Shown: in pieces, positions 1 through 64,000 of the stretch
Position numbering within the stretch: position 1 is the first letter of the stretch
Layout: each line of letters begins with the position of its first letter
Assembly (NCBI RefSeq): GCF_021390175.1
Contig: NZ_CP090004.1
Coordinates: 3,649,001-3,713,000 of the forward strand
Direction: 5' to 3'
Source of the DNA: Flagellimonas sp. HMM57
GTDB lineage: Bacteria > Bacteroidota > Bacteroidia > Flavobacteriales > Flavobacteriaceae
DNA length: 64,000 bases
Made by a program: the position numbers and the translations under genes
Notes under the pieces: generated by a model
What the model saw: the letters and a program-made list of their open reading frames with translations, nothing else
Told to the model about the DNA's origin: nothing
The model's database searches: none

Positions 1-62
1 ATTCAAGAATGGTTCTTCGTGGTTTGATTCGGAGCACTCATGGAAACCCAATTACGATTTGA
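1..62 (+). CDS. 3' end of an upstream gene, product unidentified
   Basis: One reading frame is open from the left edge and stops with TGA at 60-62. The codons visible end in ...RSTHGNPITI. The stop overlaps the ATG of the next gene in the arrangement TGATG, which is typical of translational coupling and suggests the first visible member of the same operon. Too little remains to identify the product. Oxidoreductases often sit at this position in type III PKS clusters, but that is a guess from context. Confidence 0.45.
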   Translation, partial: SRMVLRGLIRSTHGNPITI

Positions 63-775
63 TGGATTTTTCGGTCAGAAGTATACAGCCTGAGATTATG
101 GACGATGCTAATCTGGAGTACGATAAGCTCAGTGAGGCGTACGAGGATATCAATAGGTGCAATAAGATGCTGGGTGGAGATGGAATAACCATAAATGCGG
201 TCTGGAATTTAATAAAACCCAACACAAATAAATCGTATACGATTTTGGATATGGGCTGCGGAGATGGTGAAATACTTAGAAAGCTGTCTACTTTTCTTGA
301 TAAAAGAGGAATTTCGCATAGTTTGGTCGGCATAGATTTAAAAGAAGATTTGCTGCGCATTGCAAAAGAAAAATCCAGTGATTTTCGGAGTCTCCAATTT
401 AAGAAAATGGATATCTTAAAGGCTGACTCTGAGTTTACCTGTGATATTTTGATCAATACATTAACAATGCACCATTTCGATGAAGACCGTATCGATGTCT
501 TTTTACGGCAGTTTGTAAAACTCGCAAGAGTTGGTGTGGTCATTAATGATTTGCAGCGTAGTAAACTGGCCTATTGGCTTTTCCATATTTTTGGACTATT
601 CTTTATTAACACAAAAGTTGCCAAGCATGACGGTCTTGTTTCTATAACCAAAGGATTTAGGAAAAAAGAGCTTGTTGAGTTTTCAAAAAATATACCGAAC
701 GTTTCACATACCATTCAATGGAAATGGGCTTTTAGATATGTTTGGATAATGAACTTTAAACGACAGTATAGTTAA
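62..775 (+). CDS. class I SAM-dependent methyltransferase of the type III PKS cluster
   Basis: A 237-residue cytosolic protein with the SAM-binding motif I (ILDMGCGDGE) near residues 60-70 and an acidic strand-2 motif (VGIDLK) further on. The sequence LINTLTMHHF fits the post-II region of class I methyltransferases. I chose the ATG at 62 because it overlaps the stop of the preceding gene; an in-frame TTG lies one codon earlier. The stop TAA at 773-775 overlaps the ATG of the polyketide synthase (TAATG), so the two are probably translated as a pair. From context it likely O- or C-methylates the polyketide product. The substrate cannot be read from the sequence. Confidence 0.85.
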   Translation: MDFSVRSIQPEIMDDANLEYDKLSEAYEDINRCNKMLGGDGITINAVWNLIKPNTNKSYTILDMGCGDGEILRKLSTFLDKRGISHSLVGIDLKEDLLRIAKEKSSDFRSLQFKKMDILKADSEFTCDILINTLTMHHFDEDRIDVFLRQFVKLARVGVVINDLQRSKLAYWLFHIFGLFFINTKVAKHDGLVSITKGFRKKELVEFSKNIPNVSHTIQWKWAFRYVWIMNFKRQYS

Positions 776-1830
776 TGAATTCAGTTCGTGTTGTGGAGGT
801 ATCTAAACAGGTGCCCAAGTATAGCAGAGATACATCGGATATAATACCTTTTATAAATACATGGCTTTCCGGACAAGATAATCGCTTTTGTAGAAAGGTG
901 GTGAAAATATTTGAGGGAGCGGGTGTTGATCGCCGCTATGGCATTATGGATATTGATGAGGTCTTTATGGCTACCTCTTTTGAAGAAAAAAATGCTATTT
1001 ATGCTAGAGAAGCGAAACTATTAGGAGAGAAAGCTTTGGTTAAAGCATTGGCAAAAGCCAACTGGAAAAGCGAATCGTTGGATTTTATCATTACGGTAAG
1101 CTGTACGGGTATCATGATTCCTTCGTTGGATGCCTATTTGGTCGATACGGTAGGGTTAAAGCAAAATATTGTTCGACTTCCTGTTACCGAAATGGGATGC
1201 GCAGCAGGAGTTTCAGGTCTTATATACGCCACTAATTTTCTGAGGGCAAACCCCGGAAAACGTGCGGCCGTAGTTGCCGTTGAAAGCCCTACGGCCACCT
1301 TTCAGCTAAACGATTTTTCCATGGCAAATATGGTCAGTGCCGCAATATTTGGTGATGGCGCGGCATGTGTTTTACTGTCTTCGGAAGCTGACGCTCAAGG
1401 ACCGAAAGTGGTTGGAGAAGAAATGTATCATTTTAAAGATGCTACACATTTAATGGGCTTCGACCTAACCAATACTGGGTTGAAAATGATTTTAGACCCT
1501 GCTGTTCCCCAAGTGATAGCAGAACATTTCCCAGATATTGTGCATCCGTTTTTACAGAAATTCAATTCGAGCATTGAGAAAGTGAACCATTTAATTTTTC
1601 ACCCCGGCGGAAAGAAAATTGTTCAAACTGTGGAGGAATTATTCGGTAAATTGGGCAAAAACATAGATGATACTAGAGAAGTTTTAAGGGCGTACGGTAA
1701 TATGAGCAGCGTTACCGTGCTCTATGTCCTAAAGCGATTTTTAGAAAAGGATATAAAAACTGGAGAACAGGGAATGGTTCTAAGTTTTGGTCCCGGGTTT
1801 TCAGCACAGCGTGTTTTATTGGAATGGTAA
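775..1830 (+). CDS. type III polyketide synthase (chalcone/stilbene synthase family)
   Basis: The 351-residue product has the whole type III PKS catalytic triad: Cys142 in TEMGCAAGVSG, His276 in FHPGGKKIV and Asn309 in YGNMSSVTV. The C-terminal GPGFSAQRVLLEW matches the family signature (GFGPG-like loop). Such enzymes condense an acyl starter with malonyl-CoA and cyclise the chain to alkylpyrones or alkylresorcinols. It lies inside an operon with its own ketosynthase, dehydratase, enoyl reductase and ACP. The starter is therefore probably an acyl-ACP made in cis rather than a generic CoA ester, which is an inference. The length is normal for the bacterial family. Confidence 0.93.
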   Translation: MNSVRVVEVSKQVPKYSRDTSDIIPFINTWLSGQDNRFCRKVVKIFEGAGVDRRYGIMDIDEVFMATSFEEKNAIYAREAKLLGEKALVKALAKANWKSESLDFIITVSCTGIMIPSLDAYLVDTVGLKQNIVRLPVTEMGCAAGVSGLIYATNFLRANPGKRAAVVAVESPTATFQLNDFSMANMVSAAIFGDGAACVLLSSEADAQGPKVVGEEMYHFKDATHLMGFDLTNTGLKMILDPAVPQVIAEHFPDIVHPFLQKFNSSIEKVNHLIFHPGGKKIVQTVEELFGKLGKNIDDTREVLRAYGNMSSVTVLYVLKRFLEKDIKTGEQGMVLSFGPGFSAQRVLLEW

Positions 1831-1849
1831 TTAGATTGGATTAGTAATA

Positions 1850-2632
1850 ATGGGTGATACAGCGAAATGGGCATTGATATTGGGAGGTAGTAGTGGACTT
1901 GGTTTGGCGGCTGTAAAAAAATTAGCTGAGGAACAATTTAATATAATAGTTGTTCATAGGGATAGAAAATCTGATTTAGAAAAAATTAATGATACTTTTC
2001 GAGAAATTACTTTAAGTGAAAAAACGCTGTATAATTTTAATATCGATGCTATAAATCCGGAAAAAAGAGAGGGACTAATAAAAGAAATTGCAATACTCAT
2101 TGGGGCCCAAAAGATTCATGTGCTGGTTCATAGTATCGCAAAAGGCAACTTAAAGCCTATGTTGGATGAAGAAGGAAATGCATTGGGCAATCAGGATTTT
2201 CATTTGACTATTGATGCAATGGCGATAAGTCTTTATGATTGGGTGAAAGGATTGGATGAAAAAAATCTCTTTGCAACGGACGCACGTGTGATTGCTTATA
2301 CCAGTGAAGGCAGCTCTAAAGCTTGGCGAAGCTATGCGGCGGTATCCGCGGCTAAAGCTGTTTTAGAATCCATTGTCCGTAGTATAGCATTGGAATTTGC
2401 ACCAAAAGGCATTAAAGCAAATTGTATTCAAGCCGGTGTTACCTATACAAAATCCCTTCAGATGATTCCCAATAGTGATTTGCTTATGCAGAAGTCCATA
2501 CGAAGAAACCCAAATCAACGCCTAACGACTCCAGAAGATGTAGCAGATGCAACGTACCTTCTAACATTGAAAGAGGCTAAATGGATAACAGGAACTGTTT
2601 TAAAAGTAGATGGAGGGGAAAGTTTGCAATAA
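1850..2632 (+). CDS. SDR-type enoyl-[acyl-carrier-protein] reductase (FabL/FabI-like)
   Basis: A 260-residue short-chain dehydrogenase. The cofactor loop LGGSSGLGLA is at residues 11-20. The active site is Tyr162-x6-Lys169 (YAAVSAAK), the spacing of FabI/FabL enoyl reductases rather than the Y-x3-K of ordinary SDR ketoreductases. Tyr150 and the VHSIAKG stretch (near residue 93) also fit the enoyl reductase subfamily. The GxxxGxG loop is closer to FabL than to FabI. It probably reduces enoyl-ACP made by the neighbouring dehydratase. No ketoreductase is seen in the visible cluster, so that step may be borrowed from housekeeping fatty acid synthesis. Confidence 0.82.
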   Translation: MGDTAKWALILGGSSGLGLAAVKKLAEEQFNIIVVHRDRKSDLEKINDTFREITLSEKTLYNFNIDAINPEKREGLIKEIAILIGAQKIHVLVHSIAKGNLKPMLDEEGNALGNQDFHLTIDAMAISLYDWVKGLDEKNLFATDARVIAYTSEGSSKAWRSYAAVSAAKAVLESIVRSIALEFAPKGIKANCIQAGVTYTKSLQMIPNSDLLMQKSIRRNPNQRLTTPEDVADATYLLTLKEAKWITGTVLKVDGGESLQ

Positions 2633-2635
2633 AGG

Positions 2636-3094
2636 ATGACAACAAAAGAAATAATAGCACTATTGCCCTACAAAGCTCCTTTCCTCTTTGTTGATAGTAT
2701 CAATGACATTGATGAAAATGGGGTTGAGGGTACGTTCACTTTTGATAAGAACTCTTCTTTTTACGAAGGCCACTTTAAAGACTTCCCTGTTACGCCAGGG
2801 GTTATTCTAACTGAGTGCTGTGCACAAATAGGTGTCGTGTGCCTTGGTATATACCTGCTTAAAAATGAGAATATAACCGGAGCTGAAAAAGATTTAAAAA
2901 TAGCTTTAAGCAGTTCGGAAATGGAATTTTATCTACCTGTATTCCCAGATGAAATGATAAGGGTTGTTTCAGAAAAGGTGTATTTCCGGTTCAATAAGCT
3001 AAAATGTAAAGTAAAGCTCTTTAACTCAGAAGGCAAACTGATGTGCAAGGGTGTTTTGGCAGGGATGTTTAAACAAGGGAAGAATGGAAAATAG
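2636..3094 (+). CDS. FabZ/FabA-like 3-hydroxyacyl-ACP dehydratase
   Basis: A 152-residue hotdog-fold protein. It has the catalytic His46 (EGHF) and Glu60 (LTECCAQ), 14 residues apart as in E. coli FabZ (His54/Glu68), with the GHFP..PG..LTE pattern between them. It starts 3 bp after the enoyl reductase stop and its end overlaps the start of the ketosynthase by 11 bp. The role is dehydration of 3-hydroxyacyl-ACP during assembly of the cluster's acyl chain. Sequence drift from housekeeping FabZ and the operon position argue for a dedicated copy. Confidence 0.88.
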   Translation: MTTKEIIALLPYKAPFLFVDSINDIDENGVEGTFTFDKNSSFYEGHFKDFPVTPGVILTECCAQIGVVCLGIYLLKNENITGAEKDLKIALSSSEMEFYLPVFPDEMIRVVSEKVYFRFNKLKCKVKLFNSEGKLMCKGVLAGMFKQGKNGK

Positions 3095-4361
3095 AGTTGT
3101 AGTAACCGGTATGGGCGTATGTGCGCCTAACGGAATCGGTCTTCCTGAATTCACAAAAGCGTTAAAAAATGGAATTAGTGGAATACGTTTTTACAAAGAA
3201 TTAGAGCAATTAAACTTTGGGTGTCAAATTGCTGGTAAACCGAATATTGAAGATGTTGAATTAAATAAATACTTTACTGATTTGCAATTGAAAAGGCTTA
3301 ATGCAAGTGGTGTAATTTACGGTGTTATAGCAGGTAAGGATGCTTGGCAAGATGCAGGTTTGCCCATAGTTTTTGAAACTGGCCCCGATTGGGATAGTGG
3401 AATCATATTCGGAACCGGAATTCTGGGTGTAGATAAGTTTCGGGAGGCAATTTATCAAGTTGATGAAGGCGATGTGCGACGATTGGGGAGTACCTCGGTA
3501 ATTCAGACCATGGCTAGTGGAATCAGCGCTTATTTGGGCGGTATGTTGGGGTGTGGAAATCAAGTTACGACAAACTCTTCTGCTTGTACCACGGGTACCG
3601 AAGCTATATTAATGGGGTATGAACGTATAAAATCCAAAAAAGCTGTTCGTGTATTGGTAGGCAGTTGTAGCGATAGTGGGCCTTATGTTTGGGGCGGATT
3701 TGATGCTATGCGCATACTCCCCAGAAAATTCAACACTGACCCAGAGCGAGCGAGTAGGCCGATGAGTGCCTCTGCCTCTGGGTTTGTCCCTGGTAGTGGG
3801 GCTGGGGCTCTTGTCTTAGAATCCTTGGAAAGTGCCCTAGAACGTAATGCCACCATCTATGCGGAAATTTTAGGCGGGAACGTAAATAGCGGTGGCCAAC
3901 GCGGAGGCGGTACCATGACCGCCCCAAATAACGAGGCCGTTGTTCGTTGTATCAAATCAGCCATAAATGATTCAGGGGTTACTTCTAAAGAAATAGATGC
4001 GATTAATGGTCATTTGACTGCTACGACAAAGGATACAGTAGAAATACAAAATTGGAGTAATGCCCTTGGACTTTCAAACATCAACTTTCCATATATCAAT
4101 TCTTTCAAGGGCTTGTTTGGGCATTGTTTAGCAGCAGCTGGTAGTATCGAGTGTATCGCAACGTTATTGCAATTTCGAGAAAAACAGTTATTTGGGACCA
4201 TTAATTGTGAAGATGTACATCCAGAAATAAGTAAAGTGGTGGATGATTCAAAAATTCCAAAAGCTACAATCAATTTTGAGCCTAAAATCATAGCCAAAGC
4301 AAGTTTTGGTTTTGGGGATGTAAATGCCTGTATTATTTTTAAGGCGTTTAATCAAGATTAA
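3084..4361 (+). CDS. beta-ketoacyl-ACP synthase (FabF/KAS II-like)
   Basis: The ATG at 3084 gives 425 residues beginning MENRVVVTGMGV, the usual KAS I/II start. A purine-rich AAGGGA lies just upstream. The catalytic residues are Cys168 (SSACTTGTEA), His310 (NGHLTATTKD) and His347 (FGHCLAAAGS), with Lys342 also conserved. The second motif departs from the usual NAHGTST pattern (Gly replaced by Leu after the His), suggesting a specialised secondary-metabolism enzyme rather than housekeeping FabF. It overlaps the dehydratase by 11 bp. It probably elongates the acyl-ACP supplied to the type III PKS. Confidence 0.9.
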   Translation: MENRVVVTGMGVCAPNGIGLPEFTKALKNGISGIRFYKELEQLNFGCQIAGKPNIEDVELNKYFTDLQLKRLNASGVIYGVIAGKDAWQDAGLPIVFETGPDWDSGIIFGTGILGVDKFREAIYQVDEGDVRRLGSTSVIQTMASGISAYLGGMLGCGNQVTTNSSACTTGTEAILMGYERIKSKKAVRVLVGSCSDSGPYVWGGFDAMRILPRKFNTDPERASRPMSASASGFVPGSGAGALVLESLESALERNATIYAEILGGNVNSGGQRGGGTMTAPNNEAVVRCIKSAINDSGVTSKEIDAINGHLTATTKDTVEIQNWSNALGLSNINFPYINSFKGLFGHCLAAAGSIECIATLLQFREKQLFGTINCEDVHPEISKVVDDSKIPKATINFEPKIIAKASFGFGDVNACIIFKAFNQD

Positions 4362-4376
4362 ATCCAAATATCTAAG

Positions 4377-4631
4377 ATGCAAGACGAACAACGATATCAA
4401 AAATTAAAAGCAATCATACAGACCTATTTGCCGGATGATGTTTCCGTAAACGACATCACGTTGGAAAGTAATTTCACGCAAGAACTAAACATCAATTCCG
4501 CTAATTTGGTAGATATTGTTTTGGATGTTGAAGATGCTTTTGACATTATGCTGGAGAATGAAGATATGGACGGCATGCAGACTGTTAAGGACGCGTTACT
4601 GATTATAGATGGCAAACTAGCTGAAAAATGA
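4377..4631 (+). CDS. acyl carrier protein with an atypical Ser motif
   Basis: An 84-residue acidic helical protein. The phosphopantetheine attachment site is probably Ser41 in NINSANLVDIV. The usual DSL is replaced by NSA, but the hydrophobic spacing after the Ser (LVDIVLDVEDAF) is that of ACP helix II. The length and acidity are normal for a discrete ACP. It lies 15 bp after the ketosynthase, and its stop overlaps the next gene (ATGA). It presumably carries the growing acyl chain for this cluster. Confidence 0.82.
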   Translation: MQDEQRYQKLKAIIQTYLPDDVSVNDITLESNFTQELNINSANLVDIVLDVEDAFDIMLENEDMDGMQTVKDALLIIDGKLAEK

Positions 4632-5053
4632 AAGATTTTTTGAACTATGCATCGAGCAAGTTTAGGATAGATAAACGATTAGCACTAACATACTGCTTGG
4701 TTTATTTTATTTGGGGAATGTGCATGAACTGGTTTGGCGCTCAAATGGAAATAGCTAAGTTTACGTTTTGGTGGCAAGTGATCACTTGTTATATCATCTA
4801 TATGATACCCATTTCATTGCTCTTGCGAGGATTACCATTTCATACGCAATATGCTTATGGACTGATAGCAATGGGACTTCTTGAGTTTGGAGGGTACGCC
4901 TTGGAGACTTCCTATGCCTATCCAAACAATATTTTAGATAAACTTTTTAACATCCGTAATTTTAGCTTAGGAATGGCCCTTTTTTTTGCATTGTATTTCC
5001 CACTGGGAAATTGGGGCGTTTCTAAAATTTATAATGCTTTATTTGAGAGGTAA
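4628..5053 (+). CDS. small multi-pass membrane protein of the PKS cluster
   Basis: A 141-residue hydrophobic protein with about four predicted membrane segments (near residues 20-37, 46-66, 75-95 and 112-135) and many aromatic residues. Its ATG overlaps the ACP stop by 4 bp, so it belongs to the operon. I do not recognise a family. From position it could help export, anchor or modify a lipophilic product. It is the last gene before a convergent YceI gene only 11 bp away. Confidence 0.75.
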   Translation: MKDFLNYASSKFRIDKRLALTYCLVYFIWGMCMNWFGAQMEIAKFTFWWQVITCYIIYMIPISLLLRGLPFHTQYAYGLIAMGLLEFGGYALETSYAYPNNILDKLFNIRNFSLGMALFFALYFPLGNWGVSKIYNALFER

Positions 5054-5064
5054 ATCAGTATATG

Positions 5065-5577
5065 CTAATCAATATCAAAAACCATTTTGACCTTTACTAG
5101 ATTATCAGCTCTATTTTTCTTGATTTTGATGCCATAATCAATAGAATAAAGACTTGTGGTGCCAATAAGTTGATTTCCACTTTGGTTAAAAGTTATGGTT
5201 ATGGACTTGGTAATATCCTTAATAGTAAGATTGCCAATGACGATTAGCTTTTCACCTTCAGATTTCACTTGTTTACTTTCAAATCGTATTCTTGGATAGT
5301 CATCAACATCAAAATACTTACCACTTTTTAGAGACCAATTTCGTAGGCCATTATTGGTATCTAAAGTTTCCGAAGCAACGGAACCTCTAAGAACGGAATT
5401 TTCGAGGTTGTCAAAGTCTATTACTGATTCCGATTTAAAACCAGCAATAGTTCCTTTAGTTTCTTTGGAAACGAATTCAAATGAAATTTCCGCATCAACG
5501 ATTTTGTTTGTTTGACCAAATAGGGAGGATATGGATAAGCTAACGGCAAAAAATAGCGAAAACAAGAGCGACTTCAT
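5065..5577 (-). CDS. YceI-family periplasmic lipid-binding-like protein
   Basis: The 170-residue product starts with a clear signal peptide (MKSLLFSLFFAVSLSISSLFGQ). It then has the YceI lipocalin-like pattern: an N-terminal strand with EISFEFVSKETKGTIAGF, ESKQVKSEGE in the middle and LTIKDITKSITITF. YceI proteins bind isoprenoid or other lipophilic molecules in a beta-barrel. It converges on the PKS cluster. A more distant YceI relative lies at 59615-60193. No specific ligand can be inferred. Confidence 0.85.
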   Translation of the reverse strand: MKSLLFSLFFAVSLSISSLFGQTNKIVDAEISFEFVSKETKGTIAGFKSESVIDFDNLENSVLRGSVASETLDTNNGLRNWSLKSGKYFDVDDYPRIRFESKQVKSEGEKLIVIGNLTIKDITKSITITFNQSGNQLIGTTSLYSIDYGIKIKKNRADNLVKVKMVFDID

Positions 5578-5893
5578 ACTATATTTTGCTTTTAAAATTA
5601 CAGATTTGATTTTAATAAGAATTCTTTTTAAAAGATTTATGGAGAAAAGATTTTTTTGTTTAACCTTTTATCTTTCCTACAAAAAATCCTACGATATTTG
5701 TCATTGATTTGCTATAATTAATGGTTTAATAATTTTAAAATCATAAATATTTGTTTATCAGTTTTTTATAATTCTTAAATATTACAAGTATAAATGTTAA
5801 ATATTTAAAATGAAGTTAATTTTTTAGAGTTGTGTAGGATAATTATTAACTTTAAGTAAAGTTGAGAGATTATGAAAGTATAAACAAAATGCC
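5578..5893. other. AT-rich divergent intergenic region
   Basis: 316 bp without a credible gene. It separates the leftward YceI gene from the rightward coiled-coil gene and must hold both promoters. An inverted repeat AACTTT-aagt-AAAGTT lies at 5848-5863, 30 bp before the rightward ATG. I could not place -33/-7 elements with confidence. Confidence 0.5.
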
Positions 5894-6223
5894 ATGAATG
5901 ATATTAATGAAACAAAAACTGTACATATTCAAGAGCTACTCATTAAAATTGAGCGAAATAATAATATCATTCAAAGACTTTCCAAAAAACTAAACTCATA
6001 TACTTGTGAACCACATAATTCTTATTGTTTTGAAAAAATGTATGACCTAAAACATAACTTCAAGGTTTTTTCAGGGCAACAAAATCAAATTATGAGGTTG
6101 TTGAATCAAAAAAAAGGAATGGCAGAAAACTTAAATAAAGAATTGCAGTTGCACCTAGAACGCTTTAAACAATTGGAAAGTGATATGGCCGCCTACCTTT
6201 TGGACATGGACCAATATTCCTAA
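5894..6223 (+). CDS. small coiled-coil protein, function unknown
   Basis: A 109-residue soluble protein with heptad-like spacing over most of its length, for example around IQELLIKIERNNNIIQRL and in the C-terminal half. There is a short central break with two Cys (CEPHNSYCFEKM, near residues 38-45). It has no signal peptide or membrane segment. It stands alone, with 316 bp upstream and about 100 bp before the transporter gene. I do not recognise the family; it could be a small scaffold or stress protein, but nothing in the context decides this. Confidence 0.65.
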   Translation: MNDINETKTVHIQELLIKIERNNNIIQRLSKKLNSYTCEPHNSYCFEKMYDLKHNFKVFSGQQNQIMRLLNQKKGMAENLNKELQLHLERFKQLESDMAAYLLDMDQYS

Positions 6224-6329
6224 ATCTTTCAATAGGCTTTCAGAAAGTAGAAATGAAGGTCATTTTCATTAAATTTTATACGCTACCAAACATTCGTATT
6301 ATTGCAATGTAATAATCAACTTTGTTTTA

Positions 6330-7247
6330 ATGGGAAAGTCTTCAAACGGAGCATTGGTTATCTTGGCCTTTTTTGCTATTTATGTTATTTGGGGCTCTAC
6401 ATATTTGCTGAATAAAATAGCAGTATTGGAGCTACCTGCGTTTATGTTGGCTTCGTTTAGATTTATAACTGCAGGCCTTTTAATATTTGTTCTTGCCAAA
6501 ATTTTGGGTATCAAAATTACGATTACAAAAAAACAGTTATTGAACTCGACTATTGCAGGCTTTTTGTTTTTAAGCTTCGGTAATGGAGTGGTGGTATGGG
6601 CATTACGGTATGTTGATACCGGCTTTGCAGCTCTGGAAATATCAGCACAACCGCTTATTATTTTGCTGTTGATGCGAATTCTTCAAGGTAAGAAAATACA
6701 GCCCATGTCTGTGATAGGTGTCATTTTTGGAATTATCGGTATTTACCTATTGGTGAGCCAAAAGCAGATAATTAGTAAAGAGGGTTCTATTTTAGGTATG
6801 GTAATGATATTTTTCTGCATGCTAAGTTGGGGGTATGGTAGCCTTTTTGTGGCCAAGGCAGATTTACCTACCAATTATTTTGTTAATACGGGGTATCAAA
6901 TGTTCACAGGGGGAATAATTCTGGCATTGATGAGCTTAGGTTTTGGCGAAAGTTGGAGTTCTCCACTGGTCTGGAGCGTAAAAGTACAGGTTGTTATGCT
7001 GTTGCTTGTGGTTTTTGGAAGTATTTTGGCATTTACTTCGTTCAATTATTTATTAAAATCGGTATCTCCTGAGAAAGTCGCTACTTCTACTTATGTAAAC
7101 CCTATAGTTGCCCTAATTCTAGGATGGTATTTTTTGAACGAACAAATTACCGTCCAATCCATTTTTGCAGCAATAGTTTTACTTACAGGTGTTTACTTTA
7201 TCAACACAAAAAAGACCTTGGCTATTTTTGAGCGATTTAAGCGATAG
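6330..7247 (+). CDS. EamA/DMT-family transporter
   Basis: The 305-residue membrane protein has about ten hydrophobic helices in two five-helix halves. The motif IYVIWGSTYLLNKIAV at the start of helix 1 is typical of the drug/metabolite transporter (EamA) family, and the second half contains a matching GSILAFTSFNYLL block. Members export or import small metabolites across the inner membrane. The substrate is unknown. It ends with a short basic tail (FERFKR). No operon partner is apparent. Confidence 0.88.
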   Translation: MGKSSNGALVILAFFAIYVIWGSTYLLNKIAVLELPAFMLASFRFITAGLLIFVLAKILGIKITITKKQLLNSTIAGFLFLSFGNGVVVWALRYVDTGFAALEISAQPLIILLLMRILQGKKIQPMSVIGVIFGIIGIYLLVSQKQIISKEGSILGMVMIFFCMLSWGYGSLFVAKADLPTNYFVNTGYQMFTGGIILALMSLGFGESWSSPLVWSVKVQVVMLLLVVFGSILAFTSFNYLLKSVSPEKVATSTYVNPIVALILGWYFLNEQITVQSIFAAIVLLTGVYFINTKKTLAIFERFKR

Positions 7248-7451
7248 TTTTGGAATACTGCCATCTTAACATTTTAATAATCTTATCATTTTTAGTCCCA
7301 ATTAATGATAGAGAAATGTTAATAATGAACGTTTCAGGATATTTTATTGCATGAATATCCTGAAAAACAAATATTTCGACCCAACCATTTGCTATCTTTA
7401 GACTCTTATTAACATATACTAACTTATAATATATTATCAGGAGTAACATTT

Positions 7452-7910
7452 ATGGCTAAATCACAACAGACTTATAACAAATCAGAGAGAGAAAAAAAGC
7501 GTTTAAAGAAAAGGGAAGAGAAGCAAAAAAAGAAGGATGCCAGAAAGGCCGAAGCCAAAGAAAGTGGTAAATCCGGAATTCAATTTGCTTATGTAGATCA
7601 CAACGGAAATCTAACGGATACACCACCAGACCCTACACAAAAAGTTGCTATTGAGGCGGAGAACATCACTCTTGGTATTCCTAAAAAGGAAGACATTGAA
7701 GAGGAGGAGTTTGACCCAATACGAAATGGTAAAGTTTCTTTTTATGATAGTTCAAAAGGGTTTGGCTTTATTATTGATTCTGAGACTCAAGAAAAATATT
7801 TTTGTCACGTCAGTGGTTTGATTGACGAAATTGCTGAGAACGATAAAGTATCTTTTGAACTCGAAAAAGGTATGAAGGGCATGAATGCAGTTCGTGTAAA
7901 GAAGATTTAA
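7452..7910 (+). CDS. cold-shock-domain protein with basic N-terminal extension
   Basis: The 152-residue product has a Lys/Arg-rich helical N-terminus (residues 1-40, KKRLKKREEKQKKK) followed by a C-terminal cold-shock domain from about residue 92. The RNP1-like KGFGFII and RNP2-like KYFCHVSGL motifs bind single-stranded nucleic acid. The arrangement is common in Bacteroidota and differs from the 67-residue CspA type. Roles in RNA chaperoning or translation are likely. The 204 bp upstream contain no gene; a long leader would suit cold-shock regulation, but I see no defined structure. Confidence 0.88.
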   Translation: MAKSQQTYNKSEREKKRLKKREEKQKKKDARKAEAKESGKSGIQFAYVDHNGNLTDTPPDPTQKVAIEAENITLGIPKKEDIEEEEFDPIRNGKVSFYDSSKGFGFIIDSETQEKYFCHVSGLIDEIAENDKVSFELEKGMKGMNAVRVKKI

Positions 7911-7982
7911 TTTTAAGAACTCCAAAACTGTCACTTCTCTTTTATTAGCTTTTTTTAAGTCTAATTTTAATTTTTATTGCTC

Positions 7983-8534
7983 ATGAACATTTTTTTTAAA
8001 TACAGATTCTTTTTATTGTCGTTCATGTTGGTTGGATGTGCTTCCCAGCAAAAAAATACTGTTGAAGAAATAGAGAAGCTGGATAAACTAATTGCGAAAA
8101 AATCATTTGAAATCAGGCCCCGCTGGGCTAGACCTCTGGTAAGTAATAGTCTTAACAGCATTGCTAACGCTGGCTTACTTCCTCTGGGCAGCACTGCAAA
8201 TCAAATTGATTTGATGGGTACTTCGAGTCATTTTAGAATTCTGGGTGACAGTGTAATGGCAAAACTACCTTATTTTGGTGAAAGACAAATGGGAGCAGCT
8301 TACAATAGCACTAATGGTGGTATTCAGTTTAGTGGAATACCTAAGAATTTAAAAATAAAGAAGCAAGATAGCGGCAAGGGTTATAAAATTGACTTTCAAA
8401 TCAATAATAATACGGAAACGTATAATGTAAGTGTAAATTTACATCCTAATTTACAAAGCCGCATCAATGTCAATAGCTCTCACAGGAATATGATATCGTA
8501 TAGTGGTCAAGCTTATGCATACTCTACCAAATAA
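7983..8534 (+). CDS. DUF4251 domain lipoprotein
   Basis: The ATG at 7983 gives 183 residues with a lipoprotein signal (FFLLSFMLVGCASQQ; Cys16 probable lipid site). The body matches the DUF4251 pattern, including DLMGTSSHFRILGDSV and AKLPYFGERQMGAAYN, followed by beta-rich sequence to the end. The family is common in Bacteroidota and has no known function. It stands alone between two intergenic regions. Confidence 0.78.
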   Translation: MNIFFKYRFFLLSFMLVGCASQQKNTVEEIEKLDKLIAKKSFEIRPRWARPLVSNSLNSIANAGLLPLGSTANQIDLMGTSSHFRILGDSVMAKLPYFGERQMGAAYNSTNGGIQFSGIPKNLKIKKQDSGKGYKIDFQINNNTETYNVSVNLHPNLQSRINVNSSHRNMISYSGQAYAYSTK

Positions 8535-8610
8535 TCTTGTTTAAAACCTACTTTACTTTCTTCTAGTTTATATACTCAGTTTGGATTGAATTAATAATAT
8601 TTTAAAAAAG

Positions 8611-8627
8611 TGATTTTTTGACAAGTG
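8611..8627 (+). repeat. 17-bp motif shared with 23770-23786, copy 1
   Basis: The 17 bp TGATTTTTTGACAAGTG occur identically here and at 23770-23786. Both copies lie in the non-coding region ahead of a rightward secreted-protein gene (8792 and 23834). They could be a shared operator or an upstream promoter element (a TTTG-type -33 box is present). The basis is eye comparison only. Confidence 0.45.
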
Positions 8628-8791
8628 CATACATATATTTTTTATTAAATAGGACTTTCAAATCTTAATACTATGTAAAATTTTATATATAAATATTCCT
8701 GTTAGTGGTCATAAGGAATATTAATGGGTTTTAAAGTGTTAATAAATTGTTTATGTTAAAAAGGTTTAAATTCTTACACTATTTTTAGGGC

Positions 8792-9532
8792 ATGACTAAT
8801 TCAGCGTTCTTTGTTTTTACTTTTGGTTTTTTGGGCTTTTTCACCAATACTATCACAGCTCAGTTGGATACTAAAAATGAAAATTTATATAAAACTTTCG
8901 ATAGCATAGTTGGTGAAGAGGTTTCAGGTCTTTACAACGGTGTTCAATATAACAATGAGTTCATTGTTTTAGAGGAAAAGCACCAATTCTTTGGTGCAAA
9001 TGAATTTATAAAAGGATACGTCCAGTATGATGGACAGAATTATTATGACATCTCCCTTAAATACGATTTACTAAATGACCATGTTATTGTAAGCCCGAAA
9101 AATGCTTCAGGAAGTCTTACATTCAGACTTATTAATAGTAAGGTCAATCGTTTTGTTATTAATGACAGGCTTTTTGTCAATACAACAAAAAATAATTTAG
9201 ATAGCACAGAAAATATTGGTTTTTGTGAGGTGTTGCTTAGTAAAGATATTTTTAGCCTTTATAAAAAGTACATCAAAAAAGGAAGTGAGAAATCAAAAAA
9301 TAGCAAGGTCTTTTTTGAATTCAATCTTAAGGAGTCATATTATCTAAACTATGGGGATAACTTCCTGCCTGTAAATACCCGAAGTGAACTGATTTTAATA
9401 TTTCCTGATAGAAAAAATGTAATCAAAGATTATTTTAAAAGTTATAGAAATCTTCTAAAATCCGACCATGATACTTTCCTTGAATTACTCTTAAAGCGTT
9501 TATACGAAATTAATGAATCAAACACTATATAG
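8792..9532 (+). CDS. secreted hypothetical protein, first gene of the TonB receptor operon
   Basis: The 246-residue product has a signal peptide ending TNTITAQ. The rest is soluble and beta/alpha mixed, rich in Asn, Lys and Tyr. The C-terminal half resembles a short helical domain (KNVIKDYFKSYRNLL). I do not recognise the family. It ends 10 bp before the receptor's start and is probably co-transcribed. Similar-sized secreted proteins often precede TonB receptors in this phylum, so a periplasmic accessory role is a reasonable guess. Confidence 0.75.
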   Translation: MTNSAFFVFTFGFLGFFTNTITAQLDTKNENLYKTFDSIVGEEVSGLYNGVQYNNEFIVLEEKHQFFGANEFIKGYVQYDGQNYYDISLKYDLLNDHVIVSPKNASGSLTFRLINSKVNRFVINDRLFVNTTKNNLDSTENIGFCEVLLSKDIFSLYKKYIKKGSEKSKNSKVFFEFNLKESYYLNYGDNFLPVNTRSELILIFPDRKNVIKDYFKSYRNLLKSDHDTFLELLLKRLYEINESNTI

Positions 9533-9542
9533 AGTACACTAC

Positions 9543-12317
9543 ATGAGATTAACAATACTATTATTTTTTTGCCTGATCAGTAATTTATGCATTGCTCAGG
9601 TGAATGGAAAAGAAATTTCTATATCCTTTAATGAAGTAACAATTCCTCAAGCTCTATCCATAATTGAAGAAAGAACGAATTATCGTTTTTATTATTTGGA
9701 AGAGTGGTTTGACGATGCTTTGATATCAGGCAACTATGAATCCAGGACCATTGAAACCATAATTGAAGATGTTTTAAAGAAGGTTGAAGTGAACTTTTTT
9801 ATGTTTCAGAAGGATATGGTGGTTTTGACAAAAAACACGATAATCTACGATTCTCTTCCAGAAGTTTTTGACAATAGTGTAGCCCATGACTCGACCGACA
9901 CTGACAATATAGTGTCTACTATAACTGATACCCCCATTTTTTCCACAAAAGCCGATTCTGATATACCGTCACGAATAGAAACCTTTAGGATAGGGAAAAG
10001 AAGTAAGGTCCAACGCTCTGACAAAGCTACTTTAAAGGGAATAATTTCTAATATTACTTCCAAAGAACCTATACCTGATTTACAACTCATTGTTAGGGAG
10101 CAAAACCTGACGGCTTTGACTAATGCAAATGGCTATTATGAAATAGAGTTGCCTATAGGCACCCACATGCTAGAAATGATAGCATTAGGTATTGAGAACA
10201 CAAAAAAGCGTATTGTTATTTACAATGATGGTAATCTAGACTTTAAATTGAATGAAAGTATAGAACTATTGGATGAAGTTGTAGTCAAGGCTGACGCAAA
10301 CAAAAATGTTGCTAATACTACAAGTGGCTCTGAGAGTATTGACGCAGAGGAATCCAAAAACATTCCGTTGGTTTTAGGGGAAAGAGACGTCTTAAGAGTA
10401 GCTACCTCACTCCCTGGAATCACTACTGCTGGTGAAGGTTCGTCCGGTTTCAATGTGAGAGGTGGTAAATCCGACCAGAATTTGATTCTATTGGATGATG
10501 CAGTAGTTTATAATCCGCAGCACTTCTTTGGCATATTTTCTGGACTAAACCCTTTTGCCATAAGTAGTCTTGATGTCTACAAAGGAAGTTTCCCAGCCGA
10601 ATATGGTGGTAGATTATCTTCTGTTTTTGATATAAAGACAAAAAATGCGGATACTCAAAAAATTAAAGCGGAAGGATCGATTGGTCCAGTAACAAGTAAC
10701 GCTTTGATTGAACTTCCAGTGCTAAAAGAAAAATCTTCTCTTCTGTTAGGCGGTAGGGGTGCGTATGCCAATTGGATTTTAAGATCTCTTGATGAACCTT
10801 CTTTAGAAAACAGTGAAGCATCGTTCTATGACTTTTTAGGTAGTTACAGCCACAAAATCAACAGCAACAATAATATTAAGGCTACAGGTTACTACAGTAG
10901 GGATGATTTTAGCATTACTTCGGATTCACTTTTCGTTTATAAAAATAGATTGGTATCCGTTAAATGGGACCATGCTTTTAATGATAAAACAACTGGGAGT
11001 TTGGTGGCATCTAACAGTCAATATGACTTTAACATTGAGTTTGATGGAAATTCAAATAATGATTTCATCTTTGGTTATCGAGTCAATGAGAGTGAGGTTA
11101 AGCTAAAAGTGAACCATACAAATAAATCCAAACTAACATATGCTTACGGTCTTGCAAGTAAATTATATAATATAGATCCTGGGAACTTAGACCCAATAGG
11201 AAGTGGTAATTCAATTACTGAACCAAGAACCATTCCAAGAGAAAGAGGATTGGAATCTGCAGCTTTCTTATCGGCAAACATTGACTTGACAAAAAAACTT
11301 TCTCTAGAGGCTGGAATAAGAGTATCTCATTTTGCATCACTGGGTGAGAGTACTCAAGTGATTTTTGAGGAAGGTCAGCCAAAAAATCAAGCCACAGCCA
11401 TAGACACATTAAGTTTCGCCAAAAATGAGATTGTTGAAAACTATTTTAATCCCGAACCACGTATTTCCGCAAGATATTTAATTAATCCAAGCTTATCTCT
11501 TAAGGCTGGCTATGGTCGAACCTATCAATATATACATAGGCTTTCGAATAATACGACGGTTTCACCTATAGATACGTGGAAAATTTCAGATTTAAATATT
11601 AGACCACAAAGTGCAGATCAATTTACCTTGGGGATCTTCAAAAATTTCGACGATAACAAATATGAACTGAGTTTAGAAGGGTTTTATAAGCAATCAGATA
11701 ATATATTGGATTTTAAGACAGGAGCTCAAGTGCTATTAAATGAAAATATAGTTTTAGAAACTTTACAGGGTGAAGGAAAATCTTACGGAGTAGAATTCTT
11801 GGTTCGAAAAAATACGGGAAAACTAAATGGTTGGCTTGGATACACCTATTCACGTTCACTTATTAGATTTGATAGTCAGTTTCCAGAAAATCAAATAAAC
11901 AATGGTGATTTTTTTCCGTCAAATTTTGATAAGCCACATGATTTGAGTTTAGTGGCCAATTATAAATTTTCAAAACGTTTTAGTTTCTCTACCAACTTTA
12001 CCTATCAAACCGGGAGACCGGTCACGGTTCCTGTAGGAAGCTTCACTTTTGACAATTCGGAGTTCGTTGTTTTTAGTGACAGAAACAGTTTCCGTATTCC
12101 TGATTTTTACAGGTTGGATATTGGGTTAAATATTGAGGGGAACCATAAAGTAAAAAAACTGGCCCATAGCTTTTTTACAATATCTGTCTATAATGTTTTG
12201 GGGAGGAACAATCCTTTTTCAGTATTCTTCTTGACCGAGGATGGCGAGGTAAGAGGTCAAAAAACTTCTATATTTACAATTCCAGTTCCTGCTATAACCT
12301 ATAACTTTAAGTTTTAG
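9543..12317 (+). CDS. TonB-dependent outer-membrane receptor with STN and carboxypeptidase-like domains
   Basis: The ATG at 9543 gives 924 residues with a signal peptide ending LCIAQ; an in-frame ATG 30 bp upstream would spoil the signal. The order is an STN domain (about 20-100, ISFNEVTIPQALSIIEERT), a linker, a carboxypeptidase-D-like regulatory domain (about 165-240, LKGIISNITSKEPIPDL), a plug (SSGFNVRGGKSDQNLILLDD) and a 22-strand barrel ending in Phe (ITYNFKF). The presence of an STN domain suggests signalling or large-substrate receptors. It is followed by two DUF4249 lipoproteins, a standard pairing in Bacteroidota, and an MG2-like protein. The substrate is unknown; no SusD-like or glycoside hydrolase gene is adjacent. 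Confidence 0.92.
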   Translation: MRLTILLFFCLISNLCIAQVNGKEISISFNEVTIPQALSIIEERTNYRFYYLEEWFDDALISGNYESRTIETIIEDVLKKVEVNFFMFQKDMVVLTKNTIIYDSLPEVFDNSVAHDSTDTDNIVSTITDTPIFSTKADSDIPSRIETFRIGKRSKVQRSDKATLKGIISNITSKEPIPDLQLIVREQNLTALTNANGYYEIELPIGTHMLEMIALGIENTKKRIVIYNDGNLDFKLNESIELLDEVVVKADANKNVANTTSGSESIDAEESKNIPLVLGERDVLRVATSLPGITTAGEGSSGFNVRGGKSDQNLILLDDAVVYNPQHFFGIFSGLNPFAISSLDVYKGSFPAEYGGRLSSVFDIKTKNADTQKIKAEGSIGPVTSNALIELPVLKEKSSLLLGGRGAYANWILRSLDEPSLENSEASFYDFLGSYSHKINSNNNIKATGYYSRDDFSITSDSLFVYKNRLVSVKWDHAFNDKTTGSLVASNSQYDFNIEFDGNSNNDFIFGYRVNESEVKLKVNHTNKSKLTYAYGLASKLYNIDPGNLDPIGSGNSITEPRTIPRERGLESAAFLSANIDLTKKLSLEAGIRVSHFASLGESTQVIFEEGQPKNQATAIDTLSFAKNEIVENYFNPEPRISARYLINPSLSLKAGYGRTYQYIHRLSNNTTVSPIDTWKISDLNIRPQSADQFTLGIFKNFDDNKYELSLEGFYKQSDNILDFKTGAQVLLNENIVLETLQGEGKSYGVEFLVRKNTGKLNGWLGYTYSRSLIRFDSQFPENQINNGDFFPSNFDKPHDLSLVANYKFSKRFSFSTNFTYQTGRPVTVPVGSFTFDNSEFVVFSDRNSFRIPDFYRLDIGLNIEGNHKVKKLAHSFFTISVYNVLGRNNPFSVFFLTEDGEVRGQKTSIFTIPVPAITYNFKF

Positions 12318-12322
12318 TTTAA

Positions 12323-13492
12323 ATGGAAATACGTTATAGTTTGATCAAATCTATTTTTGCTATAGCTTCTATTTTCCTTGTTCTTGGATGCACGGAGCCC
12401 TTCAATACATCTTTGGAAGATTTCGAGGACATACTGGTCATAGATGCCTTCATAACCAGTGAGATAAAGCAACAAGAGATTTTTGTTTCAAGAACCTTTA
12501 TCACGGGCAATGCCGTGCAACAGGAAAACGATGCACTCGTTACGGTTGTCGATGATACGGGGAACAGCTATGTTTTTAGTGAAACAGAACCGGGCACCTA
12601 TGTATCGGACCAAATGTTCGGTGCGCAACCTAACGTTTCTTACTCTTTGAAGCTGACAACCTCAGGAGGCAGTGTTTTCAGTTCTGGCCCGATTTCAATT
12701 TCGGCCGATGCCGAACTGGAAAGCATTACAGCTGAAAGGACCGTTTTGGAAAATGGACAGGAGGGCATCGCGATTATGGCCAATGGTTTTGATGTGGAAA
12801 ATGAATCTGTTTTTTACAGGTATGATTACGAAGAAACCTACAGGATAGATGTTCCGTTTTCTACAGGTGGAAAATTTGTGATAGTCTCGGAAAACCCTCC
12901 AGAACTGGATGTTGTTCCCAAAACAAGAGAAGAAAGTGTATGTTATGGGACTAATTTATCGAATTCGATTTTGATAACTACATCGGAAAACCTTTCTGAA
13001 AGTAGGATTGAGAATTTTCAGGTAAGATTCATACCCAAGACAGACTTTGTTCTACGGAGTAGATACAGCATCCTTGTAAACCAATATGTGCAATCGAACG
13101 CAGCGCAAACGTTTTATGAGGACCTACAGGAATTCTCGAACATAACCACATTGTTCGCACAGACGCAACCGGGTTTTGTGAGGGGCAACATTGTTTCCGA
13201 GAATAATGCAAGTGAGAGGGTATTGGGTCTTTTTGAGGTCTCTTCCATGACTTCTAAAAGGATTTTTATAAACCTAGAGGACTTTTTCCCTGATGACAAC
13301 CAGCCCGAATATATCATTGATTGTGCTTCAGAACAGTTCCCTCAAAATGACAGTTTTCTTTTTGAACTGGTCAAGAATGGTGCACGTCAATACGCAGGAG
13401 AGGACTTTGGTGTATATTTTGTTGTACCAACCGGTTGTTCGGATTGCAATGTTTATGGAACAAATGTCAAACCTGATTTTTGGATAGATTAA
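12323..13492 (+). CDS. DUF4249 lipoprotein, copy 1
   Basis: The 389-residue product has a lipoprotein signal (SIFLVLGCTEPFN, Cys23). DUF4249 proteins are surface-exposed or periplasmic beta-rich partners of TonB receptors. It starts 6 bp after the receptor. Residues from about 6 to 330 are nearly identical to the second copy, except for an 11-residue patch around residue 180-190 and a different C-terminal segment, which contains a GCSDC pair in this copy. Both end NVKPDFWID. The signal sequence and operon position support an intact gene. Confidence 0.88.
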   Translation: MEIRYSLIKSIFAIASIFLVLGCTEPFNTSLEDFEDILVIDAFITSEIKQQEIFVSRTFITGNAVQQENDALVTVVDDTGNSYVFSETEPGTYVSDQMFGAQPNVSYSLKLTTSGGSVFSSGPISISADAELESITAERTVLENGQEGIAIMANGFDVENESVFYRYDYEETYRIDVPFSTGGKFVIVSENPPELDVVPKTREESVCYGTNLSNSILITTSENLSESRIENFQVRFIPKTDFVLRSRYSILVNQYVQSNAAQTFYEDLQEFSNITTLFAQTQPGFVRGNIVSENNASERVLGLFEVSSMTSKRIFINLEDFFPDDNQPEYIIDCASEQFPQNDSFLFELVKNGARQYAGEDFGVYFVVPTGCSDCNVYGTNVKPDFWID

Positions 13493-14695
13493 TCTAATTG
13501 ATTATGAAAATGTTATTTAATTGCTGGATTAATTTGATTAAGGGTAAGAATATATTTTTAATGAAATTATTGGAGAGGATTTCTACTAGAAACAATTTTT
13601 ATCAATTTTCTTGTAGGCTGAAACAAGAATGGGAAACAGAACGCACGGGTGCTGTATGTGTCATACCATTTTTTGCACTTTCAAGCTATTATAACTTTTG
13701 TTTTGTATGGTGAAGAATTTAAGTTTGATCAAATCTATTTTTGCTATAGCTTCTATTTTCCTTGTTCTTGGATGCACGGAGCCTTTCAATACATCTTTGG
13801 AAGATTTCGAGGACATACTGGTCATAGATGCCTTCATAACCAGTGAGATAAAGCAACAAGAGATTTTCGTTTCAAGAACCTTTATCACGGGCAATGCCGT
13901 GCAACAGGAAAACGATGCACTCGTTACGGTTGTCGATGATACGGGGAACAGCTATGTTTTTAGTGAAACAGAACCGGGCACCTATGTATCGGACCAAATG
14001 TTCGGTGCGCAACCTAACGTTTCTTACTCTTTGAAGCTGACAACCTCAGGAGGCAGTGTTTTCAGTTCTGGCCCGATTTCAATTTCGGCCGATGCCGAAC
14101 TGGAAAGCATTACAGCTGAAAGGACCGTTTTGGAAAATGGACAGGAGGGCATCGCGATTATGGCCAATGGTTTTGATGTGGAAAATGAATCTGTTTTTTA
14201 CAGGTATGATTACGAAGAAACCTACAGGATAGATGTTCCGTTTCCTTCTGATATGGAACTTGTAGTGGTTTCAGAGAACCCTCCAGAACTGGATGTTGTT
14301 CCCAAAACAAGAGAAGAAAGTGTATGTTATGGGACTAATTTATCGAATTCGATTTTGATAACTACATCGGAAAACCTTTCTGAAAGTAGGATTGAGAATT
14401 TTCAGGTAAGATTCATACCCAAGACAGACTTTGTTCTACGGAGTAGATACAGCATCCTTGTAAACCAATATGTGCAATCGAACGCAGCGCAAACGTTTTA
14501 TGAGGACCTACAGGAATTCTCGAACATAACCACATTGTTCGCACAGACGCAACCGGGTTTTGTGAGGGGCAACATTGTTTCCGAGAATAATGCAAGTGAG
14601 AGGGTATTGGGTCTTTTTGAGGTCTCTTCCATGACTTCTAAAAGGATTTTTATAAACCTAGAGGACTTTTTCCCTGATGACAACCAGCCCGAATA
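12338..14695 (+). repeat. near-identical tandem duplication of about 975 bp (offset 1384 bp)
   Basis: Bases 12338-13311 repeat at 13722-14695. I find two mismatches before a 33-bp divergent patch (12860-12892 versus 14244-14276), and none in the following 419 bp. Divergence resumes at 13312/14696. The patch preserves length and frame. Such a mosaic fits recent duplication or gene conversion, with short tracts copied from another paralogue. Confidence 0.9.
13493..13706. other. spacer between the two DUF4249 copies
   Basis: 214 bp separate the copies. A 71-codon open frame is present (13498-13713) but has no signal, no recognisable motif and AT-driven composition, so I do not call it. This segment has no counterpart ahead of copy 1 and may be a remnant of the ancestral arrangement. 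Confidence 0.5.
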
Positions 14696-14900
14696 CATTA
14701 TTGATTGTACTCCCGAAGAATTTCCTGACAATGATTTGGCCCTTTTTGAACTGATCAAGAATGGTACGTATCAATATGTATCAACTGAGATTAGGGGATT
14801 TCTGCCACCTTTTCCTGTATCCTATATTGTTGTACCAATTGGTTGCGTGGATTGTACTTTTTATGGAACAAATGTCAAACCTGATTTTTGGATTGACTAA
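13707..14900 (+). CDS. DUF4249 lipoprotein, copy 2
   Basis: The ATG at 13707 gives 397 residues (MVKNLSLIKS...), with the same lipobox as copy 1 (LGCTEPFN). The central 300-plus residues are almost identical to copy 1. It differs in the short patch (PSDMELVVV versus STGGKFVIV) and in the last 70 residues, where it has an insertion near LPPFPVS and ends GCVDC...NVKPDFWID. The variable parts are probably surfaces that contact ligand or receptor; that is inference from the pattern of variation. It probably belongs to the same operon. Confidence 0.88.
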   Translation: MVKNLSLIKSIFAIASIFLVLGCTEPFNTSLEDFEDILVIDAFITSEIKQQEIFVSRTFITGNAVQQENDALVTVVDDTGNSYVFSETEPGTYVSDQMFGAQPNVSYSLKLTTSGGSVFSSGPISISADAELESITAERTVLENGQEGIAIMANGFDVENESVFYRYDYEETYRIDVPFPSDMELVVVSENPPELDVVPKTREESVCYGTNLSNSILITTSENLSESRIENFQVRFIPKTDFVLRSRYSILVNQYVQSNAAQTFYEDLQEFSNITTLFAQTQPGFVRGNIVSENNASERVLGLFEVSSMTSKRIFINLEDFFPDDNQPEYIIDCTPEEFPDNDLALFELIKNGTYQYVSTEIRGFLPPFPVSYIVVPIGCVDCTFYGTNVKPDFWID

Positions 14901-14912
14901 AACTTCAAGAAT

Positions 14913-16667
14913 ATGAAGACTACTATTATAGCTTTTTTTGGTTTAATTTTATGTGTTGGTCATGCTCAGAAAAATATTCTGAACATCGATAACAATTACC
15001 TATTGGATGATACGGGGCGAGAAAGAGTTTTTATTCATTACAACACATCATTCGCTCTGGTAGGTGAATATTTGTATTATAAGTTTTATTGTTTAGAAAC
15101 AAAAACCAATAGATTTAGCAACATTAGCAAGATTGGTTATATTGAACTTATTGCTGAAAATGGTGAAAGAGTTTTTAAACAAAAAGTGAGATTGGATAAA
15201 GGATTGGGGCAAGGAGATTTCTTTTTACCTGTTTCCACAATTTCTGGAAACTATAAGCTTGTCGCTTATACTCAATGGATGAGAAATTGGGGACAGGATA
15301 CTTTCTTTAAGGCTGATATCGTAATAATAAATCCTTATAATAATAATCAAAAAAGAGTGATGAATCGCGAAAGCGACATTGAAGCAAAGCAAAATAGACC
15401 TTATGATGTTGATTTAAAAATCAGCGAAAAACAGCTCAAGCTTTTTGATGGGAAAAAGAATTTTTCTAAAAGAGAAGCGGTAAGTATGACATTGAACAAT
15501 GACTTTCAAAAAATACCTAAAGGTAATTATTCACTATCGGTACATAAGACAGAGCATTTTTTTCCAGATTTAAAAAACAGTACGCAAAGTCATATTTTTG
15601 AAGGTTCAAGATCTAATGATTTGATTGATGAATTAATACTTCCCGAATTGCGAGGTGAACTTATTTCCGGTAAGGTAATTTCAACGAGTCCAGAGCAACC
15701 GGTTCATAATTTAAAAGTAAGTCTTTCTATTCCAGGAGAAGATTATCAACTTAAAATTGCTCGGACAGATGAGGACGGAAGATTTTATTTTAATGTAAGT
15801 AAAGAATATCAAAGTGAAAAAGCATTATTACAAATACTTGATGTAGAGGGTTTTGAGTACAAGATCGAGATGGTCGATATGCCCAATGCTATCGATTATA
15901 AAAAACTCAAATTCCAGTCTTTTGAATTAATGTCTGACATGAATTCAAAAATCTTAGAGTACAGTATTCAAAATCAAATAGAAAATGCATATTTTAAAGT
16001 GAAGCCAGATACCATAATTACATCTTCATTATCTGAAAAATTTTATGGTAAACATGGTGAAACCTTTGTGTTGGACGATTACACTAGGTTTGCCACGGTT
16101 AGAGAAACTGCATTGGAAATATTAAAGAATGTTTGGATAAACAAAGGAAAGGATAATAAGTATGAATTTGGTTTGCGAAGTGAGAACGGTGAATTTGCCC
16201 TTTCCGAGTACCCCTCTTTATTGCTAGTCGATGGGCTGGTTTTACAAAATCAAAATCAGTTTATAAGTAATTTCAATGCTACCAAGATTAAAAGCATTAC
16301 TATAGTTAGAAATCAGTACAGAAAAGGGGCACAGATTTTTGATGGTGTAATTGATGTCCAAACCTTTGATTCGAATTACCCTGAAATCTCAAACAATAAA
16401 AACTTAATGATTGTGAATTTGCATAAACCTGCTGTGGTAAAGAGTTATTTTCGTCAAGTTTACAGTCAAGATTCTTCAGTCAAGTTACTAAGAATCCCTG
16501 ATCAAAGACGACAGCTATTATGGATGCCTAACTTGCGGATTGAAGAAGAAGAAAATGAGATAACTTTTTATACCTCTGACGTGCAAGGCGACTTTGAAAT
16601 ATCTTTGGAAGGTTTTACTGAGGAAGGAAAACCTGTATCCTTAAAAGAAGTAATTACTGTAAATTAA
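14913..16667 (+). CDS. secreted MG2-like/carboxypeptidase-regulatory-like protein
   Basis: A 584-residue exported protein with the signal MKTTIIAFFGLILCVGHAQ. The N-terminal 140 residues resemble a macroglobulin MG2-type beta-sandwich (YLYYKFYCLE, GNYKLVAYTQWMRNW). A carboxypeptidase-regulatory-like domain follows at about 245-310 (GKVISTSPEQPVHNLKVSL, RTDEDGRFYF), then a C-terminal region that could be plug-like (LLLVDGLVLQNQN). This architecture is often found beside TonB receptor/DUF4249 pairs. It is 12 bp after copy 2, so it closes the operon. Its biochemical role is unknown. Confidence 0.78.
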   Translation: MKTTIIAFFGLILCVGHAQKNILNIDNNYLLDDTGRERVFIHYNTSFALVGEYLYYKFYCLETKTNRFSNISKIGYIELIAENGERVFKQKVRLDKGLGQGDFFLPVSTISGNYKLVAYTQWMRNWGQDTFFKADIVIINPYNNNQKRVMNRESDIEAKQNRPYDVDLKISEKQLKLFDGKKNFSKREAVSMTLNNDFQKIPKGNYSLSVHKTEHFFPDLKNSTQSHIFEGSRSNDLIDELILPELRGELISGKVISTSPEQPVHNLKVSLSIPGEDYQLKIARTDEDGRFYFNVSKEYQSEKALLQILDVEGFEYKIEMVDMPNAIDYKKLKFQSFELMSDMNSKILEYSIQNQIENAYFKVKPDTIITSSLSEKFYGKHGETFVLDDYTRFATVRETALEILKNVWINKGKDNKYEFGLRSENGEFALSEYPSLLLVDGLVLQNQNQFISNFNATKIKSITIVRNQYRKGAQIFDGVIDVQTFDSNYPEISNNKNLMIVNLHKPAVVKSYFRQVYSQDSSVKLLRIPDQRRQLLWMPNLRIEEEENEITFYTSDVQGDFEISLEGFTEEGKPVSLKEVITVN

Positions 16668-16690
16668 TAGAAATAGTCCTCGATTTTTCT

Positions 16691-16726
16691 TTTCACTGAT
16701 TCGCAACTTAAAAGAGATCAGTGAAA
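16691..16726 (+). terminator. 10-bp perfect inverted repeat after the TonB operon
   Basis: TTTCACTGAT (16691-16700) pairs with ATCAGTGAAA (16717-16726) across a 16-nt loop, 23 bp after the stop of the MG2-like gene. There is no strong T-run after the stem, so it may be an RNA-stabilising or attenuating hairpin rather than a classical terminator. Confidence 0.5.
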
Positions 16727-16794
16727 CGTTGGTGATTTTGTTATAGCTTTACTATCCATATTTGTCCAATTAGATTAGCTTAAATAAAAATGTC

Positions 16795-17994
16795 ATGAAA
16801 TTAACTCTTACGATGCTAAAACTGATTTTCAATTGTTTACTTTTTTCCTTTATAGTTTCATGCAACGGAAAAAAAGACGAACCAAAAGAAACTGTCAGCG
16901 AAAGTATAGAGGAACAAGTGGACTCAACCAGTTTGCCAATTCAAAACTTAAACCTGCCCGAAGGATTTAGGGTATCCGTATTTGCTGAAGGAATAGATGG
17001 AGCCCGATCTATGGCACTTGGGGATAATGGGACGCTTTTCGTAGGAACCCGAAATGAAAAAACAGTATATGCCCTTCAGGACTTGGACGGGGATTATAAA
17101 GCTGAAAAGGTAATGGTCTTGGATTCAACTTTAGAAGTTCCCAATGGCGTTGCATTCAAAGATGGTGCGCTTTATGTTGCTGAAGTCGGTCGATTGCTCA
17201 AATATTCGAATATTGAACAGGATTTATCGAACCTTCCAAAACCAGAAATTATCTATGACGATTACCCTACGGAATTCCATCATGGGTGGAAATACATTTC
17301 ATTTGGACCAGATGGTAAGTTATATGTTCCCGTTGGCGCACCTTGTAATATTTGTGAGAGTGAAGATGAACGTTTTGCCTCCATCACACGAATGGACCCC
17401 GATGGAACCAATAGGGAGATTTTTGCAAAAGGTGTTCGCAATACGGTCGGTTTTACGTGGCATCCAGAAACAAAAGACTTTTGGTTTACCGATAATGGCA
17501 GGGATATGATGGGAGATGACGTTCCCCCATGTGAGTTAAACAAAGTAACCACAATTGGTGAACACTTTGGATACCCTTATTGTCATGGCGGCACTGTAAA
17601 GGACCCTGAATTTGGTGACAAGCATCCATGTTCTGATTTCGTTCCACCAGTACAAGCTTTGGGAGCCCATGTAGCACCACTGGCGGTTAAGTTTTATACT
17701 GGTGACATGTTTCCAGAAAAATACAAGGATTATGCATTTATTGCCGAACATGGGTCTTGGAACCGTTCTTCGAAAGTGGGTTATAAAATCTCCGTGGTAA
17801 AGTTGGACGGTGATAAGGCCGTAAGCTATGAGACGTTCTTGGATGGCTGGTTGGACGAGGAAAGCCAAGAGCGATTTGGTAGACCTGTTGACATACTGTT
17901 CCTAGAAGATGGCTCTATGCTCATATCTGATGATTTTGGTGATGCCATTTATCGTGTATCTTACGATGAAAACAGCATTGCAAGTGTTAATTGA
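16795..17994 (+). CDS. sorbosone/glucose dehydrogenase-like beta-propeller lipoprotein
   Basis: A 399-residue protein with a lipobox at Cys23 (FIVSCNGKK). From about residue 55 it has the GSDH (PQQ-dependent sorbosone/aldose dehydrogenase) six-bladed propeller pattern: LPEGFRVSVFAEG, LYVPVGAPCNIC, GVRNTVGFTWHP, FGYPYCHGG and FIAEHGSWNRS. Such enzymes oxidise sugars or aldehydes in the periplasm using PQQ. Many family members lack proof of PQQ use, so the reaction is provisional. It is 16 bp upstream of the MBL-fold gene and likely co-transcribed with it. Confidence 0.85.
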   Translation: MKLTLTMLKLIFNCLLFSFIVSCNGKKDEPKETVSESIEEQVDSTSLPIQNLNLPEGFRVSVFAEGIDGARSMALGDNGTLFVGTRNEKTVYALQDLDGDYKAEKVMVLDSTLEVPNGVAFKDGALYVAEVGRLLKYSNIEQDLSNLPKPEIIYDDYPTEFHHGWKYISFGPDGKLYVPVGAPCNICESEDERFASITRMDPDGTNREIFAKGVRNTVGFTWHPETKDFWFTDNGRDMMGDDVPPCELNKVTTIGEHFGYPYCHGGTVKDPEFGDKHPCSDFVPPVQALGAHVAPLAVKFYTGDMFPEKYKDYAFIAEHGSWNRSSKVGYKISVVKLDGDKAVSYETFLDGWLDEESQERFGRPVDILFLEDGSMLISDDFGDAIYRVSYDENSIASVN

Positions 17995-18010
17995 TTGAAC
18001 ACAGATTCAA

Positions 18011-19147
18011 TTGAAAAGACTAAAAAAATACTTTAAACGAATGCTCCTGACCGTTCTGTCCATTATTGGGATTTTAATAGTGACCTATGTAATCTTTGTT
18101 AATTTCTACCCAAGTTTTGGAGGGAAAATTACAAAGGAACTCCAAAAAGAATATGCGCAATCAAAGAACTATAAGAAAAAGCAATTTGTAAACGAAAAAG
18201 ATGTTCCCAAAAATTTGAGTTTTGTTGAGACATTAGGAATAATGCGCAAGTTTTTTTTTACCAAAGTTCCTAATGGAAGCCCAGATAAGCCTTTGAAAGT
18301 TCAGAAGATAGATTCAACAGCGATTGCTGACTACAATGGAGATACTCGATTAATTTGGTTTGGGCACTCTGCTTTTCTTTTACAGATAAACGGAAAAAAT
18401 ATTTTAATAGATCCTATGCTGAGTGATGTGCCAGCACCGCATCCATGGTTGGGAAGCGGACGTTTTAGCAAAGAGCTACCAATAGCCATAGCTAAGCTCC
18501 CAATAATAGATGCAGTCTTGATTTCTCATGACCACTATGATCATCTGGATTATGAATCCATTCGAAAACTAAAAGATAAAGTTGGGCATTTTTATGTGCC
18601 TTTGGGAGTTGATGTGCACTTAAAAGCTTGGGGAGTATCTTCTGCTGCCATAACAGAGATGGACTGGTGGCAAGAAGAAGTTTTTAGTGACTTGACGTTC
18701 GTTTGTACCCCGGCACAGCACTTTTCGGGAAGAAGGTTCAATGACAGGCAAAGTACGTTATGGAGTTCTTGGGTGATTCAATCTACAAGCGAAAACATAT
18801 TCTTTAGCGGTGATAGTGGATACAGTGATCACTTTAAGGTTATAGGAGAGAAGTATGGTCCTTTTGATTTTGCAATGATGGAATGTGGCCAGTACAATGA
18901 GTCATGGCCAGATATTCATATGTTTCCAGAAGAAACCGTGCAGGCAGGTATAGATGTTAAGGCAAAATGTATCATGCCAATACACTGGGGTGGTTTCAAA
19001 TTATCGTTGCATTCTTGGACAGACCCTGTAGAGCGTGCAACCAAAAAGAGTAAAGCTTTGGACGTAAATCTAATTACCCCTAGAATAGGTGAATCTATAC
19101 TTTTAGCTGAACTTTCAACACAAAATGGTATATGGTGGCGTAACTAA
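18011..19147 (+). CDS. membrane-anchored MBL-fold hydrolase (UlaG/NAPE-PLD-like)
   Basis: A 378-residue protein with an N-terminal basic segment and one membrane helix (about 11-31), then a metallo-beta-lactamase fold. The zinc motif is His173-x-His175-x-Asp177-His178 (SHDHYDH). FGHSAFLLQI and LIDPMLSD precede it, and MPIHWGGF comes later. This is the UlaG/NAPE-phospholipase-D-like branch. I use the TTG at 18011 because it keeps the positively charged start of the membrane anchor; ATG at 18041 is the alternative. The substrate could be a lactone or a phospholipid. Confidence 0.85.
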   Translation: MKRLKKYFKRMLLTVLSIIGILIVTYVIFVNFYPSFGGKITKELQKEYAQSKNYKKKQFVNEKDVPKNLSFVETLGIMRKFFFTKVPNGSPDKPLKVQKIDSTAIADYNGDTRLIWFGHSAFLLQINGKNILIDPMLSDVPAPHPWLGSGRFSKELPIAIAKLPIIDAVLISHDHYDHLDYESIRKLKDKVGHFYVPLGVDVHLKAWGVSSAAITEMDWWQEEVFSDLTFVCTPAQHFSGRRFNDRQSTLWSSWVIQSTSENIFFSGDSGYSDHFKVIGEKYGPFDFAMMECGQYNESWPDIHMFPEETVQAGIDVKAKCIMPIHWGGFKLSLHSWTDPVERATKKSKALDVNLITPRIGESILLAELSTQNGIWWRN

Positions 19148-19200
19148 CTTTCATATCCATTTAAAATACAAGATTGCAATTGTGGGAAATGTTTTTGTTC

Positions 19201-20451
19201 TTATTCTGCAGATAGATTCATCGATGTGGGCAGTTCAAAAATTTCTAAGTCAAAATAGGGTAGGGCGGCTAACAAATGGTCAAAGATATCTGACATAATA
19301 TACTCGTAATTCTCCCATCGTTTATCGCTGCTAAAAGCATAAATTTCTAAAGGAATTCCCTGTGATGTCGGACTCAGTTGACGAGTCATTAAAGTCATAT
19401 CCTTATTGATAGCTGAGTGTCCCTCTAAATAGCTTTCGATGTACTTTCGAAAAACGCCAAGATTAGTTAGGTTTCTTCCATTGATTGCCAAATCTTTATT
19501 GGCTCCCCGCTCTTCGTTAAACGAGTTTATTTTTTCGGTTCTATTTTCCAAATAATCCGTTACAAGTTGAATTTTCTTGAGAGACGCCACATTTTCAGGG
19601 CTTAAAAATTTAATGCTTTGTTGTCTAATGATCAATGCCCTACGAATCCGTCTTCCGCCAGAGTTTTGCATCCCTCTCCAATTTTTGAATGAATCGGAAA
19701 TCAATGCATAGGTTGGAATGGTGGTAATGGTTTTGTCAAAATTCTGAACCTTAACGGTCGCAAGGGTAATTTCAATAACATCACCATCTGCCCCATATTT
19801 TTCAAAAGTTATCCAATCACCAATGCGTACCATATCGTTTATGCTAACCTGTATGCTTGCTACAAGCCCTAAAATTGAGTCTTTAAAGATTAGAAGAATA
19901 ATGGCGGATGCTGCACCAAGTGCCGTAAAGAATTTCCATATAGTAGTATCTGTAACAATGGCAAAAACAGTCAAAATCCCACCGATCCAAGCAAAAATCA
20001 TGAAAACCTGAATATAGCTGTCCAAAGGTTTGTCCTTCAAATGGGGCAATGTCCTTAAAAAATCCTTGATGCTGGACAATAAACTTTTTACTAAAAACAA
20101 CGCTAACAGAACACCAAGTATGGAAAGAGCTTTTTGCATTAACGAGCCGCCATACTCAAAATCTAAAAAAGCAAGGGGCATTAATTCAAAAAGCAATAAC
20201 AAAGGGATAATGTGTGCAATATATCTAGGGACTTTATTAGCGACTAAAAAATCATCAAAATTGGTTTTTGTTCGTCTTGCAGTACGCACGGAAAGTGATC
20301 TAAGCACCTTCCAGATAACAAAGTCGAGCAACCATGCAAACACAAGAATACCAATAAAAAGTATGAACAGGTTTACATACGAAACTATATTTTCCTCGAT
20401 TCCCGTTTTCAGTAGATAGTCATGTAGCAGGCGACCATATTTTTTGTCCAT
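19201..20451 (-). CDS. mechanosensitive channel, MscS family (YbdG-like)
   Basis: The 416-residue length is close to that of E. coli YbdG. Several membrane helices occupy residues 20-200, followed by the MscS pore-lining and beta domain (GLVASIQVSINDMVRIGDWITF, then VQNFDKTITTIPTYAL) and a soluble C-terminal domain. It releases solutes under membrane tension or osmotic downshock. It is transcribed leftward, convergent with the MBL-fold gene. Confidence 0.9.
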   Translation of the reverse strand: MDKKYGRLLHDYLLKTGIEENIVSYVNLFILFIGILVFAWLLDFVIWKVLRSLSVRTARRTKTNFDDFLVANKVPRYIAHIIPLLLLFELMPLAFLDFEYGGSLMQKALSILGVLLALFLVKSLLSSIKDFLRTLPHLKDKPLDSYIQVFMIFAWIGGILTVFAIVTDTTIWKFFTALGAASAIILLIFKDSILGLVASIQVSINDMVRIGDWITFEKYGADGDVIEITLATVKVQNFDKTITTIPTYALISDSFKNWRGMQNSGGRRIRRALIIRQQSIKFLSPENVASLKKIQLVTDYLENRTEKINSFNEERGANKDLAINGRNLTNLGVFRKYIESYLEGHSAINKDMTLMTRQLSPTSQGIPLEIYAFSSDKRWENYEYIMSDIFDHLLAALPYFDLEIFELPTSMNLSAE

Positions 20452-20863
20452 AACAAGAACTTATTTTTAAACTGTGTGCAAAAATATGGCTTAAATAATA
20501 TCCTGCATGAAGACAAATACAAAATGCTTCTTAAAATTGTCGATTTCACGTAAGCCTTTTACTATTTGTTGAAAAAGAGAATATTGTGAAGTGATTTCGA
20601 CACTATACTGTTCTTTAGAAAAGTAAGCATGATTGTTTTAAAACATCTGTCAGTTTTATCATATTCAAGAAATCTAATGTCAAATAAAAGTTAAGATATG
20701 TAAAGGTCTTTTCTATTTTTCAAAGCCAAAAAGGCACTCCAATTACATATTTGGCTTGGTTTACAAAGCTTTCCGTTCACATATGACATAAATCATGAAA
20801 ATTGGTGCTGGTTGAACCTAATTTTATAAGCGAATTTTTGTGAAAGCATACCTTAAAACTAAA
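20452..20863. other. divergent promoter region between the mechanosensitive channel and ppdK
   Basis: 412 bp with no credible gene. It contains a 12-bp palindrome TGTTTTAAAACA at 20634-20645, a possible regulator site. No clear promoter boxes could be assigned to either gene. A GTG at 20840 could start ppdK eight codons early. Confidence 0.45.
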
Positions 20864-23602
20864 ATGAATATGGAAGTATTGGAAAAAACCCGTACTAGGG
20901 TTTATCGGTTTGGCAACAAGTCCGCCGATGGAAATAGCAAAATGAGAAATCTACTAGGAGGAAAAGGAGCCAACCTTGCCGAAATGAGCACTATAGGTAT
21001 TCCAGTACCACCTGGTTTTACCATAACTACAGAGGTCTGTACCGAATATAATGAGCTTGGTAGAGAAAAAGTGTTGGATTTGATCAAGGAGGATGTTCAA
21101 AATGCCGTACGCAACATTGAAGAGGTAATGGGTGCAACTTTTGGTGACAAAAAGAATCCACTTTTAATTTCGGTTCGTTCAGGAGCTCGTGTATCAATGC
21201 CCGGTATGATGGATACTGTCCTTAATTTAGGATTGAATGATGAGATTGTAAAAGGGCTTATTGAAAAAACGGGGAACGAACGTTTTGCCTGGGATTCATA
21301 TCGCCGATTTATTCAAATGTATGGTGGCGTTGTTTTAGGAATGAAACCTGAATCAAAAGACGATATAGATCCTTTTGAGGAAATTATGGAACATCTTAAA
21401 GAGAAGCGGGAAATTCAATTGGACACCGAATTTTCGGTTCAGGATTTAAAAGATCTTGTTTATGATTTCAAGGATGCCGTAAAGAAACGTGTAGGGCATG
21501 ATTTTCCTATGGATCCATGGGAACAACTATGGGGCAGTGTAATTGCCGTATTCAACAGTTGGAATGGAGATAGAGCGGTTTATTACCGAAACATGCATGG
21601 ATATCCTGCCGATTGGGGTACCGCTGTTAATGTTCAGGCCATGGTATATGGCAATATGGGCGAGAATTCAGGAACTGGAGTGTGCTTTACAAGAGATGCC
21701 GCAACTGGGGAGAATGTATTCAATGGGGAATATCTTATTAATGCCCAAGGTGAAGATGTAGTGGCAGGAGTACGAACGCCGCAACAGATTACTCAACTTG
21801 GGTCGAAAAGATGGGCGGAATTGGCCAAAATAGAGGAGGACGAAAGAATACAAGACTATCCTTCATTGGAAGAGTTGATGCCATCCATCTTTGAAGAGCT
21901 TAATAAGTACCAAGAAATCCTTGAAAACCACTACAAGGATATGCAGGATATGGAGTTTACGATGCAAGATGGAAAGCTTTGGATTCTCCAAACCAGAAAC
22001 GGTAAGCGGACGGGTGCAGCAATGGTCAAGATTGCCATGGATTTGTTGAAAGACGGTTCCATAGATGAAAACGAAACCTTGATGCGAATCGAGCCAAATA
22101 AATTGGATGAACTGTTGCACCCAGTTTTTGACACAAATGCACTAAAAAGGGCAAATGTCATTGCACAGGGATTACCTGCTTCTCCGGGAGCTGCAACGGG
22201 CCAAATCGTATTCTTTGCAGATGAAGCAAAAAAGTTTAGGAATTCCATATTAACACGAATTGAAACATCTCCAGAAGATTTGGAAGGAATGAATATTGCC
22301 AAGGGTATTTTGACCGCAAGAGGGGGTATGACTTCTCATGCCGCAGTCGTTGCCCGTGGAATGGGGAAATGTTGTATATCTGGTGCTGGTGCCTTAAAAA
22401 TTAACTATAAAAACAGGACGCTTACCGTTGATGGCAAAGTTTATCAAGAAGGGGATTGGATTTCCCTAAACGGATCAACAGGAAACATCATTGAAGGAAA
22501 GGTAGCAACCCGCGAACCTGAGTTGAGTGGAGAGTTTGCCGAAATCATGAAATTGTCGGACAAATATGCCACTATGGATGTAAGGACAAATGCCGATTCA
22601 CCCAAAGATGCAAAAGTTGCTTTAGGTTTTGGTGCAAAAGGTATTGGTCTTACAAGAACCGAGCACATGTTTTTTGAGCTAGATAGGATCAAGGCCATGC
22701 GCGAGATGATCTTGGCCGATACAACGAAAGGTAGAAAGCAGGCTTTGGAAGAACTTTTACCTATGCAACGAAAAGACTTTGAAGGTATTTTTGAAGCTAT
22801 GGAAGGCCTTCCTGTTACCATTCGTTTGCTCGATCCGCCATTGCACGAGTTTGTTCCACACCAATTGGCCACGCAAAAAGAACTTGCCGAGGACATGCAT
22901 ATTTCGCTTACGGCGGTTAAAAACAAAGTGGCTGAGCTCCAGGAGTTCAATCCTATGTTGGGCCATCGCGGTTGTCGTTTAGGAAATACCTATCCAGAAA
23001 TAACAGAAATGCAGACAAGAGCGATTATCGAAGCTGCATTAAATCTGAAGGAAAAAGGAATTGAGTCCAAACCAGAAATTATGGTGCCGTTGGTGAGTAC
23101 TGTGAACGAGTATTTGGAACAGGAAAAAATTATAAGAACCACAGCACAACAAGTCTTTGAAGAATATGGAAACACAGTTGAGTATTTAGTGGGGACAATG
23201 ATTGAAATTCCTAGGGCTGCCCTATTGGCCGATACTGTTGCTGAGCATGCAGATTTCTTCTCATTTGGAACCAATGACCTTACCCAGCTCACTTATGGCT
23301 ACAGTCGTGATGATGCCGGTAAATTCCTTCCCATTTATTTAGAGAAAGGAATTTTGAAGGTAGATCCTTTTGAGGCTTTAGATCAAGAAGGCGTAGGTAA
23401 GTTGGTCACAATGGGAACATCTTATGGTCGGCGTACAAAACCAAATCTAAAAGTAGGTATCTGTGGCGAACATGGTGGCGAACCTAGTTCCATAGAGTTT
23501 TGTTATAAAAATGGAATGAATTATGTGAGCTGTTCACCCTTTAGGGTTCCGATTGCACGGGTATCCGCTGCACAAGCGGCCATAAAAGCCCAGATGAACT
23601 AG
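20864..23602 (+). CDS. ppdK: pyruvate, phosphate dikinase
   Basis: From the ATG at 20864 the product has 912 residues. The ATP-grasp domain begins VYRFGNKSADG. The phosphohistidine domain carries His492 in GGMTSHAAVVARG, and the C-terminal PEP/pyruvate TIM barrel has GTNDLTQLTYGYSRDD and the catalytic Cys867 (GICGEHGGEP). The enzyme interconverts pyruvate, ATP and phosphate with PEP, AMP and pyrophosphate. It can serve gluconeogenesis or PPi-dependent glycolysis. It is monocistronic with a strong terminator downstream. The start could also be the GTG at 20840 or ATG at 20870. Confidence 0.95.
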   Translation: MNMEVLEKTRTRVYRFGNKSADGNSKMRNLLGGKGANLAEMSTIGIPVPPGFTITTEVCTEYNELGREKVLDLIKEDVQNAVRNIEEVMGATFGDKKNPLLISVRSGARVSMPGMMDTVLNLGLNDEIVKGLIEKTGNERFAWDSYRRFIQMYGGVVLGMKPESKDDIDPFEEIMEHLKEKREIQLDTEFSVQDLKDLVYDFKDAVKKRVGHDFPMDPWEQLWGSVIAVFNSWNGDRAVYYRNMHGYPADWGTAVNVQAMVYGNMGENSGTGVCFTRDAATGENVFNGEYLINAQGEDVVAGVRTPQQITQLGSKRWAELAKIEEDERIQDYPSLEELMPSIFEELNKYQEILENHYKDMQDMEFTMQDGKLWILQTRNGKRTGAAMVKIAMDLLKDGSIDENETLMRIEPNKLDELLHPVFDTNALKRANVIAQGLPASPGAATGQIVFFADEAKKFRNSILTRIETSPEDLEGMNIAKGILTARGGMTSHAAVVARGMGKCCISGAGALKINYKNRTLTVDGKVYQEGDWISLNGSTGNIIEGKVATREPELSGEFAEIMKLSDKYATMDVRTNADSPKDAKVALGFGAKGIGLTRTEHMFFELDRIKAMREMILADTTKGRKQALEELLPMQRKDFEGIFEAMEGLPVTIRLLDPPLHEFVPHQLATQKELAEDMHISLTAVKNKVAELQEFNPMLGHRGCRLGNTYPEITEMQTRAIIEAALNLKEKGIESKPEIMVPLVSTVNEYLEQEKIIRTTAQQVFEEYGNTVEYLVGTMIEIPRAALLADTVAEHADFFSFGTNDLTQLTYGYSRDDAGKFLPIYLEKGILKVDPFEALDQEGVGKLVTMGTSYGRRTKPNLKVGICGEHGGEPSSIEFCYKNGMNYVSCSPFRVPIARVSAAQAAIKAQMN

Positions 23603-23627
23603 TCGGTTTAGGATTACGATAACCTGA

Positions 23628-23671
23628 AGCAGTCTTTCAATTTTTATTAAGTTGAAAGGCTGCTTTTTTTT
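23628..23671 (+). terminator. Rho-independent terminator of ppdK
   Basis: AGCAGTCTTTCAA (23628-23640) pairs with TTGAAAGGCTGCT (23652-23664), with one G-T pair and an 11-nt loop, followed immediately by a run of seven or more T. It is 25 bp after the ppdK stop. Confidence 0.9.
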
Positions 23672-23769
23672 AAGGATGATTTACCATTCATCATGATGGG
23701 GTTAAAGTAGCCTTGTGACTTCAAAATGCCAAAAGTTCCACTAGGTCAAAAATCGATTTTATAAAATAT

Positions 23770-23786
23770 TGATTTTTTGACAAGTG
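23770..23786 (+). repeat. 17-bp motif shared with 8611-8627, copy 2
   Basis: Identical to TGATTTTTTGACAAGTG at 8611-8627. It lies 48 bp before the ATG of the outer-membrane protein gene of cassette A. It probably marks a promoter or operator. Confidence 0.45.
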
Positions 23787-23833
23787 ATTTTGGAATATAA
23801 GTAGTTCTTTTATTGGTCAATCATCAATCAAAA

Positions 23834-24487
23834 ATGAAAAAAAGCTGGTTTTTTTCCTTGCTGTGCCTTGTGTGCAGTGGCCTTTGTGGTCAAAATTCAG
23901 TGGATTCTGAGAATGAAGTCCAAGATAAGCCTAACAGCTTTATGGACAAGACTGAGTTTAGGGCAGGTTATTACGGTAATTTTTATTGGAACCCTGGTCT
24001 AACTTTTGGAGCCGAATATCTCTGGAAAGAAAAGGTACGAACCAAAGAGAAAAAAAAGAGAACAAAAATTATAACGAAACAATGGTTGCTTAATGGAACT
24101 GTTGGCTTGAGTTGGGACCCAAGAACTGAACTTGGTGTTTTTACCAATTATGGAATTCTTTGGCGTAGGACTAATACAAAGGGAAAACAAATTAATATCC
24201 AATTTAATCCTTTGGGCTACTATAGGTCGTTTTTACCTGAAACCTATGAAGTTTCGGGTGATAGGGTGGATAAGGTTTTTCTGCCCGGGCGAAATTATTT
24301 TGCGCCCTCGATTTCATTCGGTTTAGGGAAATTACGAAAAGGGAAAAAGTTAACAGGCAGATATTTAAATGCTACTTACATGCTTCGGACACCTTACAAT
24401 GCTAGTTTTTTACCCTCAATCGCAATAGAGTATGGGTATCGTTTTAACATCAAAAAGAAAAAGAAACATGCGAAGGATAATCAATAG
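23834..24487 (+). CDS. outer-membrane beta-barrel-like protein, cassette A
   Basis: The ATG at 23834 gives 217 residues with a signal ending SGLCGQ. The mature part alternates aromatic and polar residues as in an outer-membrane barrel (EFRAGYYGNFYWNPGLTFGAE). It contains the stretch NPLGYYRSFLPETYEV plus VDKVFLPGR, shared with the second copy at 62457-63104. It overlaps the hydrolase gene by 20 bp. No known family is recognised. The strict pairing with the hydrolase in both copies suggests a working unit. Confidence 0.8.
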   Translation: MKKSWFFSLLCLVCSGLCGQNSVDSENEVQDKPNSFMDKTEFRAGYYGNFYWNPGLTFGAEYLWKEKVRTKEKKKRTKIITKQWLLNGTVGLSWDPRTELGVFTNYGILWRRTNTKGKQINIQFNPLGYYRSFLPETYEVSGDRVDKVFLPGRNYFAPSISFGLGKLRKGKKLTGRYLNATYMLRTPYNASFLPSIAIEYGYRFNIKKKKKHAKDNQ

Positions 24488-25535
24488 TGGCTTTGTAATA
24501 TCACTCTTCTTGCTTTCATTTCTCTTTATACTTTCTTGCTCACAAGAAGAAATAGGTGATTTAAAGGACACGCTTTATGTTAGGCACGAGGGTGCGGATA
24601 TGCCAGCCCATATTTATGGCAATGCAACGGAAAAGGTGTTTCTTGTCATTTTGCATGGCGGTCCGGGAGGTGATGGGTTAACCTATAGGGCGGGAACCAT
24701 TAAAAGTAAGATTGAAAAAGAATGCGCCGTTGTATATTTTGACCAACGCGGCTCCGGTATGTCCCAAGGTAGGTATTCGGAAGATGGTATTAGTGTAGAT
24801 ATTATGGCCGAAGATGTTTTGGCCTTGGTAAAAGTAATCAGGCATAAATATGGGGATGATTCCCAAATATTCTTAATGGGGCATAGCTGGGGAGGAACAT
24901 TGGGGACTGCAGTCATGTTAAAAGACCAAGATGCGTTTAGCGGTTGGATAGATGTGGATGGAGCGCATGACCCTAAAGGAGTTTATTTTGAATATCCCAA
25001 AAATTTTGAACGAGTGGCCAATGAACAAATCGAAGCAAATAGAAGTATTTCGTATTGGGAAGGCGCAAAAAACAAGATTAATGAGCTGGATACTACTACC
25101 TATTCCGATGACGATTTTTATGAAATGAATAGAGAAGCCTATAAAGCAGAAGATAAACTGGCCGATGATAAGGTAGTTTTTAAGGTTGGTAGTGGTATTC
25201 AAGGTGAGCTGGCAGTTACTTTCTTTTTCAAAAACAATCCCATAACAGTCGGTTGGAATGGAAGGGATACACAAGCCATATTGGTCAGGGACCAAGATAT
25301 TTTTGAAAAGCTTTCATACACGGATAGACTCAACGAAATAACAATACCGTCCTTAATATTATGGGGGAAATACGATATGGTAGTACCGCCAAAATTTGCC
25401 CAAGACGCTTTTGAAAATCTTGGCTCAAGTTCTAAAGAATTGATCATTTTTGAAAATTCAGGTCATTCACCAATGTTCCTTGAGCCCGATTTATTTGCAC
25501 AAGTGGTAATCGATTTTATTGATGAGAATAAATGA
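24468..25535 (+). CDS. alpha/beta-hydrolase lipoprotein (proline iminopeptidase-like), cassette A
   Basis: The ATG at 24468 gives 355 residues with lipobox Cys24 (LFILSCSQEE). The alpha/beta-hydrolase motifs are the oxyanion loop LHGGPGG, the nucleophile Ser140 in GHSWGG, the acid in WGKYDMVVP and His in ENSGHSPMF. HGGPGG and DQRGSGMS are typical of the proline iminopeptidase/S33-like branch. As a lipoprotein it acts in the periplasm or at the cell surface. It overlaps the outer-membrane protein gene by 20 bp. Its paralogue at 61417-62460 has the same catalytic residues at the same numbers. Confidence 0.88.
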   Translation: MRRIINSGFVISLFLLSFLFILSCSQEEIGDLKDTLYVRHEGADMPAHIYGNATEKVFLVILHGGPGGDGLTYRAGTIKSKIEKECAVVYFDQRGSGMSQGRYSEDGISVDIMAEDVLALVKVIRHKYGDDSQIFLMGHSWGGTLGTAVMLKDQDAFSGWIDVDGAHDPKGVYFEYPKNFERVANEQIEANRSISYWEGAKNKINELDTTTYSDDDFYEMNREAYKAEDKLADDKVVFKVGSGIQGELAVTFFFKNNPITVGWNGRDTQAILVRDQDIFEKLSYTDRLNEITIPSLILWGKYDMVVPPKFAQDAFENLGSSSKELIIFENSGHSPMFLEPDLFAQVVIDFIDENK

Positions 25536-25729
25536 TGGTTAGTAAATAGTATTAATACAATCAATAGTATAAGATTTTTCTAATTAAGAAGAAAGAAAAA
25601 GCAACCTAAATAAATGAAAGGCATCTTACTAATTGACAATTTAAAAACTTTGAGTATACACTAGTTGTTAGAACACGGTTAAGATAAATGAAGAAATACC
25701 CAAATCTGAAGTATTATAACCTATTAAAC

Positions 25730-28700
25730 ATGAAAACTATAACCAAAAACTACCCGCTAAAGACAGTTACATTTTTTACTTTTCTGTTTTTAATACTGCT
25801 TGTTCCAATACATAGCAATGCCCAATTCTCTGGTGGAAACGGTACCTACGAATCGCCTTTTGAGATCAGTAACCTTACAGATCTTCGCTTTCTTTCCGAG
25901 AATGATGAGCATTGGGATAAACATTTTGTATTGACCCAAGACATAGACGCTTCAAATACGACAACATGGAATTCTGGCCGTGGATTTTCTCCAATTGGTG
26001 ACTCACCTAACGGTTTAAGGCAAAAGACTCCGTTTACTGGTTATTTTAATGGGCTGGGATATAATATAACAAGCATACATAGTAATCGTCCTGGAGAGTC
26101 CTTCATAGGCTTTTTTGGCTATATTGAAGATGCTATCATAGAAAATCTAAAACTCACCAATGTTGATTTAACGGGTGAAAATGGTGCAGCTGGATTGGTG
26201 GTTGAAAGCCGTAGTTCAAAAATTAAAAACTGCCATGTAAGTGGTAAAGTCAGTGATTTTGGACAAAATACCACAAGTGGTGGTCTTATAGGTATTTCCT
26301 TAAACTCAGATGTCGCTGAATCGTATGCTATGGTGGAAGTATCCGCAACCATTGCTGGAGGATTCATAGGAGTCTCGAATAGTGATCAAATCAATGACTG
26401 TTGGGCGGGAGGTATTATAGATGGGTCACAAATTTCAGGAGGCTTTGTGGGTGTTTTGGATTCGGGAACCTTAAAAAATTGTTATGCCATTGGGGAAGTC
26501 AATGGTCAACAACTCGCTGGAGGTTTTTGTGGCTTTAATGATTCTAGCGGTAATATCACAAATTCTTTTTTTGATTTGAACAGCACGCGACAATCTCAAG
26601 CAGTGGGTCAAGGTGATGGTCAAGGTGTCACTGCCTTAGATACTGGGGATTTCTCCATACGACAAAACTTTGTAACTGCAGGTTGGAAACTGGATGAAGT
26701 TTGGGAAATGAGCATTATCTCTAGTATTGATAATGTGGCTAGACCTTATTTAAAAATGCAACTTGCTCCGTATTATGTCCATATTCGCGTATTACCAGAA
26801 CCAGCAGCATCCGTATCGGGTATTGGGTATTACAAACCCAATGAACAGGTTAATTTGGGGTATACACCAGCATCACGGTATACATTCTCAGGTTGGCTGC
26901 GGGATGGGAATGTAGTGTCAACTGCGAATCCGCATGCATTTACGATTACCGAGAGCCAAACCTATAATGCTATTTTTACAGAAGATACTGCATTTGAAGG
27001 TGGTGACGGTACAGCTGCAAACCCATATCAAATAGCAAACGTAAACCAATTGCAGGACATCAATACCATACCCTCTTTACTGAACAGACATTATGTACTT
27101 ACGGCCGATATTGATGCTTCCCCAACAAAAAGCTGGAACAATGGTAAAGGATTTATCCCTATAGGCAATCAAAACCGACCTTTTACGGGCAGTTTTGATG
27201 GAAATGGAAATCTCATAAAAAATCTGCATATCAACAGGCTTGGAGAAAGTGGTATTGGACTTTTTGGGTATACACATGGCGCAACGATAACCAAAGTGGG
27301 TCTGGATAACGTGAATATTTCAGGTAAGAACCAAACAGCTGGCTTTGTAGGTCAAGATATAAAAAGTACTAAAATCTCTTTATCTTATGTTACTGGCTTA
27401 ATTACAGGAAACAGCGAAGTAGGGGGCTTTTTGGGGAACGGAATCGATAGTGGTATTGACAACTCCTATAGTTTGGCCAGAACTTATGGAAAGGATGCTA
27501 TAGGGGGAATGGCTGGATACCTTAGTTCATCTGGTAATACTATTGTAAGGGTCAACAGTAGTTATACTGCAGGTAGGATTCTCTCCGATGCTACAGCTGG
27601 GGCCATCGTAAGCCATATAGGTAGAAACGTATCCCCAAGATCAATTTATGACCGTAATACCACTGGTCTACAAAAAGGCACAAATTCTGGTGATGGAGGT
27701 GCAGAAGGTTATTCGACCGACCGCTTCTCTTATGCTTTTCTTATGAACCAAAAATTTGATATGGTCAACCTTTGGCAATTTGCCTATGGTCAAGATGGTA
27801 TCAAACGTCCTATCCTAAAATGGGAAAATCCTTTCGTTTTTAACCTGTCCGATGATGGTAACGGCACTATCGACAAAGAACCTATTGAACGGATTCTCCC
27901 AGGAGTGGATTTCCCTCCCATAACCGCCTATCCCAATGAAGGCCATACCTTTGGTCACTGGCTGGACGAAGATACCCAAGAACAATGGACCAGTAACCCA
28001 TTGAATATAAATCAGGTAGACCGAAACTATAACCTCAAGGCCGTTTTTGTGCCCAATGTGGGGAATCGAAAAGTGAAGATAACGGTCATTAACACTGTTC
28101 AAGTACCAGTAGCGAACGCATTGCTAGAGTGGGAGGGAAACCTATTCAGGACGGACTCCAATGGTGTTGTAGAGCTTAGCGGTGTATCTGACGGAACCTA
28201 TTCCTACATCATAAGCCACTCCTCTTCTTATGTTCCATTGAACGATATACTGGAAGTAAACGGGAGTGATGTTGACATCCAAGTAGTATTGTACAGTGGA
28301 ACCGAATTCAAGGACCAAAACTGTACTTTTTTAGTGACAGAAGGAGCATTACCCATATCCAATGCCCAAATCGTTATTCAAAAGCAGGGAGAAACGCCCC
28401 AAACATTTTTTACGGATAGTTTTGGTGAATTTACTTTCACTGGGAACGGGGTTTTTGAATATACCGTAAGCGTTCCGGGATATGAGACCAAAACGGATAC
28501 TTTTACATTGTCCACAAATAACCTATTTAAAAGGATAGCGCTTTCAAAAGTGTACGACTTGGAACTGACGGTTACAGATGGTGCCAATGTTTTGCCAATG
28601 GCAGAAATAACCTTTGATGGTATTACGTATCAAGCCAATAACCAAGGTGTGGTATTGTTTCAAGATTTGGTTAACGATACGTATAATTTTTTGGTGTCGG

Positions 28701-31700
28701 CATCTGGATTTACTTCCATTGCCCATTCCAGTACTATACAGGGTAACGACCTGTCGGAAACCATTGTCTTGGCACCACCAACAGGTCCGCTAAGAGCTAT
28801 TACCATACGGGTTACCGATGGTTTACGTACTATTGAAAATGCAGGAATCATTATAACTGGACCAGATATACTGTTTACAAATACAAATGCCCAAGGAGAA
28901 GCTTTGGTTCAATTGGTTGATGGAAGTTATACCCTTCGTGTATTTGCAGCGCCATATGGTACGGTTGAACCTAGTATAGTTGTTACCAAAGACGATATCA
29001 TAGAAATAGTGCTATCGGGCCCTACGGTAAATATTAGGTTATCTGTTGGGGATTTCAACGGAAACCCAATACCGAATGCGACTGTTGAATTTTATGGACG
29101 ATCGTTGACTACCGATGCCAATGGATTGGTAACAATATTTAATTTGGTACAATCGGCTACATATGAGTTCACTGTGTCAGCTACAGGATATCTTCCCAAC
29201 ACTATAAAGATTTTAGTTGACCCTACCGTAACTTTTTATAGTATACCTCTGGCAAAACCTGCAAGTGTAACTTTTGAATGCAGTGATGGAACAATGCCCT
29301 TGGCAGGTGTCCAGTTGGATTTAGAAGGAAAACAATACATTTCAGATAGTCAAGGTCAAATTCATATACCAAACCTAAGAATAAGACAATCTGCATATCG
29401 CTATTTTGCAAGTATTGATGGCTATCATTCACAAAGTGGTGGTTTTGTACTGAGTAGTCCAACGTATACAGGACAACTGGTCTTTGTTCAAAAAACAAGT
29501 CAATATGATGTTGATTTTAGGGTTGAAGATGTAATGTCTTCACCAATACTATATGCTGAGATTTTACTAGAGGGAAACACCTACTATACAGATGCAAACG
29601 GTATGGTAGTTATAGGGAAAATGCCCGATGGGCGCTACCCCTTTACGGTGAATGCTTTGGGGTATCAAACGGTTAAAGGTTCGTTGTTCGTTAATGGCAA
29701 TGCCGTTACAGAAACCGTGGTACTCCAATCACAAAATCAACCTACATTCAATGTTTTGGGCACAGTGACCGATAACAACGGAAATCCACTGGAAAATGTC
29801 ATATTAAACGGGTTCAGTACAACCGTGACCACGGATACCAATGGTCGATATTCGGCAGAGGAGGTCCAAGGCTGGTCGGGCAATATTCGCCCTACGCTTC
29901 AAAACTATACCTTCTCGCCGACCAATGTATCCGTTAACAATCTTCTGGGGGATTTATCGGGTAACGATTTTGTTGGAACACCTACGGTAAATCAGTTCAG
30001 TGTTTCAGGAACTGTAAAGGATATCAATGGTAATCCGTTGCAAAACGCTGTTTTGAGTGGTTTTAGCAACGCAGTGACCACGAATGCCAATGGCGAGTTT
30101 TCCGTTTTGGAAGCCGTTGGATGGTCTGGTACTATCGCAGTTAGCTTGCCAGGATATTCATTTTCACCTACCAGCATACAGATTAATGCCTTACAAGGAG
30201 ATGATAGCGGTAATGATTTTGTCGGTACCCGAATTGTGCATCAGATTTCGGGTATGGTCAAGGACGATAAGGGCAACCCTTTAAGCAATGTTACGGTGAG
30301 TGGTTTTGGCTTTTCAATAACGACAGATGTGACAGGCCGGTATTGGACATCTCGACAACAAGATTGGTCCGGAAATATCTCCGTTTCTTTGCCTGGTTAT
30401 ACCTTTACGCCCACAGATATATCCATCAACAATCTGCAGGGGGACAGTACAAACAATGACTTTATAGGCACGCCTATTATCAACCGTTACAGCATTTCGG
30501 GAACGGTGACCGATAACAGTGGAGGCCCATTGGAAAACGTAGTCCTGAGCGGGTTCAGCACCTCTGTGACCACCAACGCGAACGGACAGTATTCAGCAAT
30601 GGAGAGCCAGGGCTGGTCGGGGAGCATCTCGGCATCGTTGCAGGGCTACACTTTTTCGCCTTCGATGATACAGGTAAGCAACCTTCAAGCGGATAGCAAT
30701 GGCAACGATTTTACAGGTACGGCCGTAACAAATCGGTTTACCGTTTCGGGAACGGTGACCGATAACAGTGGAAGCCCATTGGAAAACGTCATCCTAAGCG
30801 GGTTCAGCACCTCTGTGACCACCAACGCGAACGGACAGTATTCAGCAACGGAGAACCAAGGTTGGTCGGGGAGCATCTCGACTTCATTGCAGGGCTACAC
30901 TTTTTCGCCTTCGGCCAGACAGGTGAGCAACCTTCAAGCGGATAGCAGCGGCAACGATTTTACGGGTACGGCCGTAACAAATCGGTTTACTGTTTCGGGA
31001 ACGGTGACCGATAACGATGGAGCCCCATTGGAAAACGTCATCCTAATCGGGTTCAGCACCTCTGTGACCACCAACGCGAACGGACAATATTCAGCAACGG
31101 AGAGCCAGGGTTGGTCGGGGAGCATTTCGGCTTCATTGCAGGGCTACACTTTTTCGCCTTCGGCCAGACAGGTAAGCAACATTCAAGTGGATAGCACCGG
31201 CAACAATTTTATAGGTACTGTAGCAGCCAAACAATATACCATTTCTGGAACAGTACGAGACAAAAAAGGGAATCCTTTGGAAAACGTAATTCTGAGCGGG
31301 TTCAGCAGTCCTGTTACTACCAATGCCAATGGGGAATATTCAGTTACTGAAAACGAGAATTGGTCGGGTTCAATTGTTCCGTCGTTTGAAGATTTGGTTT
31401 TTACACCACAACTTTTGACCATAACTAATCTTAACGAAGATGTCTCTCAAAATTTTAAAGGAGAAGAGTCTTTGAATATGTTTATTTTTCCAAATCCTTC
31501 ATATGATGGTAATTTTACTGTTATACTACCAAAAGTGGATGGTATAAAACAGCTACAGATTTTTACGCCTTCAGGCCAATTGGTACATAGTACAGTTCTT
31601 GAGGATAATGTTGAAGCACATACTTTGGAAAATGTTTTACCAAGTGGCATGTATATCCTTAAGCTTACTGTAAAAGATGGTATTTATGAACAAAAGATTT

Positions 31701-31711
31701 TGATCAACTGA
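25730..31711 (+). CDS. giant secreted multi-repeat protein with T9SS sorting signal
   Basis: The ATG at 25730 gives 1993 residues with a good signal peptide ending SNAQ; an earlier ATG at 25688 weakens it. Two GLUG-like modules come first (about 15-330 and 415-690), each followed by an InlB-type repeat (NLGYTPASRYTFSGW). About seven carboxypeptidase-regulatory-like beta-sandwiches follow. Then come seven 81-83-residue repeats (GTVTDNxGNPLENV...GWSGSI...YTFSP), of which units 4-6 are nearly identical. The C-terminus is a T9SS type A sorting domain (NMFIFPNPSYDGNF...GMYILKL). The protein is probably exported by T9SS and surface-bound, acting as an adhesin or matrix protein. No catalytic domain is visible. 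Confidence 0.88.
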   Translation: MKTITKNYPLKTVTFFTFLFLILLVPIHSNAQFSGGNGTYESPFEISNLTDLRFLSENDEHWDKHFVLTQDIDASNTTTWNSGRGFSPIGDSPNGLRQKTPFTGYFNGLGYNITSIHSNRPGESFIGFFGYIEDAIIENLKLTNVDLTGENGAAGLVVESRSSKIKNCHVSGKVSDFGQNTTSGGLIGISLNSDVAESYAMVEVSATIAGGFIGVSNSDQINDCWAGGIIDGSQISGGFVGVLDSGTLKNCYAIGEVNGQQLAGGFCGFNDSSGNITNSFFDLNSTRQSQAVGQGDGQGVTALDTGDFSIRQNFVTAGWKLDEVWEMSIISSIDNVARPYLKMQLAPYYVHIRVLPEPAASVSGIGYYKPNEQVNLGYTPASRYTFSGWLRDGNVVSTANPHAFTITESQTYNAIFTEDTAFEGGDGTAANPYQIANVNQLQDINTIPSLLNRHYVLTADIDASPTKSWNNGKGFIPIGNQNRPFTGSFDGNGNLIKNLHINRLGESGIGLFGYTHGATITKVGLDNVNISGKNQTAGFVGQDIKSTKISLSYVTGLITGNSEVGGFLGNGIDSGIDNSYSLARTYGKDAIGGMAGYLSSSGNTIVRVNSSYTAGRILSDATAGAIVSHIGRNVSPRSIYDRNTTGLQKGTNSGDGGAEGYSTDRFSYAFLMNQKFDMVNLWQFAYGQDGIKRPILKWENPFVFNLSDDGNGTIDKEPIERILPGVDFPPITAYPNEGHTFGHWLDEDTQEQWTSNPLNINQVDRNYNLKAVFVPNVGNRKVKITVINTVQVPVANALLEWEGNLFRTDSNGVVELSGVSDGTYSYIISHSSSYVPLNDILEVNGSDVDIQVVLYSGTEFKDQNCTFLVTEGALPISNAQIVIQKQGETPQTFFTDSFGEFTFTGNGVFEYTVSVPGYETKTDTFTLSTNNLFKRIALSKVYDLELTVTDGANVLPMAEITFDGITYQANNQGVVLFQDLVNDTYNFLVSASGFTSIAHSSTIQGNDLSETIVLAPPTGPLRAITIRVTDGLRTIENAGIIITGPDILFTNTNAQGEALVQLVDGSYTLRVFAAPYGTVEPSIVVTKDDIIEIVLSGPTVNIRLSVGDFNGNPIPNATVEFYGRSLTTDANGLVTIFNLVQSATYEFTVSATGYLPNTIKILVDPTVTFYSIPLAKPASVTFECSDGTMPLAGVQLDLEGKQYISDSQGQIHIPNLRIRQSAYRYFASIDGYHSQSGGFVLSSPTYTGQLVFVQKTSQYDVDFRVEDVMSSPILYAEILLEGNTYYTDANGMVVIGKMPDGRYPFTVNALGYQTVKGSLFVNGNAVTETVVLQSQNQPTFNVLGTVTDNNGNPLENVILNGFSTTVTTDTNGRYSAEEVQGWSGNIRPTLQNYTFSPTNVSVNNLLGDLSGNDFVGTPTVNQFSVSGTVKDINGNPLQNAVLSGFSNAVTTNANGEFSVLEAVGWSGTIAVSLPGYSFSPTSIQINALQGDDSGNDFVGTRIVHQISGMVKDDKGNPLSNVTVSGFGFSITTDVTGRYWTSRQQDWSGNISVSLPGYTFTPTDISINNLQGDSTNNDFIGTPIINRYSISGTVTDNSGGPLENVVLSGFSTSVTTNANGQYSAMESQGWSGSISASLQGYTFSPSMIQVSNLQADSNGNDFTGTAVTNRFTVSGTVTDNSGSPLENVILSGFSTSVTTNANGQYSATENQGWSGSISTSLQGYTFSPSARQVSNLQADSSGNDFTGTAVTNRFTVSGTVTDNDGAPLENVILIGFSTSVTTNANGQYSATESQGWSGSISASLQGYTFSPSARQVSNIQVDSTGNNFIGTVAAKQYTISGTVRDKKGNPLENVILSGFSSPVTTNANGEYSVTENENWSGSIVPSFEDLVFTPQLLTITNLNEDVSQNFKGEESLNMFIFPNPSYDGNFTVILPKVDGIKQLQIFTPSGQLVHSTVLEDNVEAHTLENVLPSGMYILKLTVKDGIYEQKILIN
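29747..31462 (+). repeat. seven in-frame tandem repeats of 243-249 bp inside the T9SS protein
   Basis: Units begin near 29747, 29996, 30239, 30488, 30737, 30986 and 31235. The period is 249 bp (83 codons), except 243 bp for unit 2. Units 4-6 (30488-31234) are very similar at the DNA level, which indicates recent expansion or homogenisation and a risk of length variation between strains. Confidence 0.9.
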
Positions 31712-31994
31712 CAATTTTGAATTTTTCTTGCTTAGAAAAGCGATGTTCTTTAAGTATTAAAACGAATAATCTAACCTCTAATCTGTTTTATTGAGCTACA
31801 CGATCAGCAATAGATAATTTAGTAAGTTGGTTCATTCTAGATAGCGATGGAGCTAAGTCATAATTGCGGCTTAAATCCTTATTACCTAATTAGGCAATTG
31901 TTCAGTCCAATCTATTTAAGGGATATGTACTAGGCTAATTATAATTACAAAAGCGAATTTCTACCTACGCATACTGGTATGGGCACTATTATGT
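31712..31994. other. intergenic region before the OmpA-domain gene
   Basis: 283 bp with no credible gene. A 10-bp palindrome CCTAATTAGG lies at 31885-31894, about 100 bp upstream of the next start. No T-rich terminator hairpin was found after the giant gene. Confidence 0.4.
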
Positions 31995-33139
31995 ATGGTT
32001 ATGAGAGTTGTATTGTTTTGTTTGATGCTAGTATCCGTTTTCAGCTTCGAAAACGTATGGTCACAGAACGACTTTAACATTCCACCATCAATCAAGAAAA
32101 TGAATTATGCCGATAGGGAAATTACATTTTCGAATGTAACCATGAATGGTAAGAAAATTACATTCTTGGAGGTGGAAAAAGGGGATGTAGTAACCATTAC
32201 CACCAGAATCGAATCTAAACGAAAGGGAGATTATTGCCCAGATTGTATTGTTCAGATATATTGGGGACTTAGGGGTACATTTCATTATGTACCAAGAGCT
32301 TTTATGGATATGAATCCCTGAAGAAAAAATCCAAGCTTATTTTTAATGCGCCCCTTCAAGATGGTATGTACTATATTACCTATGGTGGGTCATTGGAATA
32401 TTCCTGTGAAAATAGTTTACAAAGACCTGGGTGTTCTGCAGATTACGCTTTTGCTGTTTTAAAAGTTGGCAATCCCGACTTAGAGAAAAGAATCACACTA
32501 AAAAGAGTAACAAAGGATACTGGTACATTCTTAAAGACAACATTGATCAAGCCTGGTGGGTTTGGAGACTTAAATGAAATTACCTGGTTTTTAAATGAAG
32601 AGAAATTGAATTTTGACAATAAAACCGAAATACCCATTACCGGTTCTGGGAAATACAAAGTCGTATGGTCGAATTGCTTTACCAGTGTCGCTGACTCTTT
32701 GGATTACTCCACGAACATTGAAAAAAATATAGATACTAGAAAAGAGAAGGAGCTAGTACTAATTGGCGATGGAGATATGGCTTTAATGATTGAAAATAAG
32801 GATGGCTTTGTTCTAAAAAATCTGATTTTTGATTTGAACGAGGCTATTATTAAGCCAGAAGCTAAAAAGGAGTTGAACAAGCTTGCCCAAATTATGATAA
32901 CAAAACCTTCAATGAAAATTCTGCTTGAAGGGCATACCGCTATCGGGAATGCCAAAGAAAATCAGATACTCTCCGAAGAAAGGGTAAAATCTACCAAAAA
33001 CTATCTCGTGAAACAAGGTGTATCCAAAGACAATATTCAAATAAAAGGTTGGGGACAGACAAAGCCCTTGATTAGAACAAGGGATGTAGAAAAGGGAAAA
33101 ATAAATCGAAGAGTGGAGATACGAATTTTATCCAGATAA
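31995..33139 (+). pseudogene. OmpA-family envelope protein gene interrupted by a one-base frameshift
   Basis: Two open frames form one gene. The first (31995-32321) encodes a signal peptide (FENVWSQ end) and a domain reaching VPRAF, then runs into a premature stop. The second frame continues with YGYESLKKKSKL, then MYYITYGG, to a C-terminal OmpA domain (LIFDLNEAIIKPEAKKEL, LLEGHTAIGN, GWGQTKPLI, NRRVEIRILS). Adding one T to the run at 32300-32303 joins them into 381 residues without loss. Either a real inactivating or phase-variable deletion or a sequencing error explains this. OmpA domains bind peptidoglycan. If translation reinitiates near 32366, the second part would lack a signal peptide. 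Confidence 0.88.
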
Positions 33140-33315
33140 GATTGAATGTTGGTTCCAACTAGTTGCAGTCGTAGAAGCGCATCATGGTCTAGGTAAAAAA
33201 CAATCTTTCTTCCTTTGTGGAATTTAAAACAAACTTAATTCTGACGGAATTATCATTTACAATGTTTTTTTGGTGTGAAACGGCGTATTTAGCCCCACAT
33301 CAAAAAAATAATGTT

Positions 33316-34407
33316 ATGCTTAAAAAATATCCAATTTTTAAATGGACGCTACTTGTCTTAACAGTACTGTTTGTATTGATTCTTTCTTTTGGGCTATGGT
33401 TTAAAAGTTTAATTCCTCCTAAGAATACTGAAATAGCAGCTACAAAAATAGAAGACCTACCTTATCTATCGCAAAACATCCTACCGGTACGGGGCAAGAT
33501 TCTTGCGGTCGTAACAAGTACCAAGACCATGGGGAATAGCGATAAGAGCACTGGCTACGAACTCACCGAGTTGGCCCGTGCGTACTATGTGTTCAAAGCC
33601 AACGGTTTTGAAGTGGACATTGCGAGTCCATTAGGGGGAAAACCTCCTGTGGTTATCGATGATGAAGATATGGGCGTATATGATTTTGCCTTTTTAAATG
33701 ACGCCACAGCTCAGAATAAAGTTGATAACACCATTCCATTAAAAGACGTGGTCAAAGAAAATTATGAAGCAGTTTTCTTTGTTGGGGGCAAAGGAGCAAT
33801 GTTCGATTTTCCAAAAAATAAAAACATTCAAGACATGGTTCGTGATTATTATCAATCCAATAAAGTTATTGGTGCCGTATGTCATGGTCCAGCGGCTTTG
33901 GTCAATGTAACTTTGGACAATGGTCGTTCCCTTTTGGAAAACAAAAGAGTGAGCGCTTTTACCAATGATGAAGAATTGTTGCTTATTCCGGAAGCAGCAT
34001 CAATATTTCCATTTTTATTGCAAGATAAGTTGATAGCCCAAGGTGCTAGATTCAAGAAAGGGGAGATGTATCTGGATAAGATCAGTCACGATGCCAACTT
34101 GGTAACGGGTCAGAACCCTTGGTCCGTTTGGTCAGTTGCGGAAACCATGATAGAACAAATGGGACATAAACCAAAGTTCAGGGAAATTACTGATGAAGAA
34201 AATGCGGTCAACATTTTGATTACATATGAGAAATATGGTGCACAAAGCGCAAAGGAACTAATAACGAAAATATTAAAAGACGAGAAAATGCCCATTAATC
34301 GAGTTCTCATTGCAAAACATAGCATAATTGCGGCAATGAAAGGAGATATTGGTCGATTTGTTGATATCATAGCCTTAGTCTCTTTTATTAAGCAAATGGA
34401 AGCCTAG
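33316..34407 (+). CDS. membrane-anchored DJ-1/PfpI-family protein
   Basis: The ATG at 33316 gives 363 residues. An N-terminal membrane anchor (about 9-29) is followed by a class I glutamine-amidotransferase-like (DJ-1/ThiJ/PfpI) domain. The nucleophile is Cys189-His190 in VIGAVCHGPAALV, and an acidic candidate lies in STGYELTELARAY (residues 79-90). The domain includes SPLGGKPPV, as in Hsp31-like deglycases and chaperones. The C-terminal 90 residues are an added helical extension. It is 37 bp upstream of the AraC gene, and the two may form a regulated pair. Confidence 0.85.
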   Translation: MLKKYPIFKWTLLVLTVLFVLILSFGLWFKSLIPPKNTEIAATKIEDLPYLSQNILPVRGKILAVVTSTKTMGNSDKSTGYELTELARAYYVFKANGFEVDIASPLGGKPPVVIDDEDMGVYDFAFLNDATAQNKVDNTIPLKDVVKENYEAVFFVGGKGAMFDFPKNKNIQDMVRDYYQSNKVIGAVCHGPAALVNVTLDNGRSLLENKRVSAFTNDEELLLIPEAASIFPFLLQDKLIAQGARFKKGEMYLDKISHDANLVTGQNPWSVWSVAETMIEQMGHKPKFREITDEENAVNILITYEKYGAQSAKELITKILKDEKMPINRVLIAKHSIIAAMKGDIGRFVDIIALVSFIKQMEA

Positions 34408-34444
34408 AAACCAAGATATTGTTAAATTCGAGAAAAATAATAGA

Positions 34445-35500
34445 TTGCCTTTTCTAGATATACTTCTTGTACTGGTTAGTGGTTCTGGGCTCTTGCATGG
34501 TATTTTTTTTGCCTTTTACCTATGTTTTTTTAATAAAAAAAGAACAAAATCAAATCTTTTGCTGGGATTGCTATTGATCTTTATGGCATTTCGCGTTGGT
34601 AAATCGGTCATGTTATATTTTGGAAATGACCTCGAGCCCATTTTTATATTTGCTGGATTATCCTTTCTTCTGGTCATAGGACCTTTGTTACGATGGTATA
34701 TTTTGGCAATGACAACATCAGACTTTAAACTACCCAGTTTTTATATATTGGAATTAGCGCCGTTTGTTGTGATTTTTGTCATCAGCTTGTTTGTAAGTAA
34801 TAATTGGTTCAATGAAAATAATAGCATGGCGGTTGCATTGTTTGCAAGCACAATTATTTTCAGTTATCTACATTTAGCGTGTTACATTTTTCAATCTGGC
34901 ATGTTGGTGCGTAAGGTTATCAATATCCATACAAAGATGCAACGAACAAAATATCAGATGGTTATAATTCAATGGTTACGAATTCTAATTGTTGGTTTTG
35001 GTATGATTTGGATTTCATATGTTTTGAACCTCATAGAGGACACTGTCCCATACATTGTAGGACCTGTTATGTATTCCGTGGTTATCTATTATTTGAGTTA
35101 CAAGGCATTTAAATTAAACGCTACCCATATAGATGGAACTGTTTTTGCACAGAATGAAAACGTTGCGTTGTTTCAACGTATCCGCGAATTGATGGTTTCT
35201 GAAAAATTATATCTAGAATCGGATATTTCTCTGGTTCGTTTAAGTAAGATGGTGGAGAAAAGCACTCAAAAAACTTCAGAAATTATAAACCAATATGCCA
35301 AGCGCAACTTCAACGATTTTGTTAATCATTATCGAATTCAAGAAGCGAAAGAAATGCTTTTGGACACTGCCAATAAAAAATATACCATTTCATCGATTGC
35401 CTTTGATATAGGTTTTAGCAGCCTATCTTCCTTTAATGTAGCTTTTAAGAAATTTGAAGGTACAACACCATCATTGTATAGAAAGAATAATTCTTGCTAA
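34445..35500 (+). CDS. membrane-bound AraC-family transcriptional regulator
   Basis: A 351-residue protein. Six or seven hydrophobic helices fill residues 1-215, and a C-terminal AraC-type double helix-turn-helix covers about 245-350 (LSKMVEKSTQKTSEIIN and IAFDIGFSSLSSFNVAFKKFEG). Such proteins link a membrane sensor domain to DNA binding. I use the TTG at 34445 because no ATG allows the first helix. It follows the DJ-1-like gene by 37 bp and may control it. Confidence 0.85.
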   Translation: MPFLDILLVLVSGSGLLHGIFFAFYLCFFNKKRTKSNLLLGLLLIFMAFRVGKSVMLYFGNDLEPIFIFAGLSFLLVIGPLLRWYILAMTTSDFKLPSFYILELAPFVVIFVISLFVSNNWFNENNSMAVALFASTIIFSYLHLACYIFQSGMLVRKVINIHTKMQRTKYQMVIIQWLRILIVGFGMIWISYVLNLIEDTVPYIVGPVMYSVVIYYLSYKAFKLNATHIDGTVFAQNENVALFQRIRELMVSEKLYLESDISLVRLSKMVEKSTQKTSEIINQYAKRNFNDFVNHYRIQEAKEMLLDTANKKYTISSIAFDIGFSSLSSFNVAFKKFEGTTPSLYRKNNSC

Positions 35501-35658
35501 ACTATGGGTTTTACAGTTTTACATCCCATGTCTCGTGAGGCAAAGATGCCGGATTGTAATTGGAACTTTTGAGATTATAAAAACCATTCAATGTTAATAA
35601 CACTTTTCATAACTAGTTTTCCGTACTAAAAAAATAGGAGATTCTATTTTTTAATTTT

Positions 35659-35682
35659 ATAAATGATTAAAAGGTCATTTAT
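35659..35682. promoter_or_regulatory. inverted repeat upstream of nrdG
   Basis: ATAAATGA (35659-35666) and TCATTTAT (35675-35682) form a perfect 8-bp dyad with an 8-bp spacer, only 9 bp before the nrdG ATG. The ATGA/TCAT half-sites recur upstream of other genes in this block (37964-37983 and 40449-40462), though here the spacer is 8 rather than 6 bp. It is a candidate operator for the Rrf2 or another redox regulator. Confidence 0.45.
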
Positions 35683-35691
35683 TAATTTATT

Positions 35692-36141
35692 ATGTATTGT
35701 CATAATTTCAATGTTGTACTTCAAGAGGTTCCGGGCGAAGTAAGCCTTTGTTTTTCAATTTCTGGGTGTCCTCTGAGGTGCGAAGGATGTCACTCTCCGT
35801 TTTTATGGAAGAAGGGAAGTGGTACAAAATTGACCCAAAAACTATATGAAGACATACTCCATAAATATTATGGATTTGCAACCTGTGTTATTTTTATGGG
35901 AGGGGAATGGCATAAAAATGAATTGATCAGCAGTTTGAAATATGCCCAAGACAAAGGATATAAAACTTGTGTTTACACGGGTCAAGACCAATTAGATCTA
36001 GAAATCTTAAAGCACCTGACCTGGGTCAAGACTGGAAGATGGGACAAATCTTTAGGAGGTTTGGAGAGCAAGACTACCAATCAAGAGTTTATCGAAGTAA
36101 AAACAAAAAAACGACTTAATCATCTATTCCTTAAAACTTAA
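35692..36141 (+). CDS. nrdG: anaerobic ribonucleotide reductase activating enzyme
   Basis: The 149-residue radical-SAM protein carries Cys26-x3-Cys30-x2-Cys33 (GCPLRCEGCHSP) for the [4Fe-4S] cluster. It uses SAM to make the glycyl radical on NrdD. FMGGEW is the GGE-like SAM motif. The start is an ATG 9 bp after a strong dyad. It is 5 bp upstream of nrdD. Confidence 0.93.
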   Translation: MYCHNFNVVLQEVPGEVSLCFSISGCPLRCEGCHSPFLWKKGSGTKLTQKLYEDILHKYYGFATCVIFMGGEWHKNELISSLKYAQDKGYKTCVYTGQDQLDLEILKHLTWVKTGRWDKSLGGLESKTTNQEFIEVKTKKRLNHLFLKT

Positions 36142-36146
36142 AATCT

Positions 36147-37928
36147 ATGTTACGACTTTCAGACGGTCAAATAGCAAAAAAAATCAACTTTATTAACGAT
36201 TATTTACATTCAGCCAATGCTGCGGATGGTTCTAAAATGGATGCCAATGCCAATGTAACTTCAAAAAACATTGCGACTATGGAAGCTGAACTAAATAAGG
36301 ATATTAACATACAGGTGAACCGGGCACTGGTAAAACAAAAGATAGCTTCCTTGTTCGGGGATGAGCTGGCAAATGAATATACAAGACAAATAGAATCCCA
36401 TGAAATATATATACACGACGAAACTTCTTTAAAACCATATTGTGTATCCATAAGCATGTACCCATTTTTGTTGGACGGACTTACAAAGCTTGGGGGAGAA
36501 AGTAAAGCTCCCAAACATTTGGAAAGCTATTGTGGCGAATTCGTGAATCTAGTTTTTGCGGTAAGTTCCCAATTCGCAGGTGCCTTGGCCACAGTTGAGT
36601 TCTTATTGTATTTTGACCATTTTGCAGCCAAGGACTATGGTGTAGATTATCTGAATACTCACAAAAAACTAATCGAAAATCACTTACAACATGTAATCTA
36701 TGCGATTAATCAACCCGCCGCTGCCAGAGGATATCAGTCTGTATTTTGGAATCTCTCCATTTATGATGAAGCCTATTTTAAAAGTATGTTCGGGGATTTT
36801 GTATTTCCCGATATGACCAGACCAAGTTGGAAAAGTATACGAAAACTACAGGCATTTTTTATGAGATGGTTCAATAAAGAACGTAAGAAAGCTATACTGA
36901 CTTTTCCAGTCGTCACAGCGGCGATGTTGGTGAAAAATGGTACTCCAGTTGATACACAGTTTACCGATATGTGTGCACATGAATTGAGCGAAGGAAATTC
37001 TTTTTTCATCTACCAATCCGAAAATGCGGATAGTCTGGCGTCTTGCTGCCGACTACGAAACGAAATCAGTGACAGTACTTTTAGTTATTCCCTTGGAGCC
37101 GGTGGTGTGGCAACGGGATCTATAAACGTAATAACGTTGAACATGAACAGGCTAATTCAAAAAAAAGCTGATATCGTTGAAGAAGTTCGGAAAGTGCATA
37201 AATATCAAGTAGCCTATAGAAAGCTTATGAATGAATACGATGAAGCGGGATTACTTCCTGTGTACCGTGCCGGTTTTATAGCTATGGACAAACAATTTTT
37301 GACTATAGGAATCAATGGTATGGTAGAAGCGGCCGAAAGCCAAGGCATAAAAGTGGGCAATCATGCATCGTATAAAAGTTTTGTGAATAGATACCTTAAA
37401 GCTATCTATAAAGAGAATAGGGCGGCAAAGGAACAATATGGATATATGTTCAATACTGAATTCGTTCCTGCCGAAAACTTAGGTGTAAAAAATGCCAAAT
37501 GGGACAGGGAAGACGGTTTGTTTGTTCCCAGGGATTGTTACAATTCCTATTTCTATGTAGTTGAAGACCCTAAAACCAATTCGTTGGATAAAATTATGTT
37601 GCACGGTAAGGAAATCATACAATACTTGGACGGGGGGTCGGCATTACACCTTAATTTGGAGGAAACTCCCAATAAACAAGGGTTTATAAAGCTTATCCAT
37701 GCAACGGCAGCGGCAGGATGTAATTACTTCTGTTTTAACATAAAGATTACGGTTTGCAACGAATGTTCGCATATCGACAAACGTACTTTGTTGAAATGCA
37801 GTAACTGCAACTCCCAAAATGTAGATCATGCTACCCGGGTGATAGGCTATTTAAAACGCGTGTCCAGTTTTAGTTCCAATCGGCAGAAAGAGCATCAATT
37901 GAGACATTACCATACACAGGAAGCATAA
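36147..37928 (+). CDS. nrdD: anaerobic (class III) ribonucleoside-triphosphate reductase
   Basis: 593 residues. The glycyl radical site is Gly567 in RVIGYLKR. A C-terminal zinc site is formed by Cys537, Cys540, Cys551 and Cys554. Cys99 in PYCVSISMY aligns with the first catalytic Cys of the family. The enzyme makes dNTPs without oxygen. The N-terminal ATP-cone present in E. coli NrdD (about 712 residues) is missing: the protein starts close to the catalytic core, so dATP inhibition may be absent or different. The operon with nrdG shows that this otherwise aerobic-looking bacterium can replicate DNA anaerobically. Confidence 0.93.
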   Translation: MLRLSDGQIAKKINFINDYLHSANAADGSKMDANANVTSKNIATMEAELNKDINIQVNRALVKQKIASLFGDELANEYTRQIESHEIYIHDETSLKPYCVSISMYPFLLDGLTKLGGESKAPKHLESYCGEFVNLVFAVSSQFAGALATVEFLLYFDHFAAKDYGVDYLNTHKKLIENHLQHVIYAINQPAAARGYQSVFWNLSIYDEAYFKSMFGDFVFPDMTRPSWKSIRKLQAFFMRWFNKERKKAILTFPVVTAAMLVKNGTPVDTQFTDMCAHELSEGNSFFIYQSENADSLASCCRLRNEISDSTFSYSLGAGGVATGSINVITLNMNRLIQKKADIVEEVRKVHKYQVAYRKLMNEYDEAGLLPVYRAGFIAMDKQFLTIGINGMVEAAESQGIKVGNHASYKSFVNRYLKAIYKENRAAKEQYGYMFNTEFVPAENLGVKNAKWDREDGLFVPRDCYNSYFYVVEDPKTNSLDKIMLHGKEIIQYLDGGSALHLNLEETPNKQGFIKLIHATAAAGCNYFCFNIKITVCNECSHIDKRTLLKCSNCNSQNVDHATRVIGYLKRVSSFSSNRQKEHQLRHYHTQEA

Positions 37929-38146
37929 TTAGACCAGCTTGTTTAAAATTTAGTAGGTTTTAAAACATGATAATTGTCGTGTTTAATCCTGATTCCATTC
38001 ATGATTTTTGATGGGAGCAATAAGGTATTCGTATTAACCAGGATTCAAGCCCTTTAAAAATGTGAGCTGAATTATAAGACGAGACTGCTATAACAAGGGT
38101 CTGACGGAAAATCCGCGACTACATAATTAAAAACAAATTAGTCCCA
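37929..38146. other. 218-bp region upstream of the Cys-rich protein gene
   Basis: No gene is seen. It holds an inverted repeat at 37964-37983, and near 38100-38123 a small hairpin CGGA-AAA-TCCG inside a longer GTC...GAC pairing. It does not match the cobalamin riboswitch consensus and I assign it to no known class. Confidence 0.4.
37964..37983. promoter_or_regulatory. near-perfect inverted repeat in the anaerobic block
   Basis: AACATGA (37964-37970) faces TCGTGTT (37977-37983) across 6 bp, with one mismatch. The core ATGA-N6-TCGT resembles ATGA-N6-TCAT at 40449-40462. It lies about 165 bp ahead of the uncharacterised gene at 38147. Confidence 0.4.
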
Positions 38147-39940
38147 ATGCAATTACATTCATTTCATATTCCTGTGATGGGGATAGGCTTTACCATTGAC
38201 ACTCCCTTAAAAGTTTCTCATTTGGGCATAGACTCGGTTATTTCCTTGGTCGATGATATCTTATTGGAAAAAATACGAAAAATGTACTGTGATATGTTCG
38301 AAGTACCCTATCACGAAATTACAGAAAGCATAGAGGATTTCAGAGCCAAAAGGATTACTTCCTACCTTAATTTGATTAACGATCTAGCAGAAAAAAAGTT
38401 TAAAAAACTTAAAGATATTACTTCAGGGTACAGCAATGAGTTAAAACAGCACTTTAATATCTTGCCGGATACTTCGGTTCTAAAAGAGAAATTTAAGAAT
38501 TTGACCTCAAATGGGTTTAATTTGGAAGAGCTTAGGGATGTATTGGAAACAAATCTTTCCATGGGTAGTATAGATGTCAATATTATGACCAAAGTGGATA
38601 AGGAAAACTACGTAAAAGACAAGCAATTGCCTACTGAATATAATGATGCCCATGCTGCTCTAAGGGGATATGCCAATAGTAAGCTATCCTCTTCGGTAAT
38701 ACTTTCTGCAGGGATGAACCCAAGGCTATATAGTTATATGGAAGAATTCGAGGATTTTTATCCTGACATGGAAGGGCAAATCAAAAAGAAAATAGTTTTA
38801 AAAGTGAGTGATTACAGGTCTGCTTTGATACAAGGAAAGTTTCTTGCAAAGAAAGGATTATGGGTTTCAGAATATAGAATTGAATCCGGACTTAATTGTG
38901 GGGGGCATGCATTTGCGACGGATGGATATCTTATGGGACCTATATTGGCCCAGTTTAGGGACAAGAAAGAAGAATTGATTCAAGAAATACATCAAATTTT
39001 CATCGAAGCCCTTTCCCATAAAGAAGCCTTTGTCCCCAAATCGCCGTTACCAGTTAAAATTACTGCACAAGGAGGCGTGGGCACAGCAGAGGAACATCAG
39101 TTTTTATTAGATCATTACAAGGTAGATTCAGTAGGTTGGGGATCTCCATTTCTTTTGGTACCCGAAGCGACTACTGTAGATAAAAGTACATTGGATAAAT
39201 TGGTCAGCGCTAAAGAAGATGATCTATACCTGAGTGATGTATCTCCGTTGGGCGTACCCTTTAATAACCTTAGGGGAAATACAAAAGACGATGAAAAGTT
39301 AGCTTTAATAGTGAAGGGTCGGCCAGGAAGTTCCTGTCCTAAAAAACATGTTGCCCTAAACAAGGAATTTACAGAAAAAGGCATCTGTACCGCATCGCGT
39401 CAATATCAATACCTAAAGATCAAGGAATTGGATACGAAAGGGCTTTCCAAAGAAACCTACAGCAAGGAATACGATAAAATCGTGCAAAAAACATGTGCCT
39501 GTGTCGGATTGGGAACGGCTGCGCTGTTAAAGTATGATTTGGATACAAAAAAGGAAGGAGACGGCGTTTCGGTTTGCCCAGGGCCAAACATGGCATATTT
39601 CTCAAAGGAGATGAGTTTAAAAGAAATTACAGATCATATCTATGGAGCATCCAATGTGGTTACAAGAACTGATCGTCCAAATATGTTTATAAAAGAACTT
39701 CATATTTATATTGACTTTCTACAAAGTAAACTAGATGAAGTAAAAGATTCTATGGATAACAGACGAAAAAAATACCTGTCAACATTTGTAAAGAACCTTA
39801 ATGAAGGAATTTCCTACTATCAGCATATTTTTGGGAGCTTAAAAACTACTTTTAAAAGTTCCAGGCTTCAAATTTTAAAGGATTTGGAAAAGGGAAAAAA
39901 TACCTTGGGCCAGATAGATTCAGAATTGGATAACATTTAA
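38147..39940 (+). CDS. uncharacterised Cys-rich, TIM-barrel-like protein of the anaerobic block
   Basis: A 597-residue cytosolic protein. I do not recognise a named family. The stretch PLPVKITAQGGVGTAEEH (301-317), followed by SVGWGSPFLLVPE, resembles the phosphate-binding end of FMN-type TIM barrels (2-nitropropane dioxygenase/glutamate synthase-like). Five Cys gather in about 80 residues (397, 414, 450, 452, 477), a possible Fe-S cluster site. CGGHAFATDG (251-260) is another conserved-looking spot. The C-terminus is helical. It lies between nrdDG and the Rrf2/NAD genes, suggesting an oxygen-sensitive metabolic enzyme, but no reaction can be assigned. Confidence 0.8.
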   Translation: MQLHSFHIPVMGIGFTIDTPLKVSHLGIDSVISLVDDILLEKIRKMYCDMFEVPYHEITESIEDFRAKRITSYLNLINDLAEKKFKKLKDITSGYSNELKQHFNILPDTSVLKEKFKNLTSNGFNLEELRDVLETNLSMGSIDVNIMTKVDKENYVKDKQLPTEYNDAHAALRGYANSKLSSSVILSAGMNPRLYSYMEEFEDFYPDMEGQIKKKIVLKVSDYRSALIQGKFLAKKGLWVSEYRIESGLNCGGHAFATDGYLMGPILAQFRDKKEELIQEIHQIFIEALSHKEAFVPKSPLPVKITAQGGVGTAEEHQFLLDHYKVDSVGWGSPFLLVPEATTVDKSTLDKLVSAKEDDLYLSDVSPLGVPFNNLRGNTKDDEKLALIVKGRPGSSCPKKHVALNKEFTEKGICTASRQYQYLKIKELDTKGLSKETYSKEYDKIVQKTCACVGLGTAALLKYDLDTKKEGDGVSVCPGPNMAYFSKEMSLKEITDHIYGASNVVTRTDRPNMFIKELHIYIDFLQSKLDEVKDSMDNRRKKYLSTFVKNLNEGISYYQHIFGSLKTTFKSSRLQILKDLEKGKNTLGQIDSELDNI

Positions 39941-39947
39941 ATTGGTA

Positions 39948-40397
39948 TCAGCTAGGTTCAAAACCCTTTAAAGAGAGTAACGTTCCTTTTCTTTCTATTT
40001 CTTCTGCTAGCTTGGAAATTGTTTTATCCCTAAAATCGCTCAATAATTTTTTTTTGAAAGGAGATACAATGTAATGGGCAGGGCAGGGGTTCTCATCATT
40101 GCATTCGGAAAGACCTAAAAAACACTGATCCAGTTTATAGGTTCCATCAATACAGGATATGATATCCCAAACTGATTTCTCCCTGTTTTTTGGATCAAGA
40201 AAGAATCCACCACCAGGCCCCATGGCGGAGGATATCAATTTGTTGGCGGTAAGTTGTCTTAACAATTGCGCCAAAAAAGCTTTTGGAATCTCTATTTCAT
40301 CAGCAATTTTTTTCACCCCTATTTTATGGGTCTTATCACTGTGTATTGCTAAATATAATATTGCCCTTATGGCATATTTGCAGGCATTGGAGAGCAT
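39948..40397 (-). CDS. Rrf2-family Fe-S transcriptional regulator
   Basis: The 149-residue protein has an N-terminal winged helix (KKIADEIEIPKAFLAQLLRQL) and the Rrf2 cluster loop with Cys92, Cys99 and Cys105. This matches the IscR/NsrR cysteine positions closely. It likely senses Fe-S status, NO or redox. It converges with the Cys-rich gene (7 bp apart) and diverges from nadA. A dyad lies in the shared promoter region, making autoregulation and nadAB control plausible. Confidence 0.92.
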   Translation of the reverse strand: MLSNACKYAIRAILYLAIHSDKTHKIGVKKIADEIEIPKAFLAQLLRQLTANKLISSAMGPGGGFFLDPKNREKSVWDIISCIDGTYKLDQCFLGLSECNDENPCPAHYIVSPFKKKLLSDFRDKTISKLAEEIERKGTLLSLKGFEPS

Positions 40398-40448
40398 CTA
40401 ACTTTTTTAAGGGCCAAATATAATAAAAAGACCATTTTATACTCTATT

Positions 40449-40462
40449 ATGATTTTTATCAT
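40449..40462. promoter_or_regulatory. perfect dyad ATGAT-tttt-ATCAT between rrf2 and nadA
   Basis: A perfect 5-bp dyad with a 4-bp spacer, 52 bp before the Rrf2 start and 59 bp before the nadA start. The core TGAT-N4-ATCA equals the classical FNR half-site spacing, so a Crp/Fnr-type protein is an alternative binder to Rrf2. Confidence 0.5.
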
Positions 40463-40520
40463 TGTTGCCTTTGTGGGAGGTTCTTAATTTTCCCAGTTAT
40501 ATATTTATTTTCCTTGAACA

Positions 40521-41447
40521 GTGGGCTTAGTAGAAAAAATACAGCAATTAAAAAGAGAGAAAAACGCTATAATTCTGGCACATTATTACCAGCGTCCCGA
40601 AATACAGGAGGTTGCGGATTATGTTGGGGATAGTCTGGGATTGTCCCGAAAGGCTTCTGAGGTTGACGCGGAAATCATTGTATTTGCTGGGGTTCACTTC
40701 ATGGCGGAAACGGCAAAAGTTCTCAACCCCACAAAGGAAGTTGTATTGCCAGATCTTACAGCAGGCTGTTCCTTGGCCGATTCTTGTCCACCAAAAGCTT
40801 TTGGAGCCTTTTTAGATGCTCATCCAAATCATATTGTAATTACCTATATCAACTGTTCGGCAGAAATAAAGGCAATGAGCGATTTAGTATGTACATCTTC
40901 AAACGCCCTAGAAATAGTACGGTCCGTACCAAAGGACAAACCTATTATTTTTGCGCCGGACAGGAACTTGGGCAAATATATCATCAAACAGACAGGCAGG
41001 GATATGTTATTGTGGGATGGTAGTTGTATTGTACACGAAGCATTTTGCATGGATAAGTTATTGGATCTGTACCAAAAAAACTTTGGTGCGGTAATTATTG
41101 CCCACCCAGAATCTGAAGAGCACATTTTAAAAACGGCTAAATATGTAGGCTCTACCGCCGGGATGATAAAATTTGTGAAAGAACATCCTAAAGAGAAATT
41201 CATAGTTGCCACTGAAGCTGGTATATTGCACGAGATGCGCAAGGCAGTCCCGGGCACAGAATTGATTCCAGCACCGATAGAGGAGGATAACACCTGTGCT
41301 TGTAGTGAGTGCAGCTATATGAAAGTCAACACACTTCAAAAACTATATGACTGTTTAAGGTATCAAAGCCCACAGATCGATGTACCTGAAGATATTAGAA
41401 AAAAGGCTCTTGTTCCGATTGAGCGGATGTTAGAGCGTTCAAATTAG
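40521..41447 (+). CDS. nadA: quinolinate synthase A
   Basis: A 308-residue enzyme that condenses iminoaspartate with dihydroxyacetone phosphate to quinolinate, the NAD precursor. The [4Fe-4S] ligands are Cys83 (TAGCSLAD), Cys169 (DGSCIVHE) and Cys264 in the [12 protein letters not shown] segment. The last segment also has the CxxC-type pattern reported to be redox-active in E. coli NadA. The start is GTG at 40521. nadB follows after 6 bp. Confidence 0.95.
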
Positions 41448-41453
41448 GCATAA

Positions 41454-43007
41454 ATGGTTTCGGTAGACTATCTCGTAATTGGTTCAGGAATTGCAGGATT
41501 GACATTCGCCATAAAAATTGCGGAAAAATTTCATGATAAGACAGTTCTCATGGTCACCAAGGCCGATGAAGAGGAATCGAATACCAAATATGCCCAAGGT
41601 GGAGTTGCCATCGTTTTGGACACCAATAAAGATTCTTTTGATAAGCATATAAGAGATACCCAAGCAGCTGGCGATGGCCTATGTGAAGCATCGGTTGTGG
41701 AAATGGTCGTCAAAGAAGGGCCAAAAAGACTTCAAAACCTAATACAATGGGGAATCGATTTTGATAGGAATGTCAAAGGTAATTTGAATTTAGGCAAGGA
41801 AGGAGGACATTCCGAGTCTCGCATTGTGCATCATAAGGACATCACGGGTTACGAGATAGAAAACGCATTGTTAAAGCGTGCCTATCAATTGTCCAATGTT
41901 ACCATATTGAGCCATCATTTTGCAATAGACCTTATTACAGAGCATCACTTGCAGATTATGAATCCAGAACATATTTCTTGCTACGGTGCTTATGTTCTCA
42001 ACCAAAAAACCGGAAACATAAAAACTATAAAAGCTGGTTCAACAATACTGGCTACTGGCGGTATCGGTAGAGTATATGGGCATACTACGAATCCTGCTAT
42101 TGCAACAGGGGATGGCATTGCAATGGCCTACAGGGCAAAAGCACGAATTTCTGATATGGAATTTGTTCAGTTCCATCCAACGGCATTGTATAGTCTTGAG
42201 GAAGGTCAGTCCTTTTTGATTTCTGAAGCCGTAAGGGGTTTTGGTGCGTATCTGCGCAATAAGAACGGGGACAGATTTATGCTGGATTATCATGAGCGCG
42301 CAGAATTGGCATCTAGGGATATCGTTTCAAAAAGTATTGACAATGAACTTAAAAAAACTGGAGACGAACATGTGTATCTGGATTGTACCCACCTTGATAT
42401 GAAAAAGTTCAAAGCGCATTTTCCAAATATTTATGAAAAATGTGCCGTACAACATATTGATATAGCAAAAGATTGGATACCAGTAGTTCCAGCTTCACAC
42501 TACTTGTGTGGCGGTATTGTGGTGGATACAGATGGCAAAACCTCAATAAACAATCTTTTTGCATGTGGGGAGTGTTCCAGAACCGGATTGCATGGGGCAA
42601 ACAGGTTGGCATCAAACTCCCTATTGGAAGCATTGGTCTATGCCCATAATATTTACGAATACCTTCAAGTTAATCCGACTTCACCAAGAGCAATATCTAT
42701 TCCGGACTGGAACGATAAAGGAACACGTGTCTCTAAAGAGCATATTGTTATAACACATAATTTGAAGAAATTACAAGCTCTAATGCGTGACTACATAGGT
42801 ATCGTACGCAGTAATCATAGATTATTGCAAGCTGCAAAACATTTGGATTTGATGTATAGGGAAATAGAGGAGTTTTATAATGGGGCAAAGGTAAACACGG
42901 CACTATGTGAATTGCGAAATATGATCAATGTCGCCCATCTAATAATTAGTCAATCACTCGACAGAAAGGATAACAAAGGCGGGTATTTTAATATGGATAA
43001 TCTATAA
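41454..43007 (+). CDS. nadB: L-aspartate oxidase
   Basis: The 517-residue flavoprotein begins with the FAD-binding motif VIGSGIAGLTFA. It also has the family motifs YAQGGVAI, GHSESRIVHH, FVQFHPTALY and HGANRLASNSLLEALVY. It oxidises L-aspartate to iminoaspartate, the substrate of NadA. Under anoxia fumarate can replace oxygen as the electron acceptor, fitting the neighbourhood. It overlaps nothing and ends 87 bp before the convergent LytTR gene. Confidence 0.95.
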   Translation: MVSVDYLVIGSGIAGLTFAIKIAEKFHDKTVLMVTKADEEESNTKYAQGGVAIVLDTNKDSFDKHIRDTQAAGDGLCEASVVEMVVKEGPKRLQNLIQWGIDFDRNVKGNLNLGKEGGHSESRIVHHKDITGYEIENALLKRAYQLSNVTILSHHFAIDLITEHHLQIMNPEHISCYGAYVLNQKTGNIKTIKAGSTILATGGIGRVYGHTTNPAIATGDGIAMAYRAKARISDMEFVQFHPTALYSLEEGQSFLISEAVRGFGAYLRNKNGDRFMLDYHERAELASRDIVSKSIDNELKKTGDEHVYLDCTHLDMKKFKAHFPNIYEKCAVQHIDIAKDWIPVVPASHYLCGGIVVDTDGKTSINNLFACGECSRTGLHGANRLASNSLLEALVYAHNIYEYLQVNPTSPRAISIPDWNDKGTRVSKEHIVITHNLKKLQALMRDYIGIVRSNHRLLQAAKHLDLMYREIEEFYNGAKVNTALCELRNMINVAHLIISQSLDRKDNKGGYFNMDNL

Positions 43008-43094
43008 TTGCAAAAAAAGGTGTCATTTTGGGTTATAGTAATTGAAGAATAAAATGTGAGGATAAACGGCAGACAATGCACTTATAAGGCTGGT

Positions 43095-43838
43095 CTAAGA
43101 ATTGATAATTTTTAGAAATGCATTTTTTTTCCTAGTGGCAAGCGGAATTTTACTCCCATCTTTCATTAGTAAAAAACCACCATCTCTTCCATCATATCTT
43201 AACAAATAGTCCAGATTGATTAAATACGATTGGTGACATCTGAAAAATTGTTCGTTTGATACTATACTTTCATATTCTTTTAAGCCCTTAGATACCAAGA
43301 GACTTTCTTGATCATGAATATGGAAATGGGTATAACTCCCATTGGCCTCCAAATAGACAACATCACATATTGATACAATTTGAATACCATATTTGTCTTT
43401 TAGGACCAATTTTGTAGGAGCTTTTTGATGGTCAGTGGTATTAACAATTAGAGTTTGTATCTTTTCCAAGGTTTTATGATTTAAGACCTCTGATTTTGCC
43501 TTTTTAATAGCTTCAATTAGTTCATCTGGATCAATAGGTTTTAAAATATAGTCCAATGCACTGTGTTTTATAGCCCTAAGCGCATATTTTTCGTGAGATG
43601 AAATAAAAATCACTTGAAAATTAATTTCCGGTAACTTTTTTAATAAATCGAATCCATTACCATCTGGCATCTCAATATCCAAAAACACCAATTGGGGTTT
43701 TTGTTCGATGATCAGTTGTATTCCTTCAGCTACGGTAGCGGCTTCTCCCAATAGTTGAATATGAGGGCAATATTCCTGAATTAGATTTGCAAGACTTCTT
43801 CTGGCCGCTGGATTATCGTCTATTAGTATTGCCTGCAT
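43095..43838 (-). CDS. LytTR-family response regulator
   Basis: 247 residues. The receiver domain has the acidic pair Asp7/Asp8 and phospho-acceptor Asp54 (VFLDIEMPDG), then the conserved Thr/Ser and Lys region (ISSHEKYALRAI, YILKPID). The C-terminal LytTR DNA-binding domain (ANGSYTHFHI, RCHQSYLINLDYL) follows. It begins one base after the kinase gene ends, so the pair is translated together. Confidence 0.93.
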   Translation of the reverse strand: MQAILIDDNPAARRSLANLIQEYCPHIQLLGEAATVAEGIQLIIEQKPQLVFLDIEMPDGNGFDLLKKLPEINFQVIFISSHEKYALRAIKHSALDYILKPIDPDELIEAIKKAKSEVLNHKTLEKIQTLIVNTTDHQKAPTKLVLKDKYGIQIVSICDVVYLEANGSYTHFHIHDQESLLVSKGLKEYESIVSNEQFFRCHQSYLINLDYLLRYDGRDGGFLLMKDGSKIPLATRKKNAFLKIINS

Positions 43839-45992
43839 TTATATGTATTGATATGGTAAATTAAAGATTACTTGAGTACCCTGGGAAAGATTTTTGATAT
43901 TAAAAGTGATTTCTTTCTTCTGCATTCTTCTATACAGGTCAATTCGCTCTTCAGTAATTTTTATGGCGTGGGATATATAATCTTTTTGTTTAAGTTTCAT
44001 CGTTTCTTCCACACCTTCTCCATTATCAGAAATATTTAGGATCAAACTATCTTTTTGTATGGAAAAATGAATATGGATGGTGGCGTTCTTTTTGATAGAC
44101 GTGATTCCGTGCTCAATGGCATTTTCTATAAATGGTTGAGCAAACATGGGCGGTATCGTAATTTCTTCAGGATTTAGATCCTTTTCCAGTTCAATGTTAA
44201 AAGCAAAAGGGTGTTCTCTTTTCAGGTTTTGTATACTTAGGTAGTTTTCTAACATGTTTATCTCTTGATCAAGAGGGATGAGTTCGTTTCTCGAATTATC
44301 AAGTACTTGTCTAATTAACTTGGAAAATTTCATAAGGTATATACTGGCTTGCTTTGCGTCACCCTGATTCATATAGTCCTGTATGGAAGTCATTGCATTA
44401 AAGATAAAGTGTGGGTTCATTTGTACCCGCAACAGGTTTTGTTCTATATTTTGCGCCTTTTGTTTTAATTTTAATTGTTTCTGCCTGCTAACCAAGAATA
44501 AGATTAGTCCAACTAAAATTGTCAATACGACCACAACTGCAAGGATGGTCTTGTTAAAATCTGCTTGTTTCAGTTTTAAGGATTGGATAGAAGCTTGTTG
44601 GGCCAAGCTTTTAATTTCCTGTTCTTTTTTCTCTGTTTCGTATTGAATTTGTAGCTGTGAAAGTTGTTTTGTTTTTTCTTTTCCTAAAAGCGTGTCGTAC
44701 ATTACATGGTACAACTCATACGATTTGAGTGCGGCTTTATAATCGCCTAAAGCGCTTTGGGTTTTGGTCAGGTTTTCAGATGCAATTTGTGTTTCTTTGA
44801 GAAGACCTGTTTCTCTAGATTTTAAAACGGTTTCTTTTAGGATTTTTTCTGCTTCCCGATATCTTTTTAATTCAAACAAACATTCACCCAATAGGTTCAT
44901 TCCTGAAATAGAAATATCCGTAGTTGCTATATTATTGCTTATGTCTATTCCTTTTTTTAAAAACGGGATGGCTTCATTGTATTTTTTTTCTGCTAAAAAA
45001 TTTTCACCAATATTGATCTGGGCGATTGCCACCCCTCTTTTATCGCCCAATTCTTTTTGTAATTCTAATGCATTTAATTGATAATCATAGGCTTTTACGT
45101 AATCTTTTAATCCACTGTAGGCTATTCCAATATTTGAATAATTTGTAGCAATTCCTTTTTTATCATTGATCTCCTCTCTAATACTTAATGACTTCAAGTG
45201 ATACTTTAATGCTGATTGATAATCATTTTGTTCGTGATATAACCCGCCAATGTTATTGTAGTTGTTTGCAATATATTTTTGATTTCCTAATGCTTCACTG
45301 ACTTTTAAGGATTCAAAATAATATTTTAATGCTTCGGGATAATTACCAGACATTTTATGAATGATACCAATGTTGGCATAACTCCCAGCAATATAATTTT
45401 TGTTGCCGCTTTCTAAATCAATTTGCAATGTTTTGTTGTAGTAATCTAAAGCATCGATATAATTCCCCTGTAATTTATATACTAAACCAAGATTTGTATA
45501 ACTACTGGCCAAGCCAGTATCAATTTCATGTTCTTGTTGAATTTTTAAAGCTTTTTTATAAAAATCAATGGACATATCATATTGTCCCATATTTTTATGT
45601 ATCATGCCCATACCATTGAACGCATTTGCTATTCCTGAATAATATTTTGATTCCTCCGAATATTTTAAGGACAGTTCAAATGGTTTAATTGCTTCTTGAT
45701 AAGGGGCGCCATGTTGTATTTTGCCCCATCCTATTTCGTAATATGCATCGGCTATACTCTCTGGAAAATCTATTTCTTCAGCTAGAGTTATTGCTTTTTC
45801 TGCATACATAGCGGTTTTGGCAGAATCCAAGTAAGCGTGTTCTTCCGCTAACAGTATATATAGATCGATTTTTTCTTTTTTTGGGATTTTGGAATCGATC
45901 CTTTTTAATATTGAATCTACCTTTTCATCGCTTTGCGAAAAACCATAAAGGTTTAATAAACAGCCTAAAGCAAATAGTAAAGTCTTTTTCAT
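43839..45992 (-). CDS. TPR-containing sensor histidine kinase, LytS-like HisK type
   Basis: 717 residues. A signal peptide (GCLLNLYGFSQ) is followed by at least eight tetratricopeptide repeats (about 60-400, such as SSYTNLGLVYKLQGNYIDALDYY) in the periplasm. A membrane helix near 475-497 leads to a cytosolic kinase with phospho-acceptor His528 (NPHFIFNAM) and an ATP-binding domain with NISDNGEG. This is the standard Bacteroidota partner of LytTR regulators. The ligand is unknown. Confidence 0.93.
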   Translation of the reverse strand: MKKTLLFALGCLLNLYGFSQSDEKVDSILKRIDSKIPKKEKIDLYILLAEEHAYLDSAKTAMYAEKAITLAEEIDFPESIADAYYEIGWGKIQHGAPYQEAIKPFELSLKYSEESKYYSGIANAFNGMGMIHKNMGQYDMSIDFYKKALKIQQEHEIDTGLASSYTNLGLVYKLQGNYIDALDYYNKTLQIDLESGNKNYIAGSYANIGIIHKMSGNYPEALKYYFESLKVSEALGNQKYIANNYNNIGGLYHEQNDYQSALKYHLKSLSIREEINDKKGIATNYSNIGIAYSGLKDYVKAYDYQLNALELQKELGDKRGVAIAQINIGENFLAEKKYNEAIPFLKKGIDISNNIATTDISISGMNLLGECLFELKRYREAEKILKETVLKSRETGLLKETQIASENLTKTQSALGDYKAALKSYELYHVMYDTLLGKEKTKQLSQLQIQYETEKKEQEIKSLAQQASIQSLKLKQADFNKTILAVVVVLTILVGLILFLVSRQKQLKLKQKAQNIEQNLLRVQMNPHFIFNAMTSIQDYMNQGDAKQASIYLMKFSKLIRQVLDNSRNELIPLDQEINMLENYLSIQNLKREHPFAFNIELEKDLNPEEITIPPMFAQPFIENAIEHGITSIKKNATIHIHFSIQKDSLILNISDNGEGVEETMKLKQKDYISHAIKITEERIDLYRRMQKKEITFNIKNLSQGTQVIFNLPYQYI

Positions 45993-46373
45993 GTCTGGTA
46001 AATGATAAATCGAAATATGATTGGGATTATTGGCACCTATGGTTTATAAAGCTCATGTAGGGTATTAAGAAGTCCACAAATGTAATGAGTTATAACATTT
46101 GATAGTTAAAAGAGATAATGAAAATTAAGACTTACATGCTTGTGGAATATTGTTGAAATAGCGAATAACTAACGATCAAGGACAAATATTTCATTTTTAC
46201 GGACGAATGAAAAACAACATTATTTCTCACTAGGTATCTTGTTAGGTTTGTACTTCTTTAAAGCTATAAAACGGAATTAATCAAATTGTTGCGGTTTCAT
46301 GCTTGGAACTTGGTCTAAGATCGTATATGGGCTTTGTGCCCAAGCAAAGGATTCTATATAAAGTTGTCTCAAC
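45993..46373. other. divergent intergenic region upstream of kinase and LuxR genes
   Basis: 381 bp with no credible gene. It should contain the leftward promoter of the two-component operon and the rightward promoter of the LuxR-type pair. I found no strong palindrome or clear -33/-7 pair. Confidence 0.45.
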
Positions 46374-47039
46374 ATGACTAATTTTACGATACAATACATC
46401 ATTGACCAGATAGTTTCCAATGAAAAAACGGTAGAGGAGATCAGTACATATCTTCCCTTGTATCTTCATATTAATGATGCGGATAACTTTAAACCAATAG
46501 CATTCTGCCCCAAGCTAATGGGGGGGTTTGATATTGCCAAAGAAGACCTCCAAACTCGTGGTGCACTTATTCTTGCCCAAAGTGTACATGTTTCAGATTT
46601 GCAAAATGCTGTTCGCCTTAACGAAAATTACCTCAAAAATTCTGATCAACAACATCATGTTGAGTTTGCCCAGCGTATTCATTATGCCCCAACTCAGTTT
46701 TCTTCAACTTTTTACACGATTGGTAAAGTCGTGGACAAAAGAATAGTGAATATGAGCATACCCATTGATTCTCTTGGGATACTCAATAATTTGGTGATGT
46801 ATTTTTTTGAAGAGGCCGATTATATAAAACGGCATCAGTATAAGTATGATTTGTTAAGTTCTAGGGAATTGGAGGTTGCTGGCTTGTTTGGTAAAGGATA
46901 TAGCGCTTCTGAAATTGCCACTTTTCAAAAAATATCTACGAATGCAGTAAAAAAATATCGGAAAAACATCTATCGAAAGATTGAGGTCGACAATTACTTT
47001 GCACTCTATCATTTTTGTAGGGTGTTCAATCTGTTATAA
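46374..47039 (+). CDS. LuxR-type helix-turn-helix regulator 1
   Basis: 221 residues. The C-terminal 60 residues form a LuxR/GerE helix-turn-helix (LSSRELEVAGLFGKGYSASE, then TNAVKKYRKNIYRKI). The N-terminal 150 residues are a PAS-like sensory region with no clear receiver motif. It is followed after 14 bp by a same-length paralogue. The two may act as a pair; targets are unknown. Confidence 0.82.
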   Translation: MTNFTIQYIIDQIVSNEKTVEEISTYLPLYLHINDADNFKPIAFCPKLMGGFDIAKEDLQTRGALILAQSVHVSDLQNAVRLNENYLKNSDQQHHVEFAQRIHYAPTQFSSTFYTIGKVVDKRIVNMSIPIDSLGILNNLVMYFFEEADYIKRHQYKYDLLSSRELEVAGLFGKGYSASEIATFQKISTNAVKKYRKNIYRKIEVDNYFALYHFCRVFNLL

Positions 47040-47053
47040 AGCTATATCGCCCA

Positions 47054-47719
47054 ATGGAAAAGCTTGCTTTGGATATTTTAGAAGTTGTGATTAAAGACCC
47101 TGACCAACTGCCGCAAAATTTTTACGGCATATATGCTGTTTTTTCAAAAACTGGAAGTGTGGATTATATACATCCAAGTGCTTTTAATGTCTTCAATGAT
47201 TCTTTTGAAACAATGGGGAAGGGACCAAATGCCTTTTTAAAATATATGCCCAAAGAAGATAGAGTTGAATTTGTTAAACGCATCCTGAGCGTTGATAGGG
47301 AAAAATCATGTGTACTGCAGAGCGTTCAAAAAGTGCTGACTGAAAAAAGTGCTATTTCGTACTTGGTGACCTTAAAATGGTGCGTATATAAAAATTGCTG
47401 GTGTTTTTTAGGCTATCCTATAAATTATACTTTCAAATTTGAACTTCTTATCAACAAGGAAAAGTACAAGCAACAGTTTACAAGAAAGAAGATACATATA
47501 TTGGGAAAGTTGTCACAACGTGAATTAGAAGTGCTCAAAATGGTATACCAGGGCTGTAGTGCCACTGAGATTGCCCAACATATGTTTTTATCTCCCCATA
47601 CTATAGAAAAACATAAAAAGAACATTTACAAAAAATTGAAAATCAGCAACAAAAAGGAGTTGGCCGATTTCTGTTTTAATTTTAGCCTTACTGACTTCTA
47701 TCTATTTTCCAATCAATAA
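47054..47719 (+). CDS. LuxR-type helix-turn-helix regulator 2
   Basis: 221 residues, like its upstream neighbour. The C-terminal helix-turn-helix is LSQRELEVLKMVYQGCSATE with SPHTIEKHKKNIYKKL, a more canonical LuxR recognition helix. The N-terminal part (DYIHPSAFNVF, YLVTLKWCVYK) is PAS-like and diverged from copy 1. The equal lengths and 14-bp gap indicate an old tandem duplication. The next gene encodes the leucine-rich-repeat lipoprotein. Confidence 0.84.
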   Translation: MEKLALDILEVVIKDPDQLPQNFYGIYAVFSKTGSVDYIHPSAFNVFNDSFETMGKGPNAFLKYMPKEDRVEFVKRILSVDREKSCVLQSVQKVLTEKSAISYLVTLKWCVYKNCWCFLGYPINYTFKFELLINKEKYKQQFTRKKIHILGKLSQRELEVLKMVYQGCSATEIAQHMFLSPHTIEKHKKNIYKKLKISNKKELADFCFNFSLTDFYLFSNQ

Positions 47720-47748
47720 GCCACTAAAATATACCCAAAAAGGGTACT

Positions 47749-47778
47749 GTTTCTGCATATATGCATAAAATACCTTTG
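47749..47778 (+). promoter_or_regulatory. Bacteroidota-type promoter with embedded palindrome upstream of the LRR gene
   Basis: TACCTTTG at 47771-47778 matches the TAnnTTTG -7 consensus exactly. A TTTC at about 47749 is a weak -33 element, 18 bp upstream. The 12-bp palindrome TGCATATATGCA (47754-47765) fills the spacer, where a bound repressor would block polymerase. The leader to the ATG at 47866 is about 80 nt. Confidence 0.5.
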
Positions 47779-47865
47779 TGCCAGAACAAATATGAAATGG
47801 AACTGTAAGGCAAACATGTTCCTTTTTTGTATTTGTTATTTTTTTTTAACCCAAATAATCAAAAA

Positions 47866-50031
47866 ATGATAAAAAGACCATTTTATGTATTTGCCCTATC
47901 GCTTGCCATAATCTCCAGCTCTTGCTCTAAAGATGAAGAGCCTGGAAATTCTGCGGAAACAAAAACAACAAAAATTCCTGATGATGCATTTGAAAAGGCA
48001 TTGATATCCCTTGATCTGGATGATAAAGAGGATAATCTTGTTAAAACAAAGAATATTGAAAAATTGACCTCTTTGGATATTGGCAACAAAGCAATTGAAG
48101 ACCTGACCGGTATCGCTGATTTTAAGGCTTTAAAAACCTTAAAGGCCTCTGGCAATAAAATCAGTGATGTGGATTTATCCAAGAATGTCAATCTTGAACA
48201 AGTGGACTTGGCCAAGAATTTACTTTCAAAAATTGATCTTGTCAATAATACCAAATTAAAGACGTTGGATTTGAGGGAAAATCAAATTGCTTCGATAAAC
48301 CTTTCTGTTAATACAGCTTTGGAATCCCTTGATGTAAGTGCCAATAAGTTGACTGTACTTGATTTAAGTAACAATACGGCATTGACCAGTGTCTCATTGG
48401 CCGCGGATGATCAGGTTAGGTGTATTCAATTAGCTTCAGTCGAAGAAGTTGAAAAAGCTGTAAAGAAGGAAGGAAGGTATGCCAATTGGAAACTATTGAA
48501 CAATCCTGGTTTGTCCACCTATTGTGAAGCGGTCGTTTCTGCAATTGTGGAGATTCCGGATGCTAACTTTGAAAAGGCACTTATTGAATTGAATATAGAT
48601 GATGTTGAAGATGGCAAAGTTAGGCGGTCCAAGGTAGTAAAGGAGGAGATACTTGTCATTGACAACAAAGAAATTACAGACTTGACAGGTATCGAAGCTT
48701 TTACAGGACTAAAAGTTCTTGCTGCCAGTAATAATAAATTAAAGACTGTAGACCTGAGCAAAAACCTAAAACTAGAAGAACTATTACTTGACAAAAATCA
48801 AATAGAAACAATTGATTTAACGGCTAATGTGGCTTTAAAAGGGCTTTCGATGAACGAAAACCTCTTTAAAGTTGTTGATGTGACAAAAAACACGGCACTT
48901 GAAACCCTTAGACTCTGGGATAACCAATTGGAGACGATAGACTTGACCAAAAACAGGCTGCTCAAAGTGCTTTTCTTGACCAATAACCCGTTAACCAATC
49001 TGGACCTTTCACAAAATGTAGCGCTTAACTTGGTAAATACATTTAATGAGCGAGGTGTTTTTTTGAGCTGTATTACACTTGGGTCACAGGTCGATGTAGA
49101 TATGGCGAATAAGTTCCAAGGAAGGTTTTCAACTTGGAGCATTAATGCGGTAACAGGTTATGCAGTGGATTGTACTGGTTTTGATGAGGTGACTATTTAT
49201 GATGTGGAGTTTGAACGTTTCTTAATAAGTGAGGGATACGATGATGTTCAAGATGGTAAGCTCACTCGGTTAAATGTCGCTAATGTGGACAAATTGGAAA
49301 TAAACAATTTACCAATTACAGACCTAAGGGGTATTGAAGCTTTTAAGAGTCTTAGAGAGCTTACAATTACTGCGATTCCAGATCTAAAGACCTTAAGTTT
49401 TTCTGGTGGGAAACCGCTGCCTATATCTAGGCTGTCAATATTTACCTCAGGATTTACCTCTTTGGATTTGAGAGAGTTGTACGGGCTAAGAGAACTAGAA
49501 ATCAATAGCAACAACAATTTGGCGTCTATTCAATTGAATGAAGAGAACAATATTCTGGACAAAGTAAGAGTAGATAACAATGCGCTAACCAAGTTTGATC
49601 TTTCCATACTACCGCGGTTGCGCACCTTTTGGGCACGTGCCAATGGGTTTACAAGATTGGATTTCAGTAATAACCCAGAATTGCTAAATGTAGATTTGAA
49701 TAACAGTAAAAATTTAACCAATTTAGATTTCAGCAATAACCTTAAGTTAGAGGTATTGAATGCCGTTGGTTCTGGCTTAACCAGTGTCAACTTGTTGAAA
49801 AACACAGAATTAAAAAGATTAGAGCTAAGTTTCAGTAAGCTTAACGGGATTATAGGTCTCTATAACTGTAAAAAGCTTGAAAGGTCATATCTTGAAGGTA
49901 ACCCCGATCTTTCCTGTATCATTGTGGCACCAGAACTTGTAGATGATATTAAAGCTGGAAATGGTGTGTACAGCGATTGGAGAAAAGATACGACAGCCAT
50001 TTATATAACTCCAAATGATCCTTGTAATTAA
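47866..50031 (+). CDS. three-module leucine-rich-repeat lipoprotein
   Basis: The ATG at 47866 gives 721 residues with lipobox Cys20 (SSSCSKDEEP). Three modules of about 220-240 residues each begin with an IPDDAFEKALI-like helix and EDNLVKTKNIEKL-like lead-in. Each continues into a ladder of short leucine-rich repeats (TKLKTLDLRENQIASINL) and ends near a Cys. The modules have diverged. Lipid-anchored LRR proteins in this phylum bind proteins or host/prey surfaces. The protein has no T9SS signal. It follows the two LuxR genes, which may regulate it. Confidence 0.87.
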   Translation: MIKRPFYVFALSLAIISSSCSKDEEPGNSAETKTTKIPDDAFEKALISLDLDDKEDNLVKTKNIEKLTSLDIGNKAIEDLTGIADFKALKTLKASGNKISDVDLSKNVNLEQVDLAKNLLSKIDLVNNTKLKTLDLRENQIASINLSVNTALESLDVSANKLTVLDLSNNTALTSVSLAADDQVRCIQLASVEEVEKAVKKEGRYANWKLLNNPGLSTYCEAVVSAIVEIPDANFEKALIELNIDDVEDGKVRRSKVVKEEILVIDNKEITDLTGIEAFTGLKVLAASNNKLKTVDLSKNLKLEELLLDKNQIETIDLTANVALKGLSMNENLFKVVDVTKNTALETLRLWDNQLETIDLTKNRLLKVLFLTNNPLTNLDLSQNVALNLVNTFNERGVFLSCITLGSQVDVDMANKFQGRFSTWSINAVTGYAVDCTGFDEVTIYDVEFERFLISEGYDDVQDGKLTRLNVANVDKLEINNLPITDLRGIEAFKSLRELTITAIPDLKTLSFSGGKPLPISRLSIFTSGFTSLDLRELYGLRELEINSNNNLASIQLNEENNILDKVRVDNNALTKFDLSILPRLRTFWARANGFTRLDFSNNPELLNVDLNNSKNLTNLDFSNNLKLEVLNAVGSGLTSVNLLKNTELKRLELSFSKLNGIIGLYNCKKLERSYLEGNPDLSCIIVAPELVDDIKAGNGVYSDWRKDTTAIYITPNDPCN

Positions 50032-50099
50032 TGACAATACCCTTCAAAAGGAAAGTACTGGCCAATAGGTGTTGTATGTCAAATACTGGTTTGTAAATT

Positions 50100-50126
50100 A
50101 TGGGGGTTTTCTAAGAAAACCCCCAT
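50100..50126 (+). terminator. strong hairpin after the LRR gene
   Basis: ATGGGGGTTTTC pairs perfectly with GAAAACCCCCAT around a TAA loop (12-bp stem), 68 bp after the LRR stop. There is only a weak T-run after the stem, but its stability makes a terminator or 3' stabiliser likely. Confidence 0.7.
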
Positions 50127-50311
50127 TAAATATTTTCAGTACTATTACTCTATTGGTGCAGCTCTTGCAGAAAAAATTTGAGTATATGGCCGGCATGTTA
50201 ATCTCATACAATTTTTATTGTTCTAACTCGCCTATTTTTACCTTAAATTTATTTTCTATAATTAAGAATTAAGGGCAAAGCACCAAAAAAGAATCAATAA
50301 AACATACAACT

Positions 50312-51205
50312 ATGCGACTTCCCATTCTATTATTAAGCCCATTCATCTTTCTCAATATATACGGACAAACTGAGTCAGATGAAAAGCTCAAATACCTCAA
50401 ACAAAAACCGCCATCAACAACTCCAGAAGTTTTTGCACCTGATTTTATTTCCAAAAAAGGTGAGTATGAGTTCGGGTCCGTTTTTAATAAGTATGCTACT
50501 GAATTTTTTTATGGTGTAAATGTTAATGGAAAGGAAGAGATTCGATATTCCAAACTAAACGGAGAACGTTGGAGTGAACCTAGAACAATCTTATCCCATA
50601 AAAAATATGGCTATAACGACCCATTTCTTTCGCCAAATGAGGATAGACTCTACTTTATCTCCCAAAGAACCTTGGATGGATTGGATAAAAAGGATGATTA
50701 CGACATTTGGTATGCAGAAAGGGTAGGGGATACATGGTCTGAACCCATTAATGCAGGCCCTAACATCAACTCAAACCAAGACGAATATTATATTTCATTC
50801 ACCAACAACGGCACAATGTATTTTTCGTCAAATAAGAATGGGTCTAGCTTTGATATCTACGCTTCAAAAGTGGTTAATGGAGAATTCCAAAAGGCCATTC
50901 GACTAAGCGACGCAATCAATACCTCGGCCTATGAAGCGGATGTATTTATTGACCCTAACGAATCCTATATTATTTTTTGTGCTATAAGAAAAGATGGGCT
51001 AGGTCAAGGCGACCTATATATTAGCTTTAAAAATCCAGATGGAACCTGGTCTGAATCTAGTAACATGGGCGAACGTATCAATACTCAAAATCATGAACTT
51101 TGCCCATTTGTCAGCAAAGATGGAAAGTATTTTTTCTACACGAGTAATAAGGACATTTATTGGGTTGACGCTAAAATTATTGAGAGCTTTAGAGGTAAAG
51201 AATAA
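50312..51205 (+). CDS. secreted PD40/TolB-like beta-propeller protein
   Basis: A 297-residue protein with a signal ending LNIYGQ. It then has several PD40 (WD40-like) blades: FLSPNEDRLYFISQR, SFTNNGTMYFSSNKNG, FIDPNESYIIFCAIRKDG and FVSKDGKYFFYTSN, each with the DGxxLYF-like core. Such domains mediate protein contacts in the periplasm or at the surface. No enzymatic domain is fused. It is probably monocistronic. Confidence 0.84.
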   Translation: MRLPILLLSPFIFLNIYGQTESDEKLKYLKQKPPSTTPEVFAPDFISKKGEYEFGSVFNKYATEFFYGVNVNGKEEIRYSKLNGERWSEPRTILSHKKYGYNDPFLSPNEDRLYFISQRTLDGLDKKDDYDIWYAERVGDTWSEPINAGPNINSNQDEYYISFTNNGTMYFSSNKNGSSFDIYASKVVNGEFQKAIRLSDAINTSAYEADVFIDPNESYIIFCAIRKDGLGQGDLYISFKNPDGTWSESSNMGERINTQNHELCPFVSKDGKYFFYTSNKDIYWVDAKIIESFRGKE

Positions 51206-51400
51206 AAATCGTAACACAAAAGTTCTACAGGACCAATACTTTAGGATGTTCTAATCTTGGAATTGACTTCAGAAATAATTTGTTCTTAATGGGTAAGATT
51301 GAATTCAGTTACTTTGGTCAATCCATAAAATCCCACACCCTCGCATTAGGCAATTATATTGTTTATATTTAACTATACATATCGATACGAACAAAAAACT

Positions 51401-52456
51401 ATGATAGAGTTGTCAAAAACCTTCTTATCTGTATTACTACTTTTTACAGCAACTACTTTAGTCGCCCAAAACGCTTTTCAAAAGAACTTTTACGATGAAA
51501 CGCGATTATCCAAAGAACATATGCGAATCGATTTTAAGGATGAAGCAGGGAACGAGGGATTTCTACCCATTTCTATACTTAAAGGTAAGATCGAGGGACC
51601 TGTATTCACTATCGTTGCTGGGGTTCATGGCTATGAATATCCTCCAATAATGGCTACGCAGAAATTAATGGAAGAAATTGATTTGAAACAACTAAAAGGG
51701 ACCCTAATTGTTATTCCGATTGCTAATATTGCATCATTTTTTACCCGAACCCCTTTCATTAACCCTCAAGATAAAAAGAATTTGAACAATGCCTTTCCAG
51801 GAAAAGAAGATGGCAGCATTACAGAACAAATAGCACACTTTATTACTGCCAATATTATTCCTGTTAGTGATGTTTTTCTTGATGTTCATGGCGGTGATGC
51901 CTGTGAAGACCTAATACCGTTTGTATGCTACTACGATAATAAAAAGAAGCCAGAACAAACAGCATTGGCCAAGAAACTTTCTGAAAACAGTGGATTTGAA
52001 TATGTAGTTTCCTATCCGTATACGATATCAGATACCGAAGCGGCAAAGTATACCTTCAAACAAGCGGTTCAGGATGGAAAAACAGCTTTAAGTATTGAAT
52101 GCGGTAAACTGGGCAATGTACAGGAAGAGAATGTTAACCTGATCAAAAAGGGAGTGTACAATATGCTTTCCACTATGCAGATGTATGCCAAAGGCACAGG
52201 ACCTCATTCAAATATTATATACCGTAATAACCAAACCTATATCAAATCTAATGTACAAGGTATCTTTTATAGCGATTATAAAGCAGGTGATACAGTTAAA
52301 AAAGACGAGATTGTAGGCTACACTACGGACGAATTTGGGATTGTTCTTGAAGAATACAAAGCTCCAAAAGATGGTATCATCCTATACAAACTGGCTACGC
52401 CACCAATAAATAGTGATGATACTGTAATGTGCATTAGCGCTAAAACAGATGATTAA
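51401..52456 (+). CDS. secreted AstE/aspartoacylase-like M14-type metallohydrolase
   Basis: The ATG at 51401 gives 351 residues with a signal ending TTLVAQ. The zinc ligands of the succinylglutamate desuccinylase/aspartoacylase family are His76 and Glu79 (GVHGYEYPP) and His163 (DVHGGDACED). A C-terminal beta-rich domain (GIVLEEYKAPKDGIIL) follows. It removes an acyl or amide group from a small amino-acid-like substrate, here in the periplasm. The exact substrate is unknown. It is 40 bp upstream of an NTF2-like lipoprotein gene. Confidence 0.87.
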   Translation: MIELSKTFLSVLLLFTATTLVAQNAFQKNFYDETRLSKEHMRIDFKDEAGNEGFLPISILKGKIEGPVFTIVAGVHGYEYPPIMATQKLMEEIDLKQLKGTLIVIPIANIASFFTRTPFINPQDKKNLNNAFPGKEDGSITEQIAHFITANIIPVSDVFLDVHGGDACEDLIPFVCYYDNKKKPEQTALAKKLSENSGFEYVVSYPYTISDTEAAKYTFKQAVQDGKTALSIECGKLGNVQEENVNLIKKGVYNMLSTMQMYAKGTGPHSNIIYRNNQTYIKSNVQGIFYSDYKAGDTVKKDEIVGYTTDEFGIVLEEYKAPKDGIILYKLATPPINSDDTVMCISAKTDD

Positions 52457-52496
52457 AAAAATTTAAGCTTAAGTAAACAAATTCATCAAACTATTA

Positions 52497-53063
52497 ATGA
52501 AAAATAGCTTTATCATACTGCTTCTTTTGTATTTCCTAATAGGATGCAAGAATGAGGAGTTCACCCATCGGGAAACGGTCACTAAATATTATACTGCAAG
52601 AAATGCAAGTGACTTTGATGCACTAAGAGTCCTTCTAAGCGATAGTTTAACGACTGTTTCGGGAGATTACGTCATGCCTTATGACCATGATAGTTTCTAC
52701 GAAGTGTTTAAATGGGACTCCATTTTTGGAACGTCTTACAAATTGATTGAACTAGAAGAAAAAGACAACAAAGCCATAGCTATGGTGACCTTAAATTCGG
52801 ATCGTCTTAAATTTTTAAAAAACGGTCCTATGACATGTCAATATCAAATCTCTTTTGAGTCTGGAAAAATATCGAAAATCGAAGAATTGGAATGTAAAGA
52901 TGCAGATTGGGATATTTGGAGAAAACAAGTGGATTCCTTGGTGGTTTGGGTCAACAGAAACCACCCTGAACTCAATGGTTTTATTCATGATATGACGATG
53001 AACGGAGCAAAAGATTATCTTAAGGCAATCAAGTTATATAAAGCTGATAAAAACGCTTTGTAG
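52497..53063 (+). CDS. NTF2/SnoaL-like lipoprotein, function unknown
   Basis: The 188-residue product has a lipobox (YFLIGCKNEE, Cys17). After it lies a small alpha+beta domain with the NTF2-like start HRETVTKYYTARNASDFDALRVLL. The fold suggests a ligand-binding or enzyme-like pocket. It probably shares an operon with the preceding hydrolase. No catalytic residues are evident to me. Confidence 0.7.
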   Translation: MKNSFIILLLLYFLIGCKNEEFTHRETVTKYYTARNASDFDALRVLLSDSLTTVSGDYVMPYDHDSFYEVFKWDSIFGTSYKLIELEEKDNKAIAMVTLNSDRLKFLKNGPMTCQYQISFESGKISKIEELECKDADWDIWRKQVDSLVVWVNRNHPELNGFIHDMTMNGAKDYLKAIKLYKADKNAL

Positions 53064-53136
53064 CAAAATAAATGCCCTATTCTTTTACCTCTTTCGAAAA
53101 CTTTTGACAATAAAGCAGTCTTTTAGGAACTTTAAT

Positions 53137-54207
53137 CTAGTTTGAATGTGAATTGGAAAGACTATAAAATGTAGCTTGGACATAATCTGTTGCATCACCA
53201 GTATTATTTTGATTATAAACCCCGGCCTTAAAATACATATACTGCCCACCAACATCGTAACCACTGGTTGTCATATCTACATATTGCTCAACATCTTCCT
53301 TTCCTTCCCTGCTAATGGTCACCCACATGTCATTACCAACGACCTTTATCGCGTAACTGAATTTTTCGTCAAGGGCGATTCCATCCGATGGATTATCGGC
53401 ACTGCTTGAGCGACTTCCGATTATTTCGTACCAAAATTCATCATCGGCATTCTCCTCATGGGCTATGTAAATAGAACCCAAGTCATTATTGGGAAGTTTA
53501 CGATAATATAGACGTACGGGTTCATCATCGTTTGCATGTATTTGCCCTACGATAACACGGCCTACCTGATTGCTACTCCCTGTAGTTGTTACATGGTTTA
53601 CGGCTAAGGTAGCCTTCAATTCACCATCATAGCCGCCTGCCGCAGAAATATCCGATTGCGGGGCACTGCCAAAGACCCAATTGTTTTTGTTTACCCCTTT
53701 CGTTGGTATGGAAGTGTTTCCAGCGCGTAACATTTCCCGTAGTTCTGTCCGTACATAGCTTGTGTTCACAGATGTCTTAAATCCTTCAACGGGACATTTG
53801 AATACCATACCGCCATCATCGGCTGTATAGAAATACGCTGGGTCTTCGTAACCGTTGTTCAGGTCATTTTCACTTATGGTATCTGCGGTACCGCTATTAT
53901 CCGTATCGGTTGGGATACTGATATTCCAAGTTGATAAATTAAAAATATCCGACGGTGGAACACTGGAATCTGAGTCGGTATCAGAATCATCATTTGCATT
54001 GTCATCTTGCGTTCCATCGGTATCACCATCTGGTGCCTCATCAGTGTCCACTTCATCGTCATTTGTGGCATCGCTGCTGGAATCATCCACTATTTCTGGT
54101 TCTTCTACAGGCGAATTACTTGAACTGCAAGCAGTGACCACAACGAGTGTTAAAAAACTAAATATAAAATAATATGATGTAGGTAAGGGAAACAATTGCT
54201 TTTTCAT
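53137..54207 (-). CDS. PL7 alginate lyase lipoprotein
   Basis: From the ATG at 54207 there are 356 residues; an alternative ATG lies at 54219. Lipobox Cys27 (VVTACSSS) precedes a 55-residue Asp/Ser/Thr-rich linker (about 31-86) and a single PL7 jelly-roll domain. The diagnostic blocks are RTELREM (153-159), QIH (222-224) and YFKAGVYNQ (325-333). In this family QIH, rather than QVH, is associated with guluronate preference. It cleaves alginate by beta-elimination at the cell surface. It is divergent from the YHYH gene. No other alginate genes are adjacent. Confidence 0.93.
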   Translation of the reverse strand: MKKQLFPLPTSYYFIFSFLTLVVVTACSSSNSPVEEPEIVDDSSSDATNDDEVDTDEAPDGDTDGTQDDNANDDSDTDSDSSVPPSDIFNLSTWNISIPTDTDNSGTADTISENDLNNGYEDPAYFYTADDGGMVFKCPVEGFKTSVNTSYVRTELREMLRAGNTSIPTKGVNKNNWVFGSAPQSDISAAGGYDGELKATLAVNHVTTTGSSNQVGRVIVGQIHANDDEPVRLYYRKLPNNDLGSIYIAHEENADDEFWYEIIGSRSSSADNPSDGIALDEKFSYAIKVVGNDMWVTISREGKEDVEQYVDMTTSGYDVGGQYMYFKAGVYNQNNTGDATDYVQATFYSLSNSHSN

Positions 54208-54366
54208 AAGTAGTATCAAAGATAAAAGATCAGTTTAAAAATACATACGGACAACTTCACTTCATAGCATTTTTGCTGCTTTATCAAAAAAAATGAAACA
54301 CAACCGCAAGAAGTAGTGTAAAAAAGCATCTAATGTTACATAACATTCTTTTTTAATTAAAAAAAT

Positions 54367-55173
54367 ATGAAAATGAAGTATCCAACAATAACATCTTTCC
54401 TTCTTTCAGGAGCTATTCTTTTTATGTTGTCATGTAGCAGTGATGCTGAAAATACAGATGACACAGATAATACTGACGATACCGATGATATATCTGATGC
54501 AGTAAGTACACCATTATCGGCATTTGATGAATTTAATCCTGATGCGGTGACCGTATCATACGATGGAGATGAAATTACCATTGAATCAAATGGTATACCC
54601 AACCATACATCACCCTACTGGGAGGAGACAGCCCCTCTATACATCGAACCCGTAGTTGCAATACGCCAGACACCTGGTCGTATTGGTGGCGATCGTAGCT
54701 ATTCCTTAACCGTATCCTCTGCCCCGGAATTGGCAGCTTCGAGCACAGCGACTGGATTAGGTGCCATTGGTATTTCCGTAACGGGAGTTCCTATCTTCAA
54801 TGATTTAGAAGGGGACAGTAGACCTATAGAAGAAGAAATTGCTCAAACATTCGATTATGCAGGGGCCCACAATGGCCCTTCTGGTTATCACTACCATATC
54901 GAATCTTCCGATATCCCCGAGAATACTACACTTTCCTATGATGATGAAAAATTGATAGGTATTATGGCGGATGGGTTTTTATTATATGGAAGAAGGGAAG
55001 CGGATGGTTCTTACCCCACGGATCTAGATGAATCGGGAGGACATTTTGGAACGACCCCACACAGCGACGGGGAGATTATTTATCATTATCACATTGTCAA
55101 TGAATTTTATTTTGGGAGCATAATCGCGCTTTTTGCTGGAGATTTGCAAGGTACTCCCAATACTATTATGTAG
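54367..55173 (+). CDS. YHYH-domain lipoprotein
   Basis: A 268-residue lipoprotein (LFMLSCSSDAE) with a short Asp/Thr-rich linker (about 26-45) resembling that of the divergent lyase. The body carries the YHYH signature twice: SGYHYHIESS and IIYHYHIVNE, with DLEGDSRPIEEEIAQTFD and AHNGPSG before the first. The family is of unknown function, possibly metal-binding through its His residues. Its promoter is shared with the PL7 gene. Confidence 0.85.
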   Translation: MKMKYPTITSFLLSGAILFMLSCSSDAENTDDTDNTDDTDDISDAVSTPLSAFDEFNPDAVTVSYDGDEITIESNGIPNHTSPYWEETAPLYIEPVVAIRQTPGRIGGDRSYSLTVSSAPELAASSTATGLGAIGISVTGVPIFNDLEGDSRPIEEEIAQTFDYAGAHNGPSGYHYHIESSDIPENTTLSYDDEKLIGIMADGFLLYGRREADGSYPTDLDESGGHFGTTPHSDGEIIYHYHIVNEFYFGSIIALFAGDLQGTPNTIM

Positions 55174-55259
55174 GCAACACGTTTAAGTGAGACCATCCAT
55201 CATTTTTTTGACTTAGGACCTCTTTTTTTGGATGAATCACTGAAATTTAAAATATTGAA

Positions 55260-55886
55260 ATGAAAATATTTTTTTGGTCGCTTTTGTCTTTAAGCATTCT
55301 GTTCATGGGATGTTCTGAACAAAAAAGAAAATCATCGTTAGGCAATAGTGCTGACCTTGTATTGAAGGTTCCCGATACACTGATCGAAAAATCGGCCCTG
55401 GAATACAATCACAAAACATCGATATGGACATTGAGTGGTATACCCTATTCCGGATTTGCTGTAAGTTATTATCCAGATAATACGCTAAAGGAAAAGTTTG
55501 GGATTTTAAATGGAAAAAAGCAAGACAACTTTATTCAATGGTATCCCGATGGGCATTTTAAAAATGTTGCAGCGTATGACAAAGGGAAATTACATGGAGA
55601 GAAAAAAATATGGTCGCAAGATTCGGCACACGTTCTGATTGCCCATTACAAGTATCATACGGGTAAGCCACATGGAGAGCAAATAAAATGGTATCCCACA
55701 GGTGAACTTTTCAAAAAAATGAATTTGAACAGGGGGAAAGAAGAAGGTCTACAACAGGCATTTAGAAAAAATGGTGCGCTCTATGCCAATTACGAAGCGT
55801 GGGAAGGAAGAACCTTTGGCCTGAAAAAAGCAAAACTTTGTTATTCCTTAGAGGATGAAAATATTCAATATAAAAAGCGGTTGTAG
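55260..55886 (+). CDS. YwqK/MORN-type repeat lipoprotein
   Basis: A 208-residue lipoprotein (LFMGCSEQKRK). Several 22-24-residue repeats of the type YPDNTLKEKFGILNGKKQDNFIQWYPDGHFKNV, GKLHGEKKIW and GKPHGEQIKWYPTGELFKK are typical of YwqK-like "antitoxin component" MORN repeats. Most members are not toxin-linked, and no toxin gene is adjacent. A structural or binding role in the envelope is more likely. Confidence 0.84.
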   Translation: MKIFFWSLLSLSILFMGCSEQKRKSSLGNSADLVLKVPDTLIEKSALEYNHKTSIWTLSGIPYSGFAVSYYPDNTLKEKFGILNGKKQDNFIQWYPDGHFKNVAAYDKGKLHGEKKIWSQDSAHVLIAHYKYHTGKPHGEQIKWYPTGELFKKMNLNRGKEEGLQQAFRKNGALYANYEAWEGRTFGLKKAKLCYSLEDENIQYKKRL

Positions 55887-56168
55887 CTTCTTTTGATTGA
55901 CAAAAAAAACCTTCACACCTTTTATTGGATACACAAGTTTTGAACAAAAGGTTACATGGGAGGGTGAGATTTTTACTGCCAAGGACAAAACCTAAAACAT
56001 TTAGGGTCAAAAAGGGTATGACGGTAAGCAATTACAATGAATTAAAGGATCAAAATACCTACGTTGGGCTTCCCATTGGTTAGTATTGTTTTGATATTTA
56101 CTATTTTGAATGCCGATTGGAATGACCTTTCAAAATTGCTTTAAGATTCAAAAAAAGATTGACACTAT
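55887..56168. other. intergenic region, possible gene remnant
   Basis: 282 bp. Two overlapping frames are open for 30-60 codons (about 55898-56083), one ending in NTYVGLPIG and one with EQKVTWEGE. Neither has a credible start or family. It may be decayed coding DNA, but I call no gene. Confidence 0.35.
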
Positions 56169-56552
56169 ATGAACCTAAACCAAATAACTGTTCCTTCATT
56201 GGATTTGACACGATCAATCCCTTTCTATGAAAAATTGGGACTACGATTGATTGTGAAATCCTTTCCCCATTATGCAAGATTTGAATGTCCTGATGGAAAC
56301 TCAACTTTTTCAATTCACAAGACCGAAGAACTGCCAAAAGGAGAAGGAATCTATATTTACTTTGAATGTAAGAATCTAGATGAACATGTGAAAATGCTCA
56401 AGGAAAACGGTATTAAATTTGATCTAGAGCCTACTGACCAAAGATGGTTATGGAGGGAGGCAAGACTAAAGGATTCGGATGGAAATCAACTCGTATTGTT
56501 CTATGGTGGCGATAACAGGCTGAATCCACCTTGGAGAATAGCAAGCAAATAG
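56169..56552 (+). CDS. VOC-family (glyoxalase/bleomycin-resistance fold) protein
   Basis: A 127-residue cytosolic protein with two beta-alpha-beta3 modules: LNQITVPSLDLTRSIPFYEKLG at the N-terminus, a central YFECKNLDEHVKML and the C-terminal LKDSDGNQLVLFYG. VOC enzymes use a metal bound by His/Glu/Gln; here Glu in the second module (FECKNLDE) and His in VPSLD-like position are not clearly conserved. The substrate is unknown. It stands alone. Confidence 0.82.
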   Translation: MNLNQITVPSLDLTRSIPFYEKLGLRLIVKSFPHYARFECPDGNSTFSIHKTEELPKGEGIYIYFECKNLDEHVKMLKENGIKFDLEPTDQRWLWREARLKDSDGNQLVLFYGGDNRLNPPWRIASK

Positions 56553-56679
56553 TGTAATTATGTAAGTTTAGGAATTAAAATTAGAAACCTAAGTCGATTA
56601 AAGCTCATTAGATTACCTGTGCAAAACTCAATAATATGGTATTAAGTTTTATGAGAACATTGCGGTTCGCGAGAAAACT

Positions 56680-57453
56680 TCAGAGCTCCCTAATCTTCAT
56701 ATTACGGAACCAAGAATCAAAATACCAATTTTGAAGTGCAATTTTGCCCTGGGTTGCTTTTCCAAAACCAGCCATATCCTTAAAGTTTGAAGCAGCAATT
56801 TTAGTCCTCCAATCTGATGAGGTCAAATCTTCTTTAGCGGTAAGCTTTCCGTTTAGATAGAACTTAATATTTCCATTTTGTTGAATGATTTTGCCCGTAT
56901 TCCACTGTCCAGTAGCTTTTGCCTCAACATTGTTTAACTGTGGTGATAATCCCCACAGACAGCCTGATCGTTTCAGAGGTGTTTTGGTATCCATGTGGCT
57001 CGGTTCCAATAATTGATATTCCGGGCCAGTCTTATAGGTGGCACTATGGTCAGGAGATTCCTGTACATTGATAAAAACACCACCATTTCCCCTAAACGAC
57101 ATTTGCCATTCAAACACCAATTCATAGTTTTCGTATTCCCTATCGGTGACCAAATCCCCAAACACTCTGCTTTCATCGGTAGCATTACAAAAAAGGGTGC
57201 CATCCCGTACTTCCCAGGCAGAAAATCCAGTAGAATCTGGGTTGTTGTAAAGGTGCCAACCATTTAAGGTCTTGCCGTCAAAAAGCAATGCCCAGCCCTG
57301 TTCTTTTTCAATACCCAATAGCTCATTGTGTACTTGGTTTTCCATGGCCCACTTTTTGGTCCGCCAAGTTTGAACCTCAGATTTTTTATCGATTCTGCAA
57401 GAAACCAAAAGGAGTAGAAAAATTAGTGAACCAAAAAAGACATTCTTGACCAT
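56680..57453 (-). CDS. DUF1080 (3-keto-disaccharide hydrolase-like) lipoprotein
   Basis: From the ATG at 57453 there are 257 residues; an ATG six codons earlier is possible. The lipobox is LLLLVSCRID (Cys19). The DUF1080 concanavalin-like domain runs to the C-terminus, with GWALLFDGKTLNGWH, FEWQMSFRGNGGVFIN, SGCLWGLSP and WFRNMKIREL. Family members hydrolyse 3-keto-glycosides or bind sugars. It is divergent from the S8 protease. Confidence 0.88.
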   Translation of the reverse strand: MVKNVFFGSLIFLLLLVSCRIDKKSEVQTWRTKKWAMENQVHNELLGIEKEQGWALLFDGKTLNGWHLYNNPDSTGFSAWEVRDGTLFCNATDESRVFGDLVTDREYENYELVFEWQMSFRGNGGVFINVQESPDHSATYKTGPEYQLLEPSHMDTKTPLKRSGCLWGLSPQLNNVEAKATGQWNTGKIIQQNGNIKFYLNGKLTAKEDLTSSDWRTKIAASNFKDMAGFGKATQGKIALQNWYFDSWFRNMKIREL

Positions 57454-57698
57454 ATTTTGTTTTAAGCGCAAAAGCTACAAAAAACTCTTAAGTTGAAGAA
57501 AAAGCCTAATTTTTTTAAGGTTTTCATGTAGTAGTTTTTCTAAGATAATTTCTAAATTGAAACAATTCAGATGTTGGAATTGCTGGGTCTTCCTTCAAAA
57601 ATAACCAAACCTGTTATAACAGTGACTTAACGCTTACTACCCACTCAAAGTTTGGACAATCTGGATGTTTTATTAATTTAAATTCAAAGTAAAAAGTT

Positions 57699-59204
57699 AT
57701 GGCGAAGTATATTATGTCTAACAGGAGAGCAGGTAAATTTCAAGACTCTGAAAAAAGAGCTTCTAGGGATTCACTTGAATCCGTTAAAACAAGTAATTTC
57801 ATGCTAGGTTCAAGTATAATCAAGGAAAATACACCTAAACATGAGACCTCTCGAAAAACAGTAGTTTTTGAAGCAGAGCCAGCAGAAATGACAGCAAAAA
57901 TGAGTAATCTTCCAAATGATGTCATGGTAGAACCTGAAATCTTACATTACAATGATTCCATAAGGCCTATGGATTTTCTCTTGAGCGATCGTAACGAGCT
58001 GTCAGGACCAGTAGAGTTCGGTAATATTAAAGAAGTAACAGTAACAGTTAGGGGAGGGGGCACTCCTTTAGAGGGTACTCAGGTTATACTTTTTCTTCGT
58101 TCTCCTGAGAATGTTGGAAGACAAATTGAATTGGTAACGGACTCATCAGGAATAGTAAACTTTCAATTTTCCCACTTTTTTAATCCATCTGCGTTGATAG
58201 TAATTCCTGCAGGTGGCTTTTGGCCCATGGTTGTAAGGGGACCTCAAAGCACAGTAACCCTAACCATTCCAGCATTGCCTAAAGCTGCAACTTTCAAGGG
58301 GTGGTGGCACCGTCAAATGGGTATTAGTCGGTACGATCAGGACCTTGGACAAGGTATTGAAGTTGGTGTTATAGATACAGGAATTGGTCCTCACCAAAAC
58401 TTGGCTCATGTCAATGATATAGGTGCTTTTATCGACGGAGGATTTGATTTTTCCGGTGGTGCGGATGTAGATTCACACGGAACGCATGTTAGTGGTAGTA
58501 TTGGTGCAAGACCATTGGATGCGAACCAATATGGAGGAATTGCTCCTGGGGTAAACCTGCATTCTGCGCGGGTTTTCCCTAAAGGAGAGGGAGCCAATCA
58601 AGGTGATATCGCCAACGCTATAGATGAACTCTCAAAAGAAATAGGTGTTGACTTGATCAACATGAGTCTAGGTGCTTCTCAAGGCTCTGATATTGAAAGG
58701 GATGCTATCTTGGATGCCTTGGAAAGAGGAACACTTTGTATCTGTGCAGCAGGGAACTCCAATGGACCTGTGGAATTTCCTGCGGCCTTTTCAGAAACGA
58801 TAGCTGTTTCTGCAATCGGGCTTCTTGGATGGGGTCCTTCTGGCAGCATGCCTTCTATACGCCTTCCACAAGATAGTGCCCGATTTGGTGACAATAATTT
58901 ATATCATGCCAATTTTAGTTGTTTCGGCAATGAGATTTTTGCTTGTGGACCAGGAGTTGGGATCATTTCTACGGTTCCTGAACGATTTGGCTTGATTGCC
59001 CCATACGCGTCAATGGACGGAACTTCAATGGCTAGCCCCCTCGTATGTGGTGCTTTGGCTGCAATTCTTTCAAAATCAACCGAATATATTGCAATGCCAA
59101 GAAATAAGTCTAAAGCTTTAATGGCAAAGTTTCTACTCAGAAAAAATGCGCAGTCGATAGGAATGGACGCCATATATCAAGGAGAAGGAATGCCTAGCCT
59201 GTAA
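57699..59204 (+). CDS. S8 (subtilisin-like) serine peptidase without a signal peptide
   Basis: A 501-residue protein. The catalytic triad is Asp226 (GVIDTGIG), His260 (DSHGTHVSG) and Ser443 (DGTSMASP), with AAGNSNGP carrying the oxyanion Asn. No signal peptide is visible, which is unusual for this class. Residues 55-84 (VVFEAEPAEM...VMVEPEILHY) resemble the end of an I9-type propeptide. Residues 111-160 form an Ig-like beta domain (VTVTVRGGGTPLEG). It is followed 36-51 bp later by a small protein with a similar I9-like pattern. The substrate is unknown; it may act in the cytosol or be exported by a non-classical route. Confidence 0.88.
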   Translation: MAKYIMSNRRAGKFQDSEKRASRDSLESVKTSNFMLGSSIIKENTPKHETSRKTVVFEAEPAEMTAKMSNLPNDVMVEPEILHYNDSIRPMDFLLSDRNELSGPVEFGNIKEVTVTVRGGGTPLEGTQVILFLRSPENVGRQIELVTDSSGIVNFQFSHFFNPSALIVIPAGGFWPMVVRGPQSTVTLTIPALPKAATFKGWWHRQMGISRYDQDLGQGIEVGVIDTGIGPHQNLAHVNDIGAFIDGGFDFSGGADVDSHGTHVSGSIGARPLDANQYGGIAPGVNLHSARVFPKGEGANQGDIANAIDELSKEIGVDLINMSLGASQGSDIERDAILDALERGTLCICAAGNSNGPVEFPAAFSETIAVSAIGLLGWGPSGSMPSIRLPQDSARFGDNNLYHANFSCFGNEIFACGPGVGIISTVPERFGLIAPYASMDGTSMASPLVCGALAAILSKSTEYIAMPRNKSKALMAKFLLRKNAQSIGMDAIYQGEGMPSL

Positions 59205-59248
59205 GCAGCAAACCAAATAGTCTGAAATGATAATTAACTTTGATGATT

Positions 59249-59476
59249 ATGGGAATGTATGTTATTGCGATTAAGAGAGGAAAAGAAGACTCGGCAAATG
59301 TAGAGTGGACCGAGCTGATTCAACGGATTTCCAATGTAGAGATCATAAATAATTACAGAAATAAGAGAATTTTAATTTCTACCGATGAAGATGGAATAAT
59401 AGAAATTAAAAACGAGTTATCTCCTGATGATTTTAATATTGAACCTGTCATTGATCACAAAAGGCTGGATTCTTAA
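59249..59476 (+). CDS. small I9-inhibitor-like protein next to the S8 protease
   Basis: About 75 residues from the ATG at 59249 (alternatives TTG 59240, ATG 59243, ATG 59255). The pattern MYVIAIKRG, a central hydrophobic core (NYRNKRILIST) and a C-terminal DFNIEPVIDHK match the beta-alpha-beta fold of I9 propeptides and inhibitors in spacing, though similarity is weak. The position right after the protease suggests a trans-acting chaperone or inhibitor, protecting the cell from the signal-less enzyme. This is an inference. Confidence 0.62.
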   Translation: MGMYVIAIKRGKEDSANVEWTELIQRISNVEIINNYRNKRILISTDEDGIIEIKNELSPDDFNIEPVIDHKRLDS

Positions 59477-59482
59477 TCTCAA

Positions 59483-59505
59483 CTGTACTACACAAAAAAG
59501 TACAG
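59483..59505 (+). terminator. weak hairpin after the small protein gene
   Basis: CTGTACT (59483-59489) pairs with AGTACAG (59499-59505) around an A-rich loop, just after the stop of the small gene. No T-run follows, so the terminator call is tentative. Confidence 0.4.
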
Positions 59506-59614
59506 GCTATTTCACTAAAATTCCTTGTAAAGTTTCTCTAAAAATGTGATGAAATACTCTTTTTTAGCTAGGATAAAGGGTTGAAAGCAAAATGCGTATT
59601 GCATCGAGTAAGAG

Positions 59615-60193
59615 CTATAAACGTAATTTCACATCAAAGTCTATCATATCGGAGATAGCCTTGTCCTTTAGTCTAACACTATAATTCTGACTTTCATAAG
59701 TAATGCCCCAACGTGTTCTATCAATTTTAAACTTTGTAGTCATTTGTTGTTTTTGAAAATCAACCTCTGCTTGGAATTTTATAGGTATTGTAATCTCTTT
59801 TATGGTCAAATTAGCTATTATTGATAAGTGTGTAGCATCATGATAATGGGTATTTGTTATCACTAATTTTGCAACCGAAAACTTTTTCACGTCAAAAAAA
59901 TCTTCATTTTTCAGGTGATTCACAAGACTGTTATCATAATCAGCTTCATTTTCTTCTATTAATGCAATAGTATTCATAGCTATTATAAAAGACCCACCAG
60001 TAATTTTAGTATCGGTTTTGATAAAATGACCGTTTTTAAAATGGACTATACCATGATGACCACCAACATTTAATACATCTGTCCCAAACCATTTGAGTTC
60101 ACTTTTTGAAGTGTTAATATGAAGTTGCTCTTGGGCGTATGAGCATAGTACTGAACAACTAATAGTTATAAGTAGAAAAATACAATTCTTCAT
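59615..60193 (-). CDS. YceI-family secreted protein, second copy
   Basis: From the ATG at 60193 there are 192 residues with a signal ending SVLCSYAQ. The YceI pattern is clear: LHINTSKSELKWFGTDVLNVGGHHG, then LTIKEITIPIKFQAEV, KIDRTRWGITY and DMIDFDVKLRL at the end. It is more distant from the 5065 gene than a recent duplicate would be. It is divergent from a membrane-tethered regulator whose type of binding site lies in the shared promoter region. Confidence 0.87.
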   Translation of the reverse strand: MKNCIFLLITISCSVLCSYAQEQLHINTSKSELKWFGTDVLNVGGHHGIVHFKNGHFIKTDTKITGGSFIIAMNTIALIEENEADYDNSLVNHLKNEDFFDVKKFSVAKLVITNTHYHDATHLSIIANLTIKEITIPIKFQAEVDFQKQQMTTKFKIDRTRWGITYESQNYSVRLKDKAISDMIDFDVKLRL

Positions 60194-60251
60194 AGATGTA
60201 TTTATTTTAAAAATCAATTTTTCATAAAACTATTGACAGACTCAGTAAAAA

Positions 60252-60284
60252 ATGTCAAAAGAATGTAAAAGAAGTGTCAACTAT
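60252..60284. promoter_or_regulatory. three TGTCAA-like direct repeats at 11-bp spacing between YceI and the wHTH gene
   Basis: TGTCAA (60253), TGTAAA (60264) and TGTCAA (60275) are spaced exactly 11 bp, one helical turn. This is the layout of OmpR/PhoB-family operators. An inverted TTGACA sits at 60233-60238. The site is 59 bp before the YceI start and about 40-70 bp before the regulator start. Confidence 0.6.
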
Positions 60285-60324
60285 TGTGAAAAGTCCTTGG
60301 ATTGTATGTTATTTAAAACTTATT

Positions 60325-61191
60325 ATGAATATAGATATCCAATACTTTTTTAAAGGTTGTATTATTACCTTATTTCTAGGTATTTCGTCCTGTTCAGAAA
60401 GGCAAAATATCTCGTTTTCAGAAAAAGTTAGCGTATCACTGCGCGAAGTGGGACATCACTTGTTGTTGGCCAACCAAGATTCTACAACCCTAGTGAAACC
60501 TGTGTTGACTTTGGACACATTAAAGTATCAATTATCATTTGAAGAACAGTTAAGTATTTATCCAGATAACCTGGTTATCTATATAAACAATAGCTTTAAA
60601 AAAGCTGGGTTGCCCCAGGATTATTTAGTAGAAGTATTAGAATGTTCAGACAAGGAAGTAGCCTATAGTTACTACAAAAAACAGGAAAAAAAAGGAAACA
60701 AGGATATCTATTGTAGAAACAGGGAATTAAAAAAAGGATGTTATTTAATAAATGTCAAGTTTGTAAAACCATCCTTGGCAAATTCAGGTTCTTCGGGTTC
60801 TGTATATGTACTGTTTTTGGGCATTGCAATATTGATGGCGATAGTATTTACATATTTTAGAAAAAAATCGAAATCTATTTTTAAGGATAGTTATAGGGAT
60901 TATGAATCTATTGGGAAGTATAAATTTTATCCTGGGCAAAACAAGCTTATAAAAGAAGGTTTCGAAATTAGTTTGTCTACAAAAGAATGTGAATTGTTAT
61001 GCATATTTATAGCCAAGCCGAATCATATTATAAAAAGAGATGAGTTAACAAAAAAGGTGTGGGAAGACAATGGTGTTATTGTAGGTAGAAGTCTAGATAC
61101 GTACATATCTAAGTTGCGTAAAAAATTACAAGAAGATCATTCTGTTAAACTCACCAATATTCATGGGGTTGGCTATAAACTAGAATTTTAA
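60325..61191 (+). CDS. membrane-tethered winged-helix (OmpR/PhoB-type) regulator
   Basis: The ATG at 60325 gives 288 residues. An N-terminal hydrophobic segment may be a lipoprotein signal (FLGISSCSERQ, Cys23). A periplasmic sensor region follows, then a membrane helix at about 160-178 (VLFLGIAILMAIVFTYF). The cytosolic C-terminal winged helix (about 195-288) has STKECELLCIFIAKPNHIIKR, then SLDTYISKLRKKL and GVGYKLEF. There is no receiver domain, so signalling goes straight across the membrane, like ToxR/CadC. An upstream GTG at 60274 would fall in the repeats and is rejected. It probably controls the divergent YceI gene. Confidence 0.82.
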   Translation: MNIDIQYFFKGCIITLFLGISSCSERQNISFSEKVSVSLREVGHHLLLANQDSTTLVKPVLTLDTLKYQLSFEEQLSIYPDNLVIYINNSFKKAGLPQDYLVEVLECSDKEVAYSYYKKQEKKGNKDIYCRNRELKKGCYLINVKFVKPSLANSGSSGSVYVLFLGIAILMAIVFTYFRKKSKSIFKDSYRDYESIGKYKFYPGQNKLIKEGFEISLSTKECELLCIFIAKPNHIIKRDELTKKVWEDNGVIVGRSLDTYISKLRKKLQEDHSVKLTNIHGVGYKLEF

Positions 61192-61262
61192 GTATTACTA
61201 TTCAGTAATAACACCTATCAAGTGAAAAACGATTCAACTAGAAAACATATAAACTAATCTGT

Positions 61263-61298
61263 ATTATAATGTTCTTGCGTTATATAGCTTGAGTTTTG
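61263..61298. repeat. 35-36-bp intergenic repeat, copy 1
   Basis: This 36-bp stretch (ATTATAATGT...GAGTTTTG) recurs with a few changes and one indel at 63373-63407. The copies flank the leftward cassette B, one on each side. The function is unknown. Confidence 0.55.
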
Positions 61299-61416
61299 GT
61301 ACGACCGTATGAAAAGGTCCAATAAACCTTTTAGAATAGGAGCGAGTTAATACGGTTTCTGTTGAATCCCTAGAGTGAGAAGGGGTGAAAATTTATGGAA
61401 CGGAAACGGCAATACA

Positions 61417-62460
61417 TTATTCATTTTGATTCATAAATTGGATCACTTCCTCGGCAAACTGGTTTGGTTCAGTGAACATGGGTGAGTGTCCAGATCTTTC
61501 AAAAAACACAAGCCTTTTTTCACTGGAACCTAAATTATCATAAGCCTCCTGCGCATAGAATTCTGGAACGACCATATCATACCTTCCCCAAAGGGTCAAT
61601 GAGGGAATGGTAATCTCCGAAAGCCTTTCTGTGAAGGACAATTCACCTATAATATCATCGTCCAAGATGGATTGAATTTTTAACAAGTTCCAGACAAAAG
61701 TGAGTAGGTTATAATCAGAAACTCCAATACCGCCGTTCTCGACATCATTAATAAAGCCATCATCATTTAGATATCCTTCTGCATCAAACGCAAGGGTGTT
61801 CAAACGGTTAAAATCGTCAAGAGTCACAACATTCGCATCTACTTTATCCAGTTCATCATAAACGGACTCCCAAAAGGGAACACTATTTCCAAGTTTAATT
61901 TGAGCCGCCGCAACGCGCTCAAAGTTTCGTATGTATTCAAAATAAAGATTTTTGGGGTTGTGACTGCCATCCACATTGATCCAACCTAAAAATTCACTTT
62001 GGTCTTTCAACAAGGTCGCCGGGCCCAAGGCACCACCCCAGCTATGTCCCAATAAAAAGAACCGGGAATCATCACCGTACACACGCTTTATGACTTTGAC
62101 CAAAGCGAGTACATCTTCCGCCATTAAATCAATCGTAACGTCATCTTCGGAATAATTTCCCTGTGACATTCCAGAACCACGTTGGTCAAAATAGACCACC
62201 CCATAGTTATCCTCTATCCGATCAAAGGCATTTCCCTGAAAACCCAATCCTGTACCACCTGGACCACCATGTAAGGTGATAAGGAATATCTTTTCATTGG
62301 CATTTCCTTTGATATAGGCCGGCATATCGGCACCTTTATGACGTACAAAAACAGTAGCATCAAGATTACTTAGCGTATGATCGTTCGAACAGGCATTGAC
62401 CAACAATGTGGCCATTGCCAGAAATCCTATTTTGATGGTATCGACAAGTGGCTGCTTCAT
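61417..62460 (-). CDS. alpha/beta-hydrolase lipoprotein (proline iminopeptidase-like), cassette B
   Basis: A 347-residue paralogue of the 24468-25535 protein. Lipobox Cys24 (LVNACSNDH), LHGGPGG, Ser140 in GHSWGG, WGRYDMVVP and GHSPMF all stand at the same places. The catalytic residues are intact, so both are probably active. Its ATG overlaps the upstream outer-membrane protein stop by 4 bp. The specificity-determining cap region differs between copies. Confidence 0.9.
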   Translation of the reverse strand: MKQPLVDTIKIGFLAMATLLVNACSNDHTLSNLDATVFVRHKGADMPAYIKGNANEKIFLITLHGGPGGTGLGFQGNAFDRIEDNYGVVYFDQRGSGMSQGNYSEDDVTIDLMAEDVLALVKVIKRVYGDDSRFFLLGHSWGGALGPATLLKDQSEFLGWINVDGSHNPKNLYFEYIRNFERVAAAQIKLGNSVPFWESVYDELDKVDANVVTLDDFNRLNTLAFDAEGYLNDDGFINDVENGGIGVSDYNLLTFVWNLLKIQSILDDDIIGELSFTERLSEITIPSLTLWGRYDMVVPEFYAQEAYDNLGSSEKRLVFFERSGHSPMFTEPNQFAEEVIQFMNQNE

Positions 62461-63104
62461 TGTCTTTTATTTTTAAAATTGAACCGGAAACCATATTGCA
62501 ACGAAAAGGTAGGCAAGGCTCCGGCATTGTATGGTGTTCTCATAGTGTAGTTGATATTGAAATAGCTGGCAGAACGTACTTTGCCCTTGCGCTGTTTTCC
62601 TATTCCAACAGATAATGAGGGGGCATAATATCCGCGCCCTGGCAAGAAAACTTTATCGACCGAATCACCATTTACCTCGTAAGTCTCTGGCAAAAAAGAG
62701 CGATAATATCCCAAAGGATTCATTTCGATGTTGAACTGTTTTCCCTTTTTATTGGTACGACGCCAAGTAAGTCCAAAGTTAGTGTATGCCCCAGTATCCG
62801 TTTTTGATGAAAAGTTGGTTACAAACCCCAAATTTCCATTAAATAGGAACTGATGGGTATTGGTTCGCGCTGTACCTTTACGGGTTTTCGTTTTTTCGTT
62901 CTCTATCCAGAGATATTCTGCGCCAACTGACAGGCCATTGCTCCAAAAGACAGTTCCCACAAACCCCGCCTTAAATTCCGTTCTGTCCCAAAAATGTTCA
63001 GAAAGTTGGGTTCTTGCCGTTTGGGTTTTTGATTTGTTTTGCCCGTAGCTAAAGAAGGTAAGTTGGAATAGACAAAGTAAGAGTAACAATGATTTACGTC
63101 TCAT
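62457..63104 (-). CDS. outer-membrane beta-barrel-like protein, cassette B
   Basis: A 215-residue protein with a signal ending FFSYGQ. It shares NPLGYYRSFLPETYEV, VDKVFLPGR and the barrel-like tail with the 23834-24487 protein. The overlap with the hydrolase gene (ATGA) shows translational coupling. The two cassettes are in opposite orientations, 37 kb apart, with moderate divergence. Confidence 0.85.
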   Translation of the reverse strand: MRRKSLLLLLCLFQLTFFSYGQNKSKTQTARTQLSEHFWDRTEFKAGFVGTVFWSNGLSVGAEYLWIENEKTKTRKGTARTNTHQFLFNGNLGFVTNFSSKTDTGAYTNFGLTWRRTNKKGKQFNIEMNPLGYYRSFLPETYEVNGDSVDKVFLPGRGYYAPSLSVGIGKQRKGKVRSASYFNINYTMRTPYNAGALPTFSLQYGFRFNFKNKRQ

Positions 63105-63475
63105 AGGTTTGATTGGTTGAAGACAAAAATATCTTTACAAGAATCAATTACCGTTAAAGATTATGTAATTAAAACTTAAGGAATAGCTAAAAAATTGCTT
63201 AACTAATTATTCTTTGCATTTCTTACATATATTTTGTTTGGGAACGGATACTTATAATTCGATTGCACTTAGCACAGATACCACTACAAATGGATTATGT
63301 GTAAGAATTTTGTAGTAAAAATGACAATCAAAGCAATTTTGCATAATGTCGAATTATGATATTACAAAATGAATTATAATGTACTGCGTTATGTAATTTG
63401 AGTTTTGATAAAAGCGAAAGTAATTTGTACTTTACGTCGAGCTATACTGACTCATTATGACCAACCACTGATTAA
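63105..63475. other. divergent intergenic region with repeat
   Basis: 371 bp with no credible gene. It holds an 8-bp stem (ACTACAAA at 63283-63290, TTTGTAGT at 63309-63316) and the second copy of the 35-bp repeat. It separates cassette B from the DUF6090 gene. Confidence 0.45.
63373..63407. repeat. 35-36-bp intergenic repeat, copy 2
   Basis: Matches 61263-61298 with one indel and a few substitutions. It lies 68 bp before the DUF6090 ATG. Confidence 0.55.
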
Positions 63476-64000
63476 ATGATAAAATTCTTTAGAAAGATTC
63501 GTCAAAGACTCCTTACGAAAAATAAGTTCAGCAAATATTTGATGTATGCAATCGGAGAAATAGTACTTGTCGTCATAGGAATCTTGATTGCCCTTCAAAT
63601 TGATAATTGGAACCAAAAGGAACAATTAAAAAAGGAGCAATTAAAGACCCTAAATAGCTTATATGAATCCATTAAAATTAATGTTGCCGAGTTCGACAGC
63701 ATTTTTAATGCCCAAGTTCTACGGAACAGGAGTCTGCGAGAAGTTGTTTTTAAAGATCTTTCTAACCAACCGAATACGTATCTCGACTCTTTGATAACAC
63801 TAAACGTTAGAAACTATACGTTCGACCCATCCACTGGGATTTATAATGCCATGATCAATTCTGGCAAAATTGAACTGATAACGAATGATTCCCTAAAAAA
63901 TCGGATATCAAAATTATATGATATCGTAAAGGACTATCAAGAAAGTGAAGACGAAATCACGGAATATACCAAGGAGCATTTGGAAAAGTACTTTATCAAT
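63476..64000 (+). CDS. DUF6090-family membrane protein, truncated by the window edge
   Basis: The frame is open from ATG 63476 to the right edge (175 codons visible). The start MIKFFRKIRQRLL with the helix YAIGEIVLVVIGILIALQIDNWN is the hallmark of DUF6090 proteins. These are common in flavobacteria and have one N-terminal membrane helix and a helical periplasmic part. Their function is unknown. The C-terminus is outside the window. Confidence 0.88.
   Translation, partial: MIKFFRKIRQRLLTKNKFSKYLMYAIGEIVLVVIGILIALQIDNWNQKEQLKKEQLKTLNSLYESIKINVAEFDSIFNAQVLRNRSLREVVFKDLSNQPNTYLDSLITLNVRNYTFDPSTGIYNAMINSGKIELITNDSLKNRISKLYDIVKDYQESEDEITEYTKEHLEKYFIN

Follow-up and report, generated by a model that had tools for sequence, protein, structure and literature searches.

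A conserved operon in Flavobacteriaceae couples a type III polyketide synthase gene with discrete fatty-acid-synthase-like genes and a tailoring pair

Results

Gene content of the operon

The window, a stretch of 64,000 nucleotides from Flagellimonas sp. HMM57 (G000:C1:3649001-3713000), comes from a genome of 4.16 Mb in a single contig and opens inside an operon of about 6.1 kb, whose genes all lie on the forward strand in the order OX–MT–T3PKS–ER–DH–KS–ACP–MP. Its first gene, OX, lies almost entirely to the left of position 1, so the operon begins before the window does. Its features, in window positions, are:

1..62, + strand: 3' end of OX, an FAD-dependent monooxygenase/halogenase-fold protein of 375 aa; whole gene about -1065..62 (L003:10935-12062), GTG start preferred
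62..775, + strand: MT, class I SAM-dependent methyltransferase, 237 aa; complete gene with ATG at 62; Methyltransf_25 above cut-off
775..1830, + strand: type III polyketide synthase (T3PKS), 351 aa; PF00195 71.5 bits and PF02797 69.9 bits, cut-off 27
1198-1200, 1600-1602 and 1699-1701, + strand: T3PKS triad C142, H276 and N309, from alignment
1850..2632, + strand: ER, FabL/FabI-like enoyl reductase, an SDR with Tyr-x6-Lys; PF13561 138 bits; FabL 141 bits, under its cut-off of 328
2636..3094, + strand: DH, FabZ-like 3-hydroxyacyl-ACP dehydratase; PF07977; FabZ 60 bits, under its cut-off of 113
3084..4361, + strand: KS, FabF-like ketosynthase with signature GHLTAT; PF00109/PF02801
3585-3587, 4011-4013 and 4122-4124, + strand: KS active site C168, H310 and H347, from alignment
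4377..4631, + strand: ACP, 84 aa, signature INSANLVD, phosphopantetheine serine S41 at 4497-4499; PF00550
4628..5053, + strand: MP, small hydrophobic helical protein of 141 aa, presumed by eye to be a membrane protein; no family match

Neighbouring genes of the operon overlap by up to 11 bp or are separated by up to 19 bp. OX and MT meet in TGATG, the MT stop and T3PKS start share TAATG at 775, T3PKS and ER are separated by 19 bp and ER and DH by 3 bp, DH and KS overlap by 11 bp, KS and ACP lie 15 bp apart, and ACP and MP overlap by 4 bp in ATGA. The preliminary description had given the junctions from TAATG onwards in the same form, and the six genes that it had called complete are real; the operon itself proved larger, as MT is a complete gene and OX begins left of the window. 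It had also suggested that a ketoreductase might lie to the left, which did not hold: leftward extension gave OX, a protein of the FAD monooxygenase type, and no ketoreductase was seen beside the operon when the ORFs of L003:2000-12900 and of window positions 1-14000 were inspected by eye. A terminator-like hairpin (L003:10879-10908), a consensus match rather than proof, lies between OX and the preceding gene, and a YceI-like gene follows MP on the opposite strand. Further along the window, a TonB-receptor-like gene (9513-12317) precedes two neighbouring, near-identical lipoprotein-like genes (12323-13492 and 13698-14900) that share long identical stretches and have different ends; judged by eye, this pair arose recently, by tandem duplication or by gene conversion.

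Pfam families were matched above cut-off by MT, T3PKS, the enoyl-reductase-like SDR, the FabA-like DH, the FabF-like KS and the ACP (PP-binding), and OX was found to have the PHBH/halogenase fold. The best NCBIfam match of MT was PRK06202 (124 bits, under its cut-off of 243). The SDR contains Tyr-x6-Lys, and its best match among solved structures is FabL (3oic); we therefore read it as an enoyl reductase and not as a ketoreductase. MP had no Pfam or NCBIfam match, and its AF2 model (pLDDT 82.5) found no Foldseek match at E<=0.001. The catalytic residues are intact, as first described: T3PKS C142/H276/N309 were invariant in 9 chosen sequences aligned, KS C168/H310/H347 in 12, and ACP Ser41 with I-N-S in 14. 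The unusual HLTAT of the KS and NSA of the ACP are likewise real; the KS motif had been taken for drift and both proteins for specialised ones, and the aligned relatives mark both motifs instead as conserved family signatures. The KS of the operon and that of Flagellimonas sp. 389 share 90% identity.

Elsewhere in the genome, FabG (C1:3800456) and FabD (C1:874238) were found above cut-off, and there is a separate FabF-type KS at C1:1951622 and a separate ACP at C1:1951297. At about C1:4007000-4016000 of the same genome (L210), there is an ORF of 2203 aa, in which a scan of part of the sequence found AMP-binding, PP-binding and KS domains as well as one more carrier and a FabD-like match, and an ORF of 1329 aa with a carrier domain lies nearby; going by these domains, it is a type I PKS/NRPS-like locus unrelated to the T3PKS operon.

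Conservation within the Flavobacteriaceae

In a family sample of 149 Flavobacteriaceae genomes, one per genus, a T3PKS orthologue (at least 64% identity) was present in 48; one further T3PKS (G072, 33% identity) had none of the other operon genes near it. The operon KS clade, delimited at E<=1e-60, was found in 47 of the 149 genomes, every one among the 48 that are T3PKS-positive, and in 46 of the 125 genomes that are at least 90% complete. Thus KS was present in 47/48 genomes with the T3PKS orthologue vs 0/101 without it (Fisher p 3e-38, kinship ignored). The two genes were linked in 45 of the 48 loci and one more locus ends at a contig end. MT and an FAD oxidoreductase adjoined T3PKS in all 48 loci, which had been picked by T3PKS.

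The order OX-MT-T3PKS-(ER)-DH-KS-ACP was kept in 44 of the 48 loci: 39 had all of these genes, 11 of them with MP next, and five lacked ER with the order otherwise unchanged, including L047, which was counted as ER-less and retains a short ER fragment. Another locus, L067, kept the operon order and had no DH match, one was cut by a contig end, and two had only OX-MT-T3PKS-ER (G144 and G138). G144 has a split operon, with DH-KS-ACP kept on a different contig. G138 has no DH, KS or ACP nearby, and the KS clade is absent from its genome. By eye, VgrG-type spike-like and PAAR-like genes were noted downstream of the shortened operon of G138 (L075, 1-5500); perhaps they are an insertion that pushed out DH-KS-ACP.

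A second set comprised 80 named loci, the best 80 of at least 493 relatives; 6 of the 80 duplicate the family sample. The order was found in 74 of these 80 best loci (65 complete, 9 without ER), and the remaining 6 run into a contig end. MT and an FAD oxidoreductase adjoined T3PKS in all 80, again picked by T3PKS. ER-less named loci include those of Arenibacter, Maribacter antarcticus and a Eudoraea MAG, and no ER orthologue was found elsewhere in the genome in the six ER-less genomes checked. Carrier genera include Flagellimonas, Zobellia, Maribacter, Salegentibacter, Gramella/Christiangramia, Gillisia and Salinimicrobium. With its seven or eight genes the operon is therefore common: of the Flavobacteriaceae genera sampled, about one in three has it, and its order is nearly invariant.

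MP was found in 21 of the 149 genomes, all 21 of them T3PKS-positive, with 13 linked and 8 unlinked copies. As it is confined to T3PKS-positive genomes, MP is probably part of the trait that the operon encodes, although kinship among the genomes may also explain this distribution.

The tailoring pair and type III PKS loci outside the family

Across the phylum, T3PKS was matched at E<=1e-30 in 126 of 296 genomes. Close orthologues accounted for 25 of these, 22 within the Flavobacteriaceae and 3 outside (G391, G281 and G226); all three of the latter have the operon, two of them without ER. From the other 101 genomes, 16 distant loci were examined and none of them gave a match to ER, DH, KS or ACP at E<=1e-2; overall, the FAS set was absent in 17/17 distant T3PKS loci examined. 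Three of the 16 (L125, L128 and L129) are T3PKS-MT-OX trios, and in two of these, from other Bacteroidota families, a UbiA prenyltransferase adjoins T3PKS (L128:8551-9447 and L129:6906-7769), which suggests prenylated ring lipids. In L126 an MT is accompanied by a different FAD protein. Nine loci (L114-L116 and L118-L123) have, by eye, a short ICMT-like gene after T3PKS, confirmed by Pfam (PF04140) for L119 only, and three have neither trio genes nor an ICMT-like gene.

OX is 33-42% identical to the OX of the three Bacteroidota trios (vs at most 27% for three FAD paralogues of its own genome), and MT is 28-31% identical to the trio MT. By sequence, OX and MT are thus homologues of the T3PKS–MT–OX trio pair found elsewhere in Bacteroidota, a comparison made against the L125, L128 and L129 proteins. 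A T3PKS tree fell into three clades: the operon clade, the ICMT-pair group and the trio group including L126. In this tree of 25 rows, which took in Bacteroidota trios only and from which FabH and two long rows were dropped, long branches remain, and the operon and trio enzymes formed separate clades (support 100/99 and 100/99). Tailoring genes of the trio kind beside a T3PKS of a different clade, together with the FAS set, indicate a mosaic pathway.

Discussion

Flexirubin, dialkylresorcinol and aryl polyene clusters of Bacteroidota contain ketosynthase and ACP genes and specify phenolic lipids, and to our knowledge their layouts lack a type III PKS. The operon differs from them in having a single KS and no equivalent of FlxB by sequence score (75.8 bits for the SDR, far under the cut-off of 340), and its T3PKS is tied to a private FAS-like set; the original view that this is not a flexirubin or aryl polyene layout was therefore borne out. 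The Bps-type pairs of T3PKS and ICMT known from Bacillus, which the nine distant Bacteroidota loci with an ICMT-like gene resemble, also place a methyltransferase next to the synthase, but their partner is an ICMT, whereas MT is a class I SAM-dependent enzyme and MP matches no Pfam family. In the Bacteroidota loci with such pairs, the T3PKS belongs to another clade.

With OX beside MT, the core of the operon resembles the known T3PKS–MT–OX trios for alkylresorcinols and quinones: srs of Streptomyces griseus, pkq of mycobacteria, hid (hierridin) of cyanobacteria and the planctomycete operons. All of these have a T3PKS beside a methyltransferase and an oxidoreductase but, as far as the cited descriptions go, lack a private FAS set (PMC10896814, PMC9927152, PMC8086630). 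Planctomycete genes of this type expressed in Corynebacterium are reported to give alkylresorcinols, partly methylated (PMC10896814), those of Streptomyces and mycobacteria polyketide quinones (PMC9927152), and those of cyanobacteria hierridins (PMC8086630). Dedicated FAS genes within a T3PKS cluster are known from ars (ArsA-D) of Azotobacter vinelandii, where the ACP of ArsA is described as passing the chain directly to the type III PKSs ArsB and ArsC (PMC6274091; for Azotobacter also PMC3098273). ArsA, however, carries its ACP as a domain of a type I synthase, whereas the flavobacterial set consists of discrete type II proteins, lacks a ketoreductase and adds MT and OX. Germicidin synthase GCS and SCO7671 of Streptomyces coelicolor, described as taking hexanoyl-ACP, share with the operon, as we infer it, a T3PKS that accepts acyl-ACP, but the account cited describes no private ACP/KS/DH/ER operon for them (PMC6274091).

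Type III PKS clusters have been predicted in these bacteria before. They are given as the second commonest cluster type in one Flavobacteriaceae survey, with 9% of clusters (PMC7440613), as present in every one of the eight Leeuwenhoekiella species, with no MIBiG match for the one in L. parthenopeia (PMC9859067), and as present in all Aquimarina genomes of one study (PMC9323603), in each case as antiSMASH predictions for which the cited passages give no product; one is also listed for Fulvivirga kasyanovii (PMC12565237). This comparison is by cluster type and does not imply identity with the OX–MT–T3PKS operon. In the open-access literature searched (subscription papers lay mostly outside the search), we recognised no description of the operon and no characterised pathway with the same gene order, in keeping with the preliminary description. 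What appears to be new, going by the genes, is the joining of trio-type tailoring to Ars-like feeding in type II form, a combination uncharacterised as far as searched.

The gene content and order, the intact sites, the near-perfect co-occurrence and the trio homology of OX and MT are directly supported. On these grounds we propose that the operon probably makes one tailored polyketide lipid. KS, DH and usually ER would extend an acyl chain carried by the private ACP, with ketoreduction borrowed from the cell's FabG and malonyl loading from its FabD. The acyl-ACP would then be passed directly to T3PKS, a hand-over made likely by analogy with Ars and germicidin synthase, and T3PKS would add malonyl units and close an aromatic or pyrone ring bearing the chain. 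MT would methylate the ring and OX would then oxidize it, most likely by hydroxylation, to give a methylated phenolic or quinone-type lipid, presumably located in the membrane. MP may be an accessory protein in part of the genomes only. The product may be an alkylresorcinol or alkylpyrone, as first suggested. Against the private acyl-ACP line stand the loci without ER (5/48 in the family sample and 9 of the 80 named loci) and L067 without a DH match. The co-occurrence of KS and T3PKS would also arise from co-inheritance in one operon.

One variant, which overlaps with this proposal, is that the ring is an alpha-pyrone and not a resorcinol or quinone, with OX and MT decorating the pyrone. Three residues before the catalytic His, the T3PKS has Leu in 127 of 131 rows (6 of them duplicates of the family sample), Phe in 3, Met in 1 and Trp in none, so that the Trp281 of ArsB that marks resorcinol formers, a position mapped by inference via W274 of PKS11, is absent; changing Trp281 is reported to have turned ArsB into a pyrone former (PMC6274091). 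The best solved relative of the T3PKS is moreover PKS11 (169 bits), an alpha-pyrone synthase going by its PDB name. PKS11 itself, however, carries Trp at this position (W274), and the OX and MT here belong with those of the trios, which elsewhere are described as making resorcinols and quinones (PMC10896814, PMC9927152). The ring may thus be of either type, and we regard the pyrone as a possibility to be held tentatively.

Another explanation is that T3PKS uses acyl-CoA, while KS, DH, ER and ACP build a second chain that is joined later, as in flexirubin-type esters. The use of acyl-ACP is presented as an exception among type III PKSs (PMC6274091), and G138, with T3PKS but neither the KS clade nor DH, KS or ACP nearby, indicates that T3PKS may work without the private line. 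Against this explanation, the operon in the window has no acyltransferase or ligase, inspection by eye of the gap genes in ten loci revealed none either, and ER, DH, KS and ACP lie directly behind T3PKS in most loci. We consider this explanation unlikely. That the FAS genes are a spare copy for general membrane lipids, sharing the operon by accident, is highly improbable: each protein does resemble housekeeping FAS enzymes, but KS (E<=1e-60) is found in none of the 101 genomes without the orthologous T3PKS, the private KS and ACP motifs are conserved, and the split operon of G144 keeps both halves.

If the proposal of one lipid built on a private acyl-ACP is true, type III PKSs acquire a partner in the form of a type II FAS that is open to dissection one protein at a time. 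How a T3PKS takes its chain from an ACP could then be studied more cleanly than with Ars, and G144 with its split operon and G138 without KS provide natural tests. We know of no earlier case of a type III PKS that has a type II fatty acid synthase of discrete proteins to itself. Polyketide quinones are reported as alternative electron carriers in actinobacteria (PMC9927152), and as a speculation, on balance rather doubtful, such a synthase with its own type II set could supply Flavobacteriaceae with a lipoquinone or redox phenolic lipid serving as an alternative membrane electron carrier beside menaquinone. Were the proposal true, what is known of the chemistry of this family would lack one lipid that is conserved in a third of its sampled genera.
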